Of a stretch of 64,000 nt of DNA, positions 1 through 64,000 are shown piece by piece. The stretch spans positions 62,001-126,000 of the forward strand of contig DAHUYF010000117.1 in the NCBI GenBank assembly GCA_027315365.1, read 5' to 3'. A model generated the notes under the pieces. It worked only from the letters and a program-made list of their open reading frames with translations, did not search any database and was not told where the DNA came from. Source of the DNA: Rhodospirillales bacterium (GTDB taxonomy: Bacteria > Pseudomonadota > Alphaproteobacteria > ATCC43930 > CGMCC-115725). The first letter of the stretch is position 1. Every line of letters starts with the position of its first letter. The translations under genes and the position numbers were made by a program.

Positions 1-257
1 GCAATTATTCGCGCGCCGAATGGGAAGAGGCGATGGTTCGCGCAGGGTTGAAGCCGCACTCGGTCAGTCCCTATCGCGTGCGCCTCGATTTCGCCACCTG
101 GATCGAACGAATGCGCACGCCGCAGCTCCAGGCCGATGCCATCCGCGCGCTGCAACGGGCGATGTCCGAGAGCGTCGTGCGCCATTACGAGATCGGCGCG
201 GATGGCAGCTTCATTCTCGATGTCGCGCTGTTCCGGGCTGAGAAAGCGGCGTCCTGA
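1..257 (+). CDS. SAM-dependent methyltransferase, C-terminal part (5' end outside window)
   Basis: The open frame is already running when the window begins (first complete codon at base 3) and stops at 257, leaving about 84 residues. The tail contains an Arg-Leu-Asp-Phe-x-x-Trp stretch followed by Arg-Met-x-Thr-Pro and ends in an alternating hydrophobic strand, Gly-Ser-Phe-Ile-Leu-Asp. This resembles the C-terminus of class I methyltransferases of the UbiE/Methyltransf_11 type. The SAM-binding glycine motif lies outside the window, so the substrate cannot be inferred. The gene converges on pcaB with only 7 bases between the stops and is probably unrelated to the protocatechuate operon. Confidence 0.6.
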   Translation, partial: NYSRAEWEEAMVRAGLKPHSVSPYRVRLDFATWIERMRTPQLQADAIRALQRAMSESVVRHYEIGADGSFILDVALFRAEKAAS

Positions 258-264
258 CCGCCGG

Positions 265-1611
265 TCAGCGCAGCCGCGCCAGCACGCGGTCGATGACCGC
301 ATCGGCCTCGCCGAGATAGCTCGCGGGATCGGTGAGCCGCTCCAGCGCCGCGCGGTCGAGATGCGGCGTCACCACATCATCCACAGCGAGTACCTCGACC
401 AGCGGCAGCTTCTGGTCGACGGCACGCTCGCAGGCCTGCTGCACCGCATGATGCGCGGCGTCGCGGCCGATCTTCTCGGCCAACGCCATCATCACCGCCT
501 CGGCCATGATCAGGCCTTGCTGCAGTCCGAGCCCGCGCCGCATCTGCGCGGCATCGACAGTGAGATCGCGGGCGAGCACCGCGGCGTGCTCCAGAGCGCC
601 GGCGGTCAGCGCGAAGATCTGCGGCAATGCCAGCCATTCGCTCTGCCACGGACCGGTGGCGCGCTCGTGATCCTGCGCCATGGCGGAGAACATCATCGGC
701 ACCAGCGCGTGCACCCCGCGCGCGGCCGCAAGGATGTACTCGCAGGCGATCGGGTTGCGCTTTTGCGGCATGGTGCTGGAGCCGCCGCGGCCGCTCTGAT
801 GCGGCTCGAAGGCCTCGCCCACCTCGCTCTGCATCAGTAGCATGACGTCGGTGGCGATCTTGGCCAGGCTGCCGCAGAGCATGCCGAGCAGCGACGCGAC
901 CTCGACGACGCGCTCGCGGCTGACATGCCAGGGCGCATCGGGCGCGGCAAGGCCGAGTTCGGCCGCGAGCCCTTCGGCCACCGCGCGGCCCTTGGCCCCT
1001 AGCGAGGCAAGCGTACCCACCGCGCCGCCGAATTGCACGGTCAGCGCGCGGCGCCGCACCTCGTCGAAGCGCGTGCGGTGATCGACGAGCGGCGCCAGCC
1101 AGACCGCGCATTTGTAGCCGAAGGTGACCGGCAGCGCGTGCTGGAGGTGGGTGCGTCCGGCCATGACCGTGGTGCGATGGCGGCGCGCCTGCTCGCCGAG
1201 GCCGGCGATGATCTCGCCGAGCCGCGCCTCGATCAGCGCGAGCCCGTCGCGCATCTGCAGCACTAGCGCGCTGTCCATGATGTCCTGCGTCGTAGCGCCC
1301 CAATGGACATAGCGCGCGGCATCGCCGCCGGCGGCGCGGCCCAGCGCCTTCACCACCGCCAGCACGGGATAGCCCACGCTGCGCGTGCTGGCGCCGATTT
1401 CCGGCAGCGAGACGCGCTCCACCTTCGCCGCGGCGGAGATCGCCTCGGCCGCGGCGGCGGGCACGATGCCGAGCCGAGCCTCGACCCGCGCCAGTGCCGC
1501 CTCGACCGCGAGCATCTTCTGCACCAGCCCCGCATCCGAGAACAGCGCCCGCATCGCGTCGCTGCCGAACAGGCCGCCGAAGACCGTGGAATCCGCGGGG
1601 TTGACGCTCAT
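265..1611 (-). CDS. pcaB: 3-carboxy-cis,cis-muconate cycloisomerase
   Basis: 448 aa, the usual size for PcaB, a member of the fumarase/aspartase superfamily. It lactonises 3-carboxy-cis,cis-muconate to 4-carboxymuconolactone, the step after ring cleavage by PcaHG. The superfamily signature loop Gly-Ser-Ser-x-Met-Pro-Gln-Lys-Arg-Asn-Pro is present near residue 275 and carries the catalytic serine region. A Thr-Thr-Gln-Asp-Ile-Met motif near residue 145 is the second conserved patch. It is the last gene of the leftward pca operon, 15 bases after pcaG, with a CGGAG ribosome site before its ATG. Adenylosuccinate lyase is the main alternative, but the pca neighbours decide it. Confidence 0.9.
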   Translation of the reverse strand: MSVNPADSTVFGGLFGSDAMRALFSDAGLVQKMLAVEAALARVEARLGIVPAAAAEAISAAAKVERVSLPEIGASTRSVGYPVLAVVKALGRAAGGDAARYVHWGATTQDIMDSALVLQMRDGLALIEARLGEIIAGLGEQARRHRTTVMAGRTHLQHALPVTFGYKCAVWLAPLVDHRTRFDEVRRRALTVQFGGAVGTLASLGAKGRAVAEGLAAELGLAAPDAPWHVSRERVVEVASLLGMLCGSLAKIATDVMLLMQSEVGEAFEPHQSGRGGSSTMPQKRNPIACEYILAAARGVHALVPMMFSAMAQDHERATGPWQSEWLALPQIFALTAGALEHAAVLARDLTVDAAQMRRGLGLQQGLIMAEAVMMALAEKIGRDAAHHAVQQACERAVDQKLPLVEVLAVDDVVTPHLDRAALERLTDPASYLGEADAVIDRVLARLR

Positions 1612-1626
1612 CGCGCCGGTCTCCGG

Positions 1627-2202
1627 TCAGACATCGAAGAAGGCGGTCTCTCCCTCGCCCTGCAGCACCACGTCGAAGCGGTAGGCCGACGGGGTGCTGT
1701 TCACGGGCTTGGCGAGGAGCGTCTGGCGCGCGGCGGGATCGTCGATCGCGCTCAGCACCGGATCCGCCTCGTTGGCCGCGGCAAGGTCGGCGAAATAAAT
1801 GCGGGTGACGAGGTGCTTGAGCAGGCCGCGGGCGAACACGGTCATCGCGATATGCGGCGCCTGCAGCGCGTTGCCGCACCCCGGCACCGCGCCCGGACGG
1901 ATGGTGACGAAGCGGTAGCGCCCCTGCCTGTCGGTGAAGACGCGGCCGAAGCCGACGAAGTTCGCATCGGCCGGCTTCTCCTGCCGGTCCTCGGGATGGG
2001 CGTATTTGCCGGCGGCGTTGGCCTGCCAGATCTCGAGCATGGCGTCGGGCACCGGCGCGCCCTCGCCGTCCCGCACCTGGCCCTCGATGACGATGGCCTC
2101 GCCCTTGGCCTTGCCGGCATGGGTGAGATCGGCCAGCTCGGGCCGGGTCAGGCCGACGGCGAAGAACGGCCCCACCGTCTGCGAGGCGGTCGGAATGAGC
2201 AT
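1627..2202 (-). CDS. pcaG: Protocatechuate 3,4-dioxygenase alpha subunit
   Basis: 191 aa, intradiol ring-cleavage dioxygenase fold. The start at 2202 gives the classical N-terminus, with Thr-Ala-Ser-Gln-Thr-Val-Gly-Pro-Phe-Phe from residue 5; the frame stays open upstream but only inside pcaH. The segment Gln-Ala-Pro-His-Ile near residue 120 aligns with the beta-subunit iron-ligand region but lacks its ligand set, as expected for the non-iron-binding alpha subunit. Together with PcaH it opens the protocatechuate ring to 3-carboxy-cis,cis-muconate. It begins 4 bases after the pcaH stop, which suggests translational coupling for equal subunit supply. Confidence 0.92.
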   Translation of the reverse strand: MLIPTASQTVGPFFAVGLTRPELADLTHAGKAKGEAIVIEGQVRDGEGAPVPDAMLEIWQANAAGKYAHPEDRQEKPADANFVGFGRVFTDRQGRYRFVTIRPGAVPGCGNALQAPHIAMTVFARGLLKHLVTRIYFADLAAANEADPVLSAIDDPAARQTLLAKPVNSTPSAYRFDVVLQGEGETAFFDV

Positions 2203-2206
2203 GATC

Positions 2207-2911
2207 TCACGTCTCCATCGGGGTCGCGCCGCGGCCGCGCAGCACGATGTCGAAGCGGTAGCCCAGCGCATACTCGGCCTGGCTCAACTCGGGATCATAG
2301 GTCGAGATCAGCCGCCGGCGCGCCTCGGTATCGGCCGTGCTGTTGAAGATCGGGTCGAGCGGCAGCAGCGGATCGCCGGGGAAATACATCTGCGTCACCA
2401 GCCGCGTGGCGAAGGCCGGGCCGAAGACCGAGAAATGCAGATGCTGCGGCCGCCACGCGTTGTAGCTGTTGCGCCAGGGATAGGCCCCCGCCTTGATGGT
2501 GAGAAAGCGATAGCCGCCCTCGGCGTCGGTAACGACATGGCCCTTGCCGGGAAAGTTGGGATCGAGCGGCGCGTCATGCTGGTCGCCGTCATGGAGATAG
2601 CGCCCGGCGGCATTGGCCTGCCACAGCTCGACCAGCGTGCCGGGAACCGGTCGCCCATCCTCGTCGAGCACGCGCCCGGCGACGATGATGCGCTCGCCGA
2701 TCGGCTCACCGCGGCCGGCGCGGGTGAGATCGGCCTGATTCGGCCCCTCCCAGCCGCCGGCGAAGGTCGGGCCGGTGGTCTCGGTGAGCGTGTGCTCGAG
2801 GCGGATCGGCAGGCGCTTCGGCGCGCGCTTCGCCGTGCTGGAGTAGCCGGGATAGTCGTTGGGCGGGTGATTGCCGGGCTTCTCGCGGCGATAACCCGTA
2901 ACGTCAACCAT
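2207..2911 (-). CDS. pcaH: Protocatechuate 3,4-dioxygenase beta subunit (iron-binding)
   Basis: 234 aa. All four non-haem Fe(III) ligands known from Pseudomonas PcaH are present with the same spacing: Tyr105 (Gly-Arg-Tyr), Tyr144 (Ala-Tyr-Pro-Trp-Arg), and His157 and His159 (Arg-Pro-Gln-His-Leu-His). The enzyme should therefore be active. The chosen ATG at 2911 gives a normal N-terminus and overlaps the end of pcaC by 8 nt; a longer open frame would run into pcaC. With PcaG it forms the dioxygenase that cleaves protocatechuate between its hydroxyls. It sits centrally in the acs-pcaC-pcaH-pcaG-pcaB order. Confidence 0.95.
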   Translation of the reverse strand: MVDVTGYRREKPGNHPPNDYPGYSSTAKRAPKRLPIRLEHTLTETTGPTFAGGWEGPNQADLTRAGRGEPIGERIIVAGRVLDEDGRPVPGTLVELWQANAAGRYLHDGDQHDAPLDPNFPGKGHVVTDAEGGYRFLTIKAGAYPWRNSYNAWRPQHLHFSVFGPAFATRLVTQMYFPGDPLLPLDPIFNSTADTEARRRLISTYDPELSQAEYALGYRFDIVLRGRGATPMET

Positions 2912-3302
2912 TCGCTTTCTCCTTGTCCATCTCCTCGAACACGGCGCGGGCATGGGCGAAGGCCGAGTTCGCCGCCGGCACCCCCGCATAGATCGAGGTA
3001 TGCATCAGCACTTCCTTGACCTCGTCGCGGCTCACACCGGTATTGGCGGTGGCGTGGAGATGGAGCTTCAGCTCCTCCTCCTGGCCGAGCGCGGCGAGCA
3101 GCGCGATGGTCAGCATGCTGCGCGTCTTACGATCCAGGCCGGGTCGTGTCCAGATGCCGCCCCAGGCGTATTCGGTGATGAAGGTCTGCCAATCCTCGGT
3201 AAGCGCGGTGGCGCGCTGGCGCGAGCGCTCGACATGGGCGCGGCCCAGCACCGCACTGCGCACCGCCAAGCCCCGCTCGAAGAGATTGCTGATCACTCCC
3301 AT
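2904..3302 (-). CDS. pcaC: 4-carboxymuconolactone decarboxylase
   Basis: 132 aa, a stand-alone carboxymuconolactone decarboxylase (AhpD-like helical fold). It converts 4-carboxymuconolactone to 3-oxoadipate enol-lactone. The family core is visible in His-x-His-Ala-x-x-Asn-Thr-Gly-Val near residue 85 and Ala-Gly-Val-Pro-Ala-Ala-Asn near residue 112. The ATG at 3302 has a good AAAGGAG site 7 bases upstream; an in-frame upstream extension is arginine-rich and was not used. No PcaD fusion is present, and pcaD and the 3-oxoadipate CoA-transferase genes are not in the window. Confidence 0.92.
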   Translation of the reverse strand: MGVISNLFERGLAVRSAVLGRAHVERSRQRATALTEDWQTFITEYAWGGIWTRPGLDRKTRSMLTIALLAALGQEEELKLHLHATANTGVSRDEVKEVLMHTSIYAGVPAANSAFAHARAVFEEMDKEKANG

Positions 3303-3416
3303 GACAAGGCTCCTTTGTTGCTGATGATAGCGGCGGCGGCTGGCCGGCGACACGGACACGGCGTCGCCCGACGCGCCGGCGCGTCCCGATCCCGCGGCGC
3401 GCTCCGGCTTTGCGGC

Positions 3417-4979
3417 TCAGTTCACCTGCCGCTCGCGGCCTTCCCAATAGGGCTTGCGCAGCTCGCGCTTCAACAGCTTGCCCGAGGGGTTGCGCGGCAG
3501 CACGGCGACGAAGTCGACCGAGCGCGGCACCTTGTAACCGGCGATGCGCTCGCGCGCGTAGTCGATCAGCTCGGCCACCGTGACCCGTGCCTCCGGCTTC
3601 TTGACCACGATCGCCTTCACCGCCTCGCCCCATTGCTCGTCCGGCACGCCGATCACCGCGACATCGGCGATCGCGGGATGGCCGAAGAGGGCGCTCTCGA
3701 CCTCGGCGGGATAGATGTTCTCGCCGCCGGAGACGATCATGTCCTTGACGCGGTCGTAGATGTAGAGATAGCCGTCCTTGTCCATGTAGCCGGCGTCGCC
3801 GGAATGGAACCAGCCGCCGCGGATCGCGCGCCGCGTCGCCTCGTCGAGATGCCAGTAGCCCAGCATCACCTGCGGCGTGCGGCAGACGACCTCGCCCACC
3901 TCGCCCGGCGGCAGAGCATTGCCGGCGGCGTCGACCACTTTGATCTCGACCCCGGCCATCGGCTTGCCGCAGGATTTCATCCGCTCGACCGCATGCTCGC
4001 CGTGATCCGCGGGTGGAAGATAGGTGATGGCGCCGGTGGTCTCGGTCAGGCCGTAGACCTGGCCGAGGCCGCAGCCGAAGACATCGAGCGCGCGCCGGAT
4101 GAGGTCGAGCGGCGCCGGCGAGGCACCGTAGACGATGAGCTCGAGCGAGGAAAAATCGGTGTCGCGCGATTGCGGCGCCTGCAGCAGGAACAGCATCATG
4201 GCCGGGACGAAGATCGCCTTGGTGATGCGCTGCCGCTCGATCAGGCGCAGGATCGCCGGCGGATCGAAGTCGCGGGTCAGCACGTTCTCGACGCCGCGAT
4301 AGAGCCCGACCAGCGCCCAGCCGCTGCCGCCGATATGGAACAGCGGCATGCAGACGAGGCTGACGTCGCCATCATGCCAGCGGCCCCATTCGTCGAGCGC
4401 CAGCGGCAGCAGCGCCAGGAGATTGTCGTGGCTGAGCTGCGCCCCCTTGGGGTGGCCGGTGGTGCCGCTGGTATACATCTGGATGGCGCAGTCGCCGGCG
4501 CGGACCGGCCGCCGCGGATCCTGCGCCTTCTGGCTGTCGCGCCAGCTTCGATAGTCCGGCCAGGCGGGGTGCCCGCCATCGAGCGCGATGATCGCGCGCA
4601 CCGTTTTGAGCTCGCTCGCCACCTTCTCGACCGCGGCGTAGAAATCGGCGCCGACGAACAGCAGCTCGGCCTCGGCGTCGTTGACGACAAAGGCGATCTC
4701 GGGCGACGCCAGGCGGAAATTGACCGGCACCAGCACGGCGCCGGTCTTGGCCGCGCCGAACCACAATTCGAAGAAGGGCGGGTTGTTCTTGGACAGGAAA
4801 GCGATCCGCCGCGCGAGGCCGACATCGGCGGCGATCAGCCCTTGCGCCACCTGGTTGGCGCGCCGGTCGAGCGCCGCATAGGTGATCGTCTCGCCCTCGA
4901 AATGCAGCGCCACCGTGTCGGGACGCGTCTCGGCGTGGCGGCGCGTGATATCGGCAACGGTCGGGATCTCGGCAACCAT
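3417..4979 (-). CDS. AMP-forming acyl-CoA synthetase (long-chain or aromatic acid type)
   Basis: 520 aa, ANL-superfamily adenylating enzyme. The ATP motif Tyr-Thr-Ser-Gly-Thr-Thr-Gly-His-Pro-Lys-Gly lies near residue 175, Tyr-Gly-Leu-Thr-Glu-Thr-Thr-Gly near residue 310, Gly-Glu-Asn-Ile-Tyr-Pro-Ala-Glu-Val-Glu near residue 430, and the C-terminal Pro-Ser-Gly-Lys catalytic lysine near residue 505. The ATG at 4979 follows a GGGAGGGG site. It is first in the strand order leading into pcaCHGB, 114 bases before pcaC. This suggests activation of a plant phenolic or another acid that feeds protocatechuate, but the substrate cannot be read from sequence; a FadD-like role is equally possible. Confidence 0.85.
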   Translation of the reverse strand: MVAEIPTVADITRRHAETRPDTVALHFEGETITYAALDRRANQVAQGLIAADVGLARRIAFLSKNNPPFFELWFGAAKTGAVLVPVNFRLASPEIAFVVNDAEAELLFVGADFYAAVEKVASELKTVRAIIALDGGHPAWPDYRSWRDSQKAQDPRRPVRAGDCAIQMYTSGTTGHPKGAQLSHDNLLALLPLALDEWGRWHDGDVSLVCMPLFHIGGSGWALVGLYRGVENVLTRDFDPPAILRLIERQRITKAIFVPAMMLFLLQAPQSRDTDFSSLELIVYGASPAPLDLIRRALDVFGCGLGQVYGLTETTGAITYLPPADHGEHAVERMKSCGKPMAGVEIKVVDAAGNALPPGEVGEVVCRTPQVMLGYWHLDEATRRAIRGGWFHSGDAGYMDKDGYLYIYDRVKDMIVSGGENIYPAEVESALFGHPAIADVAVIGVPDEQWGEAVKAIVVKKPEARVTVAELIDYARERIAGYKVPRSVDFVAVLPRNPSGKLLKRELRKPYWEGRERQVN

Positions 4980-5168
4980 GCATCCCCTCCCTGCGAGCAG
5001 CTTTTTTTGCCGTTCTGGCCGCCGCTCCAGGCCGTCACCACGGCGCCCGCCGCGGCGCCGCGGCATGCGGGTGATATTGAAGCGGCTTTTGCCATTGCAC
5101 AAGGATGCGCCGCGGCCGTCGGCGGCTGCTCAGAAATCGGGCAGGCAAGACGGCCTGATGGCGCTTTC

Positions 5169-6512
5169 CTAGCCCTGAAGGGCGCGCGCGACGCGCTGCT
5201 GGCGCTCGAGCAGCACGGGAAGGTCGAGGCCGGGGATGGCGCCGTCCTCGACCACCCATCGGCCGGCGACCATCACCCGGTCGGCGCGATGCGCGCCGCA
5301 GCGCACCAGCGCCGCCACCGGATCGCCGTAGCCGGCGAAATTCGGCCCGTCGAGCCGGAAGAGCGCAAGGTCGGCAGCCTGACCGGGCGCGATGCGGCCG
5401 AGCTCGCCGCGGCCGAGGCAGGCCGCCGACCCCTCGGTCGCCCAGCGCAGCGCGTCGCGATGCCCGATGCGCTTGACGCCGGAGCGGCCGCGCTGCAACA
5501 GGAAGGCGGCGCGCACCTCCTGGATCAGGTTCGAGCCGTCATTGGAGGCCGAGCCGTCGACCCCCAGGCCCACCGTCACCCCCGCCTGCTCCATCTCGGC
5601 GACGGGGCAGGCGCCCGAGGCCAGCGCCTGGTTGCTGCAAGGGCAGTGGCTGACGGCAATGCCGGCCCGCGCCAGCCGCGCGATCTCCTCGGCCGTGACG
5701 TGGATGCCATGCGCCACCCAGACCGGGGCGTCGAGCCAGCCGCATTGCTCGAGATAGTCGAGCGGGCGGCAGCCCAGCACCTCCTGGCAATAGCGGTTTT
5801 CGTCCGCGGTCTCGGCGAAGTGGGTGTGGAGCCGGACGCCGCGGCGCTTGGCGAGCGCCGCCGTCTCTTCCATCAGCGAGCGCGTCACCGTGAAAGGCGA
5901 GCAGGGCGCCAGCGCGATCTGCACCATGGCACCCGGCGCCGCCTGGTGATAGGCGTCGATGAGGCGCTCGCTGTCGGCGAGGATGGTGTCCTGGTCCTGC
6001 ACGACGCTGTCCGGCGGCAGCCCGCCGTCGCGGCGCGACCGGTTCATCGAGCCGCGGGTGAGAACGACACGGATGCCGAGCGCGCGCGCCGCCGCGACCT
6101 CGCCGTCGATCGCGTGCTCGAGCCCCGGCGGAAAGACGTAGTGGTGATCGGTCGTGGTGGTGCAGCCGGAGAGCAGCAGCGCCGCCATCGCCGTGCTCGC
6201 CGCCGTCTCCAGCGCGTCAGGCGTGAGCCGCGCCCAGATCGGATAGAGCGTCGACAGCCAGCCGAACAGCTCCTGGTCGATCGCCGCCGGCAGGCTGCGC
6301 GTCAGCGTCTGGTAGAAATGATGGTGCGTGTTGATCAGGCCCGGCAGCACGACATGCGCGCCGGCATCGAACACCGCCGCCGCGCGCGCCGGAACCCGCC
6401 CTGCCGGCACCAGCTCGGCGATCCAGCCGTCCTCGACGACGACCCCGCGCTCCGCCCCCTCGGCGAGGGTCGCCAGGGGATCCTTGATCCAGAGAGCGCC
6501 GCCGTGTGCCAC
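5169..6512 (-). CDS. 8-oxoguanine deaminase-like amidohydrolase
   Basis: 447 aa, amidohydrolase superfamily, cytosine-deaminase/TrzN branch. Metal ligands are visible: Asn-Thr-His-His-His at 61-65, His in Thr-His-Phe-Ala-Glu-Thr near 245, His in Ser-His-Cys-Pro-Cys-Ser-Asn near 305, and Asp in Gly-Val-Asp-Gly-Ser-Ala-Ser-Asn-Asp near 340. The Phe-Tyr-Gln-Thr-Leu-Thr-Arg run after the first ligands is what I associate with characterised 8-oxoguanine deaminases, which make urate. A GTG start at 6512 is chosen because AGAGGTGG lies 4 bases upstream. It diverges from the allantoinase operon, which fits a role feeding urate/allantoin catabolism. Another purine or triazine deaminase is possible. 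Confidence 0.8.
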   Translation of the reverse strand: MAHGGALWIKDPLATLAEGAERGVVVEDGWIAELVPAGRVPARAAAVFDAGAHVVLPGLINTHHHFYQTLTRSLPAAIDQELFGWLSTLYPIWARLTPDALETAASTAMAALLLSGCTTTTDHHYVFPPGLEHAIDGEVAAARALGIRVVLTRGSMNRSRRDGGLPPDSVVQDQDTILADSERLIDAYHQAAPGAMVQIALAPCSPFTVTRSLMEETAALAKRRGVRLHTHFAETADENRYCQEVLGCRPLDYLEQCGWLDAPVWVAHGIHVTAEEIARLARAGIAVSHCPCSNQALASGACPVAEMEQAGVTVGLGVDGSASNDGSNLIQEVRAAFLLQRGRSGVKRIGHRDALRWATEGSAACLGRGELGRIAPGQAADLALFRLDGPNFAGYGDPVAALVRCGAHRADRVMVAGRWVVEDGAIPGLDLPVLLERQQRVARALQG

Positions 6513-6652
6513 CGTTCCACCTCTCTGCTGCCGCCTGCCCAGCAAACCGCAATGCCCGACCCTGCGCAAGCGATGGCGCGGATTTTGCACGCAATCTCCT
6601 CGTGGAAATCGCCGCCGGCCTGCCCGGACGGCCTGGCGCAGGGAGGGTGGTG

Positions 6653-6712
6653 ATGACGCATGTCTTCTACGCGGCGGCGCGCACCGCCGCCGGCCGCCGG
6701 ATCGCCGTTTGA
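6653..6712 (+). CDS. Possible 19-codon leader peptide upstream of the allantoinase gene
   Basis: An ATG at 6653 has a strong GGGAGGG ribosome site 5 bases upstream and opens a 19-residue frame that ends in TGA at 6710-6712. That stop overlaps the TTG start proposed for the next gene (TTGA). The peptide is Arg/Ala-rich and matches nothing I know. It may be a translation-coupling leader that delivers ribosomes to the weak TTG start. A single-base frameshift here would instead fuse it in frame with the allantoinase. I see the arrangement directly; the function is inference. Confidence 0.3.
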   Translation: MTHVFYAAARTAAGRRIAV

Positions 6713-7656
6713 CCAGGAATGCGAAACCCGCCGCCCCGAGCGCGCGCTATCCCCGCGACATGGTGGGCTATGGCGGCAGGCCGCCGCATCCGCGCTGGCC
6801 GCGCAACGCGCGGCTCGCGGTGCAGTTCGTCATCAATTACGAGGAAGGCGGCGAGAACTGCGTGCTGCATGGCGATGCCGCCTCGGAGGCCTTCCTGTCG
6901 GAGATCGTCGCGGCGCAGCCGCTCCATGGCGTGCGCCATATGAGCATGGAATCGATCTACGAATATGGCAGCCGCGCCGGATTCTGGCGGCTGCTGCGGC
7001 TCTTCGCCGAGCGGCGCATGACCGCCACCGTTTTCGCGGTCGGGATGGCGCTGGAGCGCAATCCGGCGGCAGCGGCGGCGATGGTCGAGGCCGGTTTCGA
7101 GATCGCCGCGCATGGCTGGCGCTGGATCGACTATCAGCATGTCGACGCCGCAGTCGAGCGCGAGCATATCCGGCTGGCCGTGGCAGCGATCGAGCGCGCC
7201 ACCGGCAGCCGCCCGCTCGGCTGGTACACCGGGCGTACCAGCCCCAACACGCGCGCGCTCGTCGCCGAGCATGGCGGCTTCCTCTACGACGCCGATTCCT
7301 ACGCCGACGACCTGCCCTATTGGGAGGCGGTCGGCGGCCGGTCCCAGCTCATCGTCCCCTATACGCTCGACGCCAACGACATGCGCTTCGCCACCGCGCA
7401 GGGCTTCAACTCCGGCGATCAGTTCTTCGCCTATCTGCGCGACGCCTTCGACCTGCTCTATGCCGAGGGCGAGACCGCGCCCAGAATGATGTCGATCGGC
7501 CTTCATGCGCGCCTTGCAGGCCGCCCGGCGCGCGCAGCGGCACTGGCGCGCTTCCTCGATCATGTCGCCGGCCACAGCGATGTCTGGGTCTGCCGCCGCG
7601 TCGATATCGCCCGCCACTGGATCGCGCATCATCCCGCGCCAAGGGCCGGCGGATGA
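6709..7656 (+). CDS. puuE: Allantoinase, PuuE (polysaccharide-deacetylase fold) type
   Basis: 315 aa. The sequence opens with the family hallmark Tyr-Pro-Arg-Asp-Met-Val-Gly-Tyr-Gly, followed by Asn-Tyr-Glu-Glu-Gly-Gly-Glu-Asn and Ser-Met-Glu-Ser-Ile-Tyr-Glu-Tyr-Gly. A catalytic-site stretch Ala-Ala-His-Gly-Trp-Arg-Trp-Ile lies near residue 133 and Trp-Tyr-Thr-Gly-Arg-Thr-Ser-Pro-Asn-Thr near 175. PuuE proteins hydrolyse allantoin to allantoate without the amidohydrolase metal site of AllB. No ATG lies between the conserved start region and far upstream, so TTG at 6709 is the best start. It is coupled to the 19-codon ORF before it and overlaps the next gene by ATGA. Confidence 0.88.
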   Translation: MTRNAKPAAPSARYPRDMVGYGGRPPHPRWPRNARLAVQFVINYEEGGENCVLHGDAASEAFLSEIVAAQPLHGVRHMSMESIYEYGSRAGFWRLLRLFAERRMTATVFAVGMALERNPAAAAAMVEAGFEIAAHGWRWIDYQHVDAAVEREHIRLAVAAIERATGSRPLGWYTGRTSPNTRALVAEHGGFLYDADSYADDLPYWEAVGGRSQLIVPYTLDANDMRFATAQGFNSGDQFFAYLRDAFDLLYAEGETAPRMMSIGLHARLAGRPARAAALARFLDHVAGHSDVWVCRRVDIARHWIAHHPAPRAGG

Positions 7657-8930
7657 GCGCCGCGCCGGCGGCGACCGGGCGCCACCGGGCGCCACCGGGC
7701 GCAGAGATCATGAAGCGCGCCGAAGAGCTTGCCGCGATCACCGAGGAGCCGGGCCGGCTGACCCGCACCTTCCTCACCATCGAACACCGGCGCGCCGGCG
7801 AGACGGTGATCGGCTGGATGCGCGCGGCGGGCATGACCGCCGGGTTCGATGCCATCGGCAACGTCGTCGGGCGCTACGAGGGCAGCTCGCCGGGGTTGCC
7901 GGCGCTGCTCCTGGGCTCGCATCTCGATACCGTGCGCGACGCCGGACGCTATGACGGCATGCTCGGCGTCATCACCGCCATTGCCTGCGTCGGCGAGCTG
8001 AACCGGCAGCGGACGCGGCCGGATTTCGCCATCGAGGTGTTCGGCTTCGGCGACGAGGAAGGCGTGCGCTTCCAATCGACGCTGCTGGGCAGCCGCGCGG
8101 TGGCGGGCCGCTTCGAGCACGCGCTGCTCGACCGGCGCGACGCCGAGGGCATCAGCCTGCGCGAGGCGCTCCTTCGCTTCGGCCGCGCGCCCGAGCGGAT
8201 CGGCGCGGCGGCGCGGCGGCCGGAGCAGGCGCTCGCCTATGTCGAACTGCACATCGAACAGGGACCGGTGCTGGAGGCGGAAGGGCTGCCGCTCGGCGTG
8301 GTGACCTCGATCGCCGGCGCCAGCCGCTATGCCCTGACCCTAACCGGCGAGGCCGGCCATGCCGGCACGGTGCCGATGGGGCTGCGCCGCGACGCGCTTG
8401 CCGCCGCCGCCGAGGCGGTGCTGCTGGTCGAGCGGCGCTGCGCCGAAAGCGGGGGCCTCGTCGGCACCGTCGGCCGGATCGCCGCCGCGCCCGGCGCGAT
8501 CAACGTCATTCCCGGCCGTGCCGAGCTCAGCCTCGACATCCGCGCCGCCGAGGACGAGGAGCGGCGGCGCGCCGCCGACGACATTCTGCGCGGGATCGAG
8601 GCGATCTGCCGCCGCCGCGACGTAGCGCTCGAGGCGGTGCAGACCCATGACAGCGCCGCCGCCGCCTGCGCTCCGTGGCTCATGGCGCAGCTCGACCGTG
8701 CGGTGGCCGCAAGCGGCCTCGCCATCCGCCATCTGCCCAGCGGCGCCGGACACGACGCCATGGCGATGGCGGCGATCGCCGATATCGGCATGCTGTTCGT
8801 GCGCTGCCGCGGAGGCATCAGCCATAATCCCGCGGAATCGATCACCGAGGAAGACGCCGAGCTGGGCGCGGCGGCGCTGCTCGACTTCATCCGCGGTTTC
8901 ACGCCCGCCCCGCCGAAGGTGCACCCATGA
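7653..8930 (+). CDS. allC: Allantoate amidohydrolase-like M20 family hydrolase
   Basis: 425 aa, M20 dimetal hydrolase of the allantoate amidohydrolase / N-carbamoyl-amino-acid hydrolase branch. Motifs: Gly-Ser-His-Leu-Asp-Thr-Val (first metal site, near 91), Gly-Asp-Glu-Glu-Gly-Val-Arg-Phe (near 133), Leu-His-Ile-Glu-Gln-Gly-Pro-Val-Leu-Glu (near 200) and Ser-Gly-Ala-Gly-His-Asp-Ala (near 366), the last typical of AllC. It probably hydrolyses allantoate from PuuE to release ammonia. ATG overlaps the puuE stop (ATGA). A 10-bp unit repeated three times lies just after the start; an alternative ATG at 7710 would skip it and still give a normal N-terminus. Specificity within the branch is inferred from the neighbours. 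Confidence 0.85.
   Translation: MSAAPAATGRHRAPPGAEIMKRAEELAAITEEPGRLTRTFLTIEHRRAGETVIGWMRAAGMTAGFDAIGNVVGRYEGSSPGLPALLLGSHLDTVRDAGRYDGMLGVITAIACVGELNRQRTRPDFAIEVFGFGDEEGVRFQSTLLGSRAVAGRFEHALLDRRDAEGISLREALLRFGRAPERIGAAARRPEQALAYVELHIEQGPVLEAEGLPLGVVTSIAGASRYALTLTGEAGHAGTVPMGLRRDALAAAAEAVLLVERRCAESGGLVGTVGRIAAAPGAINVIPGRAELSLDIRAAEDEERRRAADDILRGIEAICRRRDVALEAVQTHDSAAAACAPWLMAQLDRAVAASGLAIRHLPSGAGHDAMAMAAIADIGMLFVRCRGGISHNPAESITEEDAELGAAALLDFIRGFTPAPPKVHP
7671..7700 (+). repeat. Three tandem copies of a 10-bp unit inside the start of the allC-like gene
   Basis: The unit GCCACCGGGC occurs three times head to tail, with one mismatch in the first copy. Because the unit is not a multiple of three, gain or loss of one copy would shift the reading frame from the upstream ATG at 7653 but not from the ATG at 7710. 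Confidence 0.7.
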
Positions 8931-10165
8931 GCGAGGAACCGCGCCAGCGCCTCCACGACGCCATCGCCCGGCGCTTTCCGGCGCAGACCAAGTTCCTTGC
9001 CGATCTGGTCCGCTGCCCTTCGGACAATCCGCCGGGCGACTGCGCGCCGCTGGCCGCGCGCGCCGCGTCGCTGCTGGAAGGCCTGGGTTTTGCGGTCGAG
9101 CGTCACCCGGTGCCGGCGGCGGAGGCGCAAGCCTGCGGCATGATTTCCGTCACCAATCTGGTGGTGCGCCGCCGCTTCGGCCCCGGCCCCACCATCGCGC
9201 TCAACGCCCATGGCGACGTCGTACCGCCCGGCGCCGGCTGGACGCAGGATCCCTATGGCGCGGCGGTGATTGACGGCGCCATGTACGGCCGTGGCGTCGC
9301 CGTCTCGAAGTCCGACATCTCGACCTATGCCTTCGCGCTGCTGGCGCTTGCCGAGTGCGGCGCGCCGCTCGCCGGCACCGTCGAGCTGCACGTCACCGCC
9401 GATGAGGAGACCGGCGGCGCGATCGGACCGAAATGGCTGCTCGAACGCAGCATCAGCCGCGTCGATTACGCGCTGGCCGCGGGATTCTCCTACGCCATCG
9501 TCACCGCGCATAACGGCTGTCTGCATCTGGAGGTCGAGATCTCCGGCCGGCAGGCGCATGCGGCGCTGCCCGACACCGGCGTCGACGCGATCGAGGCGGC
9601 AACCGACGTGCTGGCCGCCCTCTACCGCCATCGCCGCGGCTACGCCGCGCGGCGTTCCGCGGTCGAGGGCATCCAATCGCCGACCCTGGTCGTGGGATTG
9701 ATCCAGGGCGGCATCAACACCAATGTCGTTCCCGACCGCGTCGTGCTGCGGCTCGATCGGCGCATCATCCCGGAAGAGCGCGCCGAGGCGGCGGAGCAGG
9801 AGCTGCGCGAGGTGATCGCCACGGCGATGGCGGCGCATCCGCAAGCGCGCTGCGCCATCCGCCGCATCCTGCTGGCGCTGCCGCTGGCGCCGCTTCCCGG
9901 AATCGAGCGGCTGGTCGAGCCGCTGATGCGCCACGGCAGCCGCATCATGGGCGCGCCGGTGAAGCCGCAAGGGGTGCCGCTCTATACCGACGCCCGCCAC
10001 TACGCCGCCTCCGGCATCCCGACCGCGCTCTACGGCGCCGGCCCGCGCAGCATCGGCGAGGCCAACGCCCATGGCGCCGACGAGCATTTGCGGCTCGACG
10101 ATCTCCTCAAGGCAACCGAGGTGGTGGCGAACCTGCTGCTCGATCTCATGGGCGCCGCTCAGTAG
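8927..10165 (+). CDS. M20 family ArgE/DapE-like deacylase
   Basis: 412 aa, dizinc M20 peptidase/deacetylase fold. Asn-Ala-His-Gly-Asp-Val-Val (near 90) provides the first metal ligands, Tyr-Gly-Arg-Gly-Val-Ala-Val-Ser-Lys-Ser-Asp (near 124) resembles the bridging-Asp region, and Thr-Ala-Asp-Glu-Glu-Thr-Gly-Gly (near 157) holds the catalytic Glu pair. A dimerisation domain spans roughly 200-310. It starts inside the stop of the allC-like gene (ATGA), so the two are made together. Paired with PuuE and AllC it may act on a ureido or carbamoyl intermediate, but the family also includes acetylornithine deacetylase and succinyl-DAP desuccinylase, and I cannot assign a substrate. Its end overlaps the convergent deaminase gene by 7 nt. 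Confidence 0.82.
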   Translation: MSEEPRQRLHDAIARRFPAQTKFLADLVRCPSDNPPGDCAPLAARAASLLEGLGFAVERHPVPAAEAQACGMISVTNLVVRRRFGPGPTIALNAHGDVVPPGAGWTQDPYGAAVIDGAMYGRGVAVSKSDISTYAFALLALAECGAPLAGTVELHVTADEETGGAIGPKWLLERSISRVDYALAAGFSYAIVTAHNGCLHLEVEISGRQAHAALPDTGVDAIEAATDVLAALYRHRRGYAARRSAVEGIQSPTLVVGLIQGGINTNVVPDRVVLRLDRRIIPEERAEAAEQELREVIATAMAAHPQARCAIRRILLALPLAPLPGIERLVEPLMRHGSRIMGAPVKPQGVPLYTDARHYAASGIPTALYGAGPRSIGEANAHGADEHLRLDDLLKATEVVANLLLDLMGAAQ

Positions 10166-10629
10166 GGTACCTTGTCCGCCTTCGCCTCCCAGGCGTCGAA
10201 GGCGCGCCGCGCCTCGTCGGCGAGCAGGTGGATCATCGGCAGGCGGCGCGCAGCGAGCGGCGCCGCGATCTCACGATAGAGGAAATCGTCGTCGAAGCCG
10301 ATGCGTGCCGCGTCGGCGCGGGTGTTGGCGTAATAGACACGCTCGAGCCGCGCCCAATAGATCGCCGCCAGGCACATCGGGCAGGGCTCGCAACTGGCAT
10401 AGATCTCGCAGTCGCCGAGGCTGAAGCTGCCGAGCACGGCGCAGGCGGCGCGGATGGCGACGATCTCGGCATGCGCGGTCGGATCGTTGGTCGAGGTGAC
10501 GCGGTTCCAGCCTTCGGCGATGATGACGCCGCCCTTGACGATGACAGCGCCGAAGGGACCGCCGCTGCCCTGCTCCATCCGCTCGCGCGAGAGCGCTATC
10601 GCCCGGCGCATGAAGGCCTCGCCGCTCAT
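10159..10629 (-). CDS. guaD: Guanine deaminase (cytidine-deaminase fold)
   Basis: 156 aa. The zinc site of the CDA fold is complete: Pro-Thr-Ala-His-Ala-Glu-Ile (His ligand and catalytic Glu, near 54) and Glu-Pro-Cys-Pro-Met-Cys (two Cys ligands, near 84). The following Ala-Ile-Tyr-Trp-Ala and the C-terminal Gly-Phe-Asp-Asp-x-Phe-Leu-Tyr-Arg-Glu-Ile region match the Bacillus-type guanine deaminase rather than tRNA adenosine deaminase. It converts guanine to xanthine, consistent with the surrounding purine genes. The ATG at 10629 has AGGAGG upstream. It is downstream of the BMP transporter genes on the same strand. Confidence 0.85.
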   Translation of the reverse strand: MSGEAFMRRAIALSRERMEQGSGGPFGAVIVKGGVIIAEGWNRVTSTNDPTAHAEIVAIRAACAVLGSFSLGDCEIYASCEPCPMCLAAIYWARLERVYYANTRADAARIGFDDDFLYREIAAPLAARRLPMIHLLADEARRAFDAWEAKADKVPY

Positions 10630-10681
10630 CAGTCCCTCCTGCTCCCTCGATCCCGCCCGCGCGCCGCCGCGCTCGCCCAAC

Positions 10682-11758
10682 CTAGCCCGGCGCCTTCTCG
10701 TCGATGCCTTTGACATACCAGTTCATCCCGAGAATGTCGGGGTCGGGCAGCACGGCGCCGTCCTTCACCATCAGCGTGCCGTCCTGCTTGTAGACGGGCC
10801 CGTGGAAGGGATGGAGCTTGCCCGCCGCGATCGATGCGGTGGTGGCTTCCGCCATCATCTTCACCTCGGGCGTCATGTTGGTGAAGGGCGCCATCACCAC
10901 CATCCTGCTGCCGAGCCCGCCCCAGACGTCGCCCGACGTCCAGGTGCCGTCGAGCACCGCCCTGGTGCGTTCGATGTAGTAGGGGGACCAGTTGTCGATG
11001 ATGCCCGAGAGCTGCGCCTTCGGGCCGAATTTGAGCATGTCCGAGTCCTGGCTGAAGGCGTGGACGCCGCGCTGCTCGGCGATCTGCATCGCAGCCGGGC
11101 TGTCGGTGTGCTGGGTGACGATGTCAGCGCCCTGGTCGATCAGCGCCTTGGCGGCGTCGGCCTCCTTGCCGGGATCGAACCACGAATTCACCCAGACGAT
11201 CTTGACCTTCATGGCAGGATTGACCGACCAGGCGCCGAGCATGAAGGCATTGATGCCCGACACCACTTCGGGAATCGGGAAGGAGCCGACATAGCCCACG
11301 ACGCCGCGCTTCGACATCTTGCCGGCGATCTGGCCGATGACGTAGCGGCCCTCGTAGAAGCGGCCGGAATAGGTCGCGAGGTTTTCCGCGCGCTTGTAGC
11401 CGGTGGCGTGCTCGAACTTTACCTCGGGGAAGCGCTTGGCGACCTTGACCGTCGCATCCATGAAGCCGAAGGAGGTCGTAAAGACGAGCTTGCAGCCCGA
11501 CCGTGCCAGCCCCTCGATCGCGCGCTCGGCATCGGGTCCTTCCGGCACATTCTCGACATAGGTGGTCTCGACCTTGCCGGCGAGCGCCTGCTCGAGCGCC
11601 TTGCGGGCGATGTCGTGCTGGCAGCTCCAGCCGAAATCGCCCACCGGCCCGACATAGATGAAGCCCACCTTGAGCCGCTCGGCCGCCTGCGCAGGGCGCG
11701 CGACGAGCGGCAAGCTCGCCAGGAGCGCGGTCCCCCTCAAAAATTCGCGTCTGATCAT
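10682..11758 (-). CDS. BMP-family (PnrA-like) ABC transporter substrate-binding protein
   Basis: 358 aa with an N-terminal export signal containing Arg-Arg-Glu-Phe-Leu-Arg-Gly, so Tat export is possible, ending near Ala-Gln-Ala-Ala-Glu at 24-27. The mature part follows the Bmp/PnrA plan: Gly-Phe-Ile-Tyr-Val-Gly-Pro near 34, Phe-Thr-Thr-Ser-Phe-Gly-Phe near 95, and Val-Gly-Tyr-Val-Gly-Ser-Phe-Pro-Ile-Pro near 155. The family binds purine nucleosides or related compounds in the periplasm. It is the last of four transporter genes on this strand (ATPase, two permeases, binding protein), which completes an importer. Ligand is inferred from the guanine deaminase and allantoin genes nearby. Confidence 0.88.
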   Translation of the reverse strand: MIRREFLRGTALLASLPLVARPAQAAERLKVGFIYVGPVGDFGWSCQHDIARKALEQALAGKVETTYVENVPEGPDAERAIEGLARSGCKLVFTTSFGFMDATVKVAKRFPEVKFEHATGYKRAENLATYSGRFYEGRYVIGQIAGKMSKRGVVGYVGSFPIPEVVSGINAFMLGAWSVNPAMKVKIVWVNSWFDPGKEADAAKALIDQGADIVTQHTDSPAAMQIAEQRGVHAFSQDSDMLKFGPKAQLSGIIDNWSPYYIERTRAVLDGTWTSGDVWGGLGSRMVVMAPFTNMTPEVKMMAEATTASIAAGKLHPFHGPVYKQDGTLMVKDGAVLPDPDILGMNWYVKGIDEKAPG

Positions 11759-11786
11759 CGTTTCTCCTCCGTCTGAACGAAAGCCC

Positions 11787-12698
11787 CTAGTGATCCGGCA
11801 CGAAGGGCGTGCCGAGCGATGCCGGGCCGGCGCCGCGGCCGTGCGAGCGCGAGATCGCCACGAGCACCAGGATGGTAGCGAGATACGGCAGCGCCGACAT
11901 CAGCTGCGACGGCACGCCCAGTCCGTAGCCCTGGGCATAGAGCTGCAGGATGGTGACGGCGCCGAAGAGATAGGCGCCGAGCGCGAGCCGCCAGGGAATC
12001 CAGGACGAGAACACGACCAGCGCCAGCGCAATCCAGCCGCGGCCCGCCGTCATCCCCCGCACCCAGAACGGCGTGTAGCCCAGCGACAGGTAGGCCCCGG
12101 CGAGACCGGCGCAGCCGCCGCCGAACAGGATCGCCAGCAGCCGCACGCGCAGCACCTGGTGGCCGAGCGCATGCGCCGAGATGGGATTGTCGCCGATCGC
12201 ACGCAGCATCAAGCCGGTGCGCGTGCGCCACAGGAACCAGGAGACCCCGAGCAGCAGCGCGACCGAGGCGTAGACGAAGCCATCCTCGCCGAACAGGATC
12301 GGGCCGACGAACGGCAGGTCGGAGAGGCCGGCTAGGTGCAGCTTCGGCGCGGGATCGCGCCGCGCGCCGACGAAATCCGCGCCGATCAACCCGGAAAGGC
12401 CGAGGCCGAAGATGGTAAGCGCCAGCCCGGAGGCCACCTGGTTGGCGGCAAAACCCAACGTCATCAGCGCGAAGACGGCGGCGAGCGCCATGCCGGCGCC
12501 GATGCCGGCGAGCGCGCCAAGGATCGAGCTGCCGGTGAGAATGGCGACGACGAAACCGCAGGACGCCCCCATCACCATCATGCCCTCGACCCCGAGGTTG
12601 AGGACGCCCGACCGCTCGACCACCAATTCGCCCAGCGCGGCGACGAGCAGCGGCGTCGCCGCGGTGATGATGGTGAGCAGGAGCGGCTCAAGCAGCAC
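11787..12698 (-). CDS. ABC transporter permease, BMP/nucleoside type (second permease)
   Basis: 303 aa, about eight to ten hydrophobic segments, of the branched-chain-amino-acid/BMP permease family. The conserved Glu-Arg-Ser-Gly-Val-Leu-Asn-Leu-Gly-Val-Glu-Gly-Met-Met near residues 28-41 is the EAA-like signature of the YufQ-type permeases. Translation begins at a GTG (12696-12698) that lies 11 nt inside the end of the first permease gene, a tight coupling. It pairs with the upstream permease to form the membrane channel of the nucleoside importer. Confidence 0.88.
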   Translation of the reverse strand: MLLEPLLLTIITAATPLLVAALGELVVERSGVLNLGVEGMMVMGASCGFVVAILTGSSILGALAGIGAGMALAAVFALMTLGFAANQVASGLALTIFGLGLSGLIGADFVGARRDPAPKLHLAGLSDLPFVGPILFGEDGFVYASVALLLGVSWFLWRTRTGLMLRAIGDNPISAHALGHQVLRVRLLAILFGGGCAGLAGAYLSLGYTPFWVRGMTAGRGWIALALVVFSSWIPWRLALGAYLFGAVTILQLYAQGYGLGVPSQLMSALPYLATILVLVAISRSHGRGAGPASLGTPFVPDH

Positions 12699-13765
12699 GC
12701 TGCACCGCCTTGCGCCGCCCGCCGAACAGATGCAGGCGATAGAGGATGAAGGTGTCGCAGGCGAGCACGTAGAACAGCAGCGCGCCCTGCAGCACGATGG
12801 TGAGATCGAGCGGCACGCGCAGCGCGATCTGCGCCTGCTCGCCGCCGAGATAGGAGAGCGCCAGGATCAGCCCCGCCAGCAGGATGCCGATCGGATTGAG
12901 CCGGCCGAGGAAGGCGACAATGATCGCGGCGAAGCCGTAGCCCGGCGACAGGGTGGGCAGCAGCTGTCCGATCGGCCCCGCCACCTCGATGATGCCGGCA
13001 AGCCCGGCAAGCGCGCCGGAGACCGCGAAAGCCAGCAGGATGTCGCGGCGGACATCGAAGCCGGCGAAGCGACCGGCGCGCGGCGCCATGCCCACGACGC
13101 GCAGCTCGAAGCCGCGCAGGGTGGCGCCGAGGAAGACGATTGCGACCGCGACCGCCAGCGGCGCCAGCAGCACGCCCCAATGTAGCCTGCCACCTGCGAG
13201 AAGCAGCGGCATCGTCGCCGCGGGCTCGAAAGCCACGGTCTGCGGGAAATTGAAGCCGTGCGGATCGCGCCAGGGTCCGCGCACGAGATAATCGAGCCCG
13301 AACTGGGCGACATAGACCAGCATCAGGCTGGTGAGGATCTCGTTCGCGCCGAAGAAGACACGCAGCGCCGCGGGGATGAGGGCATAGAGCATGCCGCCGA
13401 GCGCGCCCAGCAGCAACATCCCCGGCAGCACCCACCAGGCGCCGGCCGTCTGATAGGCGAGCGCGAACCAGCCGCCGAGCATGGCGCCGGCGAGATACTG
13501 GCCCTCGGCGCCGATGTTCCAGCTGTTGGCGCGAAAGCAGATGGCGAGGCCGACGGCGATCAGCACCAGCGGCGAGGCTTTGACCGCCAGTTCCTGCAGG
13601 CTCCAGCCGGTGCTCAGCGGCGCAATGAAATAGACACCGAGCCCGTGCACGGGATCGACGCCGATGGCCGCCAGCAGCAGCGCGGCGGTGACCACGGTCA
13701 GCGCGACCGCGATCGCCGGCGAGGCCAGCATCATGATGCGCGACGGCGCCGACCGGCGCTCCAGC

Positions 13766-13776
<11 letters not shown>
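12688..13776 (-). CDS. ABC transporter permease, BMP/nucleoside type (first permease)
   Basis: 362 aa, polytopic, YufP-type permease. The cytoplasmic signature Phe-Arg-Ala-Asn-Ser-Trp-Asn-Ile-Gly-Ala-Glu-Gly-Gln-Tyr lies near residues 82-95, which matches sugar/nucleoside-type permeases of this importer class. The N-terminus is longer than in the partner permease, as usual for this pair. The ATG at 13776 lies 11 nt inside the 3' end of the ATPase gene, so the order ATPase-permease-permease-binding protein is translated as one unit. Confidence 0.88.
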
Positions 13777-15343
<1,567 letters not shown>

Positions 15344-15699
15344 CTAGCCGCCGAGCGCCGCGCAGCCCTGCTCGGTGCCGCCGCGACGCTAGGCGGAGCG
15401 GGACCAGGGCGACACCAGCAACGGCACCTGACAGCGTCCGTTTTCCTTCATCTCTCTGCGCCCCGCCGAACCGTTCCCGATGACCAGCGCCTGCCCGACG
15501 GTCGCGCCAATACTGCCGGGAAAGCGCGGCCGGGGGCAAGCCGTAGCGGATTGCGACCGGGATTGCATAGAGGTTCACCAGGCATGAGGCGACGGTCCCG
15601 CGGCAATCAAAGCAGGCGGCGTGCCAGCACGATGCTCGAGCATCGCCGCCGATGCCGGTATCATTCGCGCACGAGCGACGGTAGCGGGAGGCGGGCGCC
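15344..15699. other. 356-bp divergent intergenic region with no gene found
   Basis: It separates the importer operon (leftward) from the 198-aa protein gene (rightward). I see no ORF with a credible start, no tRNA and no clear terminator. It must hold the importer promoter, but I could not pick a convincing -35/-10 pair. Confidence 0.5.
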
Positions 15700-16296
15700 A
15701 TGTTCGGCATCGACGGCTTCGAGCCCTGGGCAGGCGTCGACGGCAAATACGAGACCAGCAATCCGCGACTCCTGGTGATCGGCGATACCCGCCTCGACGC
15801 GCCGCTGACCGACCGCGAATGCGTCCTGCGGAAGCTCGGCGGCGCGGCCGATCTCATCTTCACCAATTTCGAGCAGGCGGTACTTGGCCGGCGCCATTGG
15901 GAAGAGGGCTTCCGCGCCGCGGTGCGCGGCTTCTGGGAGCGGACGACGTTCTACAACTACAATGCCACCTACCTTGGCGGGCAGAGCGGCGCGCCGCTCA
16001 CCGCGGGCGCGCGGTCGGATCAGCGGCATGCCCGGCTGCTGCGCGACATGCTGCTGACCTACAAGCCGACCCACGCCATCGTCTGGGGCGAGGCGAACTG
16101 GCAGGCGCTCGCCGTCGCGGACGCCGAATGGGAAGCCGACGCGCCGATCCGCTGCGGCGAGAGCGGCGAGCCCTGCCGCAGCGTCACCCTCGACGGACGC
16201 CGCAGCCGCTTCACCCGCATCAGCCACCCTTCGGCGGGCTTCGCCTATGATCGATGGTCGGGCCTGCTCTCGCGCTTTCTGCAAGAAGGGGCCTAG
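15700..16296 (+). CDS. Unrecognised conserved-looking protein, possible uracil-DNA-glycosylase-like fold
   Basis: 198 aa, no signal peptide or membrane segment; a GGGAGG site lies about 9 bases before the ATG. I do not recognise the family with confidence. Three features recall the UDG superfamily: a hydrophobic strand Arg-Leu-Leu-Val-Ile-Gly-Asp near residue 27, a middle strand Thr-His-Ala-Ile-Val-Trp-Gly-Glu followed by an Ala-Leu helix near residue 127, and Ile-Ser-His-Pro-Ser-Ala-Gly near 178, placed like the UDG His-Pro-Ser motif. The Phe-Tyr-Asn-Tyr-Asn segment near residue 87 could be a substrate loop. It lies among nucleobase transport and catabolism genes and converges on the NCS2 permease. 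A role in nucleobase binding is a guess. Confidence 0.55.
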   Translation: MFGIDGFEPWAGVDGKYETSNPRLLVIGDTRLDAPLTDRECVLRKLGGAADLIFTNFEQAVLGRRHWEEGFRAAVRGFWERTTFYNYNATYLGGQSGAPLTAGARSDQRHARLLRDMLLTYKPTHAIVWGEANWQALAVADAEWEADAPIRCGESGEPCRSVTLDGRRSRFTRISHPSAGFAYDRWSGLLSRFLQEGA

Positions 16297-16344
16297 CGCG
16301 CCGGCCGCCTCGTCCGATTGCCGGAGAAGGCGGCCGGTGCCGCG

Positions 16345-17943
16345 TCATTCGGCCGGCGTCGCGCTGACGGCATGCGCATGCCGTTGCACCGGCTGCGACG
16401 CAGCGACGGCAAAGCGCGAGCAGCCATAGAGGAAGACGGCGACCGCGAGATAGCTGACCGCCACGGCGGGCGAGCGGCCGACGCCGATCGCCTCGCCATG
16501 GATGAAGCCGAAGAAGGTCAGCACCGCGCCGACCGCGGCGAAAGCGGCGGCCTTGGCGAACTGGCGCTCGATCATGAAGACGGTGATCGCGCCGATCACC
16601 ACGCCCGCCAGAATGGCGCCGCCGCCCAGCACTTCGAGCCCGTGATAGAGCACGCCGACCTGGGACAGCTTGTCGATGCCGACCGCGTGGGCGTTGGTTC
16701 CCGCCGCGCCCAGCGCGCCGTCGATCTGAAGCTTTCCCCAGGCGGCGATCTGCGGGACCATCGCCAGCACGATCGCCGGCGCGTGCGATTTGGGCGTCTC
16801 CTGGAAGGCCTGCGAGCCGATCAGCATGCCGATATAGAGCAGGATCGGCAGGATCGCGACTACCGGGATCAGCGCCATCATCACCGCGACGATGCCGAAC
16901 CAGGAGAGCACGATCACCACGACGCCGGTAGCCGCGGAATAGCCGATGCGCCCGCCCATCGCCTTCCAGCCGGGATGGCCGATATAGACGGCGTTGATGA
17001 AGGGGTTGCCCATCAGGCAGCCGATCAGGCTGATCACGCCGTCGGCGGTCAGCACCCGGGTGGTCGGAAACGAATCGCCAGCGGCGGCGGCGCTTTCGAC
17101 ATTGTCCATCGCCTCGACCAGATCATAGATGCCGAAGGGGATGGCGGTGACCAGGATGACGCCGAGATACTTGAAGCCGGCGAAGACCGGACCAATGGCC
17201 GGAAGCGGGTACTCGAAGCCGAAGCTGGCGACCGACTTCCACAGCGCGGCGCTGGTGAGGGCGCCATATCCCAGCCCGAGGGCGTTCGATCCCCAGGCGA
17301 TGATCGTGCCGACGCCGATGGCGACGAGGCCGCCGGGTATGCCCTTGAAGTAGCGCACGCCGCCGAACCAGTTGGCCAGGATCAACGCGAAGCACACGAA
17401 GCCGATCACCGGCGTCGTCATCATCTGCGAGGCCGGGCTCATCGAGATGAAGGTGATGGAGACGCCGGCCAGCGAGCCGAGCAGCGCGGCGCGCGGCGTG
17501 ATCTTGCGAATCCAGGGCGCGAGAAAGCCGCCGGCCATCAGCACGAAGCTCTGGACGAACACCCAGGTCAGCCCCGCCTCCCAGGCCTGCATCGGATCGC
17601 CGGTCTTGCCGAGGACCGGCAGCATGATGACGAAGGTGACGACGAACATGTGCGGCACGCTGGTGCCGGACGGCAAGGCGGCGACGTCGGTCCGGCCGGT
17701 CTTGCGAGCCAGGCGATAGGCGAGCCAGGCGTAGTAGAGCGTGCTCAGGCACAGCATCAGCCCGGTCGCCGGCAGGATACGGCCGAAGACCAGCGAGTCC
17801 GGCATCTTGAGCACGAAGCGCAGCAGCCCGGTCAAGGTCAGCACATTGACCAGGATATTGGTGCCGAAGCCGAAAAACGCGTTCCAGTCGCCGGGAACCC
17901 AGATCTTCGGTTTCGCAGTCATGGTGACGACGCCAGTGGTCAT
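16345..17943 (-). CDS. NCS2-family nucleobase permease (xanthine/uracil/guanine type)
   Basis: 532 aa with about 12-14 hydrophobic segments. The N-terminal Gly-Asp-Trp-Asn-Ala-Phe-Phe-Gly-Phe-Gly-Thr-Asn and the Ala-Leu-Pro-Ser-Gly-Thr-Ser-Val-Pro stretch near residue 88 are typical of the AzgA-like branch of the nucleobase-ascorbate transporters. Phe-Gly-Ile-Tyr-Asp-Leu-Val-Glu-Ala-Met-Asp-Asn near residue 270 holds the conserved acidic residues of the transport site. The ATG at 17943 has a strong GGAGGGGG site. It follows the cysteine hydrolase by 54 bases on the same strand, a likely two-gene operon. Substrate (purine, uracil or a ureide) is inferred only by context. Confidence 0.87.
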   Translation of the reverse strand: MTTGVVTMTAKPKIWVPGDWNAFFGFGTNILVNVLTLTGLLRFVLKMPDSLVFGRILPATGLMLCLSTLYYAWLAYRLARKTGRTDVAALPSGTSVPHMFVVTFVIMLPVLGKTGDPMQAWEAGLTWVFVQSFVLMAGGFLAPWIRKITPRAALLGSLAGVSITFISMSPASQMMTTPVIGFVCFALILANWFGGVRYFKGIPGGLVAIGVGTIIAWGSNALGLGYGALTSAALWKSVASFGFEYPLPAIGPVFAGFKYLGVILVTAIPFGIYDLVEAMDNVESAAAAGDSFPTTRVLTADGVISLIGCLMGNPFINAVYIGHPGWKAMGGRIGYSAATGVVVIVLSWFGIVAVMMALIPVVAILPILLYIGMLIGSQAFQETPKSHAPAIVLAMVPQIAAWGKLQIDGALGAAGTNAHAVGIDKLSQVGVLYHGLEVLGGGAILAGVVIGAITVFMIERQFAKAAAFAAVGAVLTFFGFIHGEAIGVGRSPAVAVSYLAVAVFLYGCSRFAVAASQPVQRHAHAVSATPAE

Positions 17944-17997
17944 AACCCCCTCCTTCCGAAACCCCGATCTCGATTCTTGATCCTGCGCCCGCGCCGG

Positions 17998-18666
17998 TCA
18001 CCTCTCGCCCAGCGCCGCGATCAGCGGCTGCGATCGACCGACCCAGCCGAAGATGCCGCCTTGCGCCTTGATCATGCGCAGGCCCATCTCGTGGAATTCC
18101 GGGAAGTAGGAGCCGACGCAATCCTCGAGCACGAGGCATTCGTAGCCCCGGTCATTGGCCTCGCGCACGGTGGTGTTGACGCAGACCTCCGTGGTGACGC
18201 CGCAGACGATGAGCTGGGCGATGCCGCGGTTGCGCAGGATGGCATCGAGATCGGTGGCGTGGAAGGCGCCCTTGCCGGGCTTGTCGATCACCGGCTCGCC
18301 GGCGACTGGCGCCAGCTCGGCGATGATGTCGTGCCCCGGCTCGCCCCGGACCAGGATGCGCCCCATCGGTCCGCGATCGCCGATGCCGGCCTTGAGCCGG
18401 CCGCGCGCCTTCTTGGCGGGGGGCAGGTCGGAGAGGTCCGGTCGGTGGCCTTCGCGCGTGTGGATGACCAGCAACTCCGCCGCGCGCGCCGCCGTCAGCA
18501 CCCGCCGCGTCGGCTCGATCGCCCGGCGCAGCAGCGATACATCGTTGCCGAGCGCCGCGCCGAAGCCGCCCGGCTCGAGGAAATCGCGCTGCATGTCGAT
18601 GATGAGCAGCGCCGCATGCGCGCGGTCGAACGCCAGTGGATAGGGCTCGCAATCGATCATCGACAT
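17998..18666 (-). CDS. Isochorismatase-family cysteine hydrolase, biuret-hydrolase-like
   Basis: 222 aa. The Asp-Lys-Cys catalytic triad is visible: Asp24 (Ile-Ile-Asp-Met-Gln-Arg-Asp-Phe), Lys132 (Lys-Pro-Gly-Lys-Gly-Ala-Phe) and Cys162 (Gly-Val-Thr-Thr-Glu-Val-Cys). Spacing and blocks such as Thr-Arg-Glu-Gly-His-Arg-Pro-Asp-Leu and [11 protein letters not shown] resemble the rhizobial biuret hydrolase (BiuH) and ureidoacrylate amidohydrolase relatives. Such enzymes release ammonia from carbamoyl or ureido compounds. With the NCS2 permease just downstream it may degrade an imported ureide. The exact substrate is not determined by sequence. Confidence 0.82.
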
Positions 18667-18949
18667 GCGGCATTTGACGCAAGAGCCGTGCCAGCTGCGG
18701 CACCTCGCCGTCGGCGATCGCTCTCCTGCGCCTGCTCGGCCGGCTCCGGGACCGTGGCAGCCCGCTTTAGCCTCGCATGGTCAGATACATAAGCCCGACC
18801 GGCGCGGCGCGCGACCGGCGACCGCACTCTCCGCCCAGCCATAAGGCGCAGGCCGGCCATCAGTATGCAATGCGCCGTCGGATGACCATTTACGCGGCAG
18901 ACGCTGATCGTTTAAGCGGCGGCGGCGGCCCTGCGGTGGGCACGCGGGA

Positions 18950-19165
18950 TCACGAGAGAGGCGGCGTCTCGTAGAGGCGCAGGATCTCCTGACGGGCTTC
19001 CTCGCCGCTGATCGCGCCCCGGGCATATCGCTCCAGGATCGCGCGCTCTCCCGGCGAGACGACGCGCCCCTCGCGGCGCGCCGCATCGAGCGCGCGGTCG
19101 ACCCATTCGGCGCGACCGGCGAATTCGAACGCACTCAGCTTTGTGGAAACGGGGACATCGGACAT
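18950..19165 (-). CDS. VbhA-like antitoxin domain protein without a Fic partner
   Basis: 71 aa. A perfect GGAGGT site lies 6 bases before the ATG at 19165, so translation is well supported. The C-terminal half, with Glu-Gly-x-Val-x-Ser-Pro-x-Glu, then Leu-Glu-Arg-Tyr-Ala-Arg-Gly-Ala-Ile-Ser and Glu-Glu-Ala-Arg-x-Glu-Ile-Leu, resembles the helical VbhA-type antitoxins that inhibit Fic AMP-transferases. In those proteins a Ser/Thr-x-x-x-Glu-Gly motif blocks the toxin ATP site; here the Glu-Gly is present but the Ser/Thr position is Ala. No Fic gene lies nearby. It may be an orphan, a domesticated regulator, or a chance resemblance in a short helical protein. Confidence 0.6.
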   Translation of the reverse strand: MSDVPVSTKLSAFEFAGRAEWVDRALDAARREGRVVSPGERAILERYARGAISGEEARQEILRLYETPPLS

Positions 19166-19302
19166 GTGATGACCTCCAAGCCGACCTGCCTTTCCGTCAA
19201 GCAAGGCGCGTGCCAGGGCGCGGCGACCGTCGGTGCCGGGGATGGCCTTGCGCAGCGCCGCCTATCACGCTTGTCGGAGATGCCGCACGCGGAGGATTTG
19301 CG

Positions 19303-19443
19303 ATGACGCCCCCATCAGCGAAGCGACGGCGACTTGACATCGAGCCGCTGGTCGAGCGCATCGTGGTGTGCTGCATCAGTAGCCTGGCGGTGGCCAGCGT
19401 CATGGCGGTGCTCATCCTGTCGGTGCTGGGTGCATCGCCGTGA
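19303..19443 (+). CDS. Small membrane protein, 46 aa
   Basis: The ATG at 19303 has GGAGGA six bases upstream. The peptide has a basic N-terminus (Lys-Arg-Arg-Arg) and one clear transmembrane helix from about residue 20 to 42 (Val-Val-Cys-Cys-Ile-Ser-Ser-Leu then Val-Met-Ala-Val-Leu-Ile-Leu). Positive-inside orientation suggests the N-terminus faces the cytoplasm. I do not recognise it. It diverges from the VbhA-like gene and converges with another small membrane protein. Confidence 0.55.
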   Translation: MTPPSAKRRRLDIEPLVERIVVCCISSLAVASVMAVLILSVLGASP

Positions 19444-19474
19444 GCACGCGCCAGAAGCGGGATGGCGGGAACAA

Positions 19475-19702
19475 CTACTCGGGCCGGTGAGGAAACCCTT
19501 CGCCGGCGCGATCGGCCTGGAAATAACCGACGCGGCCGACAACGTCGGCCGGCGGAAGCGGCATCAATGTCAGGATCACCAGGACGCTGAGATAGAAGCC
19601 GCCGAGGCCGATGGCGACGACCAGCAGCACGTCGTTCGTCGCTTCCGCGAAGCGCTCGAGGTGGCGCAAAAGCCGCCGCGCAAGAACTCTGGGAGACGAC
19701 AT
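19475..19702 (-). CDS. Small membrane protein, 75 aa, downstream of rpoH
   Basis: One transmembrane segment spans residues about 24-47 (Val-Leu-Leu-Val-Val-Ala-Ile-Gly-Leu-Gly-Gly then Leu-Ser-Val-Leu-Val-Ile-Leu). The N-terminus is basic. The ATG at 19702 is preceded by a GGCAGG sequence. It lies 55 bases after the rpoH stop on the same strand and may be cotranscribed with it. I do not recognise the family; a heat-shock-linked envelope function is only a context guess. Confidence 0.5.
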   Translation of the reverse strand: MSSPRVLARRLLRHLERFAEATNDVLLVVAIGLGGFYLSVLVILTLMPLPPADVVGRVGYFQADRAGEGFPHRPE

Positions 19703-19757
19703 CGAATCGCCTGCCTTCAGCGCAGTCGGCCGGGATCGGCGGCGTGGCTATGGAACG

Positions 19758-20684
19758 TCACGGCAGTCCTCCGCCGCGCGGGTTGCGCACCGGCGAGCGG
19801 CCGACTCTCGCCGTGCGGCGCGCGACCGCGACGATCTCCTTCTGCAACTTGTCGAAGGCGCACACCTCGATCTGGCGCACCCGCTCGCGCGAGATGCCGT
19901 ATTTCTGCGACAGATCCTCCAGCGTGGTCGGCACCTCGCTGAGCCGCCGCGCCGCCAGGATGTCGCGCTCGCGCGGCGTCAGATGCGACAGGGCATCGCG
20001 CAGGAGGTCGCGGCGCAGGCTCAGCTCCTGGCGCTCGCCCAGGCTGGTCTCCTGGTCCTCGACCTCGTCGACCAGCCAGTCCTGCCATTCGCCCTCGCCG
20101 TCGCTCCGCAGCGGCGCGTTCAGCGAATGATCGGGTGCCGCCAGCCGCCGGTTCATGCTGACCACGTCGGCCTCCGGCACCCCCAGCTCGGTGGCGATCT
20201 TGCGCACGTTCTCCGGCGACAGGTCGCCCTCCTCGATCGCCTGAAGCTGGCCCTTGAGCTTGCGCAGGTTGAAGAACAGCTTCTTCTGCGCCGCCGTCGT
20301 TCCCATCTTCACCAGCGACCAGGAATGCAGGATGTATTCCTGGATCGACGCCCGGATCCACCACATCGCGTACGTCGCCAGCCGGAAGCCGCGATCGGGA
20401 TCGAAGCGCTTCACCGCCTGCATCATCCCGACATTGCCCTCCGAGATCAGCTCCGAGAGCGGCAGCCCGTAGCCGCGATAGCCCATAGCGATCTTCGCCA
20501 CCAGCCGCAGATGGCTGGTCACCAGACGCTGCGCCGCATCGGGGTCCCCGTGCTCGCGCCAGCGCTTCGCCAGCATGTACTCCTCTTCCGGCTGCAGCAT
20601 CGGGAACTTGCGGATCTCCTGGAGATACCGCGAAAGATTCCCTTCCGACGAGATGCTGGGCAGGGCGTGGGTCGTGGACGCCAT
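19758..20684 (-). CDS. rpoH: RNA polymerase heat-shock sigma factor (sigma-32)
   Basis: 308 aa, sigma-70 family. Region 2 is intact with Trp-Trp-Ile-Arg-Ala-Ser-Ile-Gln-Glu-Tyr-Ile near residues 108-118. The RpoH box Gln-Lys-Lys-Leu-Phe-Phe-Asn-Leu-Arg-Lys at 133-142 separates it from RpoD. Region 4 ends with the helix-turn-helix Ser-Gln-Lys-Tyr-Gly-Ile-Ser-Arg-Glu-Arg-Val-Arg-Gln-Ile-Glu. The ATG at 20684 has an AAGGAAG site; an upstream in-frame ATG would add a basic tail and was rejected. It directs polymerase to chaperone and protease promoters. It follows rluD on the same strand, a common alphaproteobacterial order. Confidence 0.95.
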   Translation of the reverse strand: MASTTHALPSISSEGNLSRYLQEIRKFPMLQPEEEYMLAKRWREHGDPDAAQRLVTSHLRLVAKIAMGYRGYGLPLSELISEGNVGMMQAVKRFDPDRGFRLATYAMWWIRASIQEYILHSWSLVKMGTTAAQKKLFFNLRKLKGQLQAIEEGDLSPENVRKIATELGVPEADVVSMNRRLAAPDHSLNAPLRSDGEGEWQDWLVDEVEDQETSLGERQELSLRRDLLRDALSHLTPRERDILAARRLSEVPTTLEDLSQKYGISRERVRQIEVCAFDKLQKEIVAVARRTARVGRSPVRNPRGGGLP

Positions 20685-20743
20685 CCGCTTCCTTGCGTTG
20701 CGGCCCCTCGGGCGCGCCATCGACGCGCGCCGCAAACCGCTAC

Positions 20744-20773
20744 ATCCTAGACCAGCAGCGCCGGCTTGTCTAA
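20744..20773 (-). promoter_or_regulatory. Candidate rpoH promoter (sigma-70 type)
   Basis: On the minus strand TTAGAC and TAGGAT are separated by 18 bases, about 60 bases before the rpoH start and just past the rluD stop. It is a moderate match seen by eye only. Confidence 0.35.
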
Positions 20774-20774
20774 T

Positions 20775-21764
20775 TTAGATTACTTCTAATAAACTGATCA
20801 AATCAGCAATATCCTTTGGTAACGGGCTGGTAAACTGGACGTGTTCACCGGTCGCGGGATGGCGGAAGCCGATCAGCACCGCATGCAGCGCCTGGCGCGG
20901 AAAGGCGGCGATGGCCGACTGCACCGCCGACGGCAGCGCGTGCAGCCGTCCGGCGCTGCGCGGATTGCCGTAGCTGCGATCGCCGATCAGGGGATGGCCG
21001 CGCTCGGTCATGTGGACGCGGATCTGATGGGTGCGGCCGGTGGCGAGCCGGCATTCCACCAGCGCCGCCGCGTCCTTGAAGGCGCGCACGACCTTGTAGC
21101 GCGTCACCGCCGGCTTGCCGCCGTGCCGCAGCACCGCCATCTTCTTGCGGTTTCCCGGGCTGCGGCCGATCAGGTTCGAGATCTCGCCGTCCCGCGGCTG
21201 TGGCACGCCCCACACCACAGCCCGGTAGGCGCGCTCGATGCGCCGCGCGGCGAAATCGGCGGAGAGGCGGGTCTGTGCCAGCTCGTCCTTGGCCACCACC
21301 ATCAAGCCGCTGGTATCCTTGTCGAGACGGTGCACGATGCCCGGCCGCTTGACCCCGCCGATGCCGGCGAGGTTCTCGCCGCAATGCGCCAGCAGCGCGT
21401 TGACCAGCGTCCGATCGGGATTTCCCGGCGCCGGATGCACGACGAGTCCGGCCGGCTTGTCGAGCACCAGCAGATGCGAATCCTCATAGAGGATGGCGAG
21501 ATCCATCGCCTGCGGCTGCGGCCGGTCGGCGACCGGCTCCGGCAGCGCCAGCACGAAAGTCTGACCGGGTTTGACCCTCAGCGACGGGTCTTTTATCGTC
21601 GCCCCACCGATGGTCACTTGGCCCGCCTCGACGAGCTGCTTCAAGCGGGTCCGCGACAGCGTCCCCAGCCGTACTGCCAGCAGGCGGTCAAGGCGCTCGC
21701 CGGCATCGCCAGGCTCCACCGTCACCTGTGTCACCTTCTCGCCGGCATCGGATCGCTCACCCAT
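20775..21764 (-). CDS. rluD: 23S rRNA pseudouridine synthase, RluD type
   Basis: 329 aa. An N-terminal S4 RNA-binding domain (about residues 17-80, Arg-Leu-Asp-Arg-Leu-Leu then Leu-Val-Glu-Ala-Gly-Gln-Val) precedes the RluA-family catalytic domain. The catalytic Asp is in His-Arg-Leu-Asp-Lys-Asp-Thr-Ser-Gly near residue 146, and Gly-Arg-Thr-His-Gln-Ile-Arg-Val-His near 245 is the second family motif. RluD modifies helix 69 of 23S rRNA. The start at 21764 fits the S4 domain; the frame stays open upstream but that part is arginine-rich. It diverges from a small membrane protein gene 21 bases away. Confidence 0.93.
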   Translation of the reverse strand: MGERSDAGEKVTQVTVEPGDAGERLDRLLAVRLGTLSRTRLKQLVEAGQVTIGGATIKDPSLRVKPGQTFVLALPEPVADRPQPQAMDLAILYEDSHLLVLDKPAGLVVHPAPGNPDRTLVNALLAHCGENLAGIGGVKRPGIVHRLDKDTSGLMVVAKDELAQTRLSADFAARRIERAYRAVVWGVPQPRDGEISNLIGRSPGNRKKMAVLRHGGKPAVTRYKVVRAFKDAAALVECRLATGRTHQIRVHMTERGHPLIGDRSYGNPRSAGRLHALPSAVQSAIAAFPRQALHAVLIGFRHPATGEHVQFTSPLPKDIADLISLLEVI

Positions 21765-21785
21765 GACGCTAGACTGACCGGAAGC

Positions 21786-22106
21786 ATGCGTGCCCTCAAG
21801 CTCCTGGTTGCGGTCATGGGCGTGCTGCTGGTGGGCGGCACCGCGGCGCTGATCGTCGCCGTCATCGACCGCGCCCGCCATCGCGTCGCCGCACCGGCGC
21901 CCGCCGTGGCGCATGGCTTCGACCGTGCCGTGATCGATTTGCCGGCAGGGGCGCGGGTGCTCGGCAGCGACTCGGTCGGCGATCGTCTGGCGGTGCGCAT
22001 CGGCCTTGCCGACGGCGGCGAGGCGCTGATCCTGATCGATCCCCGCAGCGGCGCGCGGCTCGGCACCATCGAGCTGCGGCCGGCGGCGCCGGGCGGCGGC
22101 AAGTGA
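21786..22106 (+). CDS. Small membrane protein, DUF6476-like
   Basis: 106 aa with one N-terminal transmembrane helix (Leu-Leu-Val-Ala-Val-Met-Gly-Val-Leu-Leu, about residues 6-28) and a periplasmic or cytoplasmic beta-rich tail. Position next to rluD and rpoH and the N-terminal pattern resemble the alphaproteobacterial DUF6476 proteins; I give this name from memory of gene context. The ATG follows CCGGAAGC, a weak ribosome site. The stop overlaps the GTG start of the threonine aldolase gene (GTGA), so the two are translated together. Confidence 0.7.
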   Translation: MRALKLLVAVMGVLLVGGTAALIVAVIDRARHRVAAPAPAVAHGFDRAVIDLPAGARVLGSDSVGDRLAVRIGLADGGEALILIDPRSGARLGTIELRPAAPGGGK

Positions 22107-23125
22107 ACTTCCGCAGCGACAACGTCGCCGGCATCGCACCCGAGATCCTCGCCGCCATCGTCGCCGCCAATGCCGGCACCGCGCCCTCCTACGGCGCCGA
22201 CGCCGTCACCGAGCGGCTCGCCGCCGCCTTCGCGGCGGTGTTCGAACATGAAGTGACCGTCTTCCCGGTGGCCACCGGGACCGCCGCCAATGCGCTGGCG
22301 CTGGCGACGCTGACGCCGGTCTGGGGCGCGATCTACTGCCACGAGGCCGCGCATGTGCAGACCGACGAATGCGGCGCGCCGGAATTCTTCGCCGGCGGCG
22401 CCAAGTTGCTGCCGCTGCCCGGCGAGGATGGCAAGCTGGCGCCGGCGGTGGTCGAAGCGGCGCTGACCGAGGCCGGCGTCGTCCACCACGTCCAGCCCGC
22501 TGCCCTCAGCATCAGCCAGGCGACCGAAGCCGGCACTCTTTACCGCCCGGCCGAGATCGCTGCGCTCGGCGCGCTGGCGCGCCGCCGCGGCTTGGCGCTG
22601 CACATGGACGGCGCCCGCTTCGCCAACGCCGTGGCGGCGCTCGGCTGCAGCCCGGCCGATCTCACCTGGCGCGCGGGCGTCGACGTGCTGTCCTTTGGCG
22701 CCACCAAGAACGGCGCGCTCGCTGCCGAGGCGGTGGTGTTCTTCGACGCGGGCAGGGCGCAGAGCTTCGCCTATCGCCGCAAGCGCGGCGGCCATCTCTT
22801 CTCCAAGATGCGCTTTCTCTCGGCGCAGCTCGACGCCTATCTCGCCGACGGGCTGTGGCTGCGCAACGCCGCCCAGGCCAACCGCATGGCGGCGCGGCTG
22901 GCGGCGGGCCTTGCCGCGCTGCCGGGCGCCAGGCTGAGGCATCCAGCGGAGGCCAACGAGGTCTTCGTCGAGCTGCCGGCAGCGGCGGTTGCCAGGCTCG
23001 AGGTGGCGGGCGCAGGCTTCTATCGCTGGGGCGGCGCGGGCGCGGCTTGCCTGCGCCTCGTTACCGCCTTCGATACGCAGCCGCGCGACGTCGAGGCGTT
23101 CATCGCCTCGGCGCGCGGCGGCTGA
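22103..23125 (+). CDS. ltaE: Low-specificity L-threonine aldolase (beta-eliminating lyase family)
   Basis: 340 aa, PLP fold type I. The N-terminus Asn-Phe-Arg-Ser-Asp-Asn-Val is the family start. The substrate and cofactor motifs His-Met-Asp-Gly-Ala-Arg-Phe-Ala-Asn-Ala (near 167) and Ser-Phe-Gly-Ala-Thr-Lys-Asn-Gly-Ala (PLP lysine near 201) are intact. It splits L-threonine or L-allo-threonine into glycine and acetaldehyde, or acts on related beta-hydroxy amino acids. It starts with GTG overlapping the upstream stop. No operon partner explains a specific role. Confidence 0.85.
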   Translation: MNFRSDNVAGIAPEILAAIVAANAGTAPSYGADAVTERLAAAFAAVFEHEVTVFPVATGTAANALALATLTPVWGAIYCHEAAHVQTDECGAPEFFAGGAKLLPLPGEDGKLAPAVVEAALTEAGVVHHVQPAALSISQATEAGTLYRPAEIAALGALARRRGLALHMDGARFANAVAALGCSPADLTWRAGVDVLSFGATKNGALAAEAVVFFDAGRAQSFAYRRKRGGHLFSKMRFLSAQLDAYLADGLWLRNAAQANRMAARLAAGLAALPGARLRHPAEANEVFVELPAAAVARLEVAGAGFYRWGGAGAACLRLVTAFDTQPRDVEAFIASARGG

Positions 23126-23328
23126 CGCGCCGGCGATAAAGGAAACATAAACCACGCTGCGCTCGGCACCGGGACTCGGGGCCGCGGCGGCGCGACGTTT
23201 TTCGTTTCGCGGGCGCATCGACCGCCTGCCGCGCGGCCGGCGCGCGCACCGCATCGCCGCTCGCGGTGCCGACAGCGTTCCCGGCGCCACGGACTCGCAA
23301 AAAACTTTGTCCCGGGGTGAATTTTTTC

Positions 23329-23356
23329 TTGCATCGCCACGTTTTGAGCGTATGTA
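23329..23356 (+). promoter_or_regulatory. Candidate promoter of the ornithine decarboxylase leader
   Basis: TTGCAT at 23329-23334 and TATGTA at 23351-23356 are 16 bases apart, inside a conspicuous AT-rich patch in GC-rich DNA. Transcription would begin near 23363, giving a leader of about 370 nt before the ODC ATG. Confidence 0.5.
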
Positions 23357-23470
23357 TCCAAATCACGACGCACTCGCACGTGCCTATGGCCCTTGTGGTT
23401 ATGCAACGACGTAACGCGTCCTTTTTGGCAGAGCCGGTCGCTGTGGGCCGGTCCCGAGAGGGAGGTCGAT

Positions 23471-23587
23471 ATGGTTGCAATCGCACTCAGGGCCGCGGCG
23501 CCCTGGCCTGACGAGACACCTCGTTTCATCCGGGCTGCGCGCGGCAGCGGTGGCCGGGGCGCCAACGAACCCAGCAGTCAGATCTGA
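23471..23587 (+). CDS. 38-codon upstream ORF in the ODC leader
   Basis: An ATG with GGGAGG five bases upstream opens a 38-residue frame that ends at 23587, 147 bases before the ODC start. The peptide begins Met-Val-Ala-Ile-Ala-Leu-Arg and is Arg/Gly-rich toward its end. In E. coli the unrelated speFL leader peptide senses ornithine and controls the decarboxylase by ribosome stalling. An analogous role here is a hypothesis; the ribosome site and position are what is seen. It could also be a fortuitous frame inside a structured RNA. Confidence 0.4.
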   Translation: MVAIALRAAAPWPDETPRFIRAARGSGGRGANEPSSQI

Positions 23588-23734
23588 GCGGAGTTGTCCA
23601 GGACCACGGCGGATCGCCCCCGTGTCATGGACCGAGTTTCGCTCCACCGCTTTCCTCCGTGAGGGGGCAGCGGTAGAGCGCGCCGACGAAGTGAACCGTC
23701 GACGCGCGCCCTGACGACAGGATACCCAGCCGAA

Positions 23735-24895
23735 ATGAAGAAGAAGATCGACCGCAAGATCGAGCGCAACCGCAAGATCGAGAAGTTCCTCGCCGAGAAG
23801 CAGCCCGAGACGCCGTGCCTCGTCGTCGACCTCGACGTGGTCGCCGAGGCGTATCAGCTGCTGCGCACCTACATGCCGATCGCCAAGGTGTACTACGCGG
23901 TCAAGGCGAACCCCGCCGGCGAGGTCGTCGACCTGTTGCGCGGTCTCGGCTCCGCCTTCGACGTGGCGAGCCGCGGCGAGGTCGATCTCTGCCTCGGCCT
24001 CGGCGTTACCGCCGACCGGATCTCCTTCGGCAATACCATCAAGAAGGAGCGCGACATCGCCTACGCCTTCGACAAGGGCGTGCGGCTGTTCGCCTTCGAC
24101 AGCGAGGCGGAGCTGGAGAAGCTCGCCCGCTCGGCGCCGGGGGCGCGGGTCTTCTGCCGCATCCTGGTCGACGGCGAGGGGGCGGAGTGGCCGCTGTCGC
24201 GCAAGTTCGGCTGCGCGCCGGAAATGGCGGTGGAGCTGCTGCGCCGCGCCAAGGCGGCCGGGCTCGACCCCTACGGCGTCTCCTTCCATGTCGGCTCGCA
24301 GCAGACCAATCTCGACCAGTGGGACAGCGCCGTCGGCCGCGCCGCGACGATGTTCTCGCTGCTGGCCCAGACCGACATTAACCTGCGCATGGTCAATATC
24401 GGCGGTGGCTTCCCGGCGCATTACCGCGGCGACGTGCTCGGCGTCGAGCGCTACGCCCAGGCGGTGATGGCGGCGATCACCCGGCATTTCGGCAACGACC
24501 TGCCGGAGATCGTGGTCGAGCCCGGCCGCTCGATCGTCGGCGACGCCGGCGTCATCCAGAGCGAGGTGGTGCTGATCTCGCAGAAGGCCTTCGGCGACGC
24601 CAAGCGCTGGGTCTATCTCGATGTCGGCAAGTTCAACGGCCTTGCCGAGACCATGGACGAGAGCATCAAGTACCGCATCCGCACGCCGGCCGATGGCGGG
24701 CCGAGCGGCGGGGTGGTGCTGGCAGGCCCGACCTGCGACAGCGCCGACATTCTCTACGAGAAGACCGAGTACCGGCTGCCGATGGCGCTCAAGGTCGGCG
24801 ACAAGGTGCAGATCCTTTCCACCGGTGCCTACACCGCGAGCTACGCCTCGGTGGGCTTCAACGGCTTCGCGCCGATCAAGACCTACTGCATCTGA
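23735..24895 (+). CDS. Ornithine decarboxylase (PLP fold type III)
   Basis: 386 aa, the eukaryotic-like alanine-racemase-fold decarboxylase. PLP lysine is Lys57 in Tyr-Tyr-Ala-Val-Lys-Ala-Asn-Pro. The glycine loop Ile-Gly-Gly-Gly-Phe-Pro-Ala near 218 and Glu-Pro-Gly-Arg-Ser-Ile-Val near 260 bind phosphate, and Cys334 in Gly-Pro-Thr-Cys-Asp-Ser-Ala-Asp is the active-site cysteine from the partner subunit. It makes putrescine from ornithine; lysine may also be used, as in some bacterial relatives. A lysine/arginine-rich N-terminal helix is present. It overlaps the convergent vWA gene by 20 nt. Arginase in this window (39.4 kb) could supply ornithine. Confidence 0.88.
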   Translation: MKKKIDRKIERNRKIEKFLAEKQPETPCLVVDLDVVAEAYQLLRTYMPIAKVYYAVKANPAGEVVDLLRGLGSAFDVASRGEVDLCLGLGVTADRISFGNTIKKERDIAYAFDKGVRLFAFDSEAELEKLARSAPGARVFCRILVDGEGAEWPLSRKFGCAPEMAVELLRRAKAAGLDPYGVSFHVGSQQTNLDQWDSAVGRAATMFSLLAQTDINLRMVNIGGGFPAHYRGDVLGVERYAQAVMAAITRHFGNDLPEIVVEPGRSIVGDAGVIQSEVVLISQKAFGDAKRWVYLDVGKFNGLAETMDESIKYRIRTPADGGPSGGVVLAGPTCDSADILYEKTEYRLPMALKVGDKVQILSTGAYTASYASVGFNGFAPIKTYCI

Positions 24896-25622
24896 GCGGC
24901 GTGACGGGACAGGGCGGAACGGCGGCGCGGCGAATCGGCCGCGCCGCCGTCACTTCGTTGAGCAGCTTCTGCCGCATGGCGGCGATGAAGGAGGCGAAGT
25001 CCTCCACCTGCATCAGGAAGCCGCCGCGGCCGCCCACCACGTTCTGGTCGTAATAGCCGTCGAGCCAGGGCTCGTGCTTGAGGATGGCGAGTCCGTTGAT
25101 GGTGACCCCTTCGGCCACCAGCCGGTCGCGGACCTGCTGCGGCGGCGGGCCGATATTGGCCATGCCGTCGCCGGAGACGTCGATGACGCGCCGCGCCGCC
25201 GCGTCGGGCAGCCGCGCGAGCGCTTCGCCGGCGGCGTCGAGCGCGTCGCCGATGGCGGTGAGGCCGTTCGAGCTGCGCTGGGTCGCCCGCACCTCGGCGG
25301 CAAAGCGCGCGGCGCCGGCGGCGTCGGCAATCCGGGTCCAATCGACCGTCACCACCTGCTTGTCGCGATCCGACCACTCCATCACCAGCACGTCGATGGC
25401 GCCGTTCCGGCCGTTGCGGATGGCGGCGATCAGCGGCGCGCTCTCGAACGCCTTGGCAATGCCTTCGTGCTGCAGCTCGTATTCCTCGGCATCGACGCTC
25501 TCCGACACGTCGACGGCGAGTACCAGCGCGAGATCGACCGTGGCCGCACGCGCCGGGAGCGCAAGACCTGACACGGCCAAGGTTGCGAAGGCGGCGAGGG
25601 CGATGGTGCGGGCGATCGGCAT
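24876..25622 (-). CDS. Secreted von Willebrand factor A domain protein (DUF1194 type)
   Basis: 248 aa with a cleavable signal peptide ending near Ala-Arg-Ala-Ala (residues 22-28). A metal-ion-dependent adhesion site motif Asp-Val-Ser-Glu-Ser-Val-Asp lies just after it, then Val-Met-Glu-Trp-Ser-Asp and Val-Ile-Asp-Val-Ser-Gly-Asp-Gly-Met-Ala-Asn, the blocks I associate with DUF1194. The ATG at 25622 has GGAGGG upstream; an upstream extension is a basic-rich open frame without support. Function unknown; periplasmic protein-protein contacts are likely. The C-terminal 20 or so residues are Pro/Arg-rich and overlap the end of the ODC gene. Confidence 0.8.
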   Translation of the reverse strand: MPIARTIALAAFATLAVSGLALPARAATVDLALVLAVDVSESVDAEEYELQHEGIAKAFESAPLIAAIRNGRNGAIDVLVMEWSDRDKQVVTVDWTRIADAAGAARFAAEVRATQRSSNGLTAIGDALDAAGEALARLPDAAARRVIDVSGDGMANIGPPPQQVRDRLVAEGVTINGLAILKHEPWLDGYYDQNVVGGRGGFLMQVEDFASFIAAMRQKLLNEVTAARPIRRAAVPPCPVTPLRCSRS

Positions 25623-25786
25623 GGCTTCTGTCCCTCCGACACTATGCGGGGCCGAATTTGGCAGAAGGATGGCGCGGCGACGGAACGAGGCAAACCGCCG
25701 GCGCCGCCGCGATCCGAGGTTGCCGCCGACGCCGCCTTGCGGCCATAATCGCGCCGTCCCGCGTTCTCTGGAGCGAAGAGGCAAGA

Positions 25787-26242
25787 ATGCGTTCAGCACC
25801 TGTCATCACCCTGGCCGTCCTTGCCGTCATCGCCGCCACGGCGGGCGACCGCGCCGGCGGCGCGGAGAAGGAGCCCCCGGCCTGCGCTGCGATCACCTTC
25901 CGGCCGGTGCCCTCGGGCCTGTCCGATGGCGAGCAGAATGCCGGATTATATAAATCGCGCTTCGGCCGGATCGAGGTGATGGCGACGGTGAAGAGTGGCG
26001 AGGCCGTCGATTATTTCGTCGACGTCAACGGCAAGCGCCCGGACGCTATCGCCGGGACGTTGCCGGCGAGCATCGCCGCCTGTGCCAAGGCCAAGCGCCT
26101 CGGCCCGGTCGGCAACCCGCCGGAGCATTGCCTGGGCGACAAGCTGGCGGTGCTGATCGATCATACCGGCGCTCAGCGCTACGTGCTGCTCTACGCCCAC
26201 CGCGGCAGCGAATGGCATTTCTGCAGCGTGGGGGGTGCGTAG
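25787..26242 (+). CDS. Secreted protein of unknown function, 151 aa
   Basis: A signal peptide covers about residues 1-20 (Val-Ile-Thr-Leu-Ala-Val-Leu-Ala-Val-Ile). The mature protein has four cysteines (near 33, 98, 113 and 146), compatible with two disulfides in the periplasm. An AGAGG site lies before the ATG. I do not recognise a domain. It diverges from the vWA protein gene, so a shared regulatory region of about 164 bases lies between them. Confidence 0.65.
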   Translation: MRSAPVITLAVLAVIAATAGDRAGGAEKEPPACAAITFRPVPSGLSDGEQNAGLYKSRFGRIEVMATVKSGEAVDYFVDVNGKRPDAIAGTLPASIAACAKAKRLGPVGNPPEHCLGDKLAVLIDHTGAQRYVLLYAHRGSEWHFCSVGGA

Positions 26243-26243
26243 G

Positions 26244-26265
26244 CGAACTCGCGTCAGCGAGTTCG
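26244..26265. terminator. Hairpin between two convergent genes
   Basis: CGAACTCGC and GCGAGTTCG form a perfect 9-bp stem with a 4-base loop immediately after the stop of the secreted protein and 12 bases before the end of the S41 peptidase gene. There is no U-run on either strand, so it could end or stabilise transcripts from both sides rather than act as a classical terminator. Confidence 0.45.
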
Positions 26266-26276
26266 TCCGCGCCGCC

Positions 26277-27845
26277 CTACTGCATCACGCCGGCTGTCGT
26301 CAGCGGCCGTGCCTTGGCGGTCGGCGTCAGGCGCAGGGCGTGAGCGTAGAGGGTGGGATTCGCCAGCAGCCTCTCGGCGGCGCTGACTTCGATCTGATGG
26401 TCTTCGCGCTGCCCGGGACAGAGCGCGCGCAGCCGCTCCCAGGCGGCATCGTCGAGCTTGGCGCGCGGTTGGGCAAGCGCGACGCCGAGGCCGCCGGCGC
26501 TGTGCGCCAGCGCCGCGGCGACACCGCTGTCGTCGTCGGGCAGATCGGCGGTGCAGACGGTGGGGACGACGCCGTGCTGGTGCAGGATGTAGCCGCCCGG
26601 GGTCACCAGCCGCGCCCAGGTGATGGTGAGCTCGCCGTCATTGGGCATGCGCTGCACGTTTTGCACGGTGCCCTTGCCGTAGGAGGCGGAGCCGATCAGC
26701 ACCGCCCGCCCGGCATCCTGCAGCGCCGCGGCGACGATCTCCGAGGCCGACGCCGAACCGCCATTGACCAGCACCACCAGCGGCAGGTTCTCGACCGAGC
26801 GATGCGGCGCGGTGAAGTATTGGATGCTTTCGGGCACGCGGCCGACGGTGGATGTCACCGGCTGGCCGTCGAGGAACAGGCTCGCCACCTCGACCGACTG
26901 GTCGAGCAGCCCGCCGGGGTTGCCGCGCAGGTCGAGGACGATGCCGCGCAGCCTGCCGCCGAGATCGCGGTGCGCCTGGCGCAGCAGCTCGCTCAGGCTC
27001 TCGCCGGTCTGCTGGTTGAAGCTGGCGATGCGCAGCCGGGCGATGCCGTGCTCCTCGGTCAGGACCACGCTGGGCGGCACGATGCGCGCGCGACGCATCG
27101 CGAAGGTGATGCGGTTGTCGCTGCCGCTGCGCGACACCGCGAGCGCCACGACGCTGTCAGCCGGGCCGCGCAGGCGATGGACTACATCCTCGCGCGACAG
27201 CGCGGAGACCTCGGTCCCGTCGATTGCCAGGATGCGGTCGTCGACGCGCAGCCCGGCCGAGGCGGCCGGCGTCTCCGGCAGCACCTCGACGATGCGGATG
27301 TCGGCGCCTCCGGTGTTGAGCGTGATGCCGATGCCGCCGAAGCCGTCGCGCGCGGCACGGCGCTCCTGCGCCATCTCGGGGGGCGAATAATGCGAGAAGC
27401 GGTCGAGCAGCGTCAGGCTGCCGTCGAGCAGCACCTGCTCGATGCGGTCGTCCGACAGCGCCGCCAGTTCCGGCGAATGCTCCCGGGCGGCCGCCGCGAC
27501 CGTGTCGGCCAAGCGCGCCCAGCTCGCGGCGTCGGACGCCGTGGCCGGGGTTGGGAAGCTGAGCGTCTGGCCTGCCTCGTGCAGCACCAGCGTGTCACCC
27601 TTCTGGACGATGGAGACGCCGGGATCGACGGCGGCGAGGCCGCGCATCCCGGCCAGTGCCAGGCCGCCGGGGGTGATGGGGTCGATATAGTATTTGGCGA
27701 TGCCGCCATAGGCTTCGTCGAGCAGCTTGACCCGCTCGTCGGCCGACGGCGCTGCGGCCGGCGCGGCGGCACAGCCGGCAAGCGCCAGAATGTTCAAGCT
27801 CGCGATCAGGCGCCGACGCCAGCGGGCGGTGCGGAGGTTGCTCAT
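26277..27845 (-). CDS. S41 family C-terminal processing protease, lipoprotein
   Basis: 522 aa. A lipoprotein signal (Leu-Ala-Leu-Ala-Gly-Cys, lipobox cysteine near residue 25) anchors it to a membrane. A PDZ domain (Gly-Gly-Ile-Gly-Ile-Thr-Leu then Gly-Leu-Arg-Val-Asp-Asp-Arg-Ile) lies near 165-240. The S41 core shows Arg-Gly-Asn-Pro-Gly-Gly-Leu-Leu, Gly-Gly-Ser-Ala-Ser-Ala-Ser-Glu with the catalytic Ser, and Tyr-Gly-Lys-Gly-Thr-Val-Gln with the catalytic Lys, about residues 330-420. The C-terminal third is longer than in short Ctp proteins. Start at 27845 is chosen because the signal follows directly. It likely trims periplasmic proteins; targets unknown. Confidence 0.85.
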   Translation of the reverse strand: MSNLRTARWRRRLIASLNILALAGCAAAPAAAPSADERVKLLDEAYGGIAKYYIDPITPGGLALAGMRGLAAVDPGVSIVQKGDTLVLHEAGQTLSFPTPATASDAASWARLADTVAAAAREHSPELAALSDDRIEQVLLDGSLTLLDRFSHYSPPEMAQERRAARDGFGGIGITLNTGGADIRIVEVLPETPAASAGLRVDDRILAIDGTEVSALSREDVVHRLRGPADSVVALAVSRSGSDNRITFAMRRARIVPPSVVLTEEHGIARLRIASFNQQTGESLSELLRQAHRDLGGRLRGIVLDLRGNPGGLLDQSVEVASLFLDGQPVTSTVGRVPESIQYFTAPHRSVENLPLVVLVNGGSASASEIVAAALQDAGRAVLIGSASYGKGTVQNVQRMPNDGELTITWARLVTPGGYILHQHGVVPTVCTADLPDDDSGVAAALAHSAGGLGVALAQPRAKLDDAAWERLRALCPGQREDHQIEVSAAERLLANPTLYAHALRLTPTAKARPLTTAGVMQ

Positions 27846-28014
27846 CGCATGATGAGGAATTCGAGCCCGGCGGAGTCCAAAGCACACATGATGACCAGAG
27901 GGCGCCGCACGGTCGCGTGGTGAAAGCGGTTGGCATTGTTGCGTGGCATGCGCGGCTCTGGCAAGCGGATTCCCGGTTCCGCCGGGTAGCTCGGTCATTA
28001 CCGCATGCGGCCGG

Positions 28015-30306
28015 TTAAGGACGGGTTGAGACGCGCCGCCGCTTCGCCTTGTGCGGCGGGTGCGGCCGGCGCGCGGCGCCGTCCCCGGTCTCGACCAGCG
28101 CGAACAGCAGGCTGCCGGTGACCGTGTTGGCTTCGGCCAGCCGCACGCCGAGCTCGTCGCCGAGGGTGTAGCGGCGGCCCCGGCGGCGGCCGACCAGGCG
28201 GTGATGCGTCTCGTCGTGGTCGTAATAATCGTCCGGCAGCGTGCGGATGGGAATGAGCCCGTCGGCGCCGGTCTCGGTCAGCGTGACGAAAAGCCCGGCG
28301 CGGGTGACCCCGCTCACGCGCCCGGCGAAGCTGGCGCCGACGCGGTCGGCGAGGAAGGCGGCGGTGTAGCGGTCGATCGCACTGCGCTCGGCGGCGGCCG
28401 CCCGCCGCTCGGTCATGGAGACGTGCTCGCCGGTCTCGACGAAGCTGGCGGCCTCGGTCGCCGGCAACGCGCCCGAGCCGAAATCATGGCCGGCGATCAG
28501 CGCCCGATGCACCAGGAGATCGGCATAGCGGCGGATGGGCGAGGTGAAATGCGCGTAGCGTTTGAGCGCCAGGCCGAAATGGCCGAGATTGATCGGGCTG
28601 TAGACCGCCTGCGCCTGGCTGCGCAGCACCAGCTCGCTCACCAGCGTGGCATAAGGCGTGCCGGCGGCGCGGCGCAGGATCTCGCTGAAATGGTGCGGGC
28701 GTACGCTCTGGCCTCGGGCGAGCGTCAGGCCGTGGACGCCGATGCCCTCGAGGAAGGTGCTGAGCGCGGCCAGCTTGGCCGGATCGGGCTGGTCGTGGAC
28801 GCGGTACATGCAGGGTTGGCGCAGCCGCTCCAGCTCTTCCGCCGCTGCGACGTTGGCGGCGATCATGAACTCCTCGATCAGGCGGTGACTGTCGAGGCGC
28901 TGGCGCGGCTCGATGCGCGCGACGCGGCCGCCGGGGTCGAGCAGGATGCGCCGCTCCGGCAGGTCGAGGTCGAGCGTGCCGCGATGCCGGCGGGCGCGAT
29001 CGAAGGCGCGCCAGGCGCCGTAGAGCGGCTCCAGCACCGTGTCGAGGAGCGGGCGCGTCGCCTCGTTGGGCCGTCCGTCGGCCGCCGCCTGCACTTCTTC
29101 ATAGGTGAGCCGCGCCGCCGAGCGCATCAGCCCGCGCTGGAAGCGGTGGCGGTGAACCCGCCCGTCGCGGTCGAGCCAGAGATGGACCGCCATGCAGGCG
29201 CGGTCGACGCCGGGCCTGAGCGAGCAGAGCTCGTTGGACAGCGCCTCGGGCAGCATTGGCACGACGCGGTCGGGGAAATAGACGGAATTGCCGCGCTCGC
29301 GCGCAGCGCGGTCGAGCGCGTCGCCCGGACGGACATACCAGGCGACGTCGGCGATGGCGACCAGCACGTGCCAGCCGCCCTCCTGCTCCGGATCCCGGGC
29401 CGCCCAGACCGCGTCGTCGAAATCGCGCGCGTCGGCGCCGTCGATGGTGACCAGCGGGATGTGGCGCAGATCGGCGCGCGCGCCCAGCGCCACCGGCCGC
29501 GCCGTTTCGGCAAGCTCGACCGCCTCGGCGGGAAATCCCGTGGGGATGCCATGGGCGTGGATGGCGATGAGGCTGAAGGAGCGGGGATCGGCGCTGTCGC
29601 CGATGCGTTCGACCACGCGCGCCTGCGGCAGGCCGAGCCGGCGCGTGGGCAGCACCTCCACCAGCACGACGTCGCCCTCGCCGGCGCCGGCGGCGTCGGC
29701 CTCGGCGATGCGGAACTCGGTCCTGAGCTTGCGGTCGGTGGGCTCCAGCCGGCCGCCGTCGCGGTCGCGGTGGAAGACGCCGAGCACGCGGTCGGGGGCG
29801 CCGCCGAGGGCGCGGATGATGCGCGCCTCGTAGCTGTGCTGGTCGAGCCGGACGAAGCGGACCACGGCGCGTTCGCCCACTCCCAGGGCCGGCGCGCCGC
29901 GCTCGGCGACGACATAGATGGCGGGCGCGTCCGTGGCCTCGCGCCAGGCCAGCGGCCGGCCCAGCATCTCGCCATCGACATCGACGCCGGTGATCTCGAC
30001 GATGCCGATCTCGGGCAGGTCCTCGATTACCTCGATGCGCCGGCGCGGGCCGCGTTCGACCGAGCCGCCGCGTTCGACCTCCTTGATCAGCCCCTTGAGG
30101 GCGACGCGCTGTTCGGGCGGTACCTTGAAGGCGCGCAGGATGTCGCGGCGGCCGACCGGCGCCGGGCTGGCGGCGATGAAGTCGAGGATCTCGGCGCGCG
30201 TCGGCAGCCGCCCGAGCGCGCGGCGGCCGGTATGGGCGGAGCCGTCACTCGGCGGCTTCGGGGGTCTCTTTGGCCGGCTTTTTCTTCCCGGCGGGCGCCT
30301 TGGCAC
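28015..30306 (-). CDS. rnr: Ribonuclease R
   Basis: 763 aa, RNase II/R family 3'-5' exoribonuclease. The N-terminal helix-turn-helix region and cold-shock domains are followed by the RNB domain with the metal-binding Asp cluster in Ile-Asp-Gly-Ala-Asp-Ala-Arg-Asp-Phe-Asp-Asp near residue 290. Tyr-Ala-His-Phe-Thr-Ser-Pro-Ile-Arg-Arg-Tyr-Ala-Asp near 575 is the RNB C-terminal signature, and an S1 domain follows (Ala-Gly-Leu-Phe-Val). The start is a GTG at 30306, inside topA, giving a 62-nt overlap; a later start is possible. It degrades structured RNA and helps tmRNA quality control; smpB is in this window. Confidence 0.93.
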   Translation of the reverse strand: MPRRPPGRKSRPKRPPKPPSDGSAHTGRRALGRLPTRAEILDFIAASPAPVGRRDILRAFKVPPEQRVALKGLIKEVERGGSVERGPRRRIEVIEDLPEIGIVEITGVDVDGEMLGRPLAWREATDAPAIYVVAERGAPALGVGERAVVRFVRLDQHSYEARIIRALGGAPDRVLGVFHRDRDGGRLEPTDRKLRTEFRIAEADAAGAGEGDVVLVEVLPTRRLGLPQARVVERIGDSADPRSFSLIAIHAHGIPTGFPAEAVELAETARPVALGARADLRHIPLVTIDGADARDFDDAVWAARDPEQEGGWHVLVAIADVAWYVRPGDALDRAARERGNSVYFPDRVVPMLPEALSNELCSLRPGVDRACMAVHLWLDRDGRVHRHRFQRGLMRSAARLTYEEVQAAADGRPNEATRPLLDTVLEPLYGAWRAFDRARRHRGTLDLDLPERRILLDPGGRVARIEPRQRLDSHRLIEEFMIAANVAAAEELERLRQPCMYRVHDQPDPAKLAALSTFLEGIGVHGLTLARGQSVRPHHFSEILRRAAGTPYATLVSELVLRSQAQAVYSPINLGHFGLALKRYAHFTSPIRRYADLLVHRALIAGHDFGSGALPATEAASFVETGEHVSMTERRAAAAERSAIDRYTAAFLADRVGASFAGRVSGVTRAGLFVTLTETGADGLIPIRTLPDDYYDHDETHHRLVGRRRGRRYTLGDELGVRLAEANTVTGSLLFALVETGDGAARRPHPPHKAKRRRVSTRP

Positions 30307-32914
30307 GGCTCGACGATCCTTTCTTGGCGCCCTTTAGCCGCGCCGGCGCTTTCCGTTTGCCCGGCTTGGCGGCCGGCGTCTGCGCCTCGGCGGCGGGCTG
30401 CGCCTTGGCCTTGCTCTTGCTGCGGGCGCCCAGCAGCTCGAGCGCCTGCTCCAGCGTCACGCTCTCGGGCTCCAGGTCGCGCGGCAGGGTGGCGTTGACG
30501 CCGCCATGGCTGACATAGGGCCCATAGCGGCCGCTGAACAGGTTGACCGGCGCGGCGTCGCGGGGATGGGGGCCCAGCACCCGCAGCGGCGTCGGCGTCC
30601 GCCGTCCGCCCTTCTTCGGCTCGGCCAGCAGCGCCACGGCGCGGTTGATGCCGATGGTCAGCACGTCGTCGTCGCCGCGCAGCGAGCGGAACTCGTCGCC
30701 GTGCTTGATATAGGGGCCGAAACGGCCGATGCCGGCGACGATCTTCTTGCCGTCGCTGGGGTGGGTTCCGATGTCGCGCGGCAGCGTCAGCAGCTTGGCC
30801 GCCCGGTCGAGCGTCACCTCGGCGGGCGCCAAGCCCTTGGGCAGGGAGACCCGCTTCGGCTTCTCGCTCTCGTCGCCCTGGCCGCGCTGGACGTAATAGC
30901 CGTAGGGCCCCTTGCGCAGGCTGACCGGCAGGCCGCTCTCGGGGTCGGCGCCGAGCTCGCGCGGCCCGACCGGCTCGCCGTTCTCGCCGCCGTTCTCGAC
31001 CGCGAGCGGCCGCGTATAGCGGCATTCCGGGTAGTTGGAACAGCCGATGAAGGCGCCGAATTTGCCGAGCTTCAGGCTGAGCCTGCCGGCGCCACAACCG
31101 GGACAGAGGCGGGGGTCGCGGCCGTCGGGTAGCGGCGGGAAGAAATGCGGCCCCAGATCCGCGTCGAGCGCGTCCAGCACCTGGGTGATCGAAAGGTCCT
31201 TGGTGCCGGCTACCGCGGCCGAGAAGTCGCGCCAGAATTCCTCCAGCACCTTCTGCCAGGAGATGCGGCCGTCGGAGATCTCGTCGAGCTTGTTCTCGAG
31301 ATCGGCGGTGAAATTGTACTCGACGTAGCGCTCGAAGAAGCTCTCGAGGAAGGCGGTGACGACGCGGCCGCGATCCTCGGGGATGAAGCGCTTCTTGTCG
31401 AGCCGGACATAATTGCGGTCCTGCAGCACCTGCAGGATCGAGGCGTAGGTCGATGGCCGGCCGATGCCGAGCTCTTCGAGCTTCTTGACCAGGCTCGCCT
31501 CGGAATAGCGCGGCGGCGGCTGGGTGAAATGCTGTTGCGGATCGACCTTGCCGCGCGCGAGCGCATCGCGCTCGTTGAGCGGCGGCAGGCGGCGGTTCTC
31601 TTCGCTCTCCTCGACGTCGTCCTCGTCTTCGCGATAAAGCGTCAGGAAGCCGTCGAAGCGGATGGTCGAGCCGGTGGCGCGCAGCCGCAGCGTGCCGTCC
31701 GGCGAGTCGATGTCGACTGCGACCTGGTCGATCACCGCCGGCGACATCTGGCTCGCCATCGCGCGCTTCCAGATCAGCTCGTAGAGCGCGAGCTGGTCGG
31801 GCTCGAGACCGCCGCCGACCTTCTCCGGCAGGCCGAACATGTCGGTCGGCCGGATCGCCTCATGCGCCTCTTGCGCGTTCTTGGCCTGGGTCTTGTAGAT
31901 GCGCGGCTCGTCGGGCCGATAGCTCTCGCCGTAGCGCGTGTCGATGAGCCGGCGCGCGGCCGTGATCGCCTCGGCCGACATGGCGACGCCATCGGTGCGC
32001 ATATAGGTGATGAGGCCGACGGTCTCGCCGAAGATCTCGACGCCCTCATAGAGTCTCTGGGCGATGCGCATGGTGCGGCTGGCGCCGAGGCCGAGCTTGC
32101 GCGAGGCCTCCTGCTGCAGCGTCGAGGTGGTGAAGGGGGGCGGCGGGTTGCGGCGGATCTGCTTCTTCTCGACCGCCGCGACGGCATAGCTCTGCTGCCG
32201 CAGGATCCGCTCCGCGGCGGCACGCGCGCTTGCCTCGTCGGCGATGTCGAACTTGTCGAGCCGCTTGCCGTCGAGATGGGTGAGCCGGGCGGTGAAGCGC
32301 TCGCCCGAGGGGGTGGCGAATTCGACCTCGATGGTCCAGTATTCGCGTGCCTTGAACGCCTCGATCTCGCTCTCGCGCTCGCAGATGAGGCGCAGCGCCA
32401 CCGACTGCACGCGGCCGGCCGAGCGGCTGCCGGGCAGCTTGCGCCACAGCACCGGCGACAGCGTGAAGCCGACGAGATAGTCGAGCGCGCGCCGCGCCAG
32501 ATAGGCGTCGACCAGCTCGCGATTGAGCTCGCGCGGATGGCGGAAGGCGTCCAGCACCGCCGATTTGGTGACCTCGTTGAAGACCACGCGCTTGACGTCG
32601 ACGCCCTTCAGCGCCTTGCGGTGCTTCAGCACCTCCTGGATGTGCCAGGAAATCGCCTCGCCCTCCCGGTCGGGGTCGGTGGCGAGATAGACGTGCTCGG
32701 CGCCCTTGACCGCCTCGGTGATATCCTTGAGACGCTTCTCCGCCTTGCCGTCAATCTGCCACGACATGGCGAAATGCTCGTCCGGCCGCACCGAGCCGTC
32801 CTTGGGCGGCAGGTCGCGGACATGGCCGTAGCTGGCCAGGACCTTGAAGTCCTTGCCGAGGTACTTGTTGATGGTTTTCGCCTTCGCAGGCGACTCGACG
32901 ATGACGATGTTCAT
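30245..32914 (-). CDS. topA: DNA topoisomerase I
   Basis: 889 aa, type IA. The Toprim acidic triad is in Asp-Pro-Asp-Arg-Glu-Gly-Glu-Ala-Ile near residue 84. The catalytic tyrosine is in Gly-Leu-Ile-Thr-Tyr-Met-Arg-Thr-Asp-Gly near 308. One C4 zinc ribbon (Cys-Pro-Gly-Cys ... Cys-Ser-Asn-Tyr-Pro-Glu-Cys) lies near 585-605, followed by several topoisomerase C-terminal repeats and a Lys/Ala/Pro-rich tail of about 60 residues. Met at 32914 gives the standard Asn-Ile-Val-Ile-Val-Glu-Ser-Pro-Ala-Lys-Ala-Lys start. It relaxes negative supercoils. Its 3' end carries the rnr start. Confidence 0.96.
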   Translation of the reverse strand: MNIVIVESPAKAKTINKYLGKDFKVLASYGHVRDLPPKDGSVRPDEHFAMSWQIDGKAEKRLKDITEAVKGAEHVYLATDPDREGEAISWHIQEVLKHRKALKGVDVKRVVFNEVTKSAVLDAFRHPRELNRELVDAYLARRALDYLVGFTLSPVLWRKLPGSRSAGRVQSVALRLICERESEIEAFKAREYWTIEVEFATPSGERFTARLTHLDGKRLDKFDIADEASARAAAERILRQQSYAVAAVEKKQIRRNPPPPFTTSTLQQEASRKLGLGASRTMRIAQRLYEGVEIFGETVGLITYMRTDGVAMSAEAITAARRLIDTRYGESYRPDEPRIYKTQAKNAQEAHEAIRPTDMFGLPEKVGGGLEPDQLALYELIWKRAMASQMSPAVIDQVAVDIDSPDGTLRLRATGSTIRFDGFLTLYREDEDDVEESEENRRLPPLNERDALARGKVDPQQHFTQPPPRYSEASLVKKLEELGIGRPSTYASILQVLQDRNYVRLDKKRFIPEDRGRVVTAFLESFFERYVEYNFTADLENKLDEISDGRISWQKVLEEFWRDFSAAVAGTKDLSITQVLDALDADLGPHFFPPLPDGRDPRLCPGCGAGRLSLKLGKFGAFIGCSNYPECRYTRPLAVENGGENGEPVGPRELGADPESGLPVSLRKGPYGYYVQRGQGDESEKPKRVSLPKGLAPAEVTLDRAAKLLTLPRDIGTHPSDGKKIVAGIGRFGPYIKHGDEFRSLRGDDDVLTIGINRAVALLAEPKKGGRRTPTPLRVLGPHPRDAAPVNLFSGRYGPYVSHGGVNATLPRDLEPESVTLEQALELLGARSKSKAKAQPAAEAQTPAAKPGKRKAPARLKGAKKGSSSRAKAPAGKKKPAKETPEAAE

Positions 32915-33041
32915 GGGGCTGATCTGGGTCCCAAAGCCGGGCACAGATAGTTCCGCAAGTTGGTTAAAGCAAGGCTACCGTGCGCCCGATACCGGGAAAG
33001 AGGCCCCTGAATTATCCTATAACCATCTGAAAATAAAGAGA

Positions 33042-33047
33042 ATTATA
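33042..33047 (-). promoter_or_regulatory. Exact TATAAT box upstream of topA in an AT-rich island
   Basis: Between dprA and topA the sequence turns AT-rich (about 33005-33055). On the minus strand it includes an exact TATAAT and a second TATAGGATAAT-like element nearer topA. No good -35 is seen for the first. A topA promoter sensitive to supercoiling would fit, but this is by eye. Confidence 0.3.
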
Positions 33048-33055
33048 CTTGGGCA

Positions 33056-34168
33056 TCATCCTGCCAGCGCGACCTGATGGCCGGCCTGCCGCTCCAGCCT
33101 GCCGGCCAGTTCCAGGTCGAGCAGCACGGCGCTGACCACCGCAGCGGGGAGGCGGCACTGGCGGATGAGCTCGTCGACGGCTACCGGGCTGGGCGAGAGA
33201 TGCTCCAGCACCCGGCTCATCGCGAGTGCCAGCTCGGCCGGGCCGGGCGGCGGCGCCGCGGCAGGCGGGCTCGGCGGCGACGCGAGGCGGGGCGCCAGAT
33301 GAGGCTCGATCTCGGCGAGCACGTCCTCGGCGGTCTCGGTCAGCGCCGCGCCGCGGCGGATCAGGTCGTTGCTGCCGCGGCAGCGCGGATCGAGCGGCGA
33401 GCCCGGCACGGCGAAGACCTCGCGCCCCTGCTCGAGCGCGAAGCGCGCGGTGATCAGCGAGCCCGAGCGCAGCGCCGCCTCGACCACCAGCACGCCCAGC
33501 GAGATGCCCGAGATGATGCGGTTGCGGCGCGGGAAATGCCGCGCCTGCGGCTCGGTGCCGACCGGCATTTCCGCCACCAGCAGGCCGCGCTCGGCGATGA
33601 GCCGATGGAGCTCGCGGTTCTCCTCGGGATAGACCGTGTCGACCCCGCCGGCGAGCACTGCGACGGTGCCGGTCGGCAGCGCGCCCTGGTGCGCCGCGGC
33701 GTCGATGCCGCGGGCCAGGCCGGAGACGACGACGAACCCATGCCCACCGAGCTGCAGCGCCATGTCGCGGGCAAAGCGCCGGCCATTGGCCGAGGCGTTG
33801 CGGGCGCCGACCACGGCAAGCGCCGGCCGCCGCAGCAGCGTCGCGTCGCCGCTGAGCGACAGCAGCGGTGGCGCGTCCTCGACCGCCGCCAGCGGCGCCG
33901 GGTAGTCGGGTTCGCCCCAGGCGACGAGCCGGGCGCCGGCGCGCTCGAGCGCCGCCAGCTCGCGCTCGGCCGTTGCCCTCGGGCAGAGGGCGAGCGGGCG
34001 CTGGCGCCCGGCATTGCGGGCAAGCGCCGGCAGCGCGTCCAGCGCCGCCGCCGCCGAGCCGTAGCGCGCCAGCAGCTGGTAGAAGGTGACGGGTCCGATA
34101 TTCTCGCTGCGGATGAGGCGCAGCCAGTCGAGCTTCTCGGCCGGGTTGAGCTCGCGCGCGGCGGGCAT
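33056..34168 (-). CDS. dprA: DNA-processing protein DprA
   Basis: 370 aa. An N-terminal SAM-like helical domain (Asp-Trp-Leu-Arg-Leu-Ile-Arg-Ser-Glu-Asn-Ile-Gly-Pro) precedes the Rossmann-like ssDNA-binding core with Val-Val-Gly-Ala-Arg-Asn-Ala-Ser, Val-Ser-Gly-Leu-Ala-Arg-Gly-Ile-Asp and Gly-Gly-Val-Asp-Thr-Val-Tyr-Pro. A C-terminal winged-helix (about residues 305-368) is present. DprA loads RecA on incoming single-stranded DNA in transformation. The ATG at 34168 is used; a TTG at 34204 would add 12 residues. It lies upstream of topA-rnr as often seen in alphaproteobacteria. Confidence 0.92.
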   Translation of the reverse strand: MPAARELNPAEKLDWLRLIRSENIGPVTFYQLLARYGSAAAALDALPALARNAGRQRPLALCPRATAERELAALERAGARLVAWGEPDYPAPLAAVEDAPPLLSLSGDATLLRRPALAVVGARNASANGRRFARDMALQLGGHGFVVVSGLARGIDAAAHQGALPTGTVAVLAGGVDTVYPEENRELHRLIAERGLLVAEMPVGTEPQARHFPRRNRIISGISLGVLVVEAALRSGSLITARFALEQGREVFAVPGSPLDPRCRGSNDLIRRGAALTETAEDVLAEIEPHLAPRLASPPSPPAAAPPPGPAELALAMSRVLEHLSPSPVAVDELIRQCRLPAAVVSAVLLDLELAGRLERQAGHQVALAG

Positions 34169-34250
34169 GGCGCCACCATGCGGTGCCGCCGCGGGCGACG
34201 TCAATAAAGGGGTGAAGCTGCCGCGTCAGCTACAGAAGCGAGCCCGAGCG

Positions 34251-34355
34251 TCAGGGCAGGCGGTCGCCGTGGCGCTCTTCCACATAAGCTTGCGTCAGCC
34301 AGCCGGTGGTGCCGGCGACCAAGATGAGCGCGATAAGCTCGAAGACGTGGACCAT
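34251..34355 (-). CDS. Possible 34-aa membrane peptide
   Basis: A short frame upstream of dprA on the same strand starts with ATG at 34355 behind a GGAG site 8 bases away. It encodes a peptide with one hydrophobic helix (Phe-Glu-Leu-Ile-Ala-Leu-Ile-Leu-Val-Ala-Gly-Thr-Thr-Gly) and a charged C-terminus (Glu-Glu-Arg-His-Gly-Asp-Arg). It is very short, so it could be chance, but the ribosome site, hydrophobic helix and charged end together make a real small protein plausible. No family recognised. Confidence 0.4.
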   Translation of the reverse strand: MVHVFELIALILVAGTTGWLTQAYVEERHGDRLP

Positions 34356-34459
34356 GCGGTTCTCCGATCTGACGCGCCAGATTGTGCCGCCGAGCGCTTA
34401 AGGACCGATTACCGGACGACGCAGGTTCTCCAGCGCGCCGTCAATCGGATCGCGGCACG

Positions 34460-35116
34460 CTATTGTTCCGTGGGGTCGTGCCACTTTTTGTTATCGGCGA
34501 TCGGGCGGTATTCGCCGAATCCAGGTTCCGCGCGGTTGGCTTGATACCGGTACGCGAACCTGCCGATGTGCTCATGCTGGAAGATCGACTTGTAACGCAC
34601 GATGCCGACAAAAACCAGGAACGCCTTGCCTGATCTGATATCGGCCTTCTGCGCTTCGGTGATTTTGATTTTCCGCGTCGGGTATCCCGCCAGATATTCC
34701 CGATCGGTCGACGCGCTGCCGGGTCGGTTGCTGCCGGGCTGATACTGACCGGCTTCGTAGACCACGTCGCCGCTGCTCTCGGCGCATTTGGTGTAGTCCG
34801 GAGAACCGTCGAAATTCTCCACCACCTGCAGCCCCCAGCACATGTATTCGACCAGCGCCGGCGTCTTGCCGTAGTTGATCATGGAATAGTGGGCGATGCC
34901 GGTTTCTACATCGTCGCTGCCCGACCGGCCGGCGGGGACGGCACTGATCCACATATACGGGCGGTCAAGCCGAACGGCGGCGTTGAACTGGCTGGCGGCA
35001 ATGTCGGCTTGCTTGTCCATGATCGCGACCTGGCGAAAATAGACCAGCACCTGGAAGCCGCCGAGCACGACCAGGGCGGTCGTCAGAATAAGCTCCATCC
35101 AATGCGGCCTCACCAT
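34460..35116 (-). CDS. Membrane-anchored protein of unknown function
   Basis: 218 aa with one N-terminal transmembrane helix (Leu-Ile-Leu-Thr-Thr-Ala-Leu-Val-Val-Leu-Gly-Gly, about residues 8-30), a short helical linker, then a soluble domain with Arg-Pro-Tyr-Met-Trp-Ile near 53 and Tyr-Gly-Lys-Thr-Pro-Ala near 83. The start is uncertain: ATG at 35116 has GGGAGG only 2 bases away, GTG at 35113 is better spaced, and a GTG at 35182 extends the frame. Local GC is visibly lower than in neighbouring genes, which may mean horizontal acquisition. I do not recognise a family. Confidence 0.65.
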   Translation of the reverse strand: MVRPHWMELILTTALVVLGGFQVLVYFRQVAIMDKQADIAASQFNAAVRLDRPYMWISAVPAGRSGSDDVETGIAHYSMINYGKTPALVEYMCWGLQVVENFDGSPDYTKCAESSGDVVYEAGQYQPGSNRPGSASTDREYLAGYPTRKIKITEAQKADIRSGKAFLVFVGIVRYKSIFQHEHIGRFAYRYQANRAEPGFGEYRPIADNKKWHDPTEQ

Positions 35117-35426
35117 GGCCTCCCAATACCGGCGGGGCGGCCTCGGTTGGCGCTTGCCGGCTGGGTCCGGGCTGCGCGTCACGGCCGTGGCGCCGCGGTG
35201 CTGGCTCTGCTCATGGCGGCCTGTGCGGGAAGGTACGGGAACATCATTTGAATATTTGAACCGCGGTTTCCTTAGCTCATGCGACCGCCCGATTCAATGT
35301 CAACGGCTGTCGCGTACCGCGGGCATGACGAGCCCACAGATGGGCGAGCGCACGCCCGGGCCAGCCTGTCCTTCGCCGGCGCGCCGCGCTAAGCTTCTGC
35401 CGGCGCAGCGCGCGGAGGATGCGTTG

Positions 35427-36779
35427 ATGGCTCGTACACTGATCAAATCCGGCATCGTGGTCACGCTCGACGACAGCGTCCCGGATCTGCGCCGCGGCGA
35501 CGTGCTGATCGAGGGCGATCACATCGCCGCGGTGGCGCCGGAGATCGCGGCGGCGGACGCCGAGATCATCGACGCCGCCGACCGGATCGTCATGCCGGGG
35601 CTGGTCAACGCGCATATCCACACCTGGCAGACCGGCCTGCGTGGCATCGCCGCCGACTGGACCATCCCGGAATATCTCCACAACATGCACGCGGCGATCG
35701 CGCCGAGCTTCGGGCCGGCGGACATCTTCATCGCGAACCTCGTCGGCGCGCTCAGCCAGCTCGACTCCGGGGTCACCACCCTCGTCGACTGGTGCCACAA
35801 CAATCCAACTCCGGCGCATACCGACGCCGCGGTCGAGGGGCTTCTGGAGAGCGGCATCCGCGCGCTCTTCCTGCACGGCTCGCCCAAGCCCGACCCGCAG
35901 CCGGGGCAGCGGCACTTCAGCGAGATCCCGCATCCGCGCGGCGAGATCGAGCGGCTGGCGCGCGGCCAGTTCGGCGCGCGCGACGGGCTGGTCGGGCTCG
36001 GCATGGCGGTCCTTGGCCCGGCCTATTCCACCTACGAAGTGAGCCGCCACGATTTCGCGCTGGCGCGCGAGCTCGGCATGGTCTGCAGCATGCATGTCGG
36101 CGGCGGCGCGATGCGCACACCCGACGGCTTCCCGCGCCTCGCCGCCGAAGGCCTGATCGACGACCGCACCAACATCGTGCATGGCAACAGCCTCCCGGAT
36201 GACCAGGTGAAGCGGCTGATCGAGAGCGGCGCCGGCGTGACCGTCACCCCCGAGGCGGAGCTGCAAATGGGCTTCGGCGACTGCCTCACCGGCCGGCTGC
36301 GCGCGCTTGGCGCCGCGCCGTCGCTGGGCTCGGACGTGGAATCGAGCCTCGGCGCCGACATGTTCACCGTCCTGCGCCTCGCGCTCCAGACGCAGCGCAA
36401 CCTCGACAACCAGCAGGTCATCGCGCGTACCGGCCGTGCGCCCGAGCGCATCTCGATCGCCTGCCGCGAGGCGCTGCGCTGGGCGACCATCGAGGGGGCA
36501 CGCATGGCCGGGCTCGACGACCGTATCGGCTCGCTTCGCCCAGGCAAGCAGGCCGACATCGTCCTGCTGCGCTCCGACGACCTCAATCTGCTGCCGGTGG
36601 TCGATCCCGTTGCCAGCATCGTGCTCCATGCCGGCCCGGCCAATGTCGATACCGTCCTCGTCGCCGGCCGCATAGCAAAGCGGAACGGACGGCTCGCCTA
36701 TGACGGCCTCGCCCGCCGCAAGGCGGAGCTCGCCGAGAGCAGCCGCCGCGTGCTGGCCGCGGCCGGGCGCGCATCGTAA
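35427..36779 (+). CDS. Amidohydrolase-superfamily deaminase/hydrolase
   Basis: 450 aa, cytosine-deaminase/TrzN-like branch. Asn-Ala-His-Ile-His-Thr-Trp-Gln near residue 60 provides the first metal ligands, Met-His-Val-Gly-Gly-Gly near 222 and Val-His-Gly-Asn-Ser-Leu near 250 the others, and Ser-Asp-Val-Glu-Ser-Ser near 303 the aspartate. The C-terminal Arg-Pro-Gly-Lys-Gln-Ala-Asp-Ile-Val-Leu is the usual beta-sandwich motif. GGAGG lies 8 bases before the ATG. It is distinct from the 8-oxoguanine deaminase at 5.2 kb. It is followed after 20 bases by a solute-binding protein, so the substrate is probably imported. Identity of the substrate is unknown. Confidence 0.83.
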   Translation: MARTLIKSGIVVTLDDSVPDLRRGDVLIEGDHIAAVAPEIAAADAEIIDAADRIVMPGLVNAHIHTWQTGLRGIAADWTIPEYLHNMHAAIAPSFGPADIFIANLVGALSQLDSGVTTLVDWCHNNPTPAHTDAAVEGLLESGIRALFLHGSPKPDPQPGQRHFSEIPHPRGEIERLARGQFGARDGLVGLGMAVLGPAYSTYEVSRHDFALARELGMVCSMHVGGGAMRTPDGFPRLAAEGLIDDRTNIVHGNSLPDDQVKRLIESGAGVTVTPEAELQMGFGDCLTGRLRALGAAPSLGSDVESSLGADMFTVLRLALQTQRNLDNQQVIARTGRAPERISIACREALRWATIEGARMAGLDDRIGSLRPGKQADIVLLRSDDLNLLPVVDPVASIVLHAGPANVDTVLVAGRIAKRNGRLAYDGLARRKAELAESSRRVLAAAGRAS

Positions 36780-36799
36780 TCTTCACAAGGGGGTAAGTG

Positions 36800-38056
36800 A
36801 TGGGCAAGCATCTTTGGCGCCGCCTCCGCGCGGCCTTCGGCATGGTCGCGCTGCTGCTGGCGGCGGCGTCGGCGCAGGCGGCGGAGCCGATCAAGATCGG
36901 GCTCAGCATGTCCTTGACCGGCGGGCTTGCCGGCGGCGGCAAGAGCGCACTGCTCGGCATGCAGGTCTGGGTCGAGGACATCAACGCCAAGGGCGGGCTG
37001 CTCGGGCGGCCGGTGCAGCTCGTCTATTACGACGACCAGAGCAACGGCGCCAACGTCCCCGGCATCTACAGCAAGCTCATCGAGATCGACAAGGTCGATC
37101 TCGTGGTCTCCGCCTATGCCACCAACCAGATCGTGCCGGCGATGCCGATCGTGATGCAGAAGAACCTGGTGTTCATGGCGCTGTTCGGCACCGGCGTGAA
37201 CGACAAGTTCCACTACGACAAATATTTCCAGATCCTGCCGAACGGCAAGGAGACGCGCTTCGGCCCGTCGCTGGGCTTCCTCGAGACGGCGATGACGATG
37301 GAGCCCAAGCCGACGACCATCGCGCTCGCCGGCGCCGACGCCGAATATGCCCAGACGGTGCTCGCCGGCGCCCGCGAGAAGGTCAAGGAGCTCGGGCTTA
37401 AGGTCGTCTATGACCGCAGCTATCCGCCCAACACCGTCGATTTCGGGCCGGTGGTGCGCTCGATCCAGGCGGTCAATCCCGACATCGTCTACATCGCGTC
37501 ATATCCGCCCGACAGCGTCGGCATGGTGCGCGCGGCGCACGAGGCCGGGCTCAAGACGCGCATGTTCGGCGGCGGCATGATCGGGCTCGCCTTCGCGCCG
37601 GTCAAGCAGCAGCTGGGTCCGCTGCTCAACGGCATCGTCTCCTATGACGTCTATGTGCCGGAGCCGACGATGAAGTTCCCGGGCATCGACGAGTTCCTGG
37701 CGAAATACCGCCGGAAGGCGGCGGCCGATGGCGTCGATCCCCTGGGCTTCTACCTGCCGCCCTTCGCCTATGCCGAGCTGCAGATCCTGGGCGAGGCGAT
37801 CACCAAGACCGGCGGCCTCGACCAGGGCAAGATCGCCGCCTTCATCCACGCCAACGCCTTCCACACCATCGTCGGCGAGGTGAAGTTCGCCGAGAACGGC
37901 GAGTGGGAGAAGTCGCGCATCCTGTTCGTGCAGTATCAAGGGGTCTCCGGCAGCGGCGTCGACCAGTTCAAGCAGCCGGGGCGGGCGGTGATCCTCTATC
38001 CGCCCGAATTCCGCTCGGGCAAGTTCCTCTATCCCTATTCGGAGATCGCGAAGTAA
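36800..38056 (+). CDS. ABC transporter substrate-binding protein, branched-chain amino-acid/amide type
   Basis: 418 aa with a clean signal peptide (Met-Val-Ala-Leu-Leu-Leu-Ala-Ala-Ala-Ser-Ala-Gln-Ala, cleavage near 28). The mature start Ile-Lys-Ile-Gly-Leu-Ser-Met-Ser-Leu-Thr-Gly is typical of the periplasmic-binding-protein type I (LivJ/AmiC-like) family. AAGGGGG precedes the ATG. No permease or ATPase genes follow, which is unusual because the full HAAT importer needs two permeases and two ATPases. It may use a transporter encoded elsewhere or act as a sensor partner. It lies between the amidohydrolase and a redoxin on the same strand. Confidence 0.88.
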   Translation: MGKHLWRRLRAAFGMVALLLAAASAQAAEPIKIGLSMSLTGGLAGGGKSALLGMQVWVEDINAKGGLLGRPVQLVYYDDQSNGANVPGIYSKLIEIDKVDLVVSAYATNQIVPAMPIVMQKNLVFMALFGTGVNDKFHYDKYFQILPNGKETRFGPSLGFLETAMTMEPKPTTIALAGADAEYAQTVLAGAREKVKELGLKVVYDRSYPPNTVDFGPVVRSIQAVNPDIVYIASYPPDSVGMVRAAHEAGLKTRMFGGGMIGLAFAPVKQQLGPLLNGIVSYDVYVPEPTMKFPGIDEFLAKYRRKAAADGVDPLGFYLPPFAYAELQILGEAITKTGGLDQGKIAAFIHANAFHTIVGEVKFAENGEWEKSRILFVQYQGVSGSGVDQFKQPGRAVILYPPEFRSGKFLYPYSEIAK

Positions 38057-38070
38057 GGAAGGGAGCGGCG

Positions 38071-38619
38071 ATGGCGACGACAACTCCTTCGGCTGGCCCG
38101 GCGACCGCGCCGGATTTTGCGCTCGACGGCACCGACGGGCGGCGCCACCGCCTCGCTGAGCTGCGGGGGCAGAAGGCGACGCTGGTCATGTTCCTCTGCA
38201 ACCACTGCCCTTACGTGAAGGCGGTGCTCGACGACCTCATCGCCGAGGTGCGGGAGCTGCAGCCGCTGGGGGTCGGCGCCGTCGCCATCATGCCCAACGA
38301 TACCGAGGCCTATCCCGAGGATGCCTTCGAGAACATGCAGCGCCTGGCGCGGGCGAAGGACTTTCCCTTTCCCTATCTCATCGATCGCACGCAGGCGGTG
38401 GCGCGGGCCTATGGCGCCGTCTGCACGCCCGACTTCTTCGGCTTCGACGCGGCGCTGAACCTCGCATACCGCGGCCGGCTCTATGACGTGCGCAACCTCA
38501 AGCGCGTGCCCGGCGCCAGGCGCGAGCTGTTCGAGGCAATGGCGGCGATCGCGCGCGGCGGTGCGGCGCCGGCGCAGCAGCATCCGGGCATCGGCTGCTC
38601 GATCAAATGGCGGGACTAA
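38071..38619 (+). CDS. Thioredoxin-fold redoxin (AhpC/TSA-like)
   Basis: 182 aa. The strand Leu-Val-Met-Phe-Leu-Cys-Asn-His-Cys-Pro-Tyr-Val holds a Cys-x-x-Cys motif at about residues 47-50. The C-terminal Pro-Gly-Ile-Gly-Cys-Ser-Ile-Lys-Trp is the end block of the CNHCPYV-type redoxins. No signal peptide, so cytoplasmic. It begins 14 bases after the solute-binding protein gene with an AAGGAAGGGAG site, so it is probably part of that operon. A peroxide- or thiol-related function is likely; the link with the amidohydrolase is unknown. Confidence 0.82.
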   Translation: MATTTPSAGPATAPDFALDGTDGRRHRLAELRGQKATLVMFLCNHCPYVKAVLDDLIAEVRELQPLGVGAVAIMPNDTEAYPEDAFENMQRLARAKDFPFPYLIDRTQAVARAYGAVCTPDFFGFDAALNLAYRGRLYDVRNLKRVPGARRELFEAMAAIARGGAAPAQQHPGIGCSIKWRD

Positions 38620-38623
38620 GTCC

Positions 38624-39244
38624 TCAACCCTTGCCGAGCCGGATCCTGCTCTCGCTGCCCGCCGCCAGCCGGCGGATGTTGGCATGGTGGCGCAGGATGA
38701 TCAGCACGGCGAGGAAGGCGACGACCTCGGTCGGTTGGAATTCGCGGGTGAGGAGCCAGGCGTAGAGCGGGGCCAGCAGCGCGGCGGCGAGGGCGGCGAG
38801 CGAGGAATAGCGCGTGAGGGCCGCGACCGCGAGCCAGGTGGCGGCGGCGGCGAGCCCCACCGGCCAGGCATAGGCGAGCAGGATGCCGAGCGAGGTGGCG
38901 ACGCCCTTGCCGCCCTTGAAGCCGAGCCACACCGGGAAGAGATGGCCGAGGAAGACGAAGCCCGCGGCATAGGCGGCCATGTCGGGACCAAACTGCCGGG
39001 CGACGATCACCGCCGCCGCGCCCTTCCCGGCATCGAGCAGCAGGGTCAGCGCCGCCAGCGCCTTGCTCCCGGTGCGCAGCACGTTGGTGGCGCCGATATT
39101 GCCGGAGCCGATCCGGCGGATGTCGCCGTAGCCGGCGAGCCGCGTCACCACCAGGCCGAACGGGATCGAGCCCAGGAGATAGGCCAGGAGCGCGCCCAGC
39201 GCGAACGGCCAGAGATAGCTCCAATCCCCCATCGGCTGCGGCAT
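38624..39244 (-). CDS. plsY: Acyl-phosphate:glycerol-3-phosphate acyltransferase
   Basis: 206 aa, five to six membrane segments. The PlsY motifs are present: Gly-Ser-Ile-Pro-Phe-Gly near 25, Gly-Ser-Gly-Asn-Ile-Gly-Ala-Thr-Asn-Val near 46, Gly-His-Leu-Phe-Pro-Val near 100 and Lys-Gly-Gly-Lys-Gly-Val-Ala-Thr near 111. It makes lysophosphatidate from acyl-phosphate in phospholipid synthesis. ATG at 39244; a second ATG at 39232 is equally possible. It converges with the redoxin gene 4 bases away. Two palindromes separate it from the upstream arginase gene. Confidence 0.93.
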   Translation of the reverse strand: MPQPMGDWSYLWPFALGALLAYLLGSIPFGLVVTRLAGYGDIRRIGSGNIGATNVLRTGSKALAALTLLLDAGKGAAAVIVARQFGPDMAAYAAGFVFLGHLFPVWLGFKGGKGVATSLGILLAYAWPVGLAAAATWLAVAALTRYSSLAALAAALLAPLYAWLLTREFQPTEVVAFLAVLIILRHHANIRRLAAGSESRIRLGKG

Positions 39245-39257
39245 CCCCCGATCCCTG

Positions 39258-39316
39258 GTGTTGCGGTTTCGACACTTGATCCCCGATCACGTGTCGAAGC
39301 CGCAACACAATTTTTT
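39258..39316 (+). terminator. 18-bp stem-loop followed by T-run between arginase and plsY
   Basis: An 18-base arm (39258-39275) and its near-perfect complement (39291-39308, one G-T pair) enclose a 15-base loop; TTTTTT follows at 39311-39316. On the + strand this is the form of an intrinsic terminator, though no + strand gene ends directly before it. It may be part of the compound palindrome described next. Confidence 0.5.
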
Positions 39317-39323
39317 GTGCTTG

Positions 39324-39376
39324 CTAGTGTTCCGACACTGACGCTTGGGAATCAAGCGTCAGTGTCGGAACGCTAG
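39324..39376. repeat. 53-bp near-perfect palindrome overlapping the arginase stop
   Basis: Arms of 24 bases (39324-39347 and 39353-39376), with a single mismatch pair, surround a 5-base loop GGAAT. The right arm contains the arginase stop codon. Both this and the neighbouring stem share a GACACTTGA/GACACTGA-like core, so they may derive from one palindromic element. Confidence 0.75.
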
Positions 39377-40293
39377 CCGGCCGCCGCGAGCGCGAGGTCG
39401 GCGGGCGCCGGCGCCAGCACGGCGAGAATGAGATCGCGCACAAGGTCGGCGGTGCGCTCCTTTTCGTCGAACTCGGCAATGTACTCGACGATCTCGAGCG
39501 CCCGCAGCTTCTCGTGCCGGGCGAGGCGCGACAGCGCGGCGCAGGTCGCTGCCGCCCGCAGCCCGTCGGGCTCCTTGAGGCCGATGGCCGGCGCGTCCGC
39601 GGGATCGAAGCCGTCGAGGTCGATGGTGACGCCGAAGCCGGCGGTGCCGTTCGTGGCGATGGCCAGCGCTTCGGCGAGCACGGCATCCATGCCGCGGTGC
39701 TTCACCTCCGCCATCTCGATGATGCGCACGCCGAGCCGGTGCAGCAGCGCCATCTCGCCGCTCTCGTAGGACCGCGCGCCGACATAGCACAGATGTTCCG
39801 GCCGCAGCACGCCGCCGCAGAGATCGACGAACGGGCCGTAGCCATGGCCCAGGAGCGCGGCCGCGCTCATGCCGTGCGGGTTCATCGACGGCGTCGTCTC
39901 CGGCGTGTGCGCGTCGAGATGCGCGTCGAGCCAGATCAGCCCCAGCGGCGCGTGACCGTGGCCGCGGGCGACGCCGGCCCAGCTGCCCATCGCGATCGCG
40001 TGATCGCCGCCGAGCACCACCGGAAAGCGTCCTGCGGCGATGGCGCGCGCGACCTCGTGGGCGAGCGCCGAGGCATGGCGGGCAACCAGGCCGAAGGTCT
40101 CGGGCCGGCGTACGCGGGGGTGCTGGCGCCAGCGCTTCTCGCTGCGCACCATGGCGCGCCACTCGGCGGCAAGGCCGCGCTCGCGCAGCCGCTCGGCAAG
40201 GCCGAGCGCCTTGAGCGCCGGCGGTCCTTCCTCGGTATGGCGAAAGCCGGCGCCCCATCCCGAGGCGGCACCGATCAAGGCGATCTCTGCCAT
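39373..40293 (-). CDS. Arginase/agmatinase-family ureohydrolase
   Basis: 306 aa with a complete binuclear manganese site: His98 in Gly-Gly-Asp-His, Asp123, His125 and Asp127 in Leu-Asp-Ala-His-Leu-Asp, and Asp225/Asp227 in Ile-Asp-Leu-Asp-Gly-Phe-Asp-Pro. Asn-Pro-His-Gly-Met near residue 138 favours arginase over agmatinase. It would split arginine into ornithine and urea. It starts 5 bases after the pyrC stop, so it sits in the pyr transcript. Its end is formed by a long palindrome. Ornithine from it could feed the ODC in this window. Confidence 0.85.
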   Translation of the reverse strand: MAEIALIGAASGWGAGFRHTEEGPPALKALGLAERLRERGLAAEWRAMVRSEKRWRQHPRVRRPETFGLVARHASALAHEVARAIAAGRFPVVLGGDHAIAMGSWAGVARGHGHAPLGLIWLDAHLDAHTPETTPSMNPHGMSAAALLGHGYGPFVDLCGGVLRPEHLCYVGARSYESGEMALLHRLGVRIIEMAEVKHRGMDAVLAEALAIATNGTAGFGVTIDLDGFDPADAPAIGLKEPDGLRAAATCAALSRLARHEKLRALEIVEYIAEFDEKERTADLVRDLILAVLAPAPADLALAAAG

Positions 40294-40298
40294 CTTGC

Positions 40299-41582
40299 TC
40301 AGCCCCGGTGGAGGAACACGCTGCGGCCGGCGATCACCGTCCGCAGCACGCGGCCTTGGACGGGCCGCCCGTCGTAAGGCGAGTTCTTGGATTTGGAACG
40401 CAGGGCATCGACGTCAATCCGCCACGGCTGATCGAGATCGAAAATGACGAAATCGGCGGCGACGCCGATGGCCAGCCGCCCGGCCGGCAGGCGCAGAATC
40501 GCCGCCGGCCGCTCGGTCAGCGCCCGCAGCGCGTCGAGCAGGCCGAGATGGCCGTTGTGATAGAGCTCGAGCGTCAGCGGCAGCAGCGTTTCGAGGCCGA
40601 TGATGCCGCTCGCCGCCGAAGCGAAGGGCAGGCGCTTCGATTCCTGGTCGTGCGGCGAGTGGTCGCTGGCAATGGCGTCGATGGTGCCGTCCGCGAGGCC
40701 TGCGACCACTGCGCGCCGGTCCCATTCGCTGCGCAGCGGCGGCGAGACCTTGGCGAAGGTGCGGTAATCGCCGACCGCGGTCTCGTTGAGCGCGAAGTAA
40801 TGGGGTGCGGTGTCGCAGGTGACGGCGAGCCCGCGCCGCTTGGCGCCGCGGATCGCCTCGATCGCGGCCTCGGTCGAGACATGGGCGATGTGGAGGCGCC
40901 CGCCGGTGATCTCGGCGAGCCGCAGGTCGCGCTCGACCATGATCACCTCGGCGGCCGGCGTGATCGCGGCAAGCCCGAGCCGCGTCGCCACCTCGCCCTC
41001 GGTCATCGCGCCGCCGGCGGCGAGGCTCGGCTCTTCCGGATGCTGCATCACCAGCAGGTCGAAGGTGCGGGCATAGGCGAGCGCGCGGCGCATCACCACG
41101 GCATCGGCGATCGCCCGGCCGGCATCGGTGAAGGCCAAGGCGCCGGCGGCGGCGAGGAGGCCGAACTCGGTGAGTTCGCGGCCCTTCAGGCCCTTGGTGG
41201 CCGCGGCATATGTCCGGATGCGGGCAAGCCCGACATCGCGCGAGCGCCGGGCGACGAACTCGACCAGCGCCATGTCGTCGATCACCGGTTCGGTGTTCGG
41301 CAGCGCCACGATGGTGGTGACGCCGCCAGCGACCGCCGCAGCGGCGCCGGTCTCCATCGACTCCTGGTGTTCCGCGCCGGGCTCGCGCAGCTCGACGCGC
41401 ATGTCGACGAGTCCCGGTGCGAGGCAGGCGCCGGCGCAATCGACGATCTCGGCGTCTCCCGCGGCACATGGCCGGCCCAGCGCGGCGATGCGGCCGTCCT
41501 CCACCAGGAGATCGCCCGGCTGGTCGAGGCCGCTCGCGGGGTCGAGCAGGCGCGCGTTGCGGAACAGCGTGCGTGCGCTCAT
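40299..41582 (-). CDS. pyrC: Dihydroorotase-like protein with lost His-x-His metal site (PyrC/PyrX type)
   Basis: 427 aa, class I dihydroorotase fold. Asp153, His181, His234 and Asp307 align with conserved dihydroorotase ligands, but the usual Asp-x-His-x-His-x-Arg at residues 60-66 reads Asp-Met-Arg-Val-Glu-Leu-Arg, so both zinc-binding histidines are gone. Other alphaproteobacterial and pseudomonad PyrC-like proteins with lost ligands serve as non-catalytic partners of aspartate transcarbamoylase. The gene overlaps pyrB by ATGA, consistent with that role. An active dihydroorotase should exist elsewhere. Catalytic activity cannot be excluded without assay. Confidence 0.88.
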
Positions 41583-42544
41583 TTTGCCGGCGCCGCGTCG
41601 GACAGGTTGCGCGTCAGCACCTCGAGGCAGGCCATGCGCACGGCGACGCCCATCTCGACCTGCTGGCGGATCGCCGAGCGGTCGATGTCGTCGGCCACCG
41701 CGGTGTCGATCTCGACCCCGCGGTTCATCGGACCCGGATGCATGATGAGCGCATCCGGCTTGGCGGCGGCGAGCTTGGCGTAGTCGAGGCCGAAGAAATG
41801 GAAATACTCGCGGATCGAGGGCACGAAGCTGCCGTGGAAGCGCTCGGTCTGAAGGCGGAGCATCATGACGATGTCGACCTCCTTGAGCCCGCCCGCCATG
41901 TCGTGGAAGACCTCGACGCCGAGTCGCTCGATCTCCGCCGGCAGCAAGGTGCGCGGCGCCACCACGCGTACCCGCGCGCCCATGATGTTCAGCAGCGCGA
42001 TGTTGGAGCGCGCGACGCGGCTGTGCAGGATGTCGCCGCAGATGGCGACGACGAGGCCCTGGAGCCTGCCCTTGCGGCGGCGGATGGTGAGCGCGTCGAG
42101 CAGCGCCTGGGTCGGGTGCTCGTGGCTGCCGTCGCCGGCATTGATGACGGCACCGTCGACCTTCTCGGCGAGGAGCTGCACCGCACCCGATTCGGGGTGA
42201 CGCACCACCAGCACGTCGGGATGCATGGCAGTGAGCGTCATTGCCGTGTCGATCAGCGTCTCGCCCTTCTTGATCGAGCTCGCCTGCACCGACATGTTGA
42301 TCACATCGCCGCCGAGCCGCTTGCCCGCGAGCTCGAAGGAGGTGCGGGTGCGAGTCGAATTCTCGAAAAACAGGTTGATGACGGTGCGACCGCGCAGCAG
42401 CGCTTGTTTTTTGTCGACCTGGCGATTCTGCTCGACATAGCTCTCGGAGCGATCGAGCAGCAGCGTGATCTCGTCCGGCGAAAGCCCTTCGATTCCCAAC
42501 AGATGGCGATGGGGAAAGGGAAGGAAGGGGATGCCAGTATTCAT
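41579..42544 (-). CDS. pyrB: Aspartate carbamoyltransferase catalytic subunit
   Basis: 321 aa. The carbamoyl-phosphate loop [11 protein letters not shown] is near residue 60; His-Pro-Thr-Gln-Ala-Leu-Leu-Asp near 146 and His-Pro-Gly-Pro-Met-Asn-Arg-Gly near 274 are the other active-site blocks. It forms carbamoyl-aspartate, the first committed pyrimidine step. No pyrI is present, as expected when PyrB assembles with a PyrC-like partner. The ATG at 42544 lacks a Shine-Dalgarno and lies about 4 bases from a predicted transcription start. Confidence 0.95.
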
Positions 42545-42554
42545 TAAAGCGCGG

Positions 42555-42583
42555 ACTATACGTTGTAGGACGCGCGGCAGCAA
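42555..42583 (-). promoter_or_regulatory. Candidate pyrB promoter giving a leaderless or near-leaderless mRNA
   Basis: On the minus strand TTGCTG and TATAGT are separated by exactly 17 bases. Transcription would start near 42548, only a few bases before the pyrB ATG at 42544. No ribosome site precedes the ATG, which agrees with a leaderless message. Confidence 0.5.
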
Positions 42584-42632
42584 GACGGCATTACGTGCTG
42601 CGCAGCGTGCTTCCGAGCGTGGCCCGTCTTCG

Positions 42633-43124
42633 CTAGCCGCCGGGCGGCGGGGGCACCGGGTCCGGCCGGCGAACACGGTCGAGCAGTCCCTGGAGAATGT
42701 AGGCGGCGGCGACCTTGTCGATGATCTCGGCGCGGCGCTTGCGGCTGAGATCGGCCGCGATCATCTCGCGCTCGACCGCCGCGGTGGAGAGCCGCTCGTC
42801 CCAGAAGGCGACCGGCAGATCGATCTGCTGCAGCAGGTTCCGGGCGAACTGCCGCACGCTTTGCGCCCGCGGCCCTTCGCTGCCGTCAAGGCTCACCGGC
42901 AGCCCGACCACGATGCCGCCCACATGATGCCGGTCGATCTCCGCGGCAAGCCGTTTGGCATCCTCGCGAAAGCGCGTGCGGCGGATCGTGTCGAAGGGCG
43001 TCGCCACCAGCCAGGTCGTGTCCGAGAGCGCCATGCCGATCGTCTTGGTGCCGACGTCGAGGCCGAGAAGCCGCGCGCCGCCGGGGATGAAGTGCTTCAA
43101 GTCGCTGGGGTTGCAGATCGGCAT
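42633..43124 (-). CDS. ruvX: YqgF/RuvX-type Holliday-junction resolvase-like nuclease
   Basis: 163 aa, RNase H-like fold. [11 protein letters not shown] near residue 20 contains the first catalytic Asp, Val-Val-Gly-Leu-Pro-Val near 72 and Trp-Asp-Glu-Arg-Leu-Ser-Thr near 108 the next conserved acidic site, and Ile-Asp-Lys-Val-Ala-Ala near 137 the last. It takes part in 16S pre-rRNA 5' processing. It diverges from gatC by 36 bases. ATG at 43124 is used because upstream frame would run through the gatC start. Confidence 0.92.
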
Positions 43125-43139
43125 ACGCGATGCTAGGTA
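43111..43139 (+). promoter_or_regulatory. Candidate gatCAB promoter
   Basis: TTGCAG and TAGGTA are 17 bases apart; the -35 lies within the first codons of ruvX. Transcription near 43146 would leave a short leader with the GGGAG site of gatC. Confidence 0.4.
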
Positions 43140-43160
43140 GGGAAGGGAGACATCTACAGC

Positions 43161-43448
43161 ATGGCATTGGACAAGGCTACCGTGGCGCGGATCGCCGCGC
43201 TGGCGCGCATCAAACTGCCCCCGTCCGAGCAGGAGCCTCTCGCCCGGGAGCTGTCCGCCATTCTTGGCTGGATCGAGCAGCTTGGCGAGGTCGACACCGC
43301 CGGGATCGAGCCGATGTCGAGCGGCGCGGCGTTGCGGCTGCCGATGCGCGAGGACGAGATCACCGACGGCGATTGCCGCGACAAGATCCTGGTCAACGCG
43401 CCCGCCGCCGAGCGCGGCTTCTTCACCGTGCCCAAAGTGGTGGAGTAG
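43161..43448 (+). CDS. gatC: Asp-tRNA(Asn)/Glu-tRNA(Gln) amidotransferase subunit C
   Basis: 95 aa, standard length. The start Ala-Thr-Val-x-x-Ile-Ala-x-Leu-Ala-Arg-Ile-Lys-Leu and middle Leu-Gly-Trp-Ile-Glu-Gln-Leu and Val-Asp-Thr are typical; the end Phe-Phe-Thr-Val-Pro-Lys-Val-Val-Glu is the family C-terminus. It clamps GatA and GatB together. GGGAG precedes the ATG, and the stop directly abuts the gatA ATG. Confidence 0.94.
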   Translation: MALDKATVARIAALARIKLPPSEQEPLARELSAILGWIEQLGEVDTAGIEPMSSGAALRLPMREDEITDGDCRDKILVNAPAAERGFFTVPKVVE

Positions 43449-44930
43449 ATGGCGGCGCTTACCGATCTGACGATTGCCGAAGCACGCGACGGGCTCGCCG
43501 CCAGGAAATTTTCGGCGCGCGAGCTGGCCGAGGCGCATATCGCGGCGATGGTCCGGGCACGCCCGCTCAACGCCTATCTGGTCGAGACGCCGGAGCGCGC
43601 GCTCGCCATGGCGGCGGCTTCCGATGCGCGCATCGCCCGCGGCGAGGCGCTGCCGATGGACGGCATGCCGCTCGCCATCAAGGATCTCTTCTGCACCGAG
43701 GGCGTGCTCACCACCGCCGGCTCGCGCATTCTCGCGGGCTTCGCGCCGCCTTACGAGTCGACGGTCACCGGGAAGCTCTGGCAGGCCGGCGCGGTGATGC
43801 TGGGCAAGGTCAACATGGACGAGTTCGCCATGGGCTCATCCAACGCCACCTGTGCTCATGGTGCGGTGGAGAATCCGTGGCGTCGCCCCGGCGACAACCG
43901 GCCGCTGGTGCCCGGCGGCTCGTCCGGCGGCTCGGCCGCAGCGGTGGCAGCGCGGGCGGCGATCGCCGCCACCGGCACCGATACCGGCGGCTCGATCCGC
44001 CAGCCGGCGAGCTTCTGCGGCATCGTCGGGATGAAGCCTACCTATGGCCGCTGCTCGCGCTGGGGCATCGTCGCCTTTGCCTCCTCGCTCGACCAGGCTG
44101 GGCCGATGACGCGCAGCGTGCGCGATGCCGCGATCATGCTCAAGGCGATGGCCGGGCATGATCCCAAGGATTCGACCTCGGCGCCGCTGCCGGTGCCGGA
44201 TTTCGAGGCGGCGCTTACCGGCGAGATCAAGGGGCTGCGGATCGGCATCCCGCGCGAATACCGTATCGAGGGCATGCCGGCGGAGATCGAGGCGCTGTGG
44301 CAGCGCGGCATCGATTGGATCAAGGCGGCCGGCGCCGAGCCGATCGAGATCAGCCTCAAGCTGACGAAATACGCGCTTCCCGCCTATTACATCATCGCGC
44401 CGGCGGAGGCGTCCTCCAACCTCGCCCGCTATGACGGGGTTCGCTTCGGCTTGCGGGTGCCGGGGCAGTCGCTCGACGAGATGTACGAGAACACGCGCGC
44501 CGAGGGCTTCGGCCCCGAGGTGCGCCGACGCATCCTTATCGGGACGTATGTGCTGTCGGCGGGGTATTACGACGCCTATTACCTCAAGGCGCAGCAGGTG
44601 CGCACGCTCATCGCCCGCGATTTCGCCGCCGCCTTCGAGCGCTGCGACGCGCTGCTGACGCCGACGGCGCCGTCCGCCGCCTTCGCCCTCGGCGAGAAGC
44701 AGGATGATCCCATCGCCATGTACCTGAACGACGTCTTCACCGTGCCGGTGAACCTGGCGGGGCTGCCCGGCATCTCGGTGCCGGCGGGGCTCTCGGCCGA
44801 GGGGCTGCCGCTCGGGCTGCAGGTGATCGGCCGTGCCTTCGACGAGGCGACGGTGCTGCGCGTCGGCGGCGTCATCGAAAGCGCCGCGGGCTTTGCCGCC
44901 AGGCCGGCCTTGCCGCCGGGAGACGGGTGA
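43449..44930 (+). CDS. gatA: Asp-tRNA(Asn)/Glu-tRNA(Gln) amidotransferase subunit A
   Basis: 493 aa, amidase-signature enzyme that frees ammonia from glutamine. The Ser-cisSer-Lys triad is intact: Lys in Ala-Ile-Lys-Asp-Leu-Phe near 77, [10 protein letters not shown] near 157, and [10 protein letters not shown] near 180. Start codon immediately follows gatC stop. The TGA overlaps the gatB ATG by one base (TGATG). Confidence 0.96.
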
Positions 44931-46384
44931 TGGCCGCTCTGGTCGAAGGCCGCACCGGCGCCTGGGAGGTGGTGATCGGGCTCGAGGTGCATGCCCAGAT
45001 CATTTCCCGGGCAAAGCTCTTCTCGGGCGCCGCCACCGCCTTCGGCGCCGAACCCAACACCCAGGTCTCTACCGTCGATGCCGCCTTTCCCGGCATGCTG
45101 CCGGTGATCAACCGCCATTGCGTCGAGCAGGCGGTGAGGACCGGGCTCGGCCTCGATGCCGAGATCAACCTGGTCTCGGTGTTCGACCGCAAGAACTACT
45201 TCTATGCGGATCTTCCGGCCGGATATCAGATTTCGCAATACTCTCGGCCGATCGTCGGCAAGGGCAAGCTCAGCCTCGACCTGCCGGACGGCTCGAGCCG
45301 CGAGATCGGCATCACCCGGCTCCATCTCGAGCAGGATGCCGGCAAGAGCCTGCACGATCAGCATCCGACGCTGACCTATGTCGATCTGAACCGCGCCGGC
45401 GTCGCGCTGATGGAGATCGTCTCAGAGCCCGACATCAGAAGCGCGGAGGAGGCCGGCGCCTATCTGCGCAAGCTGCGTTCGATCCTGCGCTATCTCGGCA
45501 CCTGCGACGGCAACATGGAGGAAGGCAGCCTGCGCTGCGACTGCAACGTCTCCGTGCGCCGCCCCGGCGCGGCGCTGGGCACGCGCTGCGAGATCAAGAA
45601 CGTCAACTCGATCCGCTTCGTCATGCAGGCGATCGAGTACGAGGCGCGCCGCCAGATCGAGGTGATCGAGGAGGGCGGCACGGTCAAGCAGGAGACGCGC
45701 CTGTTCGATGCCGGCCGCGGTGTGACGCGACCGATGCGCTCCAAGGAGGAGGCGCATGACTACCGCTATTTCCCCGATCCCGATCTGCTGCCGCTGACCC
45801 TCGATCCGGCTTGGGTGGAGGGGCTGCGGCGCGCGCTGCCGGAACTGCCGGACGCCAAGAAGGCGCGCTTCATCGCCGCCTACAAGCTCTCGCCCAATGA
45901 TGCCGGCGTGCTGGTCGGTGAGCAGTCGAGCGCCGACTATTTCGAGATGGTGGCCAAGGGCCGCGATCCCAAGCTCGCGGCGAACTGGGTGATGGTGGAG
46001 CTTTATGGCGTGCTGAACCGGCTGGGTCTCGGCATCGAGCGGCCGCCGGTCTCGGCTGCGGCGCTGGGCGAGCTGATCGACCTCATCGTCGACGGGACAC
46101 TGTCCGGCCGCCTCGCCAAGGATGTCTTCGCCGCCATGGTCGAGACCGGCAAGAGCGCCGCCGCCCTGGTCGAGGAGCGCGGCCTGAAGCAGGTGACCGA
46201 CAGCGCCGCCATCGCGGGCGCCATCGATGCCATCCTGGCGGCGGAGGCCGGCAAGGTCGCGGAGTACCGCGCCGGCAAGGAGAAGCTCTTCGGCTATTTC
46301 GTCGGCCAGGTGATGAAGGCGACGGGGGGCAAGGCCAACCCGGCGCTGGTCAATGAAGCGCTCCGCAGGAAGCTCGCCGGCTGA
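44930..46384 (+). CDS. gatB: Asp-tRNA(Asn)/Glu-tRNA(Gln) amidotransferase subunit B
   Basis: 484 aa. Val-Ile-Gly-Leu-Glu-Val-His-Ala-Gln starts the kinase-like domain; [12 protein letters not shown] near 205 is the metal-binding region; the C-terminal YqeY-like tail binds tRNA. It phosphorylates and amidates Glu-tRNA(Gln) or Asp-tRNA(Asn) using ammonia from GatA. The organism therefore likely lacks GlnRS or AsnRS. An upstream GTG at 44927 is possible. Confidence 0.95.
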
Positions 46385-46524
46385 GCGTAAAGCATTCATC
46401 CCAAAGAGTTCTTCCGCGGCGCACCAGCCTCTCGTAAGGTGGCGGGCAGCGGTTGGCGCGGGAGTGCTTTGCCAGCCGGCGAACAGCGCCCGCGCCCGCG
46501 AGCACGTTGAGAACGGAGGCGGCC

Positions 46525-46698
46525 GTGCAGCACGCGCGCAAGCCCGACCCGGTTTTGCGGACAGCCGCCCCGGTCTCCGGAGCCGAGGCCTCGGAGGGGG
46601 AGCGTTGGCCTGCCGGCGCGCGGATTATGTTCATAATCGGCGCGGCGGTGATATGCTGGGTTGTCGTTCTGATGGTTGGGTGGTGGTTGATTGGCTAG
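46525..46698 (+). CDS. Small membrane protein, 57 aa, at the head of the polysaccharide locus
   Basis: GTG at 46525 with GGAGG five bases upstream. A soluble Pro/Ala/Glu-rich N-terminal half is followed by one strong C-terminal transmembrane helix (Met-Phe-Ile-Ile-Gly-Ala-Ala-Val-Ile-Cys-Trp-Val-Val-Val-Leu) ending in Trp-Trp-Leu-Ile-Gly. An ATG at 46453 in the same frame is possible but unsupported. I do not recognise it; a tail-anchored accessory to surface polysaccharide synthesis is a context guess. Confidence 0.55.
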   Translation: MQHARKPDPVLRTAAPVSGAEASEGERWPAGARIMFIIGAAVICWVVVLMVGWWLIG

Positions 46699-46846
46699 AC
46701 CCACCCTTTTGGAGGGTGTGGTCTGCGGCGGGTCGGTGACAGTTATCGGGCAATCCGCGGCCGGCCCTCCGCTGAAGCCTTGCGCTTCTCGTCGGGCGCG
46801 GATAACAAAGTTGCAGGCGTAGGGGCCTTTGGTAGGGGGTAGCAAG

Positions 46847-48202
46847 ATGCGTGAGCGGATCGCGGCATTGCTCGCAGGGGCGGCCATGACGCTGATGCCG
46901 GCCGTGGCCTGGGGACAGGGCGTTTTCACCGACCCGATGGTGCCTGTGCCGCTATTGCCGATGTCGCCTGGCATACCGGGACTGCCGCCGGCGCAGCAAT
47001 TCCTGCCGCTGGGCTCGACCGTCACCGACCGGGCGCGCCCGGAAGTGGACCCGACCGGGATCCGCATGGGCGACTTCTTCTTCTTTCCCCATATCGAAGG
47101 AGACGAGTGGTACGACGACAACATCTTCGCCACCACCACCGGCCGCGTCGGGGCGTTCATCAATGAGCTGCAGCCGGGGATCGATATCCGTTCGAATCTG
47201 CCGCAGAACGCGCTCAATCTCAGCGCCGGCGGGGCGATCACCCGCTACGATACCCATACCTCGCTCAACACCAATGACGGCTACGGCGACGTGAACGGCC
47301 GGCTCGACGTCGACAACACGCATTACTTCACCGGCGACGTCCGCGTCGAGCAGAACCATGTCAATCTCGGCGAGCCCGAGGTACCGGGGAATGCGGCGAC
47401 GCCGCTCATCTACAACGACTACAACGGCACGGTCGCGTTCGACCAGTATCGGCTGCGCTTCGGCTACGAGGCGTCGGCGACGGTGCGGCGCGAAGAGTAC
47501 AGCGCGCTGCAGCTGGTCGGGGGCGGCTTCACCCCCGAAAGCAACCTCAACAACAACGCCTATGAGGCGGCGGTGCGCCCCTATTATGAGTTTGCGCCAG
47601 GCTATCAGGGCTATGTCCGCGCCGCCTACAACCAGCGCGATTACGATCACGCGGAGGGGAACGGCGTTCCGATCCTGAGTTCCAACGGCTATCGCATCGA
47701 TGTCGGCAGCAGGATCAATCTCACCGGCGTCACCTATATCGACGTCTTCGTCGGATATCTCGACCAGGTCTACGAGGCGAGCCAGTTCGGCAGCATCGGC
47801 GGCATCGATTTCGGCGCCAACGTGACCTGGAACGCGACGGAGCTTACGACGGTGAAGCTCCAGACCGGCCGCACCGTGCAGGATATCAACAGCGCGGTGC
47901 TTGGGATTGCGGCGGTCAATTCGCCGGGCTTCCTCCAGACCTCGGTCGGCGCCAGCGTCGATCACGAGCTGTTGCGCCACCTGCTGGTCAACGCCAACGT
48001 CAGCTATATGAACGACGCGTTCCAGAACATCACCCGCGTCGACAACATCTACTCGGCCGGCGTCGGTGCCAAATACCTGCTGAACCGCAACCTCTATCTC
48101 GGCGGCACCTATACCTTCCAGAAGGACGACTCGACCGGCCAAGGGGCGATGTTCCCTTACACGGCGAACATCTTCCTGCTGCGGCTCAGCACCCAGCTCT
48201 GA
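46847..48202 (+). CDS. Outer-membrane beta-barrel protein, BBP2-like putative porin of a polysaccharide locus
   Basis: 451 aa with a signal peptide (Leu-Leu-Ala-Gly-Ala-Ala-Met-Thr-Leu, cleavage near 22-25). The rest is beta-rich with many alternating Tyr/Asn/Asp strands and ends in the aromatic-poor but strand-like Phe-Leu-Leu-Arg-Leu-Ser-Thr-Gln-Leu. The Trp-Tyr-Asp-Asp-Asn-Ile-Phe-Ala-Thr block near residue 86 is the typical start of the BBP2 family. Start at 46847 follows a GGGGG site. It converges with manC, 7 bases away, and probably serves export of an exopolysaccharide. Confidence 0.8.
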   Translation: MRERIAALLAGAAMTLMPAVAWGQGVFTDPMVPVPLLPMSPGIPGLPPAQQFLPLGSTVTDRARPEVDPTGIRMGDFFFFPHIEGDEWYDDNIFATTTGRVGAFINELQPGIDIRSNLPQNALNLSAGGAITRYDTHTSLNTNDGYGDVNGRLDVDNTHYFTGDVRVEQNHVNLGEPEVPGNAATPLIYNDYNGTVAFDQYRLRFGYEASATVRREEYSALQLVGGGFTPESNLNNNAYEAAVRPYYEFAPGYQGYVRAAYNQRDYDHAEGNGVPILSSNGYRIDVGSRINLTGVTYIDVFVGYLDQVYEASQFGSIGGIDFGANVTWNATELTTVKLQTGRTVQDINSAVLGIAAVNSPGFLQTSVGASVDHELLRHLLVNANVSYMNDAFQNITRVDNIYSAGVGAKYLLNRNLYLGGTYTFQKDDSTGQGAMFPYTANIFLLRLSTQL

Positions 48203-48209
48203 GCGCCGG

Positions 48210-49652
48210 TCAGCAGCGCCCGTAGGTGTCGTCGAAGCGAACGATGTCGTCCTCGCCGAGATAGCTGCCGGATTGCACCTCGATCACGTGCAGCGGGATC
48301 TTGCCGGGATTCTCCAGGCGGTGGGGCGTGCCGAGCGGGATATAGGTCGACTGGTCCTCGTAGAGCACGATCTCCTCGTTGCCGCGGACCACTTTGGCCG
48401 TGCCCTGCACGACCACCCAATGCTCGGCGCGGTGGTGATGCATCTGCAGCGACAGCTTGGCGCCGGGCTTCACCATGATGTGCTTCACCTGGACGCGCTC
48501 GCCGCTGTGGATGGAGCGGAACGTGCCCCAGGGCCGGTGCACCAGCGGGTGCGCGCCGGCCTCGCTGCGGCCGGCGCGCTCGAGCCGGGCGACGATCTGC
48601 TTCACATCCTGCGTGCGGTTGCGCGGCGCGACCATCACCGCATCGGCGGTGGCGACGACGACGAGATCCTCGATGCCGAGCGCCGCGACGAGACCGTGCT
48701 CGGCGCGCAGATAACAGTTTCGTGCGTCCTCGATCAGCACGTCGCCCTGGGCGACGTTGCCTGCGGCGTCCTTGCCGCTCACCTGCCAGAGCGCGTCCCA
48801 GGTTCCGACATCGCTCCAGCCCATATCGACCGGCACGACGGCGGCGCGCTCGGTATGCTCCATCACGCCGTAATCGACCGAGGTGTTCTCGGCGGCGGCG
48901 AAGGCGGCGCGGTCGAGCCGGAGGAAATCGAGATCGCGCGTCGCCTGCTCGAACGCCCGGCGGCAGGCGGCCACGGTCGCGGGATGGCGGCGCTCGAGTT
49001 CCTCCACGAAGAGCGCCGCCGGGAACAGGAAGATGCCGCTGTTCCAGCAATAGTCGCGCGCGGCGATGTAGACTTGCGCGCGCTCGCGGTCGGGCTTCTC
49101 GACGAAGGCGGCGACATCGCAGGCGCCCTCGGCGCCGGCGATAGGCGCGCCGACCTGGATATAGCCATAGCCGGTCTCCGGCCGGTCGGCGGCGACCCCG
49201 AAGGTGACGAGCCGATCCTGGCGCGCGGCGAGCGCCGCGCGGTCGACCGCGGCCAGGAAACTCGGCACCGCGGCGATGGCATGGTCGGAGGGCAGCACCA
49301 GCATCAGCGGGTCCTTCTCCTGCGCCAACAGCAGCAGCGCCGCGACGCAGACCGCGGGCGCGGTGTTGCGGCCCAACGGCTCGAGCACGATCGCCCGCGG
49401 CGCGACGCCGGCGAGGCGCAGGTGCTCGGCGACGATGAAGCGGTGCTCGTCATTGGCGACCACGATCGGCGGCGCGAAGCGGCCGCCATCGGCGACCCGC
49501 AGCGCCGCATCCTGCAGCAGCGAGCGTTCGGTGAGGAGCGGCAGGAGCTGCTTGGGATGGAGCGCCCGCGAGAGCGGCCAGAGCCGCGTTCCGGAGCCGC
49601 CCGACAGGATTACCGGGTGAATCCGGCCCGAGGCTTCTTTGCTTGCTGCCAT
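48210..49652 (-). CDS. manC: Mannose-1-phosphate guanylyltransferase / mannose-6-phosphate isomerase
   Basis: 480 aa, bifunctional type II. The nucleotidyltransferase signature Leu-Ser-Gly-Gly-Ser-Gly-Thr-Arg-Leu-Trp-Pro-Leu-Ser-Arg near 16-29 and Phe-Val-Glu-Lys-Pro near 185 form the GDP-mannose half; the cupin isomerase domain with Gln-Met-His-His-His-Arg-Ala-Glu-His-Trp near 400 forms the second. It supplies GDP-mannose for polysaccharide or LPS. Start at 49652 follows a GAGGAG site; the longer frame upstream is not used. Confidence 0.92.
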   Translation of the reverse strand: MAASKEASGRIHPVILSGGSGTRLWPLSRALHPKQLLPLLTERSLLQDAALRVADGGRFAPPIVVANDEHRFIVAEHLRLAGVAPRAIVLEPLGRNTAPAVCVAALLLLAQEKDPLMLVLPSDHAIAAVPSFLAAVDRAALAARQDRLVTFGVAADRPETGYGYIQVGAPIAGAEGACDVAAFVEKPDRERAQVYIAARDYCWNSGIFLFPAALFVEELERRHPATVAACRRAFEQATRDLDFLRLDRAAFAAAENTSVDYGVMEHTERAAVVPVDMGWSDVGTWDALWQVSGKDAAGNVAQGDVLIEDARNCYLRAEHGLVAALGIEDLVVVATADAVMVAPRNRTQDVKQIVARLERAGRSEAGAHPLVHRPWGTFRSIHSGERVQVKHIMVKPGAKLSLQMHHHRAEHWVVVQGTAKVVRGNEEIVLYEDQSTYIPLGTPHRLENPGKIPLHVIEVQSGSYLGEDDIVRFDDTYGRC

Positions 49653-49740
49653 CTCATCGTCTCCTCGCCGGCGGGAACCCCGCGGCCCGAGTCCCGTCGA
49701 GCCTAACCGGAGCGGCGGGCCGGGGCAAACCGCGTCGGGA

Positions 49741-50289
49741 TCATGCCGAGGCCTCGGCGGTGCTGCGATAATCCGGCCAGGCGGCGTCGCGCGGCGCGAT
49801 CGCGGCGACCGGCAGCGGCCAGGAAATGCCGAAGGCGGGATCGTCGTAGCGCACCCCGGCGGCGGCCTCGGGCGCGTGGAAGGTCGAGATGTGGTAGAGC
49901 ACCTCGCTGTCCGGCAGCAACGTCTGGAAGCCGTGCGCAAATCCCTTCGGCAGGAACAGCGCGCAGCCGTTTTCGGCGCTGAGCTCGAAAGCCTGCCATT
50001 GCCCGCGCGTCGACGACTCCGGCCGGAGGTCGAGCGCCACGTCCCAGATGGCGCCGCGGATGCAGCGTACCAGCTTCGCCTCGGCATGCGGCGGCCGCTG
50101 ATAATGCATGCCGCGCAGCGTGCCGCGGCGGCGGTTGAACGACAGGCTGACCTGGGCGAGGCGCGCCTCGAGCCCGTGCGCGGCTAGTTCGCGCGCGCAC
50201 CAGCTGCGTGCGAACCAGCCGCGTTCGTCCTCGTGCCGCTCCATTGCCAGGAGCTGGAGGCCGCGCAGGCGCGCCGGGGTGAAGATCAT
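49741..50289 (-). CDS. rfbC: dTDP-4-dehydrorhamnose 3,5-epimerase-like cupin (RmlC family)
   Basis: 182 aa. Arg-Gly-Met-His-Tyr-Gln near residue 60 contains the catalytic His, Lys-Leu-Val-Arg-Cys-Ile-Arg-Gly near 72 the lysine, and Phe-Ala-His-Gly-Phe-Gln near 117 the second family motif. Tyr in Ser-Glu-Val-Leu-Tyr (proton donor in RmlC) is kept. The usual Asp-Tyr-Tyr that follows is Thr-Phe-His here, so it may be a 3- or 5-epimerase variant. It overlaps the sugar-epimerase gene by ATGA and is likely cotranscribed with it. Confidence 0.8.
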   Translation of the reverse strand: MIFTPARLRGLQLLAMERHEDERGWFARSWCARELAAHGLEARLAQVSLSFNRRRGTLRGMHYQRPPHAEAKLVRCIRGAIWDVALDLRPESSTRGQWQAFELSAENGCALFLPKGFAHGFQTLLPDSEVLYHISTFHAPEAAAGVRYDDPAFGISWPLPVAAIAPRDAAWPDYRSTAEASA

Positions 50290-51335
50290 GCCGGAGTGGC
50301 GCGCTCGGCGGCTTCGCGGAAGTAGAATTCCTCGTCGATCTGTCGGGTGGCGAGGAGGTATTTGAGCTGCAGCAGCCGGGTATAGGCGCGGTAGCCGAAC
50401 ACCTCCTTCGAGAGTTCGATGCGCTGGAAGATGTCGCGCAGCTGGCGCGCGCCGCGCTCGGCGGTCCAGCGGCAGCGGAAGGCGGGGAGGTGACGGTGGA
50501 TCTTGGCGAAGGAGACGCGATAGCTGCGGCTATCGCCGCTGGGCGGCCCGAAGGTCGCGACGCAGCCGGGGAAGGTGCCGGCGATGATCTCGGCGATCTC
50601 GCGGATGCGATAGTTCTGTTCGTCGCTGCCGACGTTGAAGACCTGGTTGTGCACCGCTTCGCGCGGCGCTTCGAGCGCCAGCCGGATTGCCTCGCAAATG
50701 TCGTTGACGTGAACGAGCGGGCGCCATGGCGTCCCGTCGCTGGTCATCTTGATTTCGCCGCCCGTCCAGGCGTGGCCGGCCAGATTGTTGAGTACGATAT
50801 CGAAGCGCATGCGCGGGCTCGCGCCATAGGCGGTGGCATTGCGCAGGAAGACCGGGCTGAAGCGCTCGTCGGCGAGCGCCTGGACGTCGCGCTCGACCAT
50901 CGTCTTGCAGCGCGCATAGGCAGTCTGCGGGTGAGGGAGCGAGGTCTCGCTCTTGATCTCGTCGCTGCCGGCGCCATAGACGCTGCAGGAGGAGGTGTAG
51001 ATGAAGCGGTGCAGCCCGGCGGCCTGGCAGGTACGCGCGAGCTCGACCGAGCCGCGATGATTGATGTCGTAGGTGAGGCGCTGATCGTGCTCGCCGAGCG
51101 GATCGTTCGACAGCTCGGCGAGATGCACGACGGCGTCGTAATCGACCACGTCGGCGGCGTCGATGCGGCGGATGTCCTGGGTCGCGACCGGCGGGCGCCG
51201 GCGGCCGTCGTCATAGAGCCAGCCGTTGCGATAGAAGCCGCAATCGATGCCGCTTACCTCATGGCCGTGCTCGGCAAGATAGGGGGCGAGCACAGCGCCG
51301 ATATAGCCGTCCGCCCCCGTGATCAGCACCTTCAT
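50286..51335 (-). CDS. NAD-dependent sugar epimerase/dehydratase (extended SDR)
   Basis: 349 aa. Rossmann glycine motif Gly-Ala-Asp-Gly-Tyr-Ile-Gly at 7-13, Ser in Thr-Ser-Ser-Cys-Ser-Val-Tyr-Gly near 117 and catalytic Tyr-x-x-x-Lys in Ala-Tyr-Ala-Arg-Cys-Lys near 140. GGAG precedes the ATG at 51335. It likely makes a nucleotide-sugar precursor that the RmlC-like epimerase next to it modifies. The C-terminus has an extra helical region (Leu-Leu-Gln-Leu-Lys-Tyr-Leu-Leu). No rfbA, rfbB or rfbD is present here. Confidence 0.83.
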   Translation of the reverse strand: MKVLITGADGYIGAVLAPYLAEHGHEVSGIDCGFYRNGWLYDDGRRRPPVATQDIRRIDAADVVDYDAVVHLAELSNDPLGEHDQRLTYDINHRGSVELARTCQAAGLHRFIYTSSCSVYGAGSDEIKSETSLPHPQTAYARCKTMVERDVQALADERFSPVFLRNATAYGASPRMRFDIVLNNLAGHAWTGGEIKMTSDGTPWRPLVHVNDICEAIRLALEAPREAVHNQVFNVGSDEQNYRIREIAEIIAGTFPGCVATFGPPSGDSRSYRVSFAKIHRHLPAFRCRWTAERGARQLRDIFQRIELSKEVFGYRAYTRLLQLKYLLATRQIDEEFYFREAAERATPA

Positions 51336-51603
51336 GCCGCCGCTCCGCTGCTGTTATGGGTGCGGCGCACATCGCACTGCAGAGGACGCGCAAGCGCCGG
51401 CACCGGAAAGAAGCTGCGGGTTGAACGTTTGCTGTCGGGCTTGGTTCCGGCTCGCCGGGCGTCGATCCCGGCCGGCGCGACGTGACCGCGACGCGCGATG
51501 ATCGGGCGCTGCGCCGCCGGAAGCTCAGCGGCCCCGGGACGCGGGTTTGCTCAGGCGCTGCCCGCCGCGGCACGGTGCGCGCGCCGGCGCGAAAAGGCCC
51601 GGT

Positions 51604-51819
51604 TCAGAGCGCCGCGCGCGGCCGCCCCGGACGTCGCGGCGCGCCGGCGAAGGCGACCACGTCCACCGTCTCGCTCCGGTCGAGCGCACGCAGCTCGGCG
51701 CGGCAACGCTCCAGCGCCTGCAGATCGCGTGCGTCCTCGCGGTCGGCCACATCCATGTAGCTGATCTTGATTTCAACCAGATCGAGCAGCATCTCGACCG
51801 TGCGCTTTGACAGAGACAT
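51604..51819 (-). CDS. Small conserved-looking protein, 71 aa
   Basis: ATG at 51819 with GGAGG/GGGAG directly upstream. Two amphipathic helices (Thr-Val-Glu-Met-Leu-Leu-Asp-Leu-Val-Glu-Ile-Lys-Ile and Leu-Gln-Ala-Leu-Glu-Arg-Cys-Arg-Ala-Glu-Leu) suggest a helical hairpin; the tail is Pro/Arg-rich. I do not recognise it. It is oriented away from the tRNA-Ser gene. Confidence 0.5.
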   Translation of the reverse strand: MSLSKRTVEMLLDLVEIKISYMDVADREDARDLQALERCRAELRALDRSETVDVVAFAGAPRRPGRPRAAL

Positions 51820-51944
51820 CTCCCGCCTCCCATGAATGTCTCTGACAGCATGATCGCGCGGCTTTTCTTAAAATGCGGTGAATCGCCCGCCGGTTGCGCG
51901 CGCCATCGGCGATCTTTCCGCCGGCGAAATCATCCACAGGCGCG

Positions 51945-51973
51945 TTGACACCTCCGGTCGGCGGCGGTTAGAA
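51945..51973 (+). promoter_or_regulatory. tRNA-Ser promoter
   Basis: A perfect TTGACA and TTAGAA spaced 17 bases, about 40 bases before the tRNA. It is the strongest sigma-70 promoter match I saw in the window. Confidence 0.65.
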
Positions 51974-52012
51974 AGCCACCGGCATGCGCCGTGTCGATGC
52001 TCACTCTTCGGT

Positions 52013-52105
52013 GGAGGGGTGGCCGAGTGGCTGAAGGCGGCGGTTTGCTAAACCGTTATAGGGGGAATACCCCTATCGTGGGTTCGAATCCCATCCCCTC
52101 CGCCA
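52013..52105 (+). tRNA. tRNA-Ser (anticodon GCU)
   Basis: The acceptor stem GGAGGGG pairs with CCCCTCC, the anticodon GCT is at 52047-52049 within TTGCTAA, a long variable arm (GGGGG ... CCCC) is typical of tRNA-Ser, the T-loop reads TTCGAAT, and CCA is encoded at the end. It decodes AGC/AGU codons. A perfect TTGACA promoter lies just upstream. Confidence 0.97.
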
Positions 52106-52302
52106 CCTTCCGATCGCCGCTCGCGGCGTGCTCGCGACCGGCCAAAGACTCCCCTGATGCGGCAAATTATGCCGGGATCGACGGCGCGGCCGCCAGATTC
52201 CGCGCAGAATCTCGTCTTGGGCAAGGGCGGCACGGTTGTTGCTTCAAGCGCCGCGAAGGCTCGGTTCGTCTCGCCGACGCAGCCTTGGAGCGGAGACTCA
52301 TC

Positions 52303-52512
52303 ATGCCGATCGGTAGCATCTCGACCTCTCATCCGCCGATGCAGCGACCACAGCCGCTGCCGGCGCAACGCCCGCAGCGCGCCCAGGGACAGACGCCGCA
52401 ACTGAAATCGAACGGCCTGCCGAAATCGTCGTTGAGCCCCTCCGGCACCAGCAGGGCCGGGCAGACGATGTCGCATGCGACGGCCAAGCGCCTTCTCGAC
52501 CTGCACATGTGA
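52303..52512 (+). CDS. Proline-rich small protein, 69 aa
   Basis: ATG at 52303 with GGAG upstream. Rich in Pro, Gln and Ser, without a hydrophobic segment, so probably disordered and soluble. It ends Ala-Thr-Ala-Lys-Arg-Leu-Leu-Asp-Leu. No family recognised. It and the next gene lie between the tRNA-Ser and the AlkA-like gene. Confidence 0.45.
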   Translation: MPIGSISTSHPPMQRPQPLPAQRPQRAQGQTPQLKSNGLPKSSLSPSGTSRAGQTMSHATAKRLLDLHM

Positions 52513-52561
52513 GCGGTGACGGCGGCCGACAGCAGCGCGCGCGCTTTCGCGGAGCCATTCG

Positions 52562-52876
52562 ATGAAGGTTCACGCCGCGGCCTTTCTGCCGCCCCCGCCG
52601 ACCACTGCCGCGCCGCCGCCGGCGGCGAAAGACCTCGCCTCGAGCAAAGCCGGCGTCGCCTTCGAGCAATCGCTCGGGGCTAACCCGGACTCCAGCCTGT
52701 CGGCGCAAGCCGGCCAACGGGGCCGCACCGGCCGCGGCGACATCGCGTCGCGTCGCGACGCCGCTCCGCCGCCCGCCCCGGCCAGGCCGGATCCCGCCGC
52801 GCTCGCCAACGCCCCCTCCGTGCCCGGCGCGGAAGCGCCCTATGCCCCGGGACGCATCGTCAATATCGAAGCCTGA
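52562..52876 (+). CDS. Proline/alanine-rich small protein, 104 aa
   Basis: ATG at 52562, 49 bases after the previous gene, with a GGAG-like site. Low complexity Pro/Ala runs at both ends, Pro-Pro-Pro-Pro near residue 10, and no membrane segment. Not recognised; it may be disordered. It could be a pair with the upstream small protein, both products of recent gain. Confidence 0.4.
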   Translation: MKVHAAAFLPPPPTTAAPPPAAKDLASSKAGVAFEQSLGANPDSSLSAQAGQRGRTGRGDIASRRDAAPPPAPARPDPAALANAPSVPGAEAPYAPGRIVNIEA

Positions 52877-53022
52877 AGACCGCGGCGGCGACCGCTTCCC
52901 GCGTCCCCGCCGGAGCGCTACACCGGACACGCCGCTCGCGCCGCCCGGTTCAATCCCGGCGGCACGGCGCGGGAGAGTGCCGATGTCCGGGGAGGGCGGA
53001 TGCCGATCGCTGCCCTGAGCAG

Positions 53023-53685
53023 ATGACCATTCTGGCGCTGCCGCATGACGAAGCGGCGGCGATCCGGCTGCTCGCCGAGGCGCGCCGCCGGCTGATGCGC
53101 CGCGACCGCCGCCTCGCTGCGGTGATCAAGGCCGTGGGTTCCTGCGTCTACGACCGGCGGCCGGCCGGCTTCGCCACTCTCTTCCAGTCGATCCTGCGCC
53201 AGCAGCTCTCGGGCAAGGCGGCGGCCACCATCGCCGGCCGCCTGCTGCAGGCCTGCGGCGGGCTGATCTCGCCCGACGCCGTGGCGGCACTCGACGACGC
53301 CGCCTTCGCCGCCAGCGGCGTCTCGCGCCAGAAGCGCGACTATCTTCGGGGCCTCGCCGCGGCGGCGCTGGCCGCGCCGGCCTTTTTCGCGGCGCTCGAA
53401 CAGCTGTCGGACGAGGCGGCGATCGAGGCGCTGACCGCCATCAAGGGGGTCGGCCGGTGGACCGCAGAGATGTACCTGATGTTCTGCCTCGGCCGCCTCG
53501 ACGTGCTGCCGCTGGGCGACGTGTCGATCCGCGCGGCCGTCGCCGACATTTATGGCCTTCCGCGCGCGGCGCCCGGGGCCGGGCTTATCGCCCTCGCCGA
53601 GACATGGCGCCCCTATCGCAGCGTTGCGTGCTGGTACTTCTACGCCCATCTGGATCGCGCCAAACAGCAGGCCGGAGCGAGGTAA
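53023..53685 (+). CDS. DNA-3-methyladenine glycosylase II (AlkA-like, HhH-GPD)
   Basis: 220 aa. The helix-hairpin-helix plus Gly-Pro-Asp core is seen in Ile-Lys-Gly-Val-Gly-Arg-Trp-Thr-Ala-Glu-Met-Tyr near residue 140, followed by Leu-Pro-Leu-Gly-Asp-Val with the catalytic Asp near residue 166. The N-terminal Ile-Leu-Arg-Gln-Gln-Leu-Ser-Gly-Lys is typical of AlkA. It excises alkylated bases. No SD of quality; a TGAGCAG precedes the ATG. Confidence 0.88.
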   Translation: MTILALPHDEAAAIRLLAEARRRLMRRDRRLAAVIKAVGSCVYDRRPAGFATLFQSILRQQLSGKAAATIAGRLLQACGGLISPDAVAALDDAAFAASGVSRQKRDYLRGLAAAALAAPAFFAALEQLSDEAAIEALTAIKGVGRWTAEMYLMFCLGRLDVLPLGDVSIRAAVADIYGLPRAAPGAGLIALAETWRPYRSVACWYFYAHLDRAKQQAGAR

Positions 53686-53986
53686 GGAGTGATCGCGCGG
53701 TGTTTGCGGTGAATACTTGCAGTTGATTGCGTTTCTCTGGACGCGCGTTAACAGTTTATCAGTAAAATTGGTTAACGCTGGGCGGCGTGGATATCGCGCC
53801 TTGTCAGGGGATTCGTGTGTCGCGGATTGGGCAGCAGGCAAAAGCGGGAGAGGCGTCGGCGGGCCCGGCGGGGGGGCCGACCTCCCTGCCGTCGACTGCC
53901 GCGAACCGCGGCTTTACCGGCGCCGGCCAGCGGCGCGCCGGGGCCGAAACGGCTTGCCAGGGCGGTTTCCAGCCGGTAGGGTCGTT
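53686..53986 (+). promoter_or_regulatory. 301-bp region before the M23/bactofilin genes, with an 8-bp palindrome
   Basis: An AT-rich stretch at about 53715-53775 carries the inverted repeat GCGTTAAC (53745-53752) and GTTAACGC (53771-53778), 18 bases apart. It could be an operator or a hairpin. A TAAAAT at 53763-53768 sits between the arms, so a bound protein could cover a -10 element. The rest is GC-rich with no gene. Confidence 0.45.
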
Positions 53987-55588
53987 ATGGTAAACAGCGG
54001 GCGGAATGGAAAACCCGCGGTTGTTCGCGCGCCATCGCTGCGCTGGCGGGCAGGCATGGGAACGATCCTTCGGTTCCGCTCGCCGAGTGTCCTCGTGGGG
54101 GGGACGACATGGCGCCTTGATGCCGGTTTTGGCCGCCGGTTCGGCGAGGCGGGTATCGGTAGCGGAGGGGATTTGCTCGGCAGACTGCTGAAATCGACCC
54201 TGCGGCTGTTTCCAGACCGCCAGATCCTGGTGCGCGCGGAAGGGCGGGTCAGCTACATCAGGCTGAGCCGCCGGTTGCAGCTGGCCCTGGTGTCGATGTG
54301 CCTCCTGGCCATCGGCGGGGTCGGCTATGGCGTGGTCGCGCCGGTCCATCGCGCCGCTCCTCCGGCGGAGCAGGCCGGAGCGCCCACCGGGGAGCTTCGC
54401 GCTCAGGTCGACGAGCTGCGGCGTCAGCTGGCGGCTGCCAACACCCTGCTTATGAAGGGCGCCAACAGCGATGCGCTCGCCCAGAACAAGGCGGCGATCG
54501 ACGACGCGCAGGCGCGCATCAAGGCGCTCGAGGATGCGCGCGACCGCGCCGCAGCCGAGGAGGCCGATCTGCGCCGCCAGCTCAGCCAGGCGCAGGATGC
54601 CGCCAACAGCCGCATGCAGAATGTGGCGCAGCTCAACCATACGCTCGACGCCGACCGCGGCGAGCTGCGCCAATCGGATGCGCAGCGCCAGTCGTTGCAG
54701 TCGCGCGTCCACCAGCTCGAGGCAGAGCTGGAAGGCGCGAACGCCCGCACCACCCAGGCCAAGGCCGACCTTGCCAGCAACGAGCGGCGGCTGCAGCAGC
54801 TTGCCGCCGAGCACGACAAGACGCTGTCCGAGCGCGACCGCCTCCAGGCCCGGCTGCTCGAGCTCCAGGGCCACGCGGCCGCCCCGAGCGCCGCTACCGG
54901 CGGCGCCGCCGCTCTCGCCGCCCCGGGCGCGCCGCAGCGCTCGACCGCGGACCGGCCGCCCGACCAGCGCAGCGAGAATGCGCCCCAGGCGGGAAATAAC
55001 GGCGAGATCGAGCGGGTTCTGGCCTCCACCGGCCTCGACGTCGAGAAGCTGCTGGGACGGTTGATCTCGGTGCCGCAAGGCCAAGGCGGTCCTTACATCG
55101 CGCTCGACAAAAAGCACCTGGCGCCGGCCGGCGCGCGCGGCGAGGAGCTGCAGAAGATACTGAAGACGCTGCCGCTGGCATCGCCGCTGACGCATTACAC
55201 CGTCGGGAGCGGCTTCGGCAGCCGTACCGACCCGTTCAACCGCCACCCGGCTTTCCATCCCGGCCTGGACCTGGAGGCGCCCTATCGCAGCGTCGTCTAC
55301 AGCACCGGCGCCGGCACGGTGATCTTTACCGGTGTGAAAGGCGAGTATGGCAAGGTCGTCGAGATCGACCACGGCCACGGCATCGTGACCCGCTACGCCC
55401 ACCTCCATCGCTTCATGGTGGCGCGCGGCCAGAAGGTGCCGGCGCATTTCCAGGTCGGAGAGGTCGGCAGCACCGGCCGGAGCACGGGACCGCATCTTCA
55501 CTACGAGGTGCTGGTCAACGGCACGGCACAGGACCCCGAAAAGTTTTTGCAGGCGGGCAAAAATGTGGTTCAAGCAAGCGGGAATTGA
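53987..55588 (+). CDS. M23 peptidase (LytM-type), membrane anchored, with coiled coil
   Basis: 533 aa. A transmembrane helix near residues 96-114 (Leu-Val-Ser-Met-Cys-Leu-Leu-Ala-Ile) follows a cytoplasmic N-terminus. A long coiled coil (about 135-305) is followed by the LytM domain: His-Pro-Gly-Leu-Asp metal ligands near 425, Ala-His-Leu-His near 471 and His-Leu-His-Tyr-Glu near 504. It should cut peptidoglycan cross-links. The start at 53987 is preferred; an ATG at 54056 is possible. The last 26 bases overlap the bactofilin gene, which in other bacteria recruits or localises such M23 enzymes. Confidence 0.85.
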   Translation: MVNSGRNGKPAVVRAPSLRWRAGMGTILRFRSPSVLVGGTTWRLDAGFGRRFGEAGIGSGGDLLGRLLKSTLRLFPDRQILVRAEGRVSYIRLSRRLQLALVSMCLLAIGGVGYGVVAPVHRAAPPAEQAGAPTGELRAQVDELRRQLAAANTLLMKGANSDALAQNKAAIDDAQARIKALEDARDRAAAEEADLRRQLSQAQDAANSRMQNVAQLNHTLDADRGELRQSDAQRQSLQSRVHQLEAELEGANARTTQAKADLASNERRLQQLAAEHDKTLSERDRLQARLLELQGHAAAPSAATGGAAALAAPGAPQRSTADRPPDQRSENAPQAGNNGEIERVLASTGLDVEKLLGRLISVPQGQGGPYIALDKKHLAPAGARGEELQKILKTLPLASPLTHYTVGSGFGSRTDPFNRHPAFHPGLDLEAPYRSVVYSTGAGTVIFTGVKGEYGKVVEIDHGHGIVTRYAHLHRFMVARGQKVPAHFQVGEVGSTGRSTGPHLHYEVLVNGTAQDPEKFLQAGKNVVQASGN

Positions 55589-56009
55589 GCACAGCGAGCG
55601 GCCGGGTCCTCCGAGCCGTCCCGCTGCGCCGTCGATCCTCAGCAGCGACCTGAAGATCGAAGGCGACATCGTCAGCCAGGGCGAGCTGCATATCAGCGGC
55701 TCGATCAAGGGCGACGTGGTCGCGCGCAAGCTGACGCTCGGCGAGGGCGGCTCGATCACTGGCGCAGTCGAGGCCGATATCGCGGTCGTCGCCGGCAACC
55801 TCGCCGGTCGTCTCACCGCTACCTCGGTGGTGCTGGCGCGCACCGCTCGCGTCGTGGCGGATGTGACCCATGTCTCGCTGTCGATCGAGCAAGGGGCCGT
55901 GTTCGAAGGCTTCAGCCGCCGCGTCGATACGATCGAAGCGGTGGCCGAGGACACGATCCGCACGCCGCGCCTCAACGCGCCGCCGCGCGGCGAACCCAAG
56001 CCGGCCTGA
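55563..56009 (+). CDS. Bactofilin (polymer-forming cytoskeletal protein)
   Basis: 148 aa. A short Pro-rich N-terminus is followed by the beta-helix core, with repeats such as Ile-Glu-Gly-Asp-Ile, Ile-Ser-Gly-Ser-Ile-Lys-Gly-Asp-Val, Ile-Thr-Gly-Ala-Val-Glu-Ala-Asp and Leu-Ala-Gly-Arg-Leu. Such proteins form filaments on the inner membrane and guide local wall growth. It starts 26 nt before the M23 stop, so the two are cotranslated. The partner enzyme is just upstream, as in LmdC-type pairs. Confidence 0.88.
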   Translation: MWFKQAGIEHSERPGPPSRPAAPSILSSDLKIEGDIVSQGELHISGSIKGDVVARKLTLGEGGSITGAVEADIAVVAGNLAGRLTATSVVLARTARVVADVTHVSLSIEQGAVFEGFSRRVDTIEAVAEDTIRTPRLNAPPRGEPKPA

Positions 56010-56025
56010 GGGCCTTCGCGCCGCG

Positions 56026-57021
56026 TCAGGCGCCGGCAAGCGCCTTGACGAAAGTGTCGCGCTCGACATTGCCGCCGGAGGCGATGACCGCGACCGTCCG
56101 GCCCTTGGCGTCGAGCCTGCCGGCGAGCACGGCGGCCAGCGCCGCGGCGCCCCCCGGCTCGACCACCAGTTTCAAATCGGCAAAGGCGACCGCCATGGCG
56201 CGGCAGACCTCGGCGTCGCTGGCGACGAGCCCGCCGGCGAGCAGGCGGCGATGGATGGCAAAGGGGATTTCGCCCGGCATCGGCGCCAACAACGCATCGC
56301 AGATCGAGCGCGCCGCCGGATCGTTGGCCAGGCGCTCGCCCGCCGCGAGCGAGCGCCGGAGATCGTCGGCCGCTTCGGGCTCCGCGCTGTAGACCCTGGT
56401 CTGCGGGCTTTGCGCGGCCAGCGCCAGGGCGCAGCCGGCGACCAGTCCGCCGCCGCTCGCCGGCACCACCAGCGCGTCAAGCCTGGCGCCGAGCGCCGCC
56501 GCCTGTGCCGCGATCTCGAGCCCGGCAGTGCCCTGGCCGGCGATCACCCGGGCATCGTCATAGGGCGGGACGAGGCTCGCGCCGCGCTCGGCGGCGATCG
56601 CGGCGCCGATCGCCTCGCGGTTGTCGCGCCAGCGGTCGTAGAACACCACCTCGGCACCGTAACCGCGCGTGTTTGCCGCCTTGATCGCGGGCGCATCGGC
56701 CGGCATGACGATGGTGGCGGGGACGCCGAGGAGCTGCGCCGCCGCCGCGACGCCTTGCGCGTGATTGCCGGACGAATAGGCGACGACGCCGGCGCGGCGC
56801 TGGCGCTCGTCGAGCTGCAGCAGCGTATTCATCGCGCCGCGGAATTTGAACGAGCCGGTGCGTTGCAGCGTCTCGGCCTTGACCAGCAGGCGAAAGCCCA
56901 GCCGCGCGTTGAGCAGCGGCGATTCCAGCAGCGGCGTGAGCACCACCCGACCGGCGAGGCGCAGCTCGGCGGCGCGAATCTCGGCGATGCCGGGTAGGTC
57001 AGAAGCGGCGGATGAAGTCAT
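56026..57021 (-). CDS. Threonine/serine dehydratase (PLP fold type II)
   Basis: 331 aa. PLP lysine is in Gly-Ser-Phe-Lys-Phe-Arg-Gly-Ala near residue 56; Ser-Ser-Gly-Asn-His-Ala-Gln-Gly near 83 and Ser-Gly-Gly-Gly-Leu near 178 are the phosphate-binding blocks. No ACT regulatory domain is present, so it is catabolic-type or a serine racemase/dehydratase relative. The ATG at 57021 lies 23 nt inside the alpha/beta hydrolase gene. It converges with bactofilin. Confidence 0.85.
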   Translation of the reverse strand: MTSSAASDLPGIAEIRAAELRLAGRVVLTPLLESPLLNARLGFRLLVKAETLQRTGSFKFRGAMNTLLQLDERQRRAGVVAYSSGNHAQGVAAAAQLLGVPATIVMPADAPAIKAANTRGYGAEVVFYDRWRDNREAIGAAIAAERGASLVPPYDDARVIAGQGTAGLEIAAQAAALGARLDALVVPASGGGLVAGCALALAAQSPQTRVYSAEPEAADDLRRSLAAGERLANDPAARSICDALLAPMPGEIPFAIHRRLLAGGLVASDAEVCRAMAVAFADLKLVVEPGGAAALAAVLAGRLDAKGRTVAVIASGGNVERDTFVKALAGA

Positions 57022-57850
57022 CGACGGCGGCAGCGGCTGCGGGCTCGTTGAGCGTCGGTGCGTGGCCGGCATCGGGCACCGTAACACGCAGCAGGTCGGG
57101 CTTGGCAAGCGCCATGCGCGCAAAGGTCTCGTCCGACAGCACGTCCGACAGCGCGCCGCGCAGCGCCAGCACGGGCAGCCGGCCGAGGGCGTGGAAATAA
57201 GGCCAGAGATCGGGCGCGGCGCCGGAGAGCCGCGCCAGCGGTCGCGCCAGATTGACGTCCCAGTCGACATGCAGCAGGCCATCCGTCCCCTCGCGGAAGG
57301 TGCCGCGCGCCAGCTTGAGCCAACCCTCCTCGGTGCGGATCGAAAGGTTCGGCAGCAGCGCGCGCAGATAGCGCGCCGCGCTTGGCCAATCGGGCTGCGG
57401 ATGGTCGGTGCCGACATAGTCGAGGATGCGGTCGAGGCCTTCCGGGATCACCTCGGGACCGAAATCGTTGAGCACGATGGCGCCGATCGCCGTCGGCTTC
57501 ATCACCGCAAGACCCATGGCGAGCGCGGCGCCGAGCGAGGTGCCGAGGACGATGACGCGCTGCAGGCCGGTGGCGGCGATCAGATGCGCGAGGTCGTTGA
57601 CATAGACGAAGGGGTCGTAATGGCGCCAGTCGCCGTCATAGTCCGACCGGCCGCGTCCGCGATAGTCGGGTGCCAGCACTCGGCGCTCGCCGGCATGGCG
57701 CTCGGCGACGTCGGCGAAGTCGGCGCTGTTGCGGACCAGGCCGCTCAGGCAGAGCAGCGGCCAGCGCGGCGACAGCGGGTCGCCATAGTCGCGGAAATAG
57801 AGCCTCAGCCCGTCCTGCAGCGTCAGGCGGCGTTCGCGAAAGACGGTCAC
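56999..57850 (-). CDS. Alpha/beta-fold hydrolase
   Basis: 283 aa. The nucleophile elbow is Gly-Thr-Ser-Leu-Gly near residue 105, the acid Asp likely in Pro-Asp-Ala-Gly-His near 260 with the catalytic His. A GTG at 57850 with GGAGG six bases upstream is the chosen start; another GTG six codons earlier exists. It overlaps the downstream threonine dehydratase. Substrate unknown; esterase or lactonase-like. Confidence 0.82.
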   Translation of the reverse strand: MTVFRERRLTLQDGLRLYFRDYGDPLSPRWPLLCLSGLVRNSADFADVAERHAGERRVLAPDYRGRGRSDYDGDWRHYDPFVYVNDLAHLIAATGLQRVIVLGTSLGAALAMGLAVMKPTAIGAIVLNDFGPEVIPEGLDRILDYVGTDHPQPDWPSAARYLRALLPNLSIRTEEGWLKLARGTFREGTDGLLHVDWDVNLARPLARLSGAAPDLWPYFHALGRLPVLALRGALSDVLSDETFARMALAKPDLLRVTVPDAGHAPTLNEPAAAAAVDDFIRRF

Positions 57851-57893
57851 GGCAGGCCTCCCTGGCACCGCGCGAGAAGTAGGCGCCGCCCGG

Positions 57894-59849
57894 TCACCGC
57901 TTCAAGTCGCCGGCGAGCGAGAAGGCGAGGCCGCGCCCGCCCAGCCGCAGGCGGTAGATCTGCAGGTTCTCGAGCACGCGCTGCACGTAGTTGCGCGTCT
58001 CGCCCACCGGAATCGATTCCACCCAATCGACCACGTCGGTGTTCTTGGCGCGGGGATCGCCGTAATCGCGGATCCACTGGCGCACCCGCGACGGGCCGGC
58101 ATTGTAGGCGGCGATCGCCAGCACATAGGAGCCGGAGAAATCGCCGAGCAGCCCGTCGAGGTATTGCCGTCCGAGGATGATGTTGTAGTGCGAATCGGTC
58201 AGCAGCCGGCTTTCCGAGAACGGCATGTGCAGCGTCTTGGCAATGTGGCTGGCCGTGGCCGGCATCAGCTGCATCATGCCGCGGGCGCCGGCCGAGCTGA
58301 CCGCCCCGTGGTCGAAGGCGCTCTCCTGGCGCGTCATCGCCAGCACCAGCGGCCGCTCGGCACCGCCGCCGGGCGGCAGCGGGGTGAGGGGGTAGCCCTC
58401 GTCCAGCAAGGTGACGCCGGCATAGCTCGCCTTCTTGGCCACCGCGATGGCGATGTCCGGCCGGTCGAGCTTGATGACGAGGTGGGCGAGGAGCACATGG
58501 TCGGCCGGCACCTGGGCGAGCTGGCTCACGCGCCGGGCGAACGGGCCGATGTAATCGTTGGCGCCGACCTGCGCCAGCGCGCGCATCACCTGAACCAGCT
58601 CGCGCTTGTCGAAGGCGGCGGTCTCGGCCGCGGTCGGCTTGGGCTCGGTGACGCTGTGCACGATGTTGGGCTCGCCCAGGGCGGTGGCGGCAAGCTGGCC
58701 GTAATAGGTCGTCACCTGCGCCGCGGCGGTGCCGTACCAGGCGCCGGCGAGCTGATGGTAGCCCATCGCCTCGGCGGCACGGGCCGCCCAATAGGCGCCG
58801 CGCGCCACGCTCACCGGCAGCTTCACCTCGTCGTAGAGCCTGACGAAGTGGTTGTAGGCAACATTGGGCTCGCGCAGGAAGCGCAGCGCCACCCAGCCGG
58901 CGAGGAACTCCAGCTCGGCGAAGGTCTGGCCGCTGGTCAAGCCGTGATGCGCCGCCAGCCGGTAGGCCACGGAGATGTCGCCGACGGCGAGCGCATGCCG
59001 CGCCAGGATCTGGCGCTCCCCCGCCCAGGCGAGCGGTCGCACCAGGTCGCGCGGCGGATGATCGAGCAGGGCGATGGCGTCGTCGTAATGCTCCTTGCGC
59101 GTGCGCCAGCGCATGCGCTCGAAGAGCAGGCCGGGATCGTTCTGCAGCGCCGGCGGGAGCCGCGCCATCAGGCGTTCGACGCCCGGCTCCATCGCCGCGA
59201 CGCGCAGGCGCGCGTCGGCCAGCGCGCGGTGGTCGGGATCGACCCGCGCCATCATGCGCCGCGCCGCCTCGACCTCGCCGTCCCAGAGCAGGCGGTCGAG
59301 CCGGGCCCAGTGATCCTCGGCGCGCAGGACATGGTGATAGCGCTGGAGCACCGACTTCTCCTCGAAGGCGGTGAAATCGCTCTTGATCCAGACCTCGCGA
59401 ATGCGCGCGACGCCTTCCTGTTCGCGTCCCTGGGCGATCCAGATGTCCGCCTGCTTGAACTTGCCGGCCGGCGTCACCGGCGCAAACCGGTCGAACCATT
59501 GGCCGAGGCTGCGGTCGGAAACGCCGGCCATGGCCTCTTCCGCATGCTGGCGCAGCGCCATCTGGCCGGGCCAGTCGGGATTGGCGGCGATGAAGTCGGT
59601 GACGTCGGCGAAGGACGCGCCGCTGCTGTTCCGCCTCAGGTTGAGCCACCACAGGACCTTGGCGAGCAACCGCTCGTGACCCCGGTCGGCGCGCTGGCCG
59701 GCAAGCGCCCAGTCGCCCGAGCGCACCGCCTGGAAGGCCTCGCGGTAGATGGTCTGGTCGGCGGCGCTCAGCTCGGCGCGCGCCGGCAGCACCGAGGCGG
59801 CGAGCAGCACCATCAGCACGAGACGATGAGCGAGCCACCTCGCCGGCAT
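57894..59849 (-). CDS. Soluble lytic murein transglycosylase (Slt70 type)
   Basis: 651 aa with a signal peptide ([10 protein letters not shown], cleavage near Ala-Arg-Ala). A long superhelical alpha domain (about 40-480) precedes the SLT catalytic domain: Gln-Glu-Ser-Ala-Phe with catalytic Glu509, Gly-Met-Met-Gln-Leu-Met-Pro-Ala-Thr, and [10 protein letters not shown]. It cleaves peptidoglycan glycan strands. Start at 59849 follows GGGAG. It is divergent from dapA. Confidence 0.9.
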
Positions 59850-60042
59850 CACAACTCCCGGGCGCCGTAAGCGGAGCGGCGCAAAACTGCCAGGCATTCT
59901 AACCGCATGGCGCCGGCAAACAAGCTGCGCCACCGGCTGCAGCATCGCCCGAAGCCGTCAACTTTCGGTAAATCGGGCGCGCTATGTTGCCGCGGTCCCT
60001 GCCAGCGGCTATCGTCGCCCCCGGAAGGCGGGGAGAACGGTC

Positions 60043-60918
60043 ATGTTCAAGGGCTCGATCGTCGCGCTCGTCACCCCGTTCCGCAACGGGGCGATCGACG
60101 AGAAGGCGTTTCAGGAATTCGTCGAGTGGCAGATCGGCCAGGGGACGCACGGCCTCGTGCCCTGCGGCACCACCGGCGAATCGCCGACCTTGAGCCACGC
60201 CGAGCACGAGCGTGTCATCGAGCTTTGCGTCGAGGCCGCCGACGGTCGCGTGCCGGTGATCGCCGGCACCGGCTCCAATTCGACCGAGGAGGCGATCCGC
60301 TTCACGCGCCACGCCAAGGCCGCGGGCGCCGACGCTGCGCTCGTCGTCTGCCCCTACTACAACCGGCCGACGCCGGAAGGGCTTTACCAGCACTTCAAGG
60401 CGATCCACGACGCGGTCGAGCTGCCGCTCGTGATCTACAACATTCCGGCCCGCACCGGCGTGGATATGAGCGTCGCCACCATGGCGCGGCTGGCCAAGCT
60501 GGCGAACATCGTCGGCGTCAAGGACGCGACCGCCGATCTCGCCCGGCCGCTGCGCACCCGCCAGGCGATCGGCGCGGATTTCTGCATGCTCTCCGGCGAG
60601 GATGCCACCGCGCTCGCCTTCAACGCCCAGGGCGGCGTCGGCTGCATCTCGGTGACCGCCAATGTCGCGCCGCGCGCCTGCGCCGACATGCAGGAGGCCT
60701 GGGCCAAGGGCGATACTGCGCGCGCCGCGGGCATAAACGACCGGCTCGCGCCGCTGCATGACGCGCTGTTCTGCGAGTCGAGTCCGGCGCCGTGCAAGTT
60801 CGGCACCTCGCTGCTCGGCAAGACGAGCGCCGAGGTGCGGCTGCCGCTGGTGCCGGCGAGCCCCGAGGCGCAGGAGAAGATGCGCCTGGCAATGCGCAGC
60901 GCGGGGGTCTTGAACTGA
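60043..60918 (+). CDS. dapA: 4-Hydroxy-tetrahydrodipicolinate synthase
   Basis: 291 aa, TIM barrel. Schiff-base Lys160 in Val-Gly-Val-Lys-Asp-Ala-Thr, Tyr132 in Ile-Tyr-Asn-Ile-Pro-Ala-Arg-Thr-Gly, and Thr44/Thr45 in Cys-Gly-Thr-Thr-Gly-Glu match the DHDPS active site. It condenses pyruvate with aspartate semialdehyde for lysine and diaminopimelate. GGGGAG precedes the ATG. It is followed 4 bases later by smpB. Confidence 0.95.
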
Positions 60919-60922
60919 TTTT

Positions 60923-61390
60923 ATGACGCTGCGCGGGACCGAGCGTTTCGTCGCGCAGAACCGGCGGGCGCGTCACGACTTCCTCATCGAAAGCACGCTC
61001 GAAGCGGGGCTTCAGCTCATGGGCACCGAGGTGAAGGTGCTGCGGCAGGGCCTTGCCAGCATCAACGAGGCCTATGCCACCGAGCGCGACGGCGCCCTCT
61101 ATCTGGTGAACGCGCATTTTCCGGAATATCCCTCGTCGCGCTTCAACCACGAGCCGGGGCGCCCGCGCAAGCTGCTGCTGCGCAAGCGCGAGATCGACCG
61201 CCTGATGGGCGCCATCAAGCGCGAAGGCATCACGCTGGTACCGCTCTCGATCTATTTCAACGAGCGCGGCCGCGCCAAGCTCGAGCTCGGCCTCGCCAAG
61301 GGCAAGCGCAAGGCCGATAAGCGCGAGACCGAGAAGCAGCGCGACTGGCAGCGCGACCGGGCGCGCATCATGCGCGAGCGGAACCGCTGA
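60923..61390 (+). CDS. smpB: SsrA-binding protein
   Basis: 155 aa, standard. Asn-Arg-Arg-Ala-Arg-His-Asp-Phe near 13-20, Gly-Thr-Glu-Val-Lys-Val-Leu near 34, and the basic tail Lys-Arg-Lys-Ala-Asp-Lys-Arg-Glu-Thr. It brings tmRNA to stalled ribosomes. It starts 4 bases after dapA and its end overlaps the convergent glycosylase by 23 nt. Confidence 0.95.
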
Positions 61391-62015
61391 GCCGGCGCCG
61401 CAGCTCGGCGAACACCGCCTCGAACATCGCCGCCGTCAGCCTGCCGGTATTGGTGTTGTAGCGCGAGCAGTGATAGCTGTCGGCGAGCACCAGGCCGTTC
61501 GGCAGGGTGTGCAGCGCGCCATGGGCGAAGGGAAAGGCGGCGCGGCGAGTGCCGGCCGCCGCCAGCACCGCGTGATGGGCGATGGTGCCCAGCGCCAGCA
61601 CCGCCGCAAGCCGCGGCAGCCTTTCGAATTCGGCGGCGAGGAAGCGGTTGCAGGCCTTGATCTCCGCCGGTTCCGGCTTGTTCTCCGGCGGCACGCAGCG
61701 CACCGCATTGGCGATGCGGCAATCGACCAGCGTCAGCCCGTCATCGGCCCGCTCGCCATACTCGCCGCGCGCGAAGCCGAACTTGCGCAGCGTGCCATAG
61801 AGCAGCACGCCGGCATAGTCGCCGGTGAACGGCCGGCCGGTGCGGTTGGCGCCGCGCAGGCCCGGCGCCAAGCCGACGATGAGGAGGCGCCCGTCCTCGC
61901 CGCCGAAGGAGGGTACGGGAGCATTGAACCAGTCGGGGTGATCGGCGCGCTGGCGTTGGCGGAAGGCGGCAAGGCGTGGGCAGAGCGGGCAGTCGCGATC
62001 GGGCGGCGCGCTCAC
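61368..62015 (-). CDS. Uracil-DNA glycosylase, family 5-like
   Basis: 215 aa. An N-terminal Cys-Pro-Leu-Cys pair and later Cys residues (near 113 and 127) can hold an Fe-S cluster. Val-Gly-Leu-Ala-Pro-Gly near 48 and Asp-Ser-Tyr-His-Cys-Ser-Arg near 182 are the family-5 variants of the catalytic and His motifs. It removes uracil and other deaminated bases. GTG at 62015 overlaps the NYN gene stop (GTGA), so they are one operon. Confidence 0.85.
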
Positions 62016-62596
62016 TGAGGGCCGTAGCCCGTGGTCGTCGCCTGCGCGCGCGGGCTGTCCTCGCGGTGATGGACGCGCATGATGCTGGGCGCAAGCTCCT
62101 GCAGCTCCAGAAAGATGTCGGCCTGGCGGCGCAGCTCGTCGGCGACCATCGGCGGCGCCGAGCGAATGGTGGAGACTATGGTGACGCGCACCCCTTTGCG
62201 TTGCACCGCCTCGACCAGACGGCGGAAATCGCCGTCGCCGGAAAACAGCACGATATGGTCGAGATATTGCGCCATTTCCATCACGTCGATGGCCAGCTCG
62301 ATGTCCATGTTGCCCTTGATCTTGCGGCGCCCGGTGGCGTCCGTGTATTCCTTGGTCGGCTTGGTCACCATGGTGTAGCCGTTGTAGTCGAGCCAATCGA
62401 CCAGGGGCCGGAGCGGCGAGTATTCCTGGTCCTCGATCAGTGCCGTATAGTAAAAAGCGCGGATGAGGCGCCCCTTCGAGCCGAAAACCTCCAGCAGCCG
62501 TTTGTAATCGATGTCGAACTGCAACGCGCGCGCGGCGGCATAGAGGTTGGCGCCGTCGATGAAAAGGGCGATCCTCTCTTGCGGATAAAAAATCAT
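62012..62596 (-). CDS. NYN-domain (LabA/DUF88) protein, likely RNase
   Basis: 194 aa. PIN-like fold: Ala-Leu-Phe-Ile-Asp-Gly-Ala-Asn near 9-16, Asp-Ile-Glu-Leu-Ala-Ile-Asp near 101 and Leu-Phe-Ser-Gly-Asp-Gly-Asp-Phe near 121 carry acidic metal ligands. The start at 62596 fits the family N-terminus Met-Ile-Phe-Tyr-Pro-Gln-Glu-Arg. Likely a ribonuclease. It is upstream of, and overlaps, the uracil-DNA glycosylase gene. Confidence 0.85.
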   Translation of the reverse strand: MIFYPQERIALFIDGANLYAAARALQFDIDYKRLLEVFGSKGRLIRAFYYTALIEDQEYSPLRPLVDWLDYNGYTMVTKPTKEYTDATGRRKIKGNMDIELAIDVMEMAQYLDHIVLFSGDGDFRRLVEAVQRKGVRVTIVSTIRSAPPMVADELRRQADIFLELQELAPSIMRVHHREDSPRAQATTTGYGPQ

Positions 62597-62650
62597 CGGA
62601 GCCGGCTCCCTCAAATGAGAAAATATGTTCCGGAATAATGTCTTCCCGGC

Positions 62651-63187
62651 ATGCCCGAAGCGCCTGCCGGCGTCAAGCACCCGCACCGCGCCATGATCCT
62701 GCTTGGCCTCGGCGCCAACCTGCCGAGCACCGCCGGCGCGCCCGAGGCCACCCTCGCGGCCGCGCTGGCGGCGCTGGCGGCGGCGGGGGTGGCCGTCGAG
62801 CGACGGTCGCCGTGGTACCGCACGGCGCCGGTGCCGGCGGGCGATCAGCCCTGGTATGTCAACGGGGTGGCGGCGGTCGCGACGCCGCTCGAGCCGGCGG
62901 CGCTGCTGGCGCTGCTGCATCGCGTCGAGGCCGGCTTCGGCCGCGTCCGCCGCACCCCCAACGAGGCGCGGCCGCTCGACCTCGACATCCTCGATTATCA
63001 CGGACTCCGGCGCGAGACGCCGCCGGTGCTGCCGCATCCGCGCCTCCATCTGCGGGGGTTCGTGCTGCTGCCGCTGCGCGACGTGGCACCGGACTGGCGG
63101 CATCCGATCAGCGGCGCCGGCGTCGCCGAGCTGGTCGCGCGGCTGCCCCCCGGGCAGCGCGCAGAGCGCCTGCCAGAAGATATATAA
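62651..63187 (+). CDS. folK: 2-amino-4-hydroxy-6-hydroxymethyldihydropteridine diphosphokinase
   Basis: 178 aa. Leu-Gly-Leu-Gly-Ala-Asn-Leu-Pro near 18, Tyr-Arg-Thr-Ala-Pro-Val-Pro near 56 and Arg-Pro-Leu-Asp-Leu-Asp-Ile-Leu near 107 match HPPK. It makes the pyrophosphorylated pterin for folate. A later ATG at 62693 would give a standard N-terminus; no strong SD distinguishes the two. It diverges from the NYN gene. Confidence 0.88.
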   Translation: MPEAPAGVKHPHRAMILLGLGANLPSTAGAPEATLAAALAALAAAGVAVERRSPWYRTAPVPAGDQPWYVNGVAAVATPLEPAALLALLHRVEAGFGRVRRTPNEARPLDLDILDYHGLRRETPPVLPHPRLHLRGFVLLPLRDVAPDWRHPISGAGVAELVARLPPGQRAERLPEDI

Positions 63188-63258
63188 TACTTTGATTGTA
63201 AAGCTTGTTTTGCCACCGCCGCGCAGCCTTCGGTCGGCCCGGCGCGGCAATACTACTG

Positions 63259-63286
63259 TTGCGCTTCGGGGTACTCGCCTTATATA
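63259..63286 (+). promoter_or_regulatory. Candidate rpoZ promoter
   Basis: TTGCGC at 63259-63264 and TATATA at 63281-63286 with a 16-base spacer, about 40 bases before the rpoZ start in a region of lower GC. Confidence 0.5.
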
Positions 63287-63324
63287 GTCATCGACTCAGA
63301 TTTCGCTCCGGGAGAAGTGTCGGC

Positions 63325-63774
63325 ATGGCTCGCGTAACCGTTGAAGATTGCGTCCTCAAGGTCCCGAACCGCTTCGAGCTGGTGCTGCTGGCGGCGCAGC
63401 GCGCGCGCGACGTCACCGGCGGCGCGCCGATCACGCTCGAGCGCGACAACGACAAGAACCCGGTGGTGGCGCTGCGCGAGATCGCCGACGAGACCGTCGG
63501 GCTCGACGCGCTGCAGAATGCGCTGATCAAGGGCATGCAGAAGCATGTCGAGATCGACGAGCCGGAAGAGGATAGCGAGATCGAGATCGGCGCGCAGCAG
63601 TGGCCGGCTGATCTGGCGCAGCCTGCCGATATCGAGGACGAGGAAGGCGCCGTCGACGAGGAACTCAGCGAAGACCTGCTGTTCGTCGCCCCCGACGATG
63701 CCGTCGGGCTCAGCGACGACATCAACCCGGATCTGGCGGAAGGCGGCAGCGAGATCCCTGAGAAGACGAAGTAG
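63325..63774 (+). CDS. rpoZ: RNA polymerase omega subunit
   Basis: 149 aa. Ala-Arg-Val-Thr-Val-Glu-Asp and [14 protein letters not shown] are the omega core. The acidic C-terminal extension (Asp/Glu-rich, about 70-149) makes it longer than the E. coli protein, as in other alphaproteobacteria. GGGAGAAG precedes the ATG. It precedes the RelA/SpoT gene. Confidence 0.93.
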
Positions 63775-63853
63775 GAATGCGGCGCGGACGCGGCTTCGCA
63801 GTCTCGCGCCGCGCTCCCGCCGACCTGGCGCAGTCGGCGCGGAGTGATCCGCG

Positions 63854-64000
63854 ATGATGCGCCAATTCGAACTCGTCGAGCGCGTCAAGGCCTACGATCC
63901 CGCCGCGGACGAGGTTGCGATCAACCGCGCCTACGTGTTCTCGATGAAGGCGCACGGCTCGCAGCTGCGCGCCTCCGGCGATCCCTATTTTTCGCATCCG
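63854..64000 (+). CDS. RelA/SpoT (Rsh) bifunctional (p)ppGpp enzyme, N-terminal 49 codons
   Basis: The frame opens at ATG 63854 (a second ATG follows) behind GGAG and runs off the window. Val-Glu-Arg-Val-Lys-Ala-Tyr-Asp-Pro then Tyr-Val-Phe-Ser-Met-Lys-Ala-His-Gly and Gly-Asp-Pro-Tyr-Phe-Ser-His-Pro is the start of the HD hydrolase domain of Rsh enzymes. The order rpoZ-rsh is conserved in proteobacteria. Synthetase and TGS/ACT domains lie outside. Confidence 0.9.
   Translation, partial: MMRQFELVERVKAYDPAADEVAINRAYVFSMKAHGSQLRASGDPYFSHP

Follow-up and report, generated by a model that had tools for sequence, protein, structure and literature searches.

To our knowledge, alpha-r45 has no known function, and both speF and alpha-r45 have been around for years without a function or a ligand. 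In E. coli and Salmonella, the leader peptide SpeFL precedes an ornithine decarboxylase (ODC) gene, and in E. coli this peptide senses ornithine. The leader described here is comparable in that it places a leader peptide, with a proposed ribosome sensing, before an ODC gene; however, E. coli SpeF is a fold I enzyme and the decarboxylase studied here a fold III enzyme, which we take to be different enzyme families, and we know of no resemblance between SpeFL and the peptides reported below.

In-line probing of the A. tumefaciens speF RNA by Corbino et al. in 2005 detected no binding of ornithine or polyamines (PMC1273637). Alpha-r45 is made as a separate transcript in Bartonella, and in S. meliloti it co-immunoprecipitates with Hfq (PMC7717549). 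A third leader from Alphaproteobacteria, the odc1 motif, was published in 2021 as an ODC leader with an upstream open reading frame (uORF-25-1) and reporter evidence for its translation, obtained in E. coli (PMC8632094); a uORF-bearing ODC leader as such is therefore already published. Like odc1, the locus analyzed here has an alphaproteobacterial ODC leader RNA with a conserved uORF and a ribosome-binding site in the right shoulder of a stem. In contrast, odc1 encodes an invariant 11-residue peptide that starts at a UUG and lies two nucleotides from the UUG of the main frame, whereas in the present type an AUG opens 31 to 61 codons in ODC leaders and the ODC frame follows approximately 40 to 240 nt after the uORF stop. 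Our own example has 38 codons from an AUG and a stop 147 nt before the ODC ATG. This separation from odc1 is drawn from the published description of its layout.

Layout of the Locus

The window, by which we mean the whole 64,000-nt stretch of Rhodospirillales DNA that was analyzed, contains a 609-nt intergenic gap (23126–23734), the size given by the first-pass annotation. The gap is flanked by a threonine-aldolase-like gene of the Beta_elim_lyase family (22103–23125) and by the gene of a decarboxylase whose closest solved structures are lysine/ornithine and ornithine decarboxylases. The features of this region are collected in Table 1. Beside the ODC gene lies a convergent gene (24876–25799, minus strand), which is apparently kept there in several family members, as judged from similar sequence in the flanks of L008, L009, L012, and L015.

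Table 1. Features of the ODC leader in the window
Feature	Position	Strand	Details and evidence
Promoter	23329–23356	+	-35 TTGCAT 23329–23334, 16 nt, -10 TATGTA 23351–23356; sequence and relatives
R1 leader element, diverged alpha-r45 + speF type	23363–23480	+	R1 covariance model, 120.7 bits, E 4.6e-30 (not an independent score, the window sequence being part of the model alignment)
Alpha-r45-like domain	23367–23420	+	P1 GACGC 23367–23371 with GCGTC 23416–23420
U tract	23422–23426	+	Putative terminator tail, from homology to alpha-r45; able to pair with the purine tract of the uORF Shine-Dalgarno
Purine tract GAGAGGGAGG	23456–23465	+	Holds uORF Shine-Dalgarno GGGAGG 23460–23465; sequence, conserved blocks
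38-codon leader-peptide ORF (uORF), MVAIALRAAAPWPDETPRFIRAARGSGGRGANEPSSQI	23471–23587	+	Conserved start/stop context; synonymous:nonsynonymous 38:3 in genus
Hairpin AGGGC/GCCCT inside uORF	23489–23504	+	By eye in alignment; varies, yet kept in relatives
Codons of C-terminal motif P-S-S-Q-I	23570–23584	+	SS[MILQ] enrichment in nonredundant uORFs
ODC ribosome-binding region	23711–23722	+	CTGAC 23711–23715, Shine-Dalgarno ACAGGA 23717–23722; sequence, complementarity
ODC-like fold III PLP decarboxylase, 386 aa	23735–24895	+	Pfam PF02784 and PF00278

The promoter proposed in the first-pass annotation was found in its place and is conserved. A TTGC-16-TA...TA/C promoter occupies the same position in all 24 relatives with enough upstream sequence to be scored, always with a spacer of 16 nt, while a generic sigma-70 consensus scan did not flag the window copy. 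Transcription is predicted to start near 23363. The earlier estimate of a leader of about 370 nt holds, and promoter, leader, GGGAGG site, and 38-codon ORF are all conserved.

Relation of the Leader to speF and Alpha-r45

The leader had been proposed as a candidate speF RNA, with a covariance search as the check. Scanning it with the Rfam models of speF (RF00518, at least 37 bits) and alpha-r45 (RF02347, at least 40 bits) produced no match at the gathering threshold or at E ≤ 1. RF00518 was also without a match across the whole genome of the window, as was RF02347 for that genome in the class search, and the window-type relatives that were tested were missed by Rfam as well. A covariance model built from 49 window-type leaders (R1) did recover canonical speF/alpha-r45 leaders with modest scores (L033, E 1.6e-7; G068, E 4.8e-5; G263, E 8.2e-4). 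The proposal was hence correct in kind, in that the leader is a diverged homologue, and incorrect in expecting a covariance match.

In canonical loci, Rfam places alpha-r45 immediately 5' of speF, and the conserved blocks of the window type recur in these loci in unchanged order. The closing helix P1 is GCCC/GGGC in canonical alpha-r45 and GACGC/GCGUC in the window type; the pairing is preserved despite the replacement. Because of the shared block order, the helix swap that keeps the pairing, and the R1 matches to canonical leaders, we identify the window element on sequence grounds as a diverged alpha-r45 plus speF leader. Like alpha-r45, it has the blocks CGCACGUGCC and GCAACGACG and a closing helix just 5' of the U tract. 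Like speF, it sits before a COG0019 ornithine decarboxylase and has the order GCAACGACG...U tract, hairpin, purine tract, ...UUGC. It differs from both in lying below Rfam detection, from alpha-r45 in its closing helix, and from speF in the AUG and reading frame described below.

Within the alpha-r45-like domain, the conserved blocks are CGCACGTGCC (23375–23384) and GCAACGACG (23403–23411). Across the aligned leaders of relatives, the invariant blocks read GACGCA..CGCACGTGCC.ATGGCCC...GTGGTTATGCAACGACG....GCGTCCTTTTTGG, followed by a variable hairpin and then by CCGAGAGGGAGGTCGATATGGTTGC. In 48 distinct sequences, 98% of cells in the alpha-r45-like domain were paired. For the U tract and the purine tract, pairing was possible in 96% of cells. 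Covariation did not exceed that of shuffles for the U tract and purine tract, nor for the stem pairs of the element inside the group, since the columns are too conserved. The folding energy of the element alone, as a single sequence, gave an uninformative z of -0.87. At L111:1741–1858, the element has ACUUCC in place of the U tract, and the swapped bases are still able to pair with the GGAGGU Shine-Dalgarno.

Distribution and Downstream Genes

R1 matched 37 of the 39 genomes of the window's family, including all 21 with at least 90% completeness and at most 5% contamination. In a sample of the class Alphaproteobacteria, 70 of 385 genomes had a match, and every R1-positive genome of a phylum sample (13/13) was alphaproteobacterial. 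The Rfam alpha-r45 and speF models each matched 11 of 289 class genomes.

Among the 82 R1 loci of the class, 49 precede ODC and 24 precede a second type III decarboxylase, in many cases with a homospermidine synthase or deoxyhypusine-synthase-like gene behind it. Four lie before homospermidine synthase–ODC operons (L160, L167, L175, L178) and one before speD-speE (L187); the other four comprise two at contig edges, one before a glutamine amidotransferase, and one before an unknown ORF. A polyamine gene was thus downstream in 78 of the 80 loci having enough downstream sequence. The homospermidine synthase and speD-speE loci carry short uORFs of their own, approximately 14 codons before homospermidine synthase and 8 before speD. 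The presence of the element before homospermidine synthase and speD-speE, each with a short uORF, suggests a polyamine regulon.

The Short Open Reading Frame and Its Peptide

The first-pass annotation had also described a 38-codon ORF behind a GGGAGG site with its stop 147 bases before ODC, and this was borne out. Among the 30 relatives that were looked at first, 28 keep its start and Shine-Dalgarno site, and the remaining two have the element one gene farther upstream, which argues that the uORF is more than a chance frame. A first survey of the family that allowed mismatches at the start codon found AUG in 28 of 28. In most R1 loci, the AUG and Shine-Dalgarno occupy a constant position within the element's 3' arm, a count biased towards AUG because R1 was built from AUG-bearing sequences. 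The frame behind this AUG is either short, as with the ODC leader peptide of the window's lineage and several others, or, at 12 ODC loci, that of ODC itself. Loci with an in-frame AUG include L074–L076, L079, L082, L086, L097, and L105 (mostly Parvibaculum), and the N-terminal extension of ODC, roughly 50 residues or more, replaces the separate leader peptide. This use as the start of ODC argues that the AUG is a real start. A conserved uORF was also considered for the canonical speF leaders and rejected: three-frame translation of 40 loci found no AUG at the structural position, and indels break the frames. In the canonical Rhizobiales and Thalassospira leaders, accordingly, this position lacks an AUG and no frame is conserved.

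In the genus-level alignment of the uORF, nine of the 12 variable columns were third codon positions, and synonymous differences outnumbered nonsynonymous ones 38 to 3. The synonymous bias on which the earlier proposal had staked the ORF is therefore clearly present. The ten members of a sister clade had 52 variable columns, of which 28 were third positions (p 0.0018). These substitution patterns indicate that the uORF is under coding selection, and it is probably translated. The uORFs of the ODC set span 31 to 61 codons, and across lineages the central part of the peptide shows no conservation. Before the second decarboxylase and homospermidine synthase, the uORFs have 8 to 16 codons and encode very different peptides.

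Conservation of the peptide is concentrated at its end (PSSQI, PSSLS, PSSIG, NPLSSQ, NPLSSM, etc.). Of 69 nonredundant uORFs, 44 had the motif SS[MILQ] among their final 15 residues, compared with 1.6 ± 1.2 in codon shuffles, and with 2 and 0 in the other two reading frames. Within the window's own family, three genera lack the motif, as does one of the two members of a fourth (L005–L011, L014, L025, L027). In the leaders of other polyamine genes, the sole match was the speD-speE uORF MSGSSLRG, possibly by chance. The uORF thus combines traits of arrest peptides: conserved C-terminal residues, codon-level selection, and a divergent remainder.

The first Ser of the motif is encoded by TCG, TCC, TCT, TCA, AGC, and AGT, and the use of both codon families points to selection on the amino acid, i.e., on the peptide. 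The second Ser (codon 36 in the window, 23576–23578) is AGT in 41 of the 44 nonredundant ORFs, so part of the motif conservation may be at the RNA or codon level. Separately, the window contains a tRNA gene (52013–52102) with an anticodon that reads GCU by eye, that is, a tRNA-Ser for AGU/AGC, the codon kept in the motif; this is probably a coincidence.

Complementarity of the uORF End to the ODC Ribosome-Binding Region

To score complementarity between the end of the uORF and the ODC ribosome-binding site (RBS), we used a swapped-partner control, which replaced a shuffled-sequence control. In 37 loci, the last ten uORF codons were more complementary to the 45 nt just 5' of their own ODC gene than to the same region of other loci, with a z of -5.5 against swapped partners. 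Other segments of the uORF gave no complementarity signal, and the effect weakened with distance from ODC along the spacer. The complementarity is plain in Reyranella L062 (CCCCGTC/GACGGGG) and in L080 (CTTTCCAGTC/GACTGGAGGGG). The match in the window is short, with GTCAG of the uORF (23577–23581) facing CTGAC (23711–23715), and is weakly supported by the window itself. Ensemble folding with the uORF end covered predicted a small rise in the accessibility of the ODC Shine-Dalgarno, from 0.33 to 0.39 (p 0.012 versus free, 0.13 versus control); the window sequence showed no such gain (0.52 to 0.47). A Rho-type C-rich stretch 3' of the uORF was also looked for and rejected, as there was no marked excess of C over G. 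Neither this pairing nor selection on the peptide fully explains the single AGT codon kept at the second Ser.

Proposed Mechanism and Alternatives

Taken as a diverged alpha-r45/speF leader that carries a conserved, probably translated short ORF, the locus suggests that ribosomes may help to control the amount of polyamine. Ribosome-sensing control, put forward in the first-pass annotation, is plausible from these comparisons. With moderate confidence, slightly better than an even chance, we propose a leader of two layers, an RNA element and a translated leader peptide whose ribosome would tune ODC translation. In the first layer, the first half of the element would close into the alpha-r45 fold ending in the U tract, a premature terminator by homology; we infer termination at this tract because alpha-r45 is a separate transcript in Bartonella (PMC7717549). 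The second half would form a stem-loop, and there the U tract could cover the Shine-Dalgarno of the 38-codon ORF. In the second layer, the ORF would be translated, and its peptide is selected mainly at the C-terminal SS[M/I/L/Q] beside the stop. This motif could slow or arrest the ribosome from within the tunnel upon an ODC-related signal. Our first guess for that signal is ornithine, since the motif is confined almost entirely to ODC leaders, in contrast to the RNA element, which is common to a wider set of polyamine genes. With a ribosome halted at the ORF end, the last codons would then be kept from pairing with the ODC ribosome-binding region, and ODC translation would presumably increase. 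Against this reading stand the loss of the motif in part of the window's own family, the small predicted gain in accessibility, the level of covariation, the AGT preference at the second Ser, and the negative probing of the A. tumefaciens speF RNA with ornithine and polyamines.

The complementarity of the uORF end to the ODC RBS region could also be read as a device for translation coupling, in which the ORF is translated but only the transit or termination of the ribosome near the ODC start matters and the peptide goes unread. Such a reading would accommodate both the very different 8- to 16-codon peptides before the second decarboxylase and homospermidine synthase and the lineages in which the AUG simply starts ODC. 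We regard it as unlikely, as SS[MILQ] recurs far beyond chance with two Ser codon families, for which pairing alone offers no explanation.

The long invariant blocks, and the sharing of the element among polyamine genes that include speD-speE and homospermidine synthase, would suit a metabolite-binding riboswitch in which a polyamine or related ligand sets both termination and access to the AUG, with the ORF secondary. In-line probing of the A. tumefaciens homologue found no ligand, however (PMC1273637), the fold lacks covariation beyond shuffles within the group, and the coding selection on the ORF would be left unexplained; we therefore consider a riboswitch quite improbable. Chances are slimmer still that the element is mainly a source of an alpha-r45-like trans-acting small RNA, with the ODC leader as a mere host transcript. 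The separate Bartonella transcript and the co-immunoprecipitation of S. meliloti alpha-r45 with Hfq (PMC7717549) speak for it, but nearly every copy is co-oriented with a polyamine gene that follows it immediately, and the ORF 3' of the U tract is conserved. Least credible is that the ORF encodes an independently acting small protein. Its codon-level conservation would fit, but lengths spread between 31 and 61 codons, the peptides have just their first residues and the C-terminal motif in common, and other lineages have the ORF fused to ODC.

Returning to the two-layer leader, the comparison suggests that speF and alpha-r45 are two halves of one leader type, shows this type in front of further polyamine genes as well, and gives it a genuine start of translation. 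This union and its start offer a directly testable route, by a leader-peptide ribosome or by attenuation at the U tract, for polyamine control in Alphaproteobacteria, many of which share the system. More broadly, and only tentatively, as we put its chances somewhat below even, a widespread family of leader RNAs, not represented as such in Rfam, may constitute an alphaproteobacterial polyamine regulon (ODC, the second decarboxylase, homospermidine synthase, and speD-speE). Many of its ODC copies would carry a nascent-peptide sensor with a (P)SS[M/I/L/Q] end, by which an ODC-specific metabolite would be reported to the ribosome and ODC translation switched.

In the literature that we searched, we came across no description of the alpha-r45 plus speF union with a translated ORF, of an SS[MILQ] leader peptide, or of an extension of alpha-r45/speF to homospermidine synthase and speD-speE. 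The remark in the first-pass annotation that ribosome reading of the alphaproteobacterial leader was not known is right only in part, given the odc1 uORF of 2021 and the reporter evidence for its translation (PMC8632094).

The genome of the window contains a second R1 copy (L205:1901–1979; G000:C177:38443–38521, minus strand) before an ODC paralogue of 56% identity. In this copy the alpha-r45 half persists, but no U tract, purine tract, or ORF is left.
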